A stretch of 33,828 bases of DNA from Gammaproteobacteria bacterium (GTDB taxonomy: Bacteria; Pseudomonadota; Gammaproteobacteria; Pseudomonadales; Pseudohongiellaceae): the NCBI GenBank assembly GCA_009922595.1, contig RFVC01000021.1, forward strand, positions 1 through 33,828. Direction: 5' to 3'. How positions within the stretch are numbered: position 1 is the first letter of the stretch; each line of letters starts with the position of its first letter. This document shows positions 1 through 33,828 of the stretch, piece by piece. The notes beneath the pieces are model-generated. The model ran no database searches, had not been told where the DNA came from, and saw nothing but the letters and a program-made list of their open reading frames with translations. A program made the translations under genes and the position numbers.

Positions 1-25
1 GGCCTGCAATTGCAGGCCTTTTTGG
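1..25 (+). terminator. Rho-independent terminator-like palindrome at window edge
   Basis: A perfect 18-base palindrome (positions 1-18) is followed directly by five T residues, which gives a hairpin plus U-tract on the plus strand. It would end a plus-strand transcript coming from outside the window. It may also end the minus-strand tRNA-Met transcript, but the bases needed to judge that lie left of position 1. Confidence 0.6.
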
Positions 26-29
26 GTGT

Positions 30-106
30 TGGTAGCTACGGGTGGACTTGAACCACCGACCCCAGCATTATGAATGCTGTGCTCTAACCGGCTGAGCTAC
101 GTAGCC
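30..106 (-). tRNA. tRNA-Met (CAT), elongator
   Basis: Read on the minus strand this is a 77-nt cloverleaf with an encoded CCA end. It has a seven-pair acceptor stem starting GGCTACG, a D-loop with the usual AGCTCAG and GGTTAGAGC blocks, anticodon loop TTCATAA (anticodon CAT) and a T-loop GTTCAAGTC. The 5' half closely matches the elongator tRNA-Met of E. coli as I recall it, rather than initiator tRNA or the CAT-bearing tRNA-Ile2. The first acceptor pair is G-U instead of G-C. It lies downstream of ychF on the same strand, as in Pseudomonas. Confidence 0.95.
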
Positions 107-335
107 TTGTTTTTCTTTTGCGGCTTCCGATGTACCTAATCTGAAAATTGTTTTTTCGGTATTTCTTGCTTAGCGCATGTCTGTATACGCCTGCGCGAAA
201 AAAACCGTAAAATATTGCTATATCAGGCACTCTCGAAAATCTCATAACCAATATGAAGTTTACCCAATTTCGGGAAATCTTCGAGGGAGCGCATTTTCGT
301 TTTACGTCACTTTAAAGTCAAGGACTTGGGACTTT

Positions 336-1427
336 TTATACATTGAAACGGAAGTGTATAACGTCGCCATCCGCAACGAGATAGTCTTTGCCCTCCAGGC
401 GCCATTTTCCGGCATCCTTGGAGCCCTGTTCACCATTGTTGTCGATAAAATCGTCGTATCCGATGACTTCGGCGCGGATGAATCCCTTCTCGAAATCGGT
501 ATGAATCACGGCCGCCGCCTTGGGGGCGGTGGCGCCTTTCTTAAAGGTCCAGGCGCGGCATTCCTTGGGACCCGCGGTGAAATAGGTCTGCAGACCCAGC
601 AGTGTATAGCCGGCGCGGATAACACGGTCCAGGCCGGGTTCCGTCATCCCCATTTCCTGCAGGAATTCAATTTTCTCTTCCTCATCCAGTTCGGCGATTT
701 CTGATTCCAGCTTGTTGCACACTACAACCACCTCGGCCCCTTCGGCGGCAGCAATCTCCTGGACCAAATCCAGGTGGGGATTGTTCTCGAATCCGTCCTC
801 ATCCACGTTAGCGACATACATAGTAGGTTTTACGGTCAGAAGGTGGAGCGAATAGAGGTCAGTCAGTTCATTAGCATCTAGTCCCAGGCTTCGTACCGGC
901 TGGCCATCGTCGAGATGGGCCTGCACTTTTTCAAGGAGGGCAGTCTGCTTCTGGGCATCCTTATCACCGCTTTTGGCCACGCGGCTGACCTTTTCGAGAG
1001 CTTTCTGCACACTCTCCAGATCGGCCAGGGCCAGTTCGGTGTTGATGGTGTCGATGTCACTTTTGGGATTAATACTGGCGGAGACATGCACCACGTTGTC
1101 ATCTTCAAAGCAGCGAACCACGTGGGCGATAGCATCAGTTTCCCGAATGTTGTGGAGAAACTGGTTGCCGAGCCCCTCGCCTTTGGAAGCGCCCGCCACG
1201 AGACCGGCAATATCCACGAACTCCATGGTGGTCGGAATAACTTCTTTGGGGTTGACGATGCCGGCAATGGCATCAAGCCGCGGGTCGGGAATCGGCACGA
1301 TTCCAGCATTCGGCTCAATGGTGCAGAAAGGAAAGTTCTCTGCCGCGATGCCTGCTTCTGTCAGGGCATTAAAAAGCGTTGATTTGCCCACATTGGGCAG
1401 CCCAACAATTCCGCATTTAATTCCCAT
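336..1427 (-). CDS. ychF: Redox-regulated ATPase YchF (OLA1 family)
   Basis: This 363-residue protein is an Obg-related P-loop NTPase of the YchF/OLA1 family, which prefers ATP and binds ribosomes. The G1 motif GLPNVGKS lies at residues 9-16 and the G3 motif DIAGL at 72-76. The G4 position carries NVDE (207-210) in place of NKxD, which is the family's hallmark. The C-terminal 85 residues form the TGS domain. Length is normal. The ATG overlaps the end of pth by 11 bases, so the two are translated from one message. It is the last protein gene of the minus-strand block before tRNA-Met. The 229 bases between it and the tRNA contain no gene that I can support. Confidence 0.97.
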
Positions 1428-2025
1428 CAGGATTGTCCTTATTCTCAGTTTCTTTGTTGTCGGTATGCAGCGTCTTCATCGCATCCTGGATGTTTCCGTT
1501 TACCAACACCGGCATCAGGCGGATCGCTTCATCAATATTGTCCTGGATAGCTTCGGCTTCCTGTTTTGAGGGCTCACTAAGCACATAGTCCTTGCCCTTT
1601 ACGGTGGGTCGGCCGATACCTATGCGCAGACGGTGAAAATCACTCCTGCCCATTGCCTTGGCTATATCCCTGACGCCATTGTGTCCCCCATGACCGCCAC
1701 CTGTTTTCAGGCGGACTGTACCAACCGGCAGATCCAGTTCGTCATAAGCGACCAGGATTTCCAGCGGATCTATATCAAAATATTTAGCCATGGCCGATAC
1801 TGCCTGGCCGCTGGCATTCATATAAGTGGTTGGAAAGAGCAGCCTTACGTCACGGCCATCAATCGTGATGCGTTCCGCCATGCCATAAAATTTACTCTCT
1901 GCACGCAATTCTCCGTGATAGTCGTCGCATAGACTTTCCAGGAACAGGGCGCCGGCGTTATGGCGGGTAAAGCGGTATTGCTGGCCTGGATTTCCCAGAC
2001 CAACAATCAGTTTGATGCCGCTCAT
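1417..2025 (-). CDS. pth: Peptidyl-tRNA hydrolase
   Basis: Pth cleaves peptidyl-tRNA released from stalled ribosomes so that the tRNA can be reused. The 202-residue protein keeps the active-site set known from the E. coli enzyme: Asn12 in GLGNPG, catalytic His22 in TRHNAG, Asn70 in the MNASG block, Asp95 in YDELDLP and Asn116 in GGHNG. The C-terminus has a short charged Asn/Glu/Lys tail. It sits between rplY (22 bases upstream) and ychF (11-base overlap), the usual arrangement in gammaproteobacteria. The ribosome binding site before the ATG at 2025 is weak, which suggests dependence on translation of rplY. Confidence 0.97.
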
Positions 2026-2047
2026 CGTAAGGGTGAGTTAGACGAGA

Positions 2048-2752
2048 TTACTCGCTGCTGTCGTCGCCGGCAGAGTCATCAGCACCACCTTGATCGGCTG
2101 CTGGTGCGTCGCCCTCAGCGGCTTCTCCTTCTGCCGCTCCAACTTCAGGCTCTTCAACAGCCCGGGCACGGATTTCTGTCACAGACACGACGGCATAGTC
2201 GTGCTCTTCACCGTGGGAAAGATCGACACTGGTAACGCCTTCAGGCAGTTTCAGGTCGGAGATGTGAACGATGTCGCCGGTATGAACGTCAGCCATATCC
2301 ACTTCAATGTACTCAGGCAGGTCTTTGGGTAGACAGGACACCTGTAGCTCGTTCATGGAAGTAATAATCTGGCCATTTTCCAGTTTCACACCCACACAGG
2401 AATTTTCATTAACGAGGTGAAGCGGAACGTTCACGGTCAGGGCAACATCAGCGCGCACGCGCAGGAAGTCTGCATGCATGATCCTGGGTTTGGCAGGATG
2501 CCTCTGCAGGTCCTTGATAACGACATTTTCAGTGGTGCCATCAAGGTTCAGTTCGATAATGGATGAGAAAAAGGCCTCGTTTTCAGTGGCATGGAAAATG
2601 TCATCATGCCTAATGGTAATAGACACAGGATCTTTACCTGCGCCGTAAACGATACCCGGGATGTTGCCTTCGAGGCGACGCAGGCGGCGGCTCGCACCTT
2701 TCCCTACGTCTGTGCGTGCTGATGCATCCAGCACAATGTCTTGTTTAGCCAT
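2048..2752 (-). CDS. rplY: 50S ribosomal protein bL25, long Ctc form
   Basis: bL25 binds 5S rRNA in the large subunit. This 234-residue protein is the long CTC/TL5 form: an N-terminal 5S-binding domain (residues 1 to about 95, with GKGASRRLRR near the start), a second beta domain to about residue 190, and an acidic Glu/Ala/Asp-rich tail. E. coli has only the short single-domain form, whereas Pseudomonas and many others have the long one. A good ribosome binding site (AGAGGA) precedes the ATG. The 87 bases between prs and this gene include a small hairpin (AACCC/GGGTT) without a U-tract, so read-through from prs is likely. Confidence 0.95.
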   Translation of the reverse strand: MAKQDIVLDASARTDVGKGASRRLRRLEGNIPGIVYGAGKDPVSITIRHDDIFHATENEAFFSSIIELNLDGTTENVVIKDLQRHPAKPRIMHADFLRVRADVALTVNVPLHLVNENSCVGVKLENGQIITSMNELQVSCLPKDLPEYIEVDMADVHTGDIVHISDLKLPEGVTSVDLSHGEEHDYAVVSVTEIRARAVEEPEVGAAEGEAAEGDAPAADQGGADDSAGDDSSE

Positions 2753-2839
2753 TTTAGATTTCCTCTTTTAACAGCTTGTCTTCACGGGTCTGCGACCAAC
2801 CCGGAAGGGTTAATTTAACTGTCTTCGCTGTTCTAACAC

Positions 2840-3790
2840 TTACGTGTTATCGAACATAGCGCTGACAGACTCTTCATTGCTGACTCGCCTGATTGACTCT
2901 CCAAGGAACTTGCCCATGGTAAGTTGGCGAATCTTCTTGCACTTCTTGGCTTCCTCCGACAGCGGAATGGTGTCAGTCACCACCAGCGAGTCGAGAGAAG
3001 AATTATTCAGGTTTTCCATCGCGTTGCCTGACAGTACGGGATGCGTAGCGTAGGCGACCACTTTGATTGCGCCTTCGTCTTTCAGGGCATCAGCGGCCTT
3101 GCACAGGGTGCCGGCTGTATCGACCATGTCGTCGACAATCAGGCACGTACGTCCCTTCACCTCACCAATCAGGTTCATGACCTGGGATTCATTGGCTTTT
3201 GGACGACGTTTATCGATGATCGCCAGGTCAATATCCAGCTGTTTTGCAAAGGCACGGGCCCTGACTACACCGCCAATATCCGGCGACACTACGATCAGGT
3301 CCTTGTAATTGTTGCGAATCACTTCATCTACCAGAACTGGAGAGGCATAGACGTTGTCCACCGGGATCTGGAAAAAGCCCTGGATCTGTTCAGCATGCAG
3401 GTCAACGGTCAAAAGGCGGTGGACTCCAACGGCGCTGATCATATCAGCAACAACCTTGGCGCTGATGGGGACGCGGCCAGATCGTACGCGGCGATCCTGG
3501 CGGGCATAACCAAAGTAAGGAACCACAGCTGTTATACGGTTTGCTGAGGAGCGGTGCAGGGCATCAGCCATGAGCAACAGCTCCATCAGGTTGCTGTTGG
3601 TGGGTGCACAGGTAGGCTGGATGATGAAGACATCCTGACCGCGAACGTTCTCGTTAAGCTCAACGTTGATCTCACCGTCACTGAATTTCTGTACTTCAGC
3701 GCGACCCAGAGGCACACCCAGCCAGCGGGCGACTTTTTCCGCCAGTTCCGGGTTGGCATTGCCGGTAAAAACCATTAGGTTGTTGGCCAT
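2840..3790 (-). CDS. prs: Ribose-phosphate pyrophosphokinase (PRPP synthase)
   Basis: Prs makes PRPP from ribose 5-phosphate and ATP for purine, pyrimidine, histidine, tryptophan and NAD synthesis. At 316 residues it has the normal class I length. It carries the ATP-loop region FGYARQDRR (93-101), a metal-binding His in VDLHAEQ (129-135) and the PRPP-binding signature [10 protein letters not shown] (219-228). The ATG at 3790 gives the canonical short N-terminus before the first beta strand. A tRNA-Gln gene lies 74 bases upstream on the same strand, as in Pseudomonas, so prs probably shares a transcript with ispE and the tRNA. Confidence 0.97.
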
Positions 3791-3864
3791 GTCTCTGGAT
3801 CCTGTCCTGGTTCTATTTATTTATAGTTATCTTGAACGTCGTCTGTGAACGGTTTCAGTGTTAA

Positions 3865-3939
3865 TGGCTGGGGTGGGAGGATTCGAACCTCCGCATGCAA
3901 GGATCAAAACCTTGTGCCTTACCACTTGGCGACACCCCA
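3865..3939 (-). tRNA. tRNA-Gln (TTG)
   Basis: On the minus strand a 75-nt cloverleaf with encoded CCA can be drawn. The acceptor stem TGGGGTG pairs with CACCCCA, the anticodon loop TTTTGAT gives anticodon TTG, and the T-loop is GTTCGAATC. A U at position 1 with a weak first pair is typical of tRNA-Gln. It is only 24 bases after the ispE stop, with no obvious terminator or strong promoter between, so it may be cut from the longer ispE-prs message. Confidence 0.96.
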
Positions 3940-3963
3940 AGAATACTGACTTAATAATTTACC

Positions 3964-4821
3964 CTATAAGGGCTTTCTTAAAGCCTGGTGAAGCGGAGAT
4001 TCGTTGACTCCCCTGGCCACAAAGGCTGATTTTAAACCTGGCAGGTCAATCCTGGCCTGCTGCAGGGCCTGTCTAGCTTCCTGCTCCGTTTCGTAGGCCG
4101 CAAATACGCTTGATCCTGTCCCTGTCATGCGTGTTTCACTGATACAGGAAAGCCAGTCCAGCACCTTTTTTACCTCTGGGTAAAGGCTGCAGACCAGCGT
4201 TTCGCAGTCATTTTTACTACCAGAAAACGGAAAGCCGGCTATTTTGATGGCGGGAGTGTGTCTTGTCAATTGCGGATGAGAAAAAACTTCCCCTGTTGAG
4301 ACGGGGCAATCCGGGGTCAGCACGAGGTACCAACGTTCAGGAATATCAATTACTTGCAGCAATTCACCCACGCCTTCAGCCCAGGCTGAAAAGCCCTTTA
4401 CAAAGACTGGTACATCGGCCCCCAGGGCAAGACCCAGACGGGCTAATTCGTCCGGTTTTAGACCGCAATTCCAGAGCCTGTTAAGTCCCAGCAGGGTAGT
4501 AGCTGCATCTGAGCTGCCGCCGCCAAGGCCGCCTCCTGTCGGCAGGACTTTTTTCAGCAAGATATGGGCACCACTGACCCCACCAGTTTCCTTGAATAGC
4601 AGCTGGGCTGCCCGAAGGACCAGGTTTTGCGAATTTTCCAGTTCTTCCATGGTGCAGCTGAACTGAATGTCTTTGCTGTCGGTTGGCGTGATGGTCAGCG
4701 TGTCCCCGTAATCTAGGAGCTGAAATACCGTCTGCAGATTGTGGTAGCCGTCATCCCGCTGCCCGGTGATATGGAGGAAGAGATTGAGTTTGGCAGGGGC
4801 TGGTAATGTTATGGATTCCAC
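3964..4821 (-). CDS. ispE: 4-diphosphocytidyl-2-C-methyl-D-erythritol kinase
   Basis: IspE phosphorylates CDP-methylerythritol in the non-mevalonate isoprenoid pathway. It is a GHMP kinase. The substrate-binding block PAKLNLFL is near the N-terminus, the glycine-rich ATP loop GGGLGGGSSDAA is near residue 100, and the C-terminal MTGTGSSVF block is present. The open frame reaches a TTG at 4827, but the GTG at 4821 is preferred because a GAGGA ribosome binding site lies seven bases before it; this gives 285 residues. The gene follows lolB by a few bases, and the lolB stop overlaps this ribosome binding site, so the two are translationally coupled. Confidence 0.95.
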   Translation of the reverse strand: MESITLPAPAKLNLFLHITGQRDDGYHNLQTVFQLLDYGDTLTITPTDSKDIQFSCTMEELENSQNLVLRAAQLLFKETGGVSGAHILLKKVLPTGGGLGGGSSDAATTLLGLNRLWNCGLKPDELARLGLALGADVPVFVKGFSAWAEGVGELLQVIDIPERWYLVLTPDCPVSTGEVFSHPQLTRHTPAIKIAGFPFSGSKNDCETLVCSLYPEVKKVLDWLSCISETRMTGTGSSVFAAYETEQEARQALQQARIDLPGLKSAFVARGVNESPLHQALRKPL

Positions 4822-4831
4822 CGGCAAATCC

Positions 4832-5503
4832 TCAGGGCAGTACCCAGTTGCTAATCAGAAAGGTGAGGCGATAGGGTGACTGGGTCAGCCGGATGCGTGC
4901 GGGCAGGGGCCGCTGCTGAACAAACTCAAAACGGTCAAATTCCATTGTCCACCGTATACCACTGGCATCCTCCTGGACGATCCTAGAGACCAGCCCATCT
5001 TCACCGCGACTGATATTTGCCGGCCTTGTTGGGGAGGGAATGCCGCGGACCCAGTAGAGTAGTTCTGAGGCTGGAAAAGCATACCCCAGCATGGCAGTTG
5101 TGACTGCTTCAAGGCTCTCAGCATGAATCGGCTCTTCACCGTTTTTTTCTATTACAACATTGTCGCGACCACCGCTGATGCGGACTGCACCAAGTCCAAG
5201 TGTTCCGCTGAGGTTGATGTCATAGTCTTCCTCTTGCTGGAACCAGTTGATGTTTATTGTGTCGGATTCGCTGCCGCTTCTTATATTAAGCCTGCCGCGC
5301 AGATTCCAGTTTTCTAGCGCGGCCAATGATTCCAAGTAACTCGCCGGGTAGCTGGTTTTTGGCATAGGGGTCGTAGCGCAGGCTGCCAGCAGGAAGCAGG
5401 CCGGTATCCACAGGCACAGGCTCAGGAATGAACTAGAAGATTTTGACTGTTGGGCGGCGTCAATCAGAAGTGAGCCGCTCCATGGTGCTGCGGATGAATT
5501 CAC
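4832..5503 (-). CDS. lolB: Outer-membrane lipoprotein insertion protein LolB
   Basis: LolB is the outer-membrane receptor that takes lipoproteins from LolA and inserts them. The 223-residue frame has a lipobox LLAAC with the acylated cysteine at residue 42. The mature part includes the WNLRGRLNI strand and an exposed hydrophobic loop typical of LolB. Position between the TPR lipoprotein gene and ispE agrees with this. The start is a GTG that lies 44 bases inside the upstream gene with no clear ribosome binding site. This gives an unusually long stretch of about 25 residues before the hydrophobic core. No other ATG, GTG or TTG lies before that core. Confidence 0.88.
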   Translation of the reverse strand: MNSSAAPWSGSLLIDAAQQSKSSSSFLSLCLWIPACFLLAACATTPMPKTSYPASYLESLAALENWNLRGRLNIRSGSESDTININWFQQEEDYDINLSGTLGLGAVRISGGRDNVVIEKNGEEPIHAESLEAVTTAMLGYAFPASELLYWVRGIPSPTRPANISRGEDGLVSRIVQEDASGIRWTMEFDRFEFVQQRPLPARIRLTQSPYRLTFLISNWVLP

Positions 5504-7289
5504 TGTTTGGTTGTGATTCCAGCGCCTTGCGCCAGATACTGCGGGCCTGCGTTCTTTCGCCTGTCACCCACAGAACTTCGCCAAGATGGGCGGCGACTTC
5601 GTGATCGGGGAACAGCTCGTAGGCTCGGTCAAGGTTTTCTATAGCTTCTTCATACATGCCAAGCCGGTACTGTACCCAGCCCAGGCTATCTATTATGGCT
5701 GCATCATTTGGGGCAAGCTCAAAAGCGCGCTTTATGAGTTCATAGGCTTCATTGAAGCGGTCAGTCCGGTCAGCCAGCGTGTAGCCCAGGCTGTTATAGG
5801 CAACGGGATTGTTGGGATTGAGCTGGATAATCCTGCGCAGGTCTTCTTCCATCAGGGTCAGGTCATTGATTTCCTGGCTGTAGACAGAGCGCAGGAACAG
5901 AAGCTGGATATTGTTGGGAAACGCTCCCACGGCATTGTTGAGAACACGGCCTGCCTCATCCATCTGACCCTCATCCATCAAGATATTGGCTTCCATGGAG
6001 AGCAAGGCAATATTGTAGTCAGGATTGCGAAAGCGGACATTCTGCAGTCGGGATCTCACTTCCCTGTAGCGTCCTGCACGAATCATTAACTCAGTCAGGC
6101 TGCGCTGAGCCTGCAGGAAATTGCCGCCTCCGTTTACGTTAAAGAAATGTTTAATGGCCTCATCATTTTTATTTTCCTGAACACTGATAAAACCGAGGTA
6201 GTAATGGGCGTCATCCAGTCGCTGTGCATTCTCGACCATGATTTCAAAATACTGCCTTGCTTCACTGAACAGGTTGATCTCCATGCTAAGCAGGGCAAGC
6301 GAGTAGAGCATGTCGTAATCATCAGGGTACTGTTCAACGATAATGGCAAACTGGTCGCGGGCATCACTGTAGCGTTGGTCATCAATAAGCTTGCGAGCAT
6401 ACTGAAAGCGTAGCTCTTTATGGTTGCTGTTGTTTTCCAGCGCCTCCTGTAAACGCTCTCTTGCCTGTTCTGGCCTTTCCAGAATCTCGAGCAATTCCAC
6501 TTCAAGCAGGACCACCTCAGGGTTGTCATTCAAGGCATCGGTGAGGGTGCTAACTTCCATGTAGGCTTCTTCAGCCTGGCTATTCTGGTGGTGGAGGTGA
6601 GCTAGACCAAGCTTTACAGATTGATTTTCAGGGTAGAGAGTTTTAAGTTCCAGGAGATCGGCAATCAGTGCATCAAAAAATAGCTCAGCATCGTTATCGA
6701 CGGCAGTACGGTTTGTGATGAGACGAAAATCAATGTTGTAACCGAGGGCCAGCAGTTTCTTCATGTGAGTCATTGCTTCACGATAGCGGCCCAGTGTTGC
6801 CATTTGGAAAGCCAGCGTTCTCAATGCCTCCTGGGATTCCGGCTCTTTCGCCAGCCAGAGGTTGCTGGTTTCAATCGCAGCCGGAATATCACGCATGAAG
6901 GAGGCTATTCGTGAGGCGCGACGGATTATATTGATGTCATTAGTCTCGCGAGCGAGGGCGAGGTAATCCTCTAGAGCTTTCTGGTTGTAACCTCGCTGGC
7001 CTGCCATTTCAGCAATGATGACGCGAGTCAGGACGTCTTCATCGAAATTTCCGTACTGGATCTCAACAGGTTCCGGCAGAGGTTGGGGAACTACCTCCAC
7101 AACTTTGTCGGACGTTTGCGCTTCACTAACCGAACTGTTGGCTGCTACAGTCGAGTCGTCTTGGGGTACGGTGGTGGCACAGGCAGAAAGGAGTGTTAAT
7201 CCCAGCGCCGCAAGCGGAATCCGGCCCGAGGAAAGCATTTCCAGGAGGTTTGTCTTCATTAACGTTGAAATTGTCTTTTTGGTATTCAT
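5460..7289 (-). CDS. TPR-repeat lipoprotein (PA4667-like)
   Basis: This is a 609-residue protein with a lipoprotein signal (lipobox LLSAC, Cys37) followed by a long solenoid of tetratricopeptide repeats. At least ten helical pairs can be read, with clear TPR patterns near the C-terminus (NSLGYTLADR, DSLGWVQYRLG, HLGEVLWVTG). It is probably anchored on the periplasmic side of the outer membrane and may act as a protein-interaction scaffold in envelope assembly. Its place before lolB and opposite hemA matches PA4667 of Pseudomonas aeruginosa, as I recall that locus. The ATG at 7289 would leave a leader of only about five bases after the promoter at 7301-7329. An internal ATG at 7259 also gives a good signal peptide. 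Biochemical role unknown. Confidence 0.85.
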   Translation of the reverse strand: MNTKKTISTLMKTNLLEMLSSGRIPLAALGLTLLSACATTVPQDDSTVAANSSVSEAQTSDKVVEVVPQPLPEPVEIQYGNFDEDVLTRVIIAEMAGQRGYNQKALEDYLALARETNDINIIRRASRIASFMRDIPAAIETSNLWLAKEPESQEALRTLAFQMATLGRYREAMTHMKKLLALGYNIDFRLITNRTAVDNDAELFFDALIADLLELKTLYPENQSVKLGLAHLHHQNSQAEEAYMEVSTLTDALNDNPEVVLLEVELLEILERPEQARERLQEALENNSNHKELRFQYARKLIDDQRYSDARDQFAIIVEQYPDDYDMLYSLALLSMEINLFSEARQYFEIMVENAQRLDDAHYYLGFISVQENKNDEAIKHFFNVNGGGNFLQAQRSLTELMIRAGRYREVRSRLQNVRFRNPDYNIALLSMEANILMDEGQMDEAGRVLNNAVGAFPNNIQLLFLRSVYSQEINDLTLMEEDLRRIIQLNPNNPVAYNSLGYTLADRTDRFNEAYELIKRAFELAPNDAAIIDSLGWVQYRLGMYEEAIENLDRAYELFPDHEVAAHLGEVLWVTGERTQARSIWRKALESQPNSEFIRSTMERLTSD

Positions 7290-7300
7290 ATCAGGCAGTT

Positions 7301-7329
7301 AGTATAACGAGGGGGGATAACCCGCTCAA
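7301..7329 (-). promoter_or_regulatory. Sigma70-type promoter for the TPR-lolB-ispE operon
   Basis: On the minus strand TTGAGC (7324-7329) and TATACT (7301-7306) are separated by exactly 17 bases. The spacer contains a run of C residues. Transcription should start near 7294, just before the TPR gene. Confidence 0.6.
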
Positions 7330-7560
7330 TGCCGGCAAACTAGAGGCGTTGTCATAAATGATGAATTTAATCTGTTTAGCACCCAACCCGTATAAACGGC
7401 GGTTACTCCAATATACGTGCAGTATGGAGGATTAGAGCTTAATGCGGCTTTAATCCGAAATGCCTTGATAGGCACAGAGGGGCGGATTGAGTAGAATGCG
7501 CGGTTCGACGCCAAAAAATGAATAAATGGCGCATATTTACGACTTTTTATAACTTCTTTT

Positions 7561-8892
7561 ATGACTACGTTGTTACTGGGTATTAACCACAACACGGCCA
7601 GCATTGATGTTCGTGAAAAGGTGGCTTTTGCCCCGGAAAAAATGCATGACGCTCTCCAGCTGGCCTGCGCGGATGTGGGGCTGGATGAAATAGTCATCGT
7701 CTCCACCTGCAACCGTACTGAGCTTTACTGTGAGCCGGGTGAAGCCAGGGCTGTGTCAGAAAAAAGCGAGGAAGTCTACCAGCATATCCAGCAGTGGCTT
7801 GGTCAGTACCACGGGCTAAGTCATGAGCAGCTGGAGAACTGTGTCTATATCCACAGCGATCTTGAAGCTGTTAGGCATTGCATGAAAGTTGCCAGTGGCC
7901 TTGATTCGATGGTGCTGGGAGAACCGCAGATCCTGGGCCAGCTCAAGTCGGCCTATGCCGTCGCGCGTGAGGCCGGTACCGTCGGCAACAACCTGAGTCG
8001 GCTTTTCGAGGAAACCTTTGCAGTCGCCAAGCAGGTTCGCACCGATACGGCTATCGGGGAAAATCCGGTTTCAGTGGCGTTCGCTGCCGTTTCGCTGGCA
8101 GAACATATTTTCAGTGATTTATCCCAGACCAGTGCGCTCATGATCGGCGCTGGTAAAACTATAGAACTTGTCGTGCAGCATCTGCGTAATGCGGGTGTTT
8201 CAAATGTTTCAGTCGCTAACCGAACACTGGAACATGCCCTCGAACTGAAAGAGAGATATGGCGTGCACGCTGTTCTGCTGGCTGATCTGGCAGAGGAGTT
8301 GGAGAAAGCGGATATTGTCGTCAGCTCCACGGCAAGCCAGGTGCCCGTTGTCGGCAAGGGGACAGTGGAAAGAGCGCTCAAGGCAAGAAAGCATAAACCG
8401 ATTTTTTTGGTCGATCTGGCCGTTCCGAGAGATATTGAACCCGAGGCAGGAGAACTGGAGGATATCTACCTCTACAGCGTTGATGATCTTGCCCAGGTAA
8501 TCGACTCCAACCTGCAAAGCCGACAGGAGGCTGCCGAGGAAGCCGAAAAAATTATTGACCAGGGTGTTTATCGCTACGAAGAAAAATTACGCACAATGGG
8601 TGTTGTCTCAACACTTAAGAATTTTCGCCAGAAAGCTGAATCCATTCGCGATACGGAACTGGAAAAAGCACTCAAGATGCTCGATAAAGGCGAAGCGCCT
8701 GAAAAAGTGCTCGCTAACCTGGCTCGCCTGTTAACCAACAAGCTGATTCATGCACCAAGCGTGCAGATGAAAAAAGCCAGTGCCGATGGTCGCAGTGAGC
8801 TTATTCAGCTGGCCGAGAAACTGTTTGAACTTGAAGCCAGCAACGAGTCGGTGCCTGAATTTAATTCTGAAGATGAAAAACAGCAGCCCTGA
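7561..8892 (+). CDS. hemA: Glutamyl-tRNA reductase
   Basis: HemA reduces glutamyl-tRNA to glutamate-1-semialdehyde with NADPH, the first committed step of C5-pathway haem synthesis. The 443-residue protein has the catalytic Cys50 in STCNRTELY (48-56), the substrate-site block [11 protein letters not shown] near residue 120, an NADPH fold starting at MIGAG near residue 195, and a C-terminal dimerisation helix. The ATG gives the canonical [13 protein letters not shown] start, yet no Shine-Dalgarno sequence precedes it. A TAGAAT element near 7495 could be a -10 box but no convincing -35 was found. hemA leads a run with prfA, prmC and moeB and diverges from the TPR gene. Confidence 0.97.
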
Positions 8893-8942
8893 GCTGCAAA
8901 AACCTGATCTGAAGAATTTCCTGACACTAACTATCATCCCTT

Positions 8943-10025
8943 ATGAATCCATCCATTTACAGCAAACTTGAAAACCTTTGTGAGCGCTATGAAGAGCTCG
9001 AAGGCCTGCTCAGCGATGCTGACATTATCAGTGACCAGGATAAATTCCGTGACTTCTCTAAGGAATACTCTGAACTGGAGCCGGTCGTGCAAAGTTTCAG
9101 TGAATACCGGCAGGTACTTTCTGATATTGATGAAGCAAAACTCCTGCAAAAAGATGCCGACCCTGACGTGCGAGAAATGGCAGAAGAAGAAATAAGCACG
9201 GGGGAGACCAGGCTGGAAACGCTGGATATCGAATTGCAGAAACTTCTGCTGCCAAAGGATCCTAAAGATTCCTGCAATGTCTTCCTGGAAATCAGGGCCG
9301 GCACTGGCGGAGATGAGGCGGCAATTTTCTCGGGAGATCTTTACCGGATGTATTCGCGCTATGCGGAATTGCAGGGCTGGAACATGGAGATTGTCAGTGA
9401 AAGACCTGGTGAGCATGGCGGCTACAAGGAGCTGATTGCGCGCGTTGAAGGTAAAAGCGTGTATGGACAGCTTAAATTTGAATCAGGTGCCCACCGGGTG
9501 CAGCGTGTGCCTGAAACTGAAACGCAGGGCAGGGTGCATACCTCTGCCTGTACGGTTGCAGTGATGCCGGAGATTGATGATGTTGAAGAAATCGAGATAA
9601 ACAAGGCCGATCTCAGGGTGGATACCTTCCGCGCCAGCGGAGCCGGAGGTCAGCACGTGAACAAAACCGATTCAGCAATCCGTCTTACGCATATTCCCAC
9701 CGGCATAGTCGTGGAGTGCCAGGACGAGCGTTCGCAGCACAAGAACAGGGCCAGGGCCATGTCGCTGCTACAGGCGAAGCTCCAGGCGGCGGCAGAGGCA
9801 GAGCAGCAGCAGGAACAGTCTGATGCCAGGCGCAACCTTGTTGGAAGCGGCGACCGATCAGAAAAAATTCGTACCTATAATTACCCGGACGGGCGTATTA
9901 CTGACCACAGGATTAATCTCAAGCTTAACCGGCTCAATGAAGTGATGGCCGGGGATATCGGAGAAATCATTCAGTCACTAATCACTGAACACCAGGCAGA
10001 CCAGCTCGCCGAAATGGCGAACTGA
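8943..10025 (+). CDS. prfA: Peptide chain release factor 1
   Basis: RF1 ends translation at UAA and UAG. The 360-residue protein carries the GGQ motif (235-237) that triggers peptidyl-tRNA hydrolysis, and a codon-reading PxT tripeptide (Pro190-Glu-Thr192) in [10 protein letters not shown]. This separates it from RF2, which has SPF. Length and domain order are normal. It follows hemA by 50 bases, without a clear ribosome binding site before its ATG. It precedes prmC, which methylates the glutamine of the GGQ motif. Confidence 0.97.
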
Positions 10026-10038
10026 CACGAGGTTTTTA

Positions 10039-10878
10039 ATGACCATCATCAAAGAGCTCCTGGCGGATGGTGAGAATTTACTGACAACCAGTGACTCCGC
10101 ACGGCTGGATAGCGAAATTCTACTGGCCAAGGCACTGGAGAAGCCACGCTCATGGCTATATGGCTGGCCGGAACACGTTCCCACTGAGACCGAGCAGGCT
10201 ATATTTCTTCAACTCTTGCGCCACCGGGAGAAGGGCGTGCCGGTTGCTTACCTGACAGGCAAGCGTGAGTTCTGGGGCCTTGTGCTCAAAGTGAATGAGC
10301 ACGTATTAATCCCCCGACCAGAAACGGAATTACTGGTTGAAAAATCGCTGGAACTGATTGGCGCTGCTGCAAAAGCCAGGGTGGCTGATCTGGGTACAGG
10401 CTCGGGCGCAATCGCCATGGCACTGGCGACTGAAAGACCTGCCTGGGAAATCCTGGCCACCGATATTTCAACAGAGGCGCTTAGTCTTGCGCTGGAAAAT
10501 GCCACGGAACTGAAACTGCATAATGTGCAGTTTTTCCTGGGTAACTGGCTGAAGACCCTGGAGGGAAAGAAATTTGACGCCATTGCCAGCAATCCGCCCT
10601 ATATAGAGGCAGGAGACAAGCATCTTGCAGAGGGTGACGTTCGCTTTGAGCCAGAGCTTGCGCTAGTCTCCGGAAAGGATGGGCTTGATGCTATCAGGCA
10701 AATTGCCAGGGACAGTATCAACTGCCTGACCCGGGATGGATGGCTCCTGCTCGAGCATGGTTTTGACCAGGGTGACAGAGTCAGGCAGATCCTGATAGAT
10801 AGTGGTTATAGCGAGATTGAAACATTTAAAGACCTTGCCGGGCACGAGAGGGTGAGCGTAGGCAGCCGCAAGCTCTAA
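10039..10878 (+). CDS. prmC: Release factor glutamine N5-methyltransferase
   Basis: PrmC (HemK) uses S-adenosylmethionine to methylate the GGQ glutamine of RF1 and RF2. The 279-residue protein has an N-terminal helical substrate domain (to about residue 85), the SAM-binding loop DLGTGSGAIA (118-127), an acidic ribose-binding position in ATDIS (140-144) and the catalytic NPPY motif (185-188). It starts 13 bases after the prfA stop with a weak AGG ribosome binding site, so enzyme and substrate are coexpressed. Confidence 0.97.
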   Translation: MTIIKELLADGENLLTTSDSARLDSEILLAKALEKPRSWLYGWPEHVPTETEQAIFLQLLRHREKGVPVAYLTGKREFWGLVLKVNEHVLIPRPETELLVEKSLELIGAAAKARVADLGTGSGAIAMALATERPAWEILATDISTEALSLALENATELKLHNVQFFLGNWLKTLEGKKFDAIASNPPYIEAGDKHLAEGDVRFEPELALVSGKDGLDAIRQIARDSINCLTRDGWLLLEHGFDQGDRVRQILIDSGYSEIETFKDLAGHERVSVGSRKL

Positions 10879-10921
10879 GCCGTAAACGTTTATCAGCACT
10901 ATTATTGGCCCTGATTACAAA

Positions 10922-11659
10922 ATGAATGACGAAGAATTATTAAGGTACAGCCGCCAGATCATGCTGCCGCAAATGGATGTGGCCGGGCAGGAAGCGTTGC
11001 TCAATGCCAGGGTGTTGGTCATAGGCATGGGTGGACTGGGGTGTCCTGCAGCCATGTACCTGGCAAGCAGTGGTGTGGGTCAACTTGTGATCGCTGACGA
11101 TGACGAGGTTGACCTGACAAACCTGCAGCGGCAGATCGCCCACTCAACTGCGAGTGTTGGAGCTGCCAAGGTTGAATCGGCTAAAGAGACACTGGGTAAA
11201 CTGAATCCTGGTGTTAAGGTTGAATGTTTGAACGCCAGGCTGGAAGGTGATGCGCTCGAAGACGCCGTGGGGCATGCCGATGTCGTGCTGGACTGCACTG
11301 ATAATTTCTCTACCCGATTTGCTATTAATGCTGCCTGTTTAACAACCCGTATACCGCTGGTTTCAGGCGCTGCAATCCGGATGGAAGGACAAGTCAGTGT
11401 TTTTGATAGTCGTGATGAAAATGCCCCCTGCTACCAGTGTCTCTACGCGGAAGGGGATGATACAAATTTAAGCTGTTCAGAAAGCGGCGTTATGGCGCCG
11501 CTGGTTGGCATTATCGGCACCATACAGGCCATGGAGTGCATCAAGATAATTGCCGGTATCGGAAAACCGCTGACTGGTAGGCTGTTGTTTATAGATGCGC
11601 AGACCATGCAGATCAGGGAAATGGTGCTGAAAAAAAATCCTGACTGCCCCTGTTGTTAA
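10922..11659 (+). CDS. moeB: MoeB/ThiF-family sulfur-carrier adenylyltransferase
   Basis: These E1-like enzymes adenylate the C-terminal glycine of a small sulfur carrier (MoaD or ThiS). The 245-residue protein has the nucleotide loop GMGGLGC (35-41), the NLQRQ block (67-71) with its ATP-contacting arginine, DCTDN (124-128), and two CxxC pairs (CYQC at 170-173, CPCC at 242-245) that bind structural zinc. Length fits MoeB without a rhodanese domain. No MoaD or ThiS partner is in the window, so molybdopterin versus thiamine use cannot be settled here; its place after prmC is that of moeB in Pseudomonas. Confidence 0.88.
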   Translation: MNDEELLRYSRQIMLPQMDVAGQEALLNARVLVIGMGGLGCPAAMYLASSGVGQLVIADDDEVDLTNLQRQIAHSTASVGAAKVESAKETLGKLNPGVKVECLNARLEGDALEDAVGHADVVLDCTDNFSTRFAINAACLTTRIPLVSGAAIRMEGQVSVFDSRDENAPCYQCLYAEGDDTNLSCSESGVMAPLVGIIGTIQAMECIKIIAGIGKPLTGRLLFIDAQTMQIREMVLKKNPDCPCC

Positions 11660-11706
11660 TATTTCTTACTCAATACCTTTCTACAATTCTAGTTATGGCA
11701 ATTCCT

Positions 11707-12300
11707 ATGTATAAAACCGCAACGCGTCTGGCAGGGCTGGCACTTGCTGCTTCTCTGTCCTTTTCTTCCTCTGTATTTTCCCAGGATGACACGGTCTCAT
11801 ATACGCTGACCCGGCAGTATGGAAGTGTGCTGTTTCGCGTTATGCAGCAGCAGTACCTAAACCTGGTGGGCCGCTTTGATAATTACTCTGCAACACTGGT
11901 CATGGACTTTGAGGAAATGAGCAATTCACGCCTCAATGCTACTGTCCAGATGGGCAGTCTAAGCATGACCGATGGTGATGTGGTTGAGACGCTGGTTAAC
12001 AGCAGTGTCTGGTTCAATGCGCCGTTGTACCCCGAAGCGACATTCACCACGTCCAGTGTAGAAGTCACAGGAGAAACCACGGCCATTTTCCATGGGGATT
12101 TAAATTTTGTCGGCGTGACAAAACCCTGGGCTCTTGAAGTGGAGTTTTTTGGTGGCACTGACGGCAAACTGACCGGCAGTACGATCGGTATGCAGGCCAG
12201 GGGCAGTTTTAACCGTACCAATTTCGGCCTGGATCAATACATGAATATGGCTGATGATCTCGTCAGTATCGAGGTCAACGTGAAATTCAACAGGGATTAA
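11707..12300 (+). CDS. YceI-family secreted protein
   Basis: YceI proteins are periplasmic beta-barrel, lipocalin-like proteins that hold an isoprenoid chain; their cellular role is poorly known. From the ATG at 11707 the product has a clear signal peptide (positive start, hydrophobic core LAGLALAASLSF, probable cleavage around VFSQ) and about 170 mature residues. Family features include YTLTRQYGSVLFRV-like first strands, the central HGDLNFVGVTKPW block and the final NRTNFGLDQY region. ATG at 11695 is an equally possible start; neither has a good ribosome binding site. It lies about 50 bases after moeB, on the same strand. Confidence 0.85.
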   Translation: MYKTATRLAGLALAASLSFSSSVFSQDDTVSYTLTRQYGSVLFRVMQQQYLNLVGRFDNYSATLVMDFEEMSNSRLNATVQMGSLSMTDGDVVETLVNSSVWFNAPLYPEATFTTSSVEVTGETTAIFHGDLNFVGVTKPWALEVEFFGGTDGKLTGSTIGMQARGSFNRTNFGLDQYMNMADDLVSIEVNVKFNRD

Positions 12301-12315
12301 ACGGAAAAAAATCAG

Positions 12316-12630
12316 ATGACTTTTTTCAGAGCTTTGCTATTAACGATAGCTGCTCTGGCATTAACTTCGTGTACCTGGGTAAAACTGACCCCGGAAGGAC
12401 AGAACGTGGAGGTGATGACTCAGGCTGACATAGCGAATTGTGAGCGCACCGGAACCACCACTGTTGAAGTGCTGGATAAGGTCTTGCTTGAAAGGAATCC
12501 TGAGAAAGTTGAGCAGGAGCTTCAAACACTTGCTAGGAACAGGGCGGCCGGCAGGGGTGATGTCATAGTGGCGAGTTCTGGCATTGAAGAGGGCGAGCAG
12601 CAGTTTGTAATTTACCGCTGTAGTAATTAA
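12316..12630 (+). CDS. Small DUF4156-like lipoprotein
   Basis: A 104-residue lipoprotein with lipobox LTSC (Cys19). The mature part has two further cysteines (in ANCERTG and IYRCSN) and a GRGDVIVASS block. This pattern resembles DUF4156 and the related RcsF-type fold, where paired cysteines form disulfides, but the assignment is from pattern only. A GGA-rich stretch about ten bases before the ATG can serve as ribosome binding site. It ends the plus-strand run that begins with hemA and converges with the zinc-ribbon gene seven bases away. Confidence 0.7.
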   Translation: MTFFRALLLTIAALALTSCTWVKLTPEGQNVEVMTQADIANCERTGTTTVEVLDKVLLERNPEKVEQELQTLARNRAAGRGDVIVASSGIEEGEQQFVIYRCSN

Positions 12631-12637
12631 GCAATCA

Positions 12638-12895
12638 TTATTTGTCTGATTGGCTTGTCCACCAGAACAGCGGCAGGATGGCGCCTAGAATAAACACCGG
12701 CAGGTGAAAGACGGCAATCAGGACCCAGGAAAGCAGTAAACTTCCACACAGGCTAATCCAGAATAGATTCCAGCCCCGTACTTTCCTGTGCCGTTCAACG
12801 GGTTCTTCAAAGGCCTGCACAAGTGGTTTGCCGCAGGTCATGCAGTAATAGGCATCACCTGCGTATGTCACCCGACATGACTCACATATTTTCAT
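12638..12895 (-). CDS. Small zinc-ribbon membrane protein
   Basis: This 85-residue protein begins with a minimal zinc ribbon: CESC (4-7) and CMTC (18-21). A short basic linker leads to two predicted membrane helices (about residues 44-62 and 65-80) with a cytoplasmic-type tail. Function is unknown; similar zinc-ribbon plus membrane-helix proteins are scattered in bacteria. It diverges from the helicase gene with 80 bases between them. Confidence 0.7.
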   Translation of the reverse strand: MKICESCRVTYAGDAYYCMTCGKPLVQAFEEPVERHRKVRGWNLFWISLCGSLLLSWVLIAVFHLPVFILGAILPLFWWTSQSDK

Positions 12896-12975
12896 TTAAT
12901 GCCTGAATGCTTTTCGTTATGATACGACCCCGATAATACGGCTAAAAGACTAAATGTAGTGAGTAATTCGGTAGT

Positions 12976-14268
12976 TTGCAGGTGACAGAAGAGAAATCCA
13001 CCGCGGAAACCCCACCTGATCCAGGTCCGCAAATAAAGTTCCATGATTTTGATCTCCCCGATTCCCTGTTAAAAGCAGTGGATGATCTTGGTTTTGAATT
13101 CTGCACGCCCATCCAGGCTCTAAGCCTGAAAGTCACCCTCGAAGGCCATGATGTTACCGGCAAAGCCCAGACGGGTACTGGGAAAACCGCTGCCTTTTTG
13201 GCTACCATCATAAATGACCTGGTCAAAAATCCCATCAAGGAAGAGCGCTATGTGGGCGAACCAAGGGCGCTGGTTATTGCGCCCACGCGTGAACTAGTCA
13301 TGCAGATAGCCAAGGATGCCGACGCCCTTTGCAAGTACACCTACTTAAAAACCGTATCCCTTGTGGGCGGTATTGATTACCAGAAGCAGCTGCGTGTCCT
13401 TGAGAATGAAATCGTAGATATCGTTGCTGCAACCCCGGGCCGGCTGCTCGATTTCGTGCGCAACAGAAATATTGATCTTGGCATGGTGGAACTCCTTGTC
13501 CTTGATGAGGCAGACCGGATGCTGGACATGGGCTTTATTCCCCAGGTAAGGCAGGTAGTGGCAGCCACACCAAAGAAAGACTGCCGCCAGACGATGCTGT
13601 TCAGTGCAACCTTTACCGATGACATTCTCACGCTTGCCGAACGCTGGGCCGTTGATCCAGTGCGCATTGAAGTGGAGGCGCAACAGCTCACTACTGACAA
13701 TGTCGACCAGAAGGTCTACCTGGTGACGACTGAAGAAAAATATCCGTTGCTTTACAACCTTATCCATAGTGATGAGGGTGAGCGCGTTATCGTATTTACC
13801 AACCGTCGTGACCAGGCACGCCGCCTGGCTGACAACCTGCACCGCAATGAAGTCAGCGTGGGGCTTTTATCAGGCGAAATTTCTCAGCCAAAGCGTGTGA
13901 AAACCCTCGAGGCGTTCAAGAACGATGATATCCAGGTCCTGGTGGCAACGGATGTTGCCGGTCGAGGTTTGCATATCGATGACATCACGCACGTGGTGAA
14001 CTTTAACCTGCCAGAGGATGCTGAAGACTATGTGCACCGTATCGGGCGAACCGGTAGGGCAGGGGCTACTGGCACTTCAGTCAGCTTCGCCTGCGAGGAT
14101 GATTCGTTCCTGCTGCCTGAGATCGAAGAGACCATCGGCATGAAGTTGCCCTGTGAACATCCTCCCAAGGAGTTGCTTGGAAAGCCACCGGCGTTTACCC
14201 GGGCATCGAAATTCAAACCCGAGGGCAAGGGTAAAGGGGGAAAAGGCGGCGGCCGTAAAAAGTACTAG
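12976..14268 (+). CDS. rhlB: DEAD-box ATP-dependent RNA helicase, RhlB-like
   Basis: The 430-residue protein has all DEAD-box helicase motifs in order: Q-motif region with TPIQ (44-47), Walker A AQTGTGKT (64-71), PTREL (103-107), TPGR (153-156), DEAD (177-180), SAT near 207, and [10 protein letters not shown] near 358. The C-terminus is a short Gly/Lys-rich RNA-binding tail. Sequence and length resemble RhlB, the helicase of the RNA degradosome; RhlE is an alternative. The first possible start is TTG at 12976; GTG at 12982 is about as likely. Neither has a strong ribosome binding site. The gene converges with the PA4642-like gene four bases away. Confidence 0.9.
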
Positions 14269-14272
14269 GTGC

Positions 14273-14587
14273 TTAACTGGCGCCGGCTTTTTTCAGGATC
14301 TCAGCATATTCGACGGAATTTCGGTGTGTAGAAACAATCTTCAGAATTGTCTGTCCGTGCATATCAGCCTCATTGATATTTCTTCCTGACTCAACAAAAA
14401 AATTCACAAAACGCTGAAACGCTTCCGGCACCATACCGCGGTAAGCTTTCACTAACACATGAAAGTCAGGGGACTCGTCGTTAGAGCTTTCCAGTTCAAG
14501 GAAAGTCTTGACCCTTTCGTCGCTCCACCATTCATCACGAACAGCAGGCTGCGTTCTGTCGGCACCGGTTTTCTTTTCTGTTTTCAT
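14273..14587 (-). CDS. PA4642-family protein, unknown function
   Basis: A 104-residue soluble, charged protein with no signal peptide. The blocks RVKTFLELE, LVKAYRGM, FVNFFVESG and GQTILKIVSTHR match what I recall of the small conserved Pseudomonas protein PA4642. The second half (about residues 60-100) resembles one or two ankyrin-like helical repeats. It lies 17 bases after the gatB stop on the same strand, so it is probably cotranscribed with gatCAB. No biochemical function is known to me. Confidence 0.75.
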   Translation of the reverse strand: MKTEKKTGADRTQPAVRDEWWSDERVKTFLELESSNDESPDFHVLVKAYRGMVPEAFQRFVNFFVESGRNINEADMHGQTILKIVSTHRNSVEYAEILKKAGAS

Positions 14588-14604
14588 GATTTTTCTATTC
14601 TTCT

Positions 14605-16038
14605 CTACTGGCTGAGTTTTTCTTTCAGCATCTGGTTAACCTGACCGGGATTGGCCTTGCCCTGTGACGCCTTCATTACCTGGCCGACAAAAAATCCAAT
14701 AACCTGCTCCTTTCCGTCCTTGTACTGCTGTACCTGGGTGGGGTTGTTGGCGATGACCTCGTCTACCATAGTTTCAATGGCACCCGTATCCGTAACCTGC
14801 TTCAACCCTTTGCTTTCAATGATGCTGTCGGCATCACCTTCTCCGGCGAGCATGGATTCAAAAACGGTCTTGGCAATTTTGGAGGAAATGGTGTTGTCCT
14901 TGATGCGGCTGATAATTCCAGCCAGTGCCTCGGCGCTGATCATGCTTTGGGTAATGGGCAGTTCTTCCTTGTTCAGGTATGCCTGCAGATCCCCCATTAC
15001 CCAGTTGGCACTGAGCTTGGCATCGTCACAGGCAGCCGCGACTTCTTCAAAGTAGTTTGCGGTATCCAGGTCTGCAGACAGCACCATGGCATCATATTCA
15101 CTAAGTCCATACTGCTCCTGAAAGCGCTGGCGTTTTGCATCAGGAAGTTCAGGCAATGTTTTCCTGACGGCTTCTATGAAGCTGTCGTCGATGACCACAG
15201 GCAGCAGGTCCGGCTCAGGAAAATAGCGATAGTCATTCGCCACTTCCTTGCTGCGCATGGATCGCGTTTCATTCTTCTCCGAATCGTAAAGACGGGTTTC
15301 CTGGGTAACGGTTCCGCCATCCTCGATGAGATCAATCTGCCGTTCCACCTCGATATTGATTGCCTTTTCTACAAAGCGGAACGAGTTGATGTTCTTGATC
15401 TCAGTACGCATGCCAAGTTCGGTGCTGCCTTTTGGCCTGATTGATACATTGGCATCGCAGCGCATGGAGCCCTGTGACATGTCGCCATCAGAAATACCTA
15501 GGTAGCAGACAATGGAGTGGAGTTTTTTTAGGTAAGCGACGGCTTCCTTGGCTGAGCGCAGATCAGGCTCGGACACAATTTCGAGCAGGGGAGTGCCGGC
15601 ACGATTGAGATCAATGCCGGATTTGCCATGAAAATCTTCATGTAGGGATTTACCTGCATCTTCTTCCATGTGGGCGCGTGTTACACCAATCGTTTTTTGG
15701 GTGCCATCCTCCATGTTGATCACCAGGGAGCCTTTGCCAACCGTAGGAAAATCCAGCTGGGAGGTCTGGTAGCCCTTGGGCAGATCAGGATAAAAATAGT
15801 TTTTACGGTCAAAGACTGATGTCTTTCCTATCTCGGCATCGATGGCGAGGCCGAATTTCACCGCCATCTTCAGTGCCTCGCTGTTAAGCACTGGCAGCGT
15901 GCCCGGCATGGCCAGGTCGTAGATGTTGGCCTGTGTGTTGGGCTCTGCGCCAAATTCTGTACTGGTGCCGGAAAATAGTTTGGAGGCAGTGGATAACTGC
16001 ACATGCACTTCAAGACCGATTACTGTTTCCCATTCCAT
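14605..16038 (-). CDS. gatB: Asp/Glu-tRNA(Asn/Gln) amidotransferase subunit B
   Basis: GatB phosphorylates misacylated Glu-tRNA(Gln) or Asp-tRNA(Asn) and transfers ammonia from GatA to make Gln-tRNA or Asn-tRNA. The 477-residue protein starts with the canonical [10 protein letters not shown] block. It contains the [11 protein letters not shown] and [15 protein letters not shown] regions, and ends with the helical YqeY-like tRNA-binding domain. It begins 12 bases after the gatA stop. The start ATG and length agree with the family. Confidence 0.97.
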
Positions 16039-16050
16039 CGTCTTTGTCTC

Positions 16051-17499
16051 TTAATCCTGTGGTGCCTTTTTATGCCAGTCTGTGGCCTGCTGAAACTTAT
16101 GGGCAACATTAAGCAGCTGAGCCTCGGCAAAGTCTTTGCCCACGATTTGCAGACCAACTGGCAGATTATTGATAAAACCTGCAGGGATTGAAATGCCCGG
16201 GAGGCCGGCCAGGTTTACGGCTATGGTGTAGATGTCCTCCAGGTACATGGTCACTGGATCATCATTCTGGGAGCCTATAGCAAAGGCGGTGTGCGGAGAG
16301 GTGGGGCCCATGATCACATCCACTTCCTCAAAAGCCGACTGGAAATCGTTCTTGATCAGGCGTCTGATTTTCTGCGCTTTGCGGTAGTAAGCATCATAGT
16401 AGCCGGCAGAGAGGGCATAGGTGCCAACCATGATGCGCCGCTTGACCTCGGTGCCAAAGCCTTCACTGCGTGTGCGCTTGTACATGTCTTCCAGGTCAAC
16501 CGGGTTGTCGCAGCGGTAGCCGTAACGCACGCCATCATAGCGCGACAAGTTGGCGGAGGCTTCAGCTGGGGCGATTACATAGTAGGCAGATACTGAAAGG
16601 TGGCTGTTGGGGAGCTGGATGTCTTTCACGGTAGCGCCAAGCTTTTCGTACTCGCCTACCGCATCACGAATGCATTCCTCCATGTCGGCAGAGAGACCTT
16701 CAGAAAAGTGCTCAACCGGCAGTCCTATTCTCAGGCCTTCTAGGGGTTTATCTAGGCTGGCCGTGTAGTCTTCGGTATCAATAGTGCTGCAGGTAGAATC
16801 CTTTTCATCCATGCCGGCCATGACATTGAGCATGAGAGCCGCATCTTCTGCAGACTGGGTCATTGTGCCGGCCTGGTCCAGGCTGGAGGCGAAAGCCACC
16901 ATGCCCCAGCGCGAGACGCGCCCGTAAGTAGGCTTTATTCCGGTGATCCCCGAGAACGAGGCCGGTTGCCTAATGGAGCCCCCAGTATCTGTAGCCGTGG
17001 CGCCCGCACATAATCGTGCCGCAACGGCGGCGGCTGAGCCACCGGATGAGCCCCCAGGGACAAGTGAACGATCCCAGGGATTTTTCACCGGACCATAAAA
17101 AGATGTTTCGTTAGATGACCCCATGGCGAACTCATCCATGTTGGTCTTACCCAGCGTGACGGCGCCTGCATTGTTGAAACGTTCAACCACGGTGGCATTA
17201 TAAGGCGCGATAAAGTTATCGAGCATCTTGGAACCACAGGAAGTGCGAATGCCGTTGGTACAGAAGAGATCCTTATGCGCTATGGGAATACCGGTAAACG
17301 CACCGGCGCTGCCTTCACTGCGTTTTTTGTCGGCCGCCTCGGCCTGGGCCATGGCCAGGTCTTCGGTTACGGTGATGAAGGCATTCAGGTCTGCATTTTC
17401 CTGAGCAATTCTGTCCAGGTAAGCCTTGGTTATTTCGACACTGGATATGTCGCGATTTTCCAGCGCCCTGGATATCTCTGCCAGGGTTGAGTCAATCAT
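16051..17499 (-). CDS. gatA: Asp/Glu-tRNA(Asn/Gln) amidotransferase subunit A
   Basis: GatA is the amidase subunit that releases ammonia from glutamine. The 482-residue protein has the Ser-cisSer-Lys catalytic triad of the amidase-signature family: Lys76 in AHKDLF, Ser151 in GGSSGGS (149-155) and Ser175 in [10 protein letters not shown]. Length is normal. It sits in the order gatC-gatA-gatB with an 82-base gap after gatC. Confidence 0.97.
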
Positions 17500-17581
17500 T
17501 GCTAATAGTCCCGCTGCATCAAGTCTGACTGCATGAATTCAAGAATGAATGGTTTAATTTGGGCCTGAAGTTAATGAAGAG

Positions 17582-17869
17582 TTACTCAATAACCTTGGGC
17601 ACAAGGAACAGACCCTCTTCGGCTTCAGGGGCAATCTTCTGCAGCTCATCACGTGTATTGGTCTCTGTTACGGCGTCGTAACGCAGGCGCTGGACGTTGT
17701 CAAAAGCATGGGCCAGCGGTTCAATATTATCAGTATTGACTGACTGCATCTGGTCAATGAGTTTGAGGATATTGGACATGCTGTCAGCAGCCTCCTTTTT
17801 TTCCTCGTCGGAGAGATGCAGCCGGGCCAGGTGGGCGATATTTTCCACATTGGCAAGTTCCATTGGCAT
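17582..17869 (-). CDS. gatC: Asp/Glu-tRNA(Asn/Gln) amidotransferase subunit C
   Basis: GatC is the small subunit that holds GatA and GatB together. The chosen ATG at 17869 has a TTGGAG ribosome binding site six bases upstream and gives 95 residues. The open frame reaches a TTG at 17881, which lies inside that ribosome binding site and is unlikely to be used. The sequence shows the typical VENIAHLARLHL helix, the IEPLAHA block and the conserved end GLFLVPKVIE. It is the first gene of gatCAB and diverges from mreB. Confidence 0.93.
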   Translation of the reverse strand: MPMELANVENIAHLARLHLSDEEKKEAADSMSNILKLIDQMQSVNTDNIEPLAHAFDNVQRLRYDAVTETNTRDELQKIAPEAEEGLFLVPKVIE

Positions 17870-17973
17870 GTTGTGCTCCAAAATTCAAATAGGGGCAAAA
17901 AGCAGTGAGAAATTTGGCCTAAATCTGACAAACCAGATTTAATTCTTGCTCCAAGTCCTTGAGATTGCTAGAG

Positions 17974-18002
17974 TTGGCCGAATCTAAGCGCGTCATTATA
18001 CT
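17974..18002 (+). promoter_or_regulatory. Candidate mreB promoter, overlapping a gatC -10 box
   Basis: On the plus strand TTGGCC (17974-17979) and TATACT (17997-18002) are 17 bases apart, about 80 bases before mreB. On the minus strand a perfect TATAAT (17995-18000) overlaps the same site and faces gatC, but it lacks a recognisable -35 box. Confidence 0.5.
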
Positions 18003-18072
18003 GAAATAACTACTATTACTGCTATCTCCCCGCTCTATTTGTTATAGAGGTTTCAAAAGAGTTGCCAATTGA

Positions 18073-19125
<1,053 letters not shown>

Positions 19126-19166
19126 CCAAATATTTCCTCGTTAGAAAAAACTGGTAGAGGTTATTT

Positions 19167-19985
19167 ATCAAATCTCTATTCATACAAAGCTCATCACAAG
19201 GCTATCGGTTACTTGGCCTTGCACTGCTGTCAATGGTAATGATGCTGGTAGACAGCCGGTTCCATTACCTGTCCCAGTTCCGTTTTTACTCCTCCTACCT
19301 GGTTACCCCCTTGCACTGGCTGGCTGATACACCGCGCTCCATCAGTAATTCGGTCAATAACAATTTCCAGAGTCGCAGTTTTTTGATTTCTGAAAACCAG
19401 CGTATGAAAGATCAGCTGCTCATACAGGAGTACAAGCTGCAAAAGCTTTCCCATTTGGTAGCAGAGAATCAGCGCCTGAGCGATCTGTTGAATGCCTCCA
19501 GTATCGTTAATGAAAGAGTGGTCAATGCCCAGCTTACGGGTGAGGCACCGGATCCCTTCACTAAGCGCGTATTGATAAACAAAGGAAGCGAGGAAGGGGT
19601 CTACGAAGGCCAGCCGGTGCTGGATGCCTTTGGCCTCATGGGGCAGGTGATCGATGTGGAGCCCTACGCAAGCTGGGTGTTGCTTATTACTGACCCGCAG
19701 CACTCAACTCCAATACAGATAAACCGTAATGGCAATAGAGCCATTGCCTCGGGAACCCAGGATAGATTAGATCGACTGGAGCTGCAGAATATTTCCGCCA
19801 CATTTGATGTCGTGGTAGGCGACGTACTGGTGACTTCCGGTTTTGGTGGACGTTTTCCGGTGGGCTATCCGGTCGGCGTGGTCAGCAGAGTGGTGCATGA
19901 TCCGGGTGAGCCTTTTGCCACGGTAACTGTTGAGCCTACCGCACAACTAGATAGGAGTCGCAACGTGCTCCTGGTATTCAAGTAA
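19167..19985 (+). CDS. mreC: Rod-shape protein MreC, apparent ATC start codon
   Basis: MreC is a bitopic inner-membrane protein linking MreB to the periplasmic wall synthesis machinery. The first standard start in this frame, ATG at 19233, would remove the cytoplasmic tail and most of the membrane helix. The frame is open upstream to a TAG at 19155-19157. An ATC codon at 19167 follows a GTAGAGG ribosome binding site (19154-19160) by six bases. From there the protein reads KSLF, then a hydrophobic helix (about residues 14-28) ending LVDSRF. This aligns residue for residue with the 32-residue start of E. coli MreC (MKPIF to ADSRL), as I recall it. A coiled coil (about 60-95) and the periplasmic beta domains (GSEEGVYEGQPV, LVTSGFGGRFP) follow. 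The product would be 272 residues. Confidence 0.9.
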   Translation: MKSLFIQSSSQGYRLLGLALLSMVMMLVDSRFHYLSQFRFYSSYLVTPLHWLADTPRSISNSVNNNFQSRSFLISENQRMKDQLLIQEYKLQKLSHLVAENQRLSDLLNASSIVNERVVNAQLTGEAPDPFTKRVLINKGSEEGVYEGQPVLDAFGLMGQVIDVEPYASWVLLITDPQHSTPIQINRNGNRAIASGTQDRLDRLELQNISATFDVVVGDVLVTSGFGGRFPVGYPVGVVSRVVHDPGEPFATVTVEPTAQLDRSRNVLLVFK

Positions 19986-19994
19986 GGCCGGCCG

Positions 19995-20492
19995 ATGGCA
20001 AAGAGACCTAGCAGACATCAGGGTGGCTGGATTATATTTGCGACGTTCGTCATCGCTGCACTCTTAACCGTATTTCCGCTGCCGGAATGGCTTGAATTCT
20101 ACCGTCCTGAATGGGTGGCACTGGTTCTTATATACTGGGTGCTGGCGCTGCCAGACAGGATCGGCTTGTTCAAAGCCTGGCTGGCTGGATTTTTCATGGA
20201 TGTCCTGGAAGGCTCCCTCCTGGGACTCAATGCCCTCGCGCTGGCGATGCTTGCCTACCTTTCCCTCAGCCTCTACCAGCGCATGCGGATGTTTACTGCC
20301 GTTCAGCAAAGCATTACGGTTCTGATTCTCGTTGGTATACACCAGTTGCTTTCATTTTGGGTATTGACCGCAAATAGTCAGAATACGGCGACAAACCTGA
20401 TTTTCATGCTCTCGGCACTGTCCAGTGCCATCATCTGGCCATTTGTCTTTATCGGACTGCGCTACGTCCGAAGAACCTTCCAGGTTGCCTGA
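19995..20492 (+). CDS. mreD: Rod-shape protein MreD
   Basis: MreD is the small polytopic inner-membrane partner of MreC. The 165-residue product has about five hydrophobic helices, a GWIIFATFVIAALL start and a central AGFFMDVLEGSLLGLNAL block that matches the family's conserved F-D-gsllG pattern. It starts nine bases after mreC with an AAGG ribosome binding site. In many relatives maf and rng follow mreD, but here the next gene is an unrelated PQQ enzyme, which marks the start of the accessory region. Confidence 0.93.
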   Translation: MAKRPSRHQGGWIIFATFVIAALLTVFPLPEWLEFYRPEWVALVLIYWVLALPDRIGLFKAWLAGFFMDVLEGSLLGLNALALAMLAYLSLSLYQRMRMFTAVQQSITVLILVGIHQLLSFWVLTANSQNTATNLIFMLSALSSAIIWPFVFIGLRYVRRTFQVA

Positions 20493-20527
20493 TGCCTTAA
20501 CTGTGGCAATTATTACGCAGCCCTCTA

Positions 20528-20533
20528 TATAAT
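20528..20533 (+). promoter_or_regulatory. Possible -10 box (TATAAT) before the PQQ dehydrogenase gene
   Basis: A perfect TATAAT lies 46 bases before the chosen ATG at 20580. No good -35 hexamer is found at 16-18 bases upstream, so an activator may be needed. This supports a separate transcription unit after mreD. Confidence 0.35.
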
Positions 20534-20579
20534 CTCTAGTTTAGATAGAACGAGTTGAGACTGTGTGAAGGGGAGATAT

Positions 20580-22700
20580 ATGTCCAGATCAAGAATTCTT
20601 TTCATAAGCCTGTTGGCTTTTGTTACAGCTTGCAGCCAGGATGAAGGGACAGAGAATACGGGCGTCACAGCCGAGTCAGCAACTGCAGCCTCGATTGCAG
20701 AAGCAACTTCAAGCCCGCTTAATACTGATTCTATGAGCCAGCCCCCGATGGATTCCTGGCCGACCAATGGCGGCTCTTTCACCAACCAGCGCTGGTCTCC
20801 TCTTTCTCAAATCAATCGTGAAAATGTTAGCCAGTTGAAAGCGGAATGGCGGGTACATCTTAACGGCTCCGGACTTGAAACCCGTTACTCGGCAGAAGGC
20901 ACACCCCTTTACAAAGACGGCGTGCTTTACATGACCACCGGTGACAGTGATGCCTTTGCTGTGGATGTTGAAACGGGTGAAATCAAGTGGGAGCACAATT
21001 CCCAGTATCCTGAAGAAATGGGTGAAGCCGTTTGCTGTGGCTGGGATAACCGAGGCGTGGCCCTTGGCGACGGCAAGGTTTTCCTCGGACAACTGGATGC
21101 CAGGTTGATAGCCCTTGATGAAGAAACCGGCGAGATGGTCTGGGAGCAGCAGAGCGTTCGCTGGCAAGATGGCTACAGCATCACCGGGGCGCCTCTGTTT
21201 TATGACGGCATGGTGATCACCGGTTATTCCGGTGCCGAGAAGGGGGTAAGAGGGCTAGTTGAAGCCTTTGACGCCGCGACAGGTGAAAAGCTCTGGACCT
21301 TTTACACTATTCCAGGCCCCGGTGACTTTGGTCACGATACCTGGCCGCAGGACACAATGGCTTACGAATTTGGCGGCGGTACTGTCTGGCAGACGCCGGC
21401 CGTGGATCCTGAACTCGATCTCGTTTATTTCTCCACCGGAAATCCTGGTCCAGATATGAATGGTGCCATCCGCGAGGGAGACAATCTCTTCACCGACTCC
21501 ATTGTGGCAATTGATGCAAGAACAGGCGAATACCGCTGGCACTTCCAGCAGGTTCATCATGACCTCTGGGACTATGATGCCCCCAACCCGGTGATTCTTT
21601 TTGACATGGAGTACCAGGGTGAAACGCGCAAGGCAATTGCTGAAGCCGGCAAGACCGGCTGGGTTTATATACTGGATCGCGTTACCGGTGAGCCTATTAT
21701 AGGTATTGAGGAAAAACCGGTACCACAGCTGGCCGAGCAACTTACCTCTCCAACACAGCCTCATCCTGTGGGTGATGCGTTCATTCCGCAGCATATTGAT
21801 GTGGCCCCTGAAGGCACGCCGCTGGTTAACCAGGGCAGAATTTTTACCCCGTTCCTGTATGAGCCTGTGCTGGTTCAACCGGGACTGGCCGGTGGTGCAA
21901 ATTGGGCGCCTAGTGCCTATGATCCCTCGCGCCAGGTGATGTATATCTGCGCCTCCGAATCCTCTGTTGTACTATATATGGAGGACACAGATCTGCCTGA
22001 AGAACACAGCGGTAAAACTTGGACCGGTGGCAATTTCGGGGGATCTTCGCGGCCAACCGTAGGCATTGTTGCTGCCGTGGACATGACAACCAACACCTTA
22101 GTCTGGCAGTACCGCTGGCAGGAACCCTGTTACAGCGGCTTCCTTGCTACCGCAGGAGACCTGCTCTTTGTTGGTCGCAATGACGGGCGAATGACAGCAC
22201 TGGATATTGATACCGGTCTGCAGCTTTGGGAATTCCAGACGGGTGCCGGGGCCAATGCGCCGGCCATCAGTTTTGAAAAAGACGGCAAGCAGTACATTGC
22301 CTCATACTCTGGCGGCAACCTATTCCAGGGCTCAGCCCGAGGCGACAGCCTGTGGCTCTTCTCATTGGAAGGTCAAATGGAAGAAACCACTCCAGGCGAC
22401 ACGTTACCGAATGTAGCCTCAGTGGAAGGTGCCGTTCCAGACCAGTTCATGGTGGCAGAGGGTGAGCCGGACTTTGCCGCAGGTGAAACGCTCTACAAGC
22501 AAACCTGTTTGCCGTGCCACGGTGATGACGGCATGGGCGGGCACAACAATGCCATGCCCCTTAACAATGTCTCTTCTATCACCGAAGTTGTGACTATTGT
22601 CTCAACCGGTCGCAACCAGATGCCAAACTTTACCGGCGCACTGACGCCTGAACAGATTAGGGATGTCAGCGGTTTTGTGGCAGACAAGTTGTTTGAATAG
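20580..22700 (+). CDS. PQQ-dependent quinohaemoprotein alcohol dehydrogenase, lipoprotein
   Basis: The product oxidises an alcohol or similar substrate in the periplasm with pyrroloquinoline quinone and passes electrons to a fused cytochrome c domain. The ATG at 20580 follows a GGGGAG ribosome binding site; 706 residues. A lipobox (VTAC, Cys18) predicts a lipid anchor. The eight-bladed propeller shows the vicinal Cys152-Cys153 pair, metal ligands Glu220 (SGAEKGVRG) and Asn288 (STGNPG), and the catalytic Asp331 in WDYDAPNP. The tail carries one haem site, CLPCH (643-647), with a likely Met ligand in QMPNF. The extra Asp333 is two residues after the catalytic Asp, as in lanthanide-dependent relatives. 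Substrate unknown; no PQQ synthesis genes are in the window. Confidence 0.9.
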   Translation: MSRSRILFISLLAFVTACSQDEGTENTGVTAESATAASIAEATSSPLNTDSMSQPPMDSWPTNGGSFTNQRWSPLSQINRENVSQLKAEWRVHLNGSGLETRYSAEGTPLYKDGVLYMTTGDSDAFAVDVETGEIKWEHNSQYPEEMGEAVCCGWDNRGVALGDGKVFLGQLDARLIALDEETGEMVWEQQSVRWQDGYSITGAPLFYDGMVITGYSGAEKGVRGLVEAFDAATGEKLWTFYTIPGPGDFGHDTWPQDTMAYEFGGGTVWQTPAVDPELDLVYFSTGNPGPDMNGAIREGDNLFTDSIVAIDARTGEYRWHFQQVHHDLWDYDAPNPVILFDMEYQGETRKAIAEAGKTGWVYILDRVTGEPIIGIEEKPVPQLAEQLTSPTQPHPVGDAFIPQHIDVAPEGTPLVNQGRIFTPFLYEPVLVQPGLAGGANWAPSAYDPSRQVMYICASESSVVLYMEDTDLPEEHSGKTWTGGNFGGSSRPTVGIVAAVDMTTNTLVWQYRWQEPCYSGFLATAGDLLFVGRNDGRMTALDIDTGLQLWEFQTGAGANAPAISFEKDGKQYIASYSGGNLFQGSARGDSLWLFSLEGQMEETTPGDTLPNVASVEGAVPDQFMVAEGEPDFAAGETLYKQTCLPCHGDDGMGGHNNAMPLNNVSSITEVVTIVSTGRNQMPNFTGALTPEQIRDVSGFVADKLFE

Positions 22701-22789
22701 TTGAAATATCATAAAGGAATCAGACGTCTTTGCATCAACTGTAGATTCATTCATCGGGATGCAGTTCTTTATTTTCATGGAGCTGAAGA

Positions 22790-23311
22790 GTGACTAGAAA
22801 GCTAATTCTGCTGTCGGCATTAGTATTTCTGGCTACCGGTTGCACTTTTACCGACAAGGACCTTACGTGGCCTGAAAAAGCCTATCCGCAGGAGTACTTT
22901 ATTAACGTCTTTCAGGCAGATGAGGCTGCCCAGCAATACCAGACCCAGGAAGATTACCTGCTGTGGATTACCCGTTTCTATGAAGGTAACAACCTCACGG
23001 TGGGTTGGATTGGTTTAACCGAGCAGCTCCTCGAACGCATAGAATCAGAAGAACACCGTGCCGAGGTAAAGGGGCGTGTTAACCGACTGGGCGCCAAGAT
23101 CGGCAGCGAATGGGCCAAGGACAACCTAGTGCGCAAGTTAGACACCCGTAATGCCGCCGTCTGGGGTGATGCACTTCGCGAGGCGGTAGACAGGGGAGAG
23201 GTGGATGACTACATCACCCGCGTTGAGAACGATGTGGAAAGCATGTTGGCAGGTGAACTGAAAGTTGATGATGTCTACTTCGAGCGCTACTACTACGACG
23301 AGTTTGATTGA
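22790..23311 (+). CDS. Lipoprotein of unknown function
   Basis: This gene starts with GTG, preceded by a GGAG ribosome binding site at seven bases. The 173-residue product has a lipobox LATGC (Cys18). The mature part is mostly helical and charged, with many Trp and Tyr residues, and ends in an acidic-aromatic tail (YYYDEFD). I do not recognise a family. It is 89 bases after the PQQ dehydrogenase and 50 bases before the YeiH gene on the same strand, so it may belong to the same transcript. Confidence 0.75.
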   Translation: MTRKLILLSALVFLATGCTFTDKDLTWPEKAYPQEYFINVFQADEAAQQYQTQEDYLLWITRFYEGNNLTVGWIGLTEQLLERIESEEHRAEVKGRVNRLGAKIGSEWAKDNLVRKLDTRNAAVWGDALREAVDRGEVDDYITRVENDVESMLAGELKVDDVYFERYYYDEFD

Positions 23312-23361
23312 TACGCTGAAAGCACCAATCTGCATGTAAGGCATACGGGGGGTATTGCCTA

Positions 23362-24777
23362 TTGAAGATCTGGACCGAAGATACCACTGCAATCCTGCTA
23401 GCCTTCGTCATTATTGCGCTGGCCCTCGCTGCTTTCCTTGCGGCCCCATTCAAAGAAGTGAATGACAGTCTGGCGTCTTTTGAAACCACGTCCGCTTTCA
23501 GCCTTGACGACTGGCAGGATGCAAACAGCAGCGGCAATGCGTTTACCGCGTTCCTAAGTGATACGGTCAATCAGGCCAGGCCGGGGCGATGGGCCCTGAA
23601 TCCTGCGGCAGCATTTTCATTGTCATTCTTAGTCTCGGGTGGAATATTCCTGGTTTCGCTTTCACTTCTTTTTGCCGTTGCCGCTAAGCTAATGCAGCGA
23701 AATATGGCGGAATTCCTGAAAGGTTTTGTCTTTATCTTTGGGGTAAGCGTATTGGCCTACTTGCTGGCGAACCAGGCCGAATTTCGCAGCATGGGGCTTG
23801 GTTACGCGCTATGGGCCATTCTGCTTGGTCTGGTTATCAGCAATATTTTCGGCATACCGGATTTCATTCGACCTGCGCTGCAGCCTGAGCTTTATATCAA
23901 GACCGGACTGGTATTGCTGGGTGCAGAAGTTCTGTTCGGGAAAATCCTGGCGATCGGTTTGCCAGGCATTTTCGTGGCATGGATCGTTACGCCAATTGTC
24001 CTGATCTCCACTTTCTGGTTCGGTCAGAAAGTGCTGCGTATCGGATCCAAGACCTTGAATATCACCATTAGCGCAGACATGTCTGTCTGCGGTGTTTCCG
24101 CGGCCATAGCGACGGCGGCTGCCTGTCGCGCCAGCAAAGAGGAGCTAACTACGGCTGTTGGACTGTCGATGATTTTCACCTCAATCATGATGGTGGCGCT
24201 GCCGGCTTTCATCAATGCCGTGGGAATGCCGGAAGTACTGGGTGGTGCCTGGATTGGCGGGACGGTGGATGCTACGGGTGCCGTTGTGGCAGCAGGCGCT
24301 TTCCTGGGTGATACCGCTCTCAATGTGGCGGCCACGATTAAAATGATCCAGAACATCCTGATCGGCGTCCTGGCTTTTGGCGTCGCTGCCTACTGGACAA
24401 CAAAGGTGGATGCTTCAACCGACCGGAGCATCGGTGCCGGTGAGATTTGGCGACGTTTTCCGAAGTTTGTGCTTGGCTTCCTGGGTGTCAGCATCCTGTT
24501 TTCCCTGTTATATGAAATGCTCAATCCCAATACCGCCATCGTGCTGGTGGAAAATGGGGTCCTGGATTTTACTTCCGGCATGCGCGGCTGGCTGTTTTGC
24601 CTGGCTTTTGCAAGTATCGGCTTGTCAGCCAACTTCAGGGAACTGAAAGCCCAATTTCATGGCGGCAAGCCTCTCATCCTTTATATTTGCGGGCAGAGCC
24701 TGAACCTGTGCCTGACATTACTCATGGCCTGGATCATGTTTTACAAGGTCTTTCCCAACATCACAAATAGTCTGTAG
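23362..24777 (+). CDS. YeiH-family (Cons_hypoth698) putative sulfate exporter
   Basis: A 471-residue polytopic membrane protein of the YeiH family, annotated by similarity as putative sulfate exporters with no settled substrate. The family core starts near residue 140 ([16 protein letters not shown]) and includes [13 protein letters not shown], the [19 protein letters not shown] block and the [17 protein letters not shown] block. Before it lies an extra N-terminal region of about 140 residues with two or three more helices and a soluble stretch, absent from the shorter E. coli YeiH. The start is TTG at 23362, nine bases after a G-rich ribosome binding site; no ATG fits. The stop lies two bases before the next gene. 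Confidence 0.88.
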
Positions 24778-24779
24778 TC

Positions 24780-24989
24780 ATGAAGCGAAAACTGTTGAAC
24801 CTGTTCCTGATTCTAGCTTCCGCAGTACTACTGCAGCAGGGAATTGCATTCAGTCATTTACGTTTTTCAATGCTTGGAGATTATTCACGCGTGGTGAAAA
24901 ACAATGACATTGACCCCTCAGCCCTTTTTTACATGGAAAGTACGCTGGCGCTTGCCGCGGAAAAAAGTGTCAGGGAAAAACTGAAATAA
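24780..24989 (+). CDS. Small 69-residue membrane or secreted protein, unknown
   Basis: This short gene is wedged between the YeiH and PepSY genes with gaps of two bases and one base, which argues that it is translated. Residues 4-24 form a hydrophobic helix with a basic start, either an uncleaved anchor or a signal peptide. The remaining 45 residues are charged and probably helical, ending in VREKLK. I recognise no family. The tight coupling suggests a small subunit of the neighbouring transporter or of the PepSY protein. Confidence 0.65.
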   Translation: MKRKLLNLFLILASAVLLQQGIAFSHLRFSMLGDYSRVVKNNDIDPSALFYMESTLALAAEKSVREKLK

Positions 24990-24990
24990 C

Positions 24991-25884
24991 GTGAAAGCCT
25001 GGCAGCGCTGGGTTCATGCCCCGCAGACATCCAAATTTCGACGCGTTCTCTTCCAGGTACACCTGTGGCTTGGCATAGCCATTGGACTTTATATCCTGGT
25101 CATCAGTGTCAGCGGCTCTGCAGTTGTTCTGCGTCCGCAGTTCAGCCGCTGGTTCGTGCAGAGCGAGGTAAATCCCGATGCCGGGCCGTTGCTTGCCGGT
25201 ACCGAACTGCAGACACGGATCGCCGAGGTGTACAGCCAGTACACGATTCAGGACATTATTCCCCCGAGAGGCACAAGACGTGCCGTTTACGTTTCCCTTA
25301 TTCAGGACGGTGAAGAGACCGGGCATTATTTTGACCAGTATCGCGGTGTAGATCTTGGCAATACCTATCCTTGGCAGGTGCGTACCGTCGAATGGCTGAC
25401 ATTACTGCATGATGATCTGCTGATGGACCGGGTAACCGGCAGAAGGCTTAACGCTATCGGTGGCGGTCTGTTCATCGTGATGGTGCTTTCGGGAATTGTG
25501 CTGTGGTGGCAGGGCAGGTCAAGATGGAATGAGGGGCTGCAGATCAAAAGGGTGAGTTCACATTCCTTTGTCTGGCAGCTGCACAGCTTCCTGGGTTTCT
25601 GGTCGCTGCTGCTGCTATTCGTCTGGGGAATCACTGCTATTTATTTTGCCTTCCCCCAGCCTTTTGAAGCGGTAATTGATGCATTTGACAATGATCTCGC
25701 TGACTTTGAGCGTCCGGACGGCTGGCTGCTGTTCATGATAGACCTGCACTTCGGGCGTTTCCGGGGATCGTGGCCCTGGCTGCCCTACCTGTGGGTCATT
25801 CTTGGACTGCTGCCCGCCGTGATGTTTATCAGCGGATTTATACTCTGGTACCGGCGAGTGTTGAAAAAAAGCCTCAAGTTTTAA
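24991..25884 (+). CDS. PepSY-associated transmembrane protein (four helices)
   Basis: The 297-residue protein begins with GTG directly after the previous stop (TAA-C-GTG). Four membrane helices lie at about 25-47, 155-175, 198-222 and 264-287, with a periplasmic PepSY-like domain between the first two. Histidines near helix ends (His24 in QVHLWLG, His140, His198 in WQLHSF, His253 in DLHFGRF) follow the pattern of the PepSY_TM family, whose member FoxB is a haem-binding siderophore reductase of the inner membrane. Haem binding here is inferred from these residues. It ends directly against the methyltransferase pseudogene on the other strand. Confidence 0.82.
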   Translation: MKAWQRWVHAPQTSKFRRVLFQVHLWLGIAIGLYILVISVSGSAVVLRPQFSRWFVQSEVNPDAGPLLAGTELQTRIAEVYSQYTIQDIIPPRGTRRAVYVSLIQDGEETGHYFDQYRGVDLGNTYPWQVRTVEWLTLLHDDLLMDRVTGRRLNAIGGGLFIVMVLSGIVLWWQGRSRWNEGLQIKRVSSHSFVWQLHSFLGFWSLLLLFVWGITAIYFAFPQPFEAVIDAFDNDLADFERPDGWLLFMIDLHFGRFRGSWPWLPYLWVILGLLPAVMFISGFILWYRRVLKKSLKF

Positions 25885-26667
25885 TTATAGACTTGCTTTA
25901 ACTGCCCGCGTGGCAATCAGTACATCAATGATCCCGTTAAGCGGATCATCCTCACCCATCCGGTCTTCAAAAAACCCCGTGATTACCAATCCTGCATCGA
26001 TCTTTCCCTGGATCTGGTCATGCAGTGTATGGCCAAAACAAACCGGCTTGTTCTCATCGGTGACCAAGTTTTTCAGTTCTTCCTTCTTTAAATCCTGGTT
26101 ATCTGCGTAAGGGATTTTTTGGCCCACGGTGAGTTTGCCGCTTTCATAATCCGCGAGATCAAAAATAAAGCACAGCGGGTTAACAAAACCTAACAGCAAT
26201 GTGCCTCCTGGTTTTAACACGCGTGCAGCTTCCTGCCAGACGGGAATGATTTTCTCGGCAAAAACATTTGAGACAGGGTTGAAGACAAGATCAAACCAGG
26301 CATCTTCAAAACAGCTTAAGTCAGCCATGTCGCCCTAAACGGTGTTGATGTCGAGACCTTCACGCTCAGCGACTATCCTGTCCTGGGCGAGTTGGTTAAC
26401 CGAGGCGTCAAACACGGTCACCTTGGCACCCGCTGCAGCCAGGGTTGGACCCTGTTGACCGCCGCCCGAGGCCAGGCAAAGAATATCCAGGCCTTTCATG
26501 TTTTCAGGAAACCAGTCCCGCGGCGTTGGTTTTAAAGAAGTTAACTGGACAGACCAGTCCTCATTCCTGGCGCGCGCGACTGTCGCTTCGTCAACCGGAA
26601 CTGTCCATTTATTGCCCTGGTCGCCAAGGACATCCCAGGCTTAGGTGTTGTACTTCAGAATATCCAT
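25885..26667 (-). pseudogene. Class I SAM methyltransferase, broken by two nonsense codons
   Basis: The minus strand encodes a full-length (about 260 codon) class I methyltransferase in one frame. It starts at an ATG (26667) with a good GAGGA ribosome binding site and includes the SAM loop [12 protein letters not shown], the acidic VTVFDAS strand end, GDMADLS, NPVSNVF and RVLKPGGTLL. The frame is interrupted at codon 9 by TAA (26641-26643) and in the middle by TAG (26335-26337), where relatives read TVQGDMADLS. The TAG is one C-to-T change from CAG. No frameshift is seen and the rest is well kept, so the decay looks recent. The intact second part, starting at 26328, lacks the SAM-binding loop and should not be active alone. 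Confidence 0.85.
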
Positions 26668-26714
26668 GATATTTCCTCATTGCAGGACGCTATCTTAACC
26701 GCTTTCAAATGCCC

Positions 26715-26729
26715 CTTGTTTGTAACAAG
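26715..26729. repeat. Short perfect inverted repeat, possible operator
   Basis: CTTGTT and AACAAG flank a three-base centre (TGT) in the intergenic space between the methyltransferase pseudogene and the second PepSY gene, which diverge. A dyad of this size is the usual shape for a dimeric repressor site. No matching second copy was noticed. Confidence 0.35.
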
Positions 26730-26791
26730 CAAATTAATTACCTACACTTTTGCGGTTAGTTGGCACGACAGTCGACTCAACCGGTAAAGAC

Positions 26792-28378
26792 ATGAGGCTA
26801 TTCAAAACACTGCTGATACTCAGCCATCGTTATATCGGGATTCCGCTGAGCTTCCTCTTCGTTGTCTGGTTCCTGTCAGCCTTCGTGATGATTTATGCCG
26901 GTGGCATGCCGCGCGTAACGCATGAAATGCGGATTGAAGCGGCAGCGCCGTTGCCATTTGAGACAATCTCGGTGTCGCCGTGGCAGGCAGTCGGCATTTT
27001 GGGCTATTCACCTTTTGAGGCAAAACTGCGCACCATTTTCGACAGGCCTGTATACGAGTTTCCTGAACCGGGTTATCCGAGCACCTTTATCTGGGCAGAT
27101 AACGGGGAGTTTCTTTCAGAGCTGACCCCGGAGCAGGGGGCTGGAATAGCGGCGGATTTCCTGGATATCCCCGAAACTGATTTTACCTATACGGGTCTGG
27201 TCAGCCAGCCTGATCAGTGGACCATTCCCATTCCCAATGAGCTGCCGCTATTTAAGTACTCTGCAGAGGATGCCTACGGCACCGAAGTGTATGTTTCGCC
27301 CACCCGTGCCCAGGTGGCCGTTTACACGACAAGGCAAAGTCGGATGCTGGCCTGGCTTGGCACCATTCCGCACTGGTTTTATTTTACCGACCTGCGTGCC
27401 AACCAGCCGCTGTGGTATGACATTGTTGTCTGGACTTCAGGCATTGGCTGTATTCTTGCCATCCTTGGTCTGATTATGAGCGTGACGCAGCTTCGCAAAG
27501 TCAGACCATTCAGTTTTCAAAAGGCAATTCCCTATAAGGGTCTTATGCGCTGGCATTACCTGCTCGGGACCTTTTTCGGCGTTTTTGTCCTGACCTGGGC
27601 GTTCAGCGGCATGCTGTCGATGGAGCCCTTTGCCTGGACCAATGAGAGGGGATTGCCGGTGAATGAGGGCATTTACCAGGAAGGAATTCTGGAACTTGAT
27701 GCTTTTCCTGAGACAAATGCCGAGCAATGGGATGGACTTGTTGTTGGCACCATAAAGGAAGTTGAATTCAGGTGGATTGGCGGCGAGCCCTATTACCTTG
27801 CCCTGTACAGTGCCACCGACAATCTTGCCGTGGACAAGCGCGACCGGCTGCACCAGCCTTACTACATCGTCGGCCAGCTTGAATCTGGCAGCACGCTCAT
27901 AAAAGCGGAAGGATTCACTATGCAGAATGGTTTTGATGTGGATACTCTTGTGGCCAAGCTCCAGAATAGCGTGGAGGCTAAGGTTACGGCTTATGACGTG
28001 CTTGACGAGTACGATGATTACTACTACTCACGCAATAACCAGCTGCCTTTACCGGTTTTGCGCGTCAAGTTTGATGACCCGGCGCTGAGCTGGATATATG
28101 TCGACCCGCAGAAAAGTGAGCTGCTTAGCCTGATCCACAAGTACAGCCGGATAGAGCGCTGGTTGTACAGCGGTTTGCATAGCCTTGATTTTGCATTCTG
28201 GTATCACAAGCGTCCTCTCTGGGATCTTGGCATGATTGTGCTCTTGCTTGGAGGGCTCTTGGTGAGCTGCCTTGGACTATATCTTGGCCTGAGACGCCTG
28301 AAAAATGACATTAAAGCGATTGCAAGAAAAATATTTCATCAGCAGAAACCAGGGGAGGTGCCAGGTGTTCCGCATTAA
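26792..28378 (+). CDS. Large PepSY-domain membrane protein
   Basis: From the ATG at 26792 the product has 528 residues; an upstream TTG at 26750 is in frame but less likely. Membrane helices occur near the N-terminus (IPLSFLFVVWFLSAFVMIYAGG region), around residues 210-232, around 255-280 (MRWHYLLGTFFGVFVL region) and near the C-terminus (LGMIVLLLGGLLVSCLGLYLG region), with two periplasmic PepSY-like domains between. Conserved histidines sit at helix ends: SHRYIG, IPHWFYF, RWHYLLG, LHSLDFAFWYHKRP. This is the PepSY_TM architecture of FoxB-like haem-containing reductases; haem and substrate are not proven. It overlaps the PQQ sugar dehydrogenase gene by 14 bases, so the pair is translationally coupled. 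Confidence 0.85.
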   Translation: MRLFKTLLILSHRYIGIPLSFLFVVWFLSAFVMIYAGGMPRVTHEMRIEAAAPLPFETISVSPWQAVGILGYSPFEAKLRTIFDRPVYEFPEPGYPSTFIWADNGEFLSELTPEQGAGIAADFLDIPETDFTYTGLVSQPDQWTIPIPNELPLFKYSAEDAYGTEVYVSPTRAQVAVYTTRQSRMLAWLGTIPHWFYFTDLRANQPLWYDIVVWTSGIGCILAILGLIMSVTQLRKVRPFSFQKAIPYKGLMRWHYLLGTFFGVFVLTWAFSGMLSMEPFAWTNERGLPVNEGIYQEGILELDAFPETNAEQWDGLVVGTIKEVEFRWIGGEPYYLALYSATDNLAVDKRDRLHQPYYIVGQLESGSTLIKAEGFTMQNGFDVDTLVAKLQNSVEAKVTAYDVLDEYDDYYYSRNNQLPLPVLRVKFDDPALSWIYVDPQKSELLSLIHKYSRIERWLYSGLHSLDFAFWYHKRPLWDLGMIVLLLGGLLVSCLGLYLGLRRLKNDIKAIARKIFHQQKPGEVPGVPH

Positions 28379-29558
28379 AACGTTATTCAGCTTCATAATA
28401 TTGGTTCTGGTTTCTTTTGGTATCCAGGCGCAGCCATTTCCGTTGGGCGAAGGTCCCTGGTTTTTTGATACCTATGCACCGTCATCAAAAATCAAAGTGT
28501 CCATAGTAGCCAGGGGTATTGAGAATCCCTGGGGCATGGTGTTTCTCCCCAGCGGCAATATCCTGGTAGCACAGAAACCAGGCGGTATTCGCATTATTCG
28601 CGATGGCGTCCTTGATGATCAGGTTGTTAGTGGTACGCCACAAGTGCAGGTGGCCTCAAGTGGCGGCTTGATGGACCTGTCCCTGCACCCGGATTTTGAC
28701 AATAACCGCCTGGTGTATTTCACCTACGCCAAAAACGCGGAACCATCCGCCGGTGCAGACTACTATGCCACCACGGTTATGGCGCGCGGGCGTCTCAATG
28801 CGGCCGAAACGGCACTGGAAAATGTCGAGGACATCTTTGTGGCGAACGCATGGGATACAGCGCCGGGCGGGCATGGCTCGCGGTTACGGTTTGCAGCGGA
28901 TGGCACCGTGTTCATGTCATCGCCTTTTCGCCGCAACATGGAAAAGCCTCAGGACACCATGAGTCATATCAGTAAAATTCTCCGTCTTAATGATGACGGC
29001 TCTGTACCGGCCGATAATCCTTTTGTTGGCAGCGATACCCATCTTGCCGAGATCTGGAGTATTGGCCACCGCGCTGTTGAAGGCCTGGCCTTTCACCCCG
29101 TAACCGGTGAACTCTGGGCCAGTGAACATGGGCCGCTTGGGGGTGATGAAGTCAATATCATCCAGAAAGGGGGCAACTTCGGCTGGCCGGTTGTGACCTA
29201 TGGCCGCGACTATGATGGTACAAGGGTGGCGCCCAGGCCCTGGATGGAGGGAATGCTTCAGCCCGAGATTTTCTGGGTTCCTTCAATCGCGACTTCAGGC
29301 ATGATGTTTTATACCGGTGACGTGTTTCCCCAATGGAAAAACAACCTCTTTGTCGGCTCTTTAATGACGGCCAGGGTGCCGGGGACAGGGCATATAGAAA
29401 GGATAGAATTTAATGAAAATGGCGAGCAGCGCCGCGAATCACTTTTAACTATCCTCAAACAGAGGGTGCGGGATGTTCAGCAGGGACCGGACGACTTGAT
29501 CTATGTGCTTACAGAGGAATCTGACGGTGCACTGCTGGTCATTGAACCTGTCGAGTAG
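28365..29558 (+). CDS. Secreted PQQ-dependent aldose sugar dehydrogenase (YliI/Asd family)
   Basis: Family members oxidise aldoses in the periplasm with PQQ on a six-bladed propeller. The GTG at 28365 is chosen because a strong GGGGAGG ribosome binding site lies six bases upstream. The resulting 397 residues start with a signal peptide cleaved about IQA/QPF. Family blocks are present: NPWGMVFLPSG, GGLMDLSLHPDF, the probable catalytic His170 in PGGHGSRL, IGHRAVEGLAFHP, and ASEHGPLGGDEVN followed by GGNFGWP. The gene begins inside the end of the PepSY gene. Its stop is four bases from the convergent unknown gene, leaving no space for a terminator. Confidence 0.92.
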   Translation: MFRIKTLFSFIILVLVSFGIQAQPFPLGEGPWFFDTYAPSSKIKVSIVARGIENPWGMVFLPSGNILVAQKPGGIRIIRDGVLDDQVVSGTPQVQVASSGGLMDLSLHPDFDNNRLVYFTYAKNAEPSAGADYYATTVMARGRLNAAETALENVEDIFVANAWDTAPGGHGSRLRFAADGTVFMSSPFRRNMEKPQDTMSHISKILRLNDDGSVPADNPFVGSDTHLAEIWSIGHRAVEGLAFHPVTGELWASEHGPLGGDEVNIIQKGGNFGWPVVTYGRDYDGTRVAPRPWMEGMLQPEIFWVPSIATSGMMFYTGDVFPQWKNNLFVGSLMTARVPGTGHIERIEFNENGEQRRESLLTILKQRVRDVQQGPDDLIYVLTEESDGALLVIEPVE

Positions 29559-29562
29559 GAAA

Positions 29563-30510
29563 TTAATAGATTTCAATCTTCGGGTTCAAGACCTCATAGA
29601 TTCGCTCAAAATTAGCGGTATAGAAAGCGTCCATAATTTCTGACTGTAGTTCCTGAACGTTGCCCTCGAACTCGGGAGACACGGAAACGCGCAGGGTTTT
29701 CCCACCTTCTAGTAACTTCCCGATTCTAAGTACAAGATCTTTGGCGACAAACTGGAACTGCTGTGGGGCGAAGACCGCCAAGGCCTGCATTTGCTGCATC
29801 AGCTGCTGACGATACTCGGAAGGATCGAGGTCAACGGCTTCACCCTGGGCTGCCAGTATAGCCGGCACCAGACCCATATCCTGTACTGTAATCTCGGCTC
29901 CCAAGATCCTGCTATCCTGAAGCGAGGAGGAGTACTGTGTAGCACTTGTGCCTGGGCCCAGGCCAACAGAGTCAAGCTGCAATAGCGAAATGTTCTCAAT
30001 TTCAGAACTGGCCGTCAGCAGGAAGGAGCCTGGCAGCTCGATGGAAAAATCATTTTCCATGTAGTGCTTATTATCGGGAGAATAGTCATATCCATACGCC
30101 ACTGAAATCGGCAGTACATCTTCATCAATGATGGATTCGATATAGGTGTGCCAGGCACTTGTAGACAGGTTGTTTGTAGCAGGTATCCCGCCTGGAAAAT
30201 GCATGCCGCTTACTGACAGTTTCAGGTGATGGGGAAATTCATTGAAGTAGTCAAATTCGCTTACTGCTATCTCCTTAAGGACATATTCGTTATTCTCAGT
30301 ATCAACGACGTGCAGGTCCCGCATAATGATCTCTCCGTCTGGCATTAGCCAGACAACGGCATAATCAAGCGACTGGTAGTAACCTGCGCTTACGAATTCT
30401 TCCATGCGTTCATCCACCATGGAGCGTATTCTTAAATTAAGAGCGATAAAAGCAGCGCCGACAATGAGGAACAACCCGGAGAGGAGAAGAAAAGTACTTT
30501 TTTTCGTCAT
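29563..30510 (-). CDS. Membrane-anchored periplasmic protein of unknown function
   Basis: A 315-residue protein with one N-terminal membrane helix (about residues 6-26) and no cleavage site that I trust, so it is probably anchored in the inner membrane with the rest in the periplasm. The body is rich in beta strands, with paired hydrophobic repeats (IIMRDLHVVD, HLKLSVSGMHF, LLQLDSVGLG, AEITVQDMG), somewhat like AsmA or DUF945 proteins. The family cannot be settled by eye. It is transcribed towards the PQQ aldose dehydrogenase. Confidence 0.7.
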   Translation of the reverse strand: MTKKSTFLLLSGLFLIVGAAFIALNLRIRSMVDERMEEFVSAGYYQSLDYAVVWLMPDGEIIMRDLHVVDTENNEYVLKEIAVSEFDYFNEFPHHLKLSVSGMHFPGGIPATNNLSTSAWHTYIESIIDEDVLPISVAYGYDYSPDNKHYMENDFSIELPGSFLLTASSEIENISLLQLDSVGLGPGTSATQYSSSLQDSRILGAEITVQDMGLVPAILAAQGEAVDLDPSEYRQQLMQQMQALAVFAPQQFQFVAKDLVLRIGKLLEGGKTLRVSVSPEFEGNVQELQSEIMDAFYTANFERIYEVLNPKIEIY

Positions 30511-30842
30511 GACTTTAAAGCAGTTAACAAAAACGTGGCTTATTTGGGACTACAATGTTCCTAAGATTAAGGATAGCCTGAGAGCTTGTCCAAATAAAAT
30601 CGATAAAATTTACAAATTTACGGGGATTTTTAATTATCCGCTTAAGTAACCTATTCATTGGAAACAACAAGAATGAAAGTAAAACTCCAGAGTATTGCCA
30701 AACAAAAGAATGAGAGCACCCTCATGGAAGAATTGTCCGCCGGAGAGGTAACAGAGGGCCTAGGCATTCAATGTGATGAGTTCGACGTTTGTGTCGGCCA
30801 TGGCTGGCTCATGATGACGTCGAGATCAATGGGTAATGTGTT
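30511..30842. other. Intergenic region between unknown anchored protein and lipase gene
   Basis: This 332-base stretch is A/T-rich in its first half. It must hold the divergent promoters for the flanking genes, but no -35/-10 pair of good quality was found. A plus-strand frame starting about 30658-30673 and running to 30972 overlaps the lipase signal peptide out of frame. Its product resembles nothing I know, and it is not called. The lipase frame itself has a stop at 30834-30836. Confidence 0.5.
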
Positions 30843-31577
30843 GTGTGCCAGCGGTTTCCGATTTTCTGTTTGCTCTTTGCATTGGCCGTCAATTCTCCTC
30901 CGGCCATCGCCGCAGACTGTGTCATTTTACTGCACGGACTGGGTCGGACATCTATATCACTCAACAGGATAGAGCGCTCACTTCTCGAGGAGGATTTCCT
31001 GGTTGCTAATATACAGTACCCTTCCCGCCGTAATATTATTGAGGAACTGGCGGCGCTTGCCGTTGAAGAAGGAGTACAGAATTGCCGGCAGCAGGGAGCC
31101 GAAGGCATTAATTTTCTAACCCACTCAATGGGGGGGATCTTGGTGCGTCATTACCTGGAAGATAACGTCATCAATGGTCTGCACCGTGTTGTTATGCTGG
31201 CGCCTCCTAACCAGGGGAGCGAAATAGTAGACGCTTACCGGAATGTTCCTGGTTATCAATTACTGAGCGGACCTGCGGGACTCCAGCTTGGTACTGATCC
31301 AGACAGTGTGCCCAGTCAGCTGGGTTCAGTAGCGTTTGAGCTGGGCGTTATTGCGGGTAATAAAACCATCAATTTCATTCTTTCGCAGTTCCTTAAAAAT
31401 CCCGATGACGGCAAGGTCAGCGTGGCCAGTACGCGTGTTGAGGGGATGTGTGCGTTCATAGAAATGTCGACAACGCATGCGATGATGATGCGTAACCGCC
31501 GGGTCATTGCTGAGGCAATCCGGTTTTTGCAAACAGGGCGTTTTGAAGGAGATAAGGCTGAAAACGATTTGTGCTAG
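30843..31577 (+). CDS. Secreted lipase/esterase-like alpha/beta hydrolase
   Basis: The 244-residue product has a signal peptide (cleavage near AIA/ADC) and an alpha/beta hydrolase core. The oxyanion block is LLHGLG (29-34), the nucleophile is Ser95 in HSMGG, Asp188 or Asp189 lies in PDDGKVS, and the catalytic His212 is in STTHAMM. The lid domain is small. Similar proteins are annotated as lipases or EstA-like hydrolases; the substrate is unknown. The start is GTG at 30843, the first codon possible after an in-frame TAA nine bases before. The stop shares the palindrome CTAG with the stop of ispB on the other strand. Confidence 0.82.
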   Translation: MCQRFPIFCLLFALAVNSPPAIAADCVILLHGLGRTSISLNRIERSLLEEDFLVANIQYPSRRNIIEELAALAVEEGVQNCRQQGAEGINFLTHSMGGILVRHYLEDNVINGLHRVVMLAPPNQGSEIVDAYRNVPGYQLLSGPAGLQLGTDPDSVPSQLGSVAFELGVIAGNKTINFILSQFLKNPDDGKVSVASTRVEGMCAFIEMSTTHAMMMRNRRVIAEAIRFLQTGRFEGDKAENDLC

Positions 31578-32539
31578 CAGCTTCGATTCAGTGCGGCATC
31601 GGCTACGGCTGCAAGGCCGTCTTTGAATTCATTATCAGGAAGACAGTCAAGACAAGTCAGTGCGGTTTCAATGCACTGGTTGGCCCTGTTTTTCGTGTAA
31701 TCAAGTGCGCCCGATCCCATCACTGTCTCGACGATGTTGTCCAGATGATCCAGGCCGCCGTGCCGGATAGCATTCTCTATCAGGGCTTTTTCTTTGCTGC
31801 TGCCATTCTGCATGGCATAGATAAGTGGTAACGTGGGTTTTCCCTCTGCCAGGTCATCCCCGACATTTTTGCCCATGGTCTCGCTGGAACCGCTGTAATC
31901 GAGAACATCATCCACCAGCTGAAAGGCCATGCCGACCTGCAGGCCGAACTGGTGTAGGTTGCCCTGGATAAAGTCATTGGCGCCGGCAAGGATGGCAGCG
32001 GATTTACAGGCCCCGGCAAAAAGTATGGCGGTCTTGTTCAGGATGACTTCCAAGTAATCATCTTCAGTCGCCTTGGTGTTGTGCTGATTCACCAACTGAA
32101 GCACTTCGCCCTCGGAAATCTTGTTGGTAGTGCTGGCCATGACATCCATTATGGCCATGTCGCCTATTCCGACCAGCAGTTCAAAGGCCCTGGAGTAAAT
32201 AAAGTCGCCCACCAGCACGCTCGATGGGTTGTCCCATTTTGTGTTGGCTGTGGGTCGGCCCCGCCGCATCTCAGACATATCAACTACATCATCGTGCAGC
32301 AGCGTGGCGGTGTGTAGAAATTCGATAACGGTGGCCAGCTCGATATGATTGTTGCCCTCGTATCCCAAATTATTGCTTGTTAGGAGAACAAGGACAGGGC
32401 GAATGCGCTTACCGCCAGCTCCTATGATGTGTTGGCCAATCGATTCAATCAGTGGGACATCGGAGTGCAGCTGTGCCACCACGGTCTGGTTCAGCGCCGA
32501 GAAATCATCCTCAACGATTTTGTGTATATGCGATACCAT
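31574..32539 (-). CDS. ispB: Octaprenyl-diphosphate synthase
   Basis: IspB extends farnesyl diphosphate to the long prenyl chain of ubiquinone. The 321-residue protein has GKRIRP (43-48), the first aspartate-rich motif DDVVD (83-87) followed by RRGRPTAN, and the second DDVLD (210-214), which mark a trans-prenyl synthase. Octaprenyl is the usual product in related genera, but chain length (8 or 9) cannot be read with certainty. A ribosome binding site AGGG lies six bases before the ATG. It diverges from rplU, as in E. coli and Pseudomonas. Confidence 0.94.
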   Translation of the reverse strand: MVSHIHKIVEDDFSALNQTVVAQLHSDVPLIESIGQHIIGAGGKRIRPVLVLLTSNNLGYEGNNHIELATVIEFLHTATLLHDDVVDMSEMRRGRPTANTKWDNPSSVLVGDFIYSRAFELLVGIGDMAIMDVMASTTNKISEGEVLQLVNQHNTKATEDDYLEVILNKTAILFAGACKSAAILAGANDFIQGNLHQFGLQVGMAFQLVDDVLDYSGSSETMGKNVGDDLAEGKPTLPLIYAMQNGSSKEKALIENAIRHGGLDHLDNIVETVMGSGALDYTKNRANQCIETALTCLDCLPDNEFKDGLAAVADAALNRSC

Positions 32540-32596
32540 TGCCAGCCCTGGATATCCCCTTTCTTGTCCTAGAAACTGCTCTGAAATGAAAGCCGA

Positions 32597-32625
32597 ATGC
32601 TAGAGTTGGCCTCCGGCAAAGTCAA
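32597..32625 (-). promoter_or_regulatory. Sigma70-type promoter for ispB
   Basis: On the minus strand TTGACT (32620-32625) and TAGCAT (32597-32602) are separated by 17 bases. The start would be near 32590, which gives a leader of about 50 bases before ispB. Confidence 0.6.
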
Positions 32626-32702
32626 GGAATACGGGCATTTCAAGCCTGGTATCGGTTTGGCGGCGAGTGCAGCCCGGGGCCCCAAAAAGTGGCCTTATTT
32701 GG

Positions 32703-32731
32703 TTGCGAATTGGGGGCTCTTCCCGTACAAT
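32703..32731 (+). promoter_or_regulatory. Sigma70-type promoter for rplU-rpmA
   Basis: TTGCGA (32703-32708) and TACAAT (32726-32731) are separated by exactly 17 bases. Transcription should start near 32738, which leaves a leader of about 165 bases before rplU. Confidence 0.65.
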
Positions 32732-32737
32732 TCCGGC

Positions 32738-32903
32738 CCTCGTTAAGACCAGCCCTTCTCCAAACCTGAATTTTGCATCCAACTGGGTGCCATGAGGGGA
32801 TCATTGCACGGTAAATTGTGTATCGTGAGCTGGTAAAAAAGGTTACTAAAGGGTCAGGAAAATCACCTTTCCCTTAGATAGCAAAACGCTATTGGAGACT
32901 AAT
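32738..32903 (+). promoter_or_regulatory. Long rplU leader with possible regulatory RNA structure
   Basis: The region between the promoter and the rplU start holds no gene. Near its end two helices can be drawn that interleave: AAAGGT (32838-32843) with ACCTTT (32865-32870), and AAGGG (32849-32853) with CCCTT (32871-32875). A small hairpin (ATAGC/GCTAT, 32878-32892) then ends next to the ribosome binding site. This arrangement could serve ribosomal-protein autoregulation, but that is a guess. Confidence 0.35.
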
Positions 32904-33326
32904 ATGTACGCGGTAATTGAAAGTGGTGGCAAACAGCATAGGGTCACAGAAGGTGAAGTGCTGAAACTGGAAAAAATTGAAGCCAGCACTGGTGACAAAG
33001 TAGATTTTGACAAAGTCCTAATGGTTGGTGAAGGTGCAGACGTAGAAGTAGGCACTCCCTACGTAAAGTCTGGCAAGGTGACTGCTGAAGTTATCAGTCA
33101 CGGTCGCGGTGACAAGGTGAAGATCATCAAGTTCAACCGTCGCAAGCACCACAAGAAGCAGATGGGTCATCGCCAGTGGTTCACTGAAGTAAAGATCACC
33201 GAGATTTCCACTACAGGCGCCTCTGGCAACAATGCAAAAGCTGAGGCAGCTCCTAAAAAAGAAGCGGCAGCTAAAAAAGCCGCTCCTAAAGCCAAGGCAA
33301 AAGCCAAAGAAGAAAGCAAAGACTAG
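32904..33326 (+). CDS. rplU: 50S ribosomal protein bL21 with C-terminal extension
   Basis: bL21 binds 23S rRNA in the large subunit. The ATG at 32904 has a GGAG ribosome binding site seven bases upstream and gives [11 protein letters not shown], the canonical start; the TTG at 32892 lies within that region and is rejected. The core of about 103 residues ends near KITEIST. About 37 more residues follow, almost all Lys, Ala, Glu and Pro (repeats such as [14 protein letters not shown]), forming a basic tail absent from E. coli L21. It is cotranscribed with rpmA. Confidence 0.95.
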
Positions 33327-33369
33327 TTAATCAAGACGCTTAAGCAGAAAAGACTTACAGGAGACCATC

Positions 33370-33633
33370 ATGGCTCATAAGAAAGCAGGCGGTAGCACTA
33401 ATAACGGCAGAGATTCGGTATCGAAACGCCTTGGCGTCAAACGCTTTGGTGGTGAAAAGGTTCTGGCTGGTAATATAATCGTGCGTCAGCGTGGCACCCA
33501 TTTTCACCCCGGCACCAACGTCGGCTGTGGAAAAGACCACACCTTGTTTGCAAAAGCCGATGGCGTTGTTAAATTTCAGGTGAAAGGCCCGAAAAACCGT
33601 CGCTTTGTCAGCATCGAGACGGCAACTGCCTGA
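33370..33633 (+). CDS. rpmA: 50S ribosomal protein bL27
   Basis: bL27 lies near the peptidyl transferase centre with its N-terminus reaching the tRNA ends. The 87-residue product begins [10 protein letters not shown], without the cleavable N-terminal extension found in Firmicutes. It keeps [16 protein letters not shown] and [16 protein letters not shown] ribosome binding site precedes the ATG. It follows rplU by 43 bases and is followed by a strong terminator. Confidence 0.98.
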
Positions 33634-33659
33634 ATTTCACCAGGCCATTAAGTATTTAA

Positions 33660-33828
<169 letters not shown>

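Follow-up and report, generated by a model that had tools for sequence, protein, structure and literature searches.

Translation of mreC in the window, by which we mean the whole 33,828-nucleotide stretch of DNA analyzed here, very probably begins at an ATC codon (19167) and reflects an old trait of the gene; this is the best explanation overall of the data presented below. We use "AUH" for ATT, ATC, or ATA at the codon homologous to ATC 19167. What was read directly from the genomes is that no canonical start exists, that AUH is conserved, and that the Shine-Dalgarno (SD) sequence is well spaced; initiation at the codon, a low MreC level, and control through proofreading by IF3 are inferred. 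As judged from the aligned genes, an AUH start of mreC is a trait common to much of the Gammaproteobacteria and not the local oddity as which the first-pass annotation of the window had treated it.

The proposed mreC start site in the window

The mreC gene lies between mreB (PF06723) and mreD (PF04093), with the three genes in a row, and gatA and gatB are found upstream of mreB on the opposite strand (open reading frames and Pfam). Positions 20565–22700, right after mreD, encode a PQQ-type dehydrogenase that includes a cytochrome c domain, as identified in the same way. The features relevant to the start of mreC are the following:

18088–19125, plus strand: mreB, ATG start and TAA stop (open reading frame; Pfam MreB_Mbl PF06723, E 2e-146)
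19154–19160, plus strand: GTAGAGG, putative mreC Shine-Dalgarno sequence (sequence; GAGGT matches the anti-SD)
19155–19157, plus strand: in-frame TAG, upstream end of the mreC frame (sequence reading)
19167–19169, plus strand: ATC, inferred mreC initiation codon (conserved ATT/ATC/ATA in relatives; no canonical alternative)
19167–19985, plus strand: mreC coding sequence from the ATC, 272 amino acids (Pfam MreC PF04085; alignment A1)
19224–19229, plus strand: two in-frame CTG codons, residues 20–21, rejected as weaker starts (sequence)
19233–19235, plus strand: first in-frame ATG, residue 23, rejected standard-rule start (list of open reading frames; anchor hydropathy lost)
19995–20492, plus strand: mreD, ATG start (open reading frame; Pfam MreD PF04093, E 3.8e-22)

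The first-pass annotation had stated that no canonical start exists between the TAG and ATG 19233, and our reading of the sequence and of its open reading frames agrees: the mreC frame contains no ATG, GTG, or TTG over this distance and continues after the TAG as AGG TTA TTT ATC AAA TCT. ATG 19233 is the first canonical in-frame codon and becomes residue 23 if the ATC is counted as residue 1. The ATC is found 41 bases downstream of the mreB stop and, as had been proposed and as the coordinates confirm, six bases past the end of GTAGAGG, a region in which GAGGT is complementary to the anti-SD sequence.

Counted from the ATC, the first 34 columns of the alignment with E. coli MreC are free of gaps, and both proteins possess K2, F5, and D29-S30-R31 (alignment A1), which bears out the gap-free N-terminal match that the first-pass annotation had described. 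The peak 17-residue hydropathy within the first 60 residues is 1.84 from the ATC versus 0.36 from ATG 19233, and because of this fall the membrane anchor would be lost with the later start, again as anticipated. A short cytoplasmic tail followed by one N-terminal membrane anchor is obtained only when counting from the ATC, a result that relies on hydropathy without a topology predictor. Further into the protein, residues 125–270 match the barrel core of MreC (PF04085) with 143.8 bits against a cut-off of 28 (E 4.3e-42). The CTG codons at 19224 and 19227, previously listed as weaker alternatives, were both rejected as they would cut into the membrane anchor.

Conservation of the proposed start codon

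MreC was detected in 56 of the 57 genomes searched as relatives, with the window genome counted in. An alignment of mreC starts across relatives, which the first-pass annotation had suggested as a check, revealed that ATT, ATC, or ATA is kept in the genus (6/6), the family (36/36), and most of the order sample (50/56, a figure that contains the family genomes; 14/20 outside the family). Exceptions in the order sample carry ATG or TTG (G040, G041, G045, G049, and G050) or have an N-terminus that could not be aligned (G053), and in two genera the AUH codon is located one codon further upstream, preceding an extra residue. In a second collection, which shares a few genomes with the order sample, AUH was found in 80/80 of the best loci (the best 80 of 588 relatives), namely 57 ATT, 20 ATC, and 3 ATA; 55 of these 80 are titled Pseudomonas by manual count. 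A metagenome contig titled Klebsiella pneumoniae encodes an MreC that is 63% identical to that of the window and of the type found in the window's family, and its title is probably wrong.

A draw across the class identified MreC in 169 of 184 genomes. Inspection of 128 of them gave 77 with AUH, 29 with a canonical start within one codon, and 22 that could not be called. Coverage thus comprises 128 of the 169 MreC genomes plus the window genome and G055, and the remaining 39 (weaker matches, some of them unlisted) are outside the count. AUH was present in 48/64 genomes of the half with better MreC scores versus 29/64 of the worse-scoring half, so the class sample leans towards AUH because the sampling favors MreC sequences resembling that of the window.

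A pooled set of 195 genomes combines 56 from the order sample, 118 from the class draw (ten of the 128 inspected genomes being excluded), and 21 from a phylum draw. It contains 128 AUH codons (69 ATC, 44 ATT, and 15 ATA), 40 canonical starts, and 27 uncalled rows, in most of which a canonical codon lies a few codons off. As 40 of the 195 genomes use ATG, GTG, or TTG at this place, AUH is not essential to mreC. ATH stands exactly at the aligned codon in 110/195 genomes compared with 6–9/195 for every codon from −6 to −2, and ATT, ATC, or ATA at the aligned codon is above chance.

ATG occupies the aligned mreC codon in records of E. coli, Salmonella, Proteus, and Aeromonas, and an Acinetobacter record has GTG one codon from the aligned position. 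For Legionella adelaidensis (NZ_LR134431.1), the annotated mreC begins further upstream and overlaps with the end of mreB; neither AUH nor a canonical codon is found at the aligned position, which is uncallable by the rule used. In each of 20 genomes from other classes of Pseudomonadota, a canonical codon is found by eye no more than 11 codons from the aligned position.

Alternative codons and the Shine-Dalgarno sequence

Among the 128 AUH rows of the pooled set, the stretch between the upstream stop and codon +8 is free of ATG, GTG, and TTG in 97. Some such in-frame codon exists in 31, located upstream in 19; at least one of the latter, G156, carries an ATG three codons before the AUH codon and was probably scored as AUH in error, being a normal ATG start. 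The mreB gene served as a control from the same loci: of the 165 loci (out of 195) in which it was located, 163 show ATG, GTG, or TTG where its start is expected.

An SD match of at least 4 bases at a spacing of 4–9 was found for 100/129 AUH starts, 11/45 canonical mreC starts, and 202/1698 internal Ile codons taken from the same AUH mreC genes. Ignoring spacing, a match of at least 4 bases was present for 111/129 AUH versus 22/45 canonical mreC starts, and for mreB in AUH genomes a match of this length was present in 60/104. This pattern is consistent with an SD sequence that makes up for a poor codon, although it has not been separated from kinship: a test on independent pairs of AUH and SD state gave a median p of 0.5 with only five supported pairs, too few to reach significance. 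Predicted folding was weaker in the start region than in an internal stretch in 79/129 cases, which is only a slight difference. Overall, the ATC start proposed by the first-pass annotation is supported by AUH conservation, a well-spaced SD sequence, and upstream stops in some genomes.

Evolutionary history

When the AUH or canonical state is mapped onto a gene tree of 222 rows, at least 24 changes are required compared with 36–43 in 30 shuffles, which indicates that the start-codon state follows descent. Rooting with an outgroup produced a near tie, an AUH ancestor of the class needing 23 steps and a canonical one 24; for this analysis, all 20 rows of the outgroup were assigned the canonical state by decision, since the automatic rule gave 7 canonical, 12 uncalled, and 1 AUH. 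AUH therefore appears to be old in mreC, with the ancestral state of the class unsettled by parsimony. We infer that AUC, AUU, and AUA starts may have been kept for a long time in the Gammaproteobacteria and that ATG, GTG, or TTG would have taken over in lineages such as Enterobacterales.

Late annotation in Pseudomonas aeruginosa

The mreC frame of P. aeruginosa CP123788 reads TAG GAG CGG ATC ATC AAA CCG. In this record (CP123788.1, 219–1131), the annotated start is an internal GTG at 267, 16 codons past the second ATC of the frame. When counted from its ATC, P. aeruginosa MreC aligns over residues 1–275 with residues 1–275 of 7eft_A (367 residues), the solved chain of E. coli MreC.

Counting from the GTG of CP123788 puts a Glu at 188 and an Arg at 190. 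A paper on the P. aeruginosa MreC structure names Glu188, Arg190, and a construct of residues 36–330, and it places both the cytoplasmic residues and the membrane region in the first 14 residues (PMC8137920). Because Glu188 and Arg190 fit the count from the GTG and the 14 residues match a truncated N-terminus, we infer that the numbering of that paper follows the late start; 14 residues are too few for an anchor plus a tail. "Full length" MreC constructs designed from the late annotation would have no cytoplasmic tail and an incomplete anchor. More generally, gene callers restricted to ATG, GTG, and TTG likely err at mreC, and the protein can be annotated too short.

Comparison with known non-AUG starts

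The infC gene was found in 28/28 relatives. In the window genome itself (G000:C91), infC has no ATG, GTG, or TTG before the IF3_N domain, where ATT and ATC are present, and for this reason it is very likely, as far as can be inferred from sequence, that the cell from which the window derives starts translation at AUH codons. mreC resembles genes of the infC and pcnB kind in that no canonical start is available, AUH is conserved, and the SD sequence is strong and well spaced, with independence from kinship unshown. The best reading of these comparisons is that mreC may be counted as a new, and old, member of this kind of AUH-start gene. Among the papers listed in searches of an open-access library, none was seen to deal with a non-AUG mreC start or its spread over much of a class; subscription journals were mostly outside the search, so that a prior account in print is possible.

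The inefficient AUU start of E. coli pcnB, the subject of a 2002 paper by Binns and Masters, is said to limit the expression of this gene. Here, as proposed for mreC, a chromosomal gene would be limited by a poor start codon without being autoregulated. By eye, no clear conserved AUH start of pcnB could be recognized in 28 order-sample genomes, as its N-termini vary and the homologous start could not be placed, whereas mreC has AUH in order-sample genomes of this group.

mreC resembles infC in the conserved AUH start and strong SD sequence, which infC, an essential gene, displays in a wide range of bacteria. infC controls itself via IF3, an autoregulation described in PMC5472188 and PMC5559785, whereas mreC, whose product is a membrane protein involved in cell elongation, is not known to be linked to IF3. 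Streptomyces sigR comes second in a gene pair, and its GTC start, which is repressed by IF3, keeps the two genes in ratio; this start had been misannotated to a canonical codon and was tested experimentally (PMC5472188). sigR is similar to mreC in its non-canonical start and canonical misannotation and differs in codon, phylum, and function. In Staphylococcus aureus, the AUU start of cvfC1 and the AUA start of ccpN are conserved and accompanied by an extended SD sequence, and AUU and AUA reporters reach about 10% of AUG, with ccpN at up to 30% in rich medium (PMC13009471). The AUH starts of cvfC1 and ccpN are conserved among staphylococci in that account, whereas AUH in mreC spans much of a class.

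Alternative explanations

The idea that the window genome really has ATG here, and that the ATC arose from a base error or during assembly, can hardly be entertained: the window genome is a draft of 307 contigs without a read-level check, but each of the five congeners carries ATT or ATC at the aligned codon, and the 80/80 AUH loci of the second collection (the best 80 of 588) come mostly from named isolates. Because AUH is conserved at the homologous codon across relatives, a sequencing error at the ATC appears unlikely, and as a general account of AUH, base error is already refuted by these alignments. We also consider it very improbable that mreC starts at its first canonical codon (ATG 19233 in the window, GTG at +16 in P. 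aeruginosa), yielding a protein with no tail and a shortened anchor. ATG 19233 is the start by the standard rule, and P. aeruginosa CP123788 is annotated at its GTG, yet the residues preceding such codons are conserved, with K2 and F5 nearly invariant in alignment A1, and align with the N-terminus of ATG-type MreC such as that of E. coli. The downstream canonical codons, moreover, vary in place among genomes, many rows have none in the first 15–20 codons, and in the window the start at ATG 19233 forfeits the anchor (0.36 against 1.84). Highly unlikely, too, is an entry of translation from upstream, through a 5′ non-AUG codon, stop read-through, or a frameshift out of mreB, which would make AUH an internal Ile codon. 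The 19 AUH rows (of 128) with an upstream in-frame canonical codon and the genomes in which the frame stays open for many codons upstream (e.g. G186) would allow it, but in-frame stops are located within four codons upstream in 29/128 rows, in nine of them at codon −1 or −2, ATH drops to 6–9/195 at codons −6 to −2, and the SD spacing suits the AUH codon.

A different possibility, unlikely in our estimate but one that should be kept in mind, is that initiation does occur at AUH and that the codon is a neutral relic, with a strong SD sequence restoring output and no regulatory meaning. AUH has been swapped for ATG, GTG, or TTG in several lineages (24 changes at the fewest) with no consequence visible from sequence, and a better SD goes with AUH, both of which a relic would explain. 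However, ATG is one base away, and AUH has nevertheless been kept in the whole family and in every one of the 80 best second-collection loci (of 588), with ATC, ATT, and ATA interchanging within it. Because AUH is kept and its three forms interchange despite the easy change to ATG, selection for a poor start is suggested. The proposal that MreC abundance matters in P. aeruginosa (PMC8137920) likewise speaks against a codon without meaning.

Proposed mechanism and implications

In the reading that we prefer, initiation of mreC at ATC 19167, the GTAGAGG SD sequence would position the 30S subunit at the ATC and the ordinary initiator fMet-tRNA would start translation there, giving a 272-residue MreC with a short cytoplasmic tail and a membrane anchor. 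The poor codon, partly offset by the strong SD sequence, would hold MreC low relative to MreB, and IF3 proofreading would act on the AUH of mreC as on those of infC and pcnB, both steps being inferred. By analogy only with these genes, with sigR, and with the S. aureus AUU and AUA starts, and without expression, peptide, or ribosome-profiling data, it is plausible that the ATC keeps MreC low and IF3-sensitive. For P. aeruginosa, accumulation of MreC has been proposed as a signal (PMC8137920). For a self-associating scaffold with proposed signaling by accumulation, keeping MreC scarce would be sensible, a link to that work that is our own.

A broader and more speculative proposal, which we regard as rather doubtful at present, is that in much of the Gammaproteobacteria IF3 gates MreC synthesis via the ancient AUH codon, with the MreB:MreC ratio, and through it wall elongation, being set by the condition of the initiation machinery, and that ATG lineages (e.g. 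Enterobacterales) would have moved control elsewhere. Apart from infC, few bacterial genes are known in which an AUH start has persisted over long evolutionary times; mreC, a gene for cell shape, would provide a class-wide case that is easily testable in Pseudomonas.
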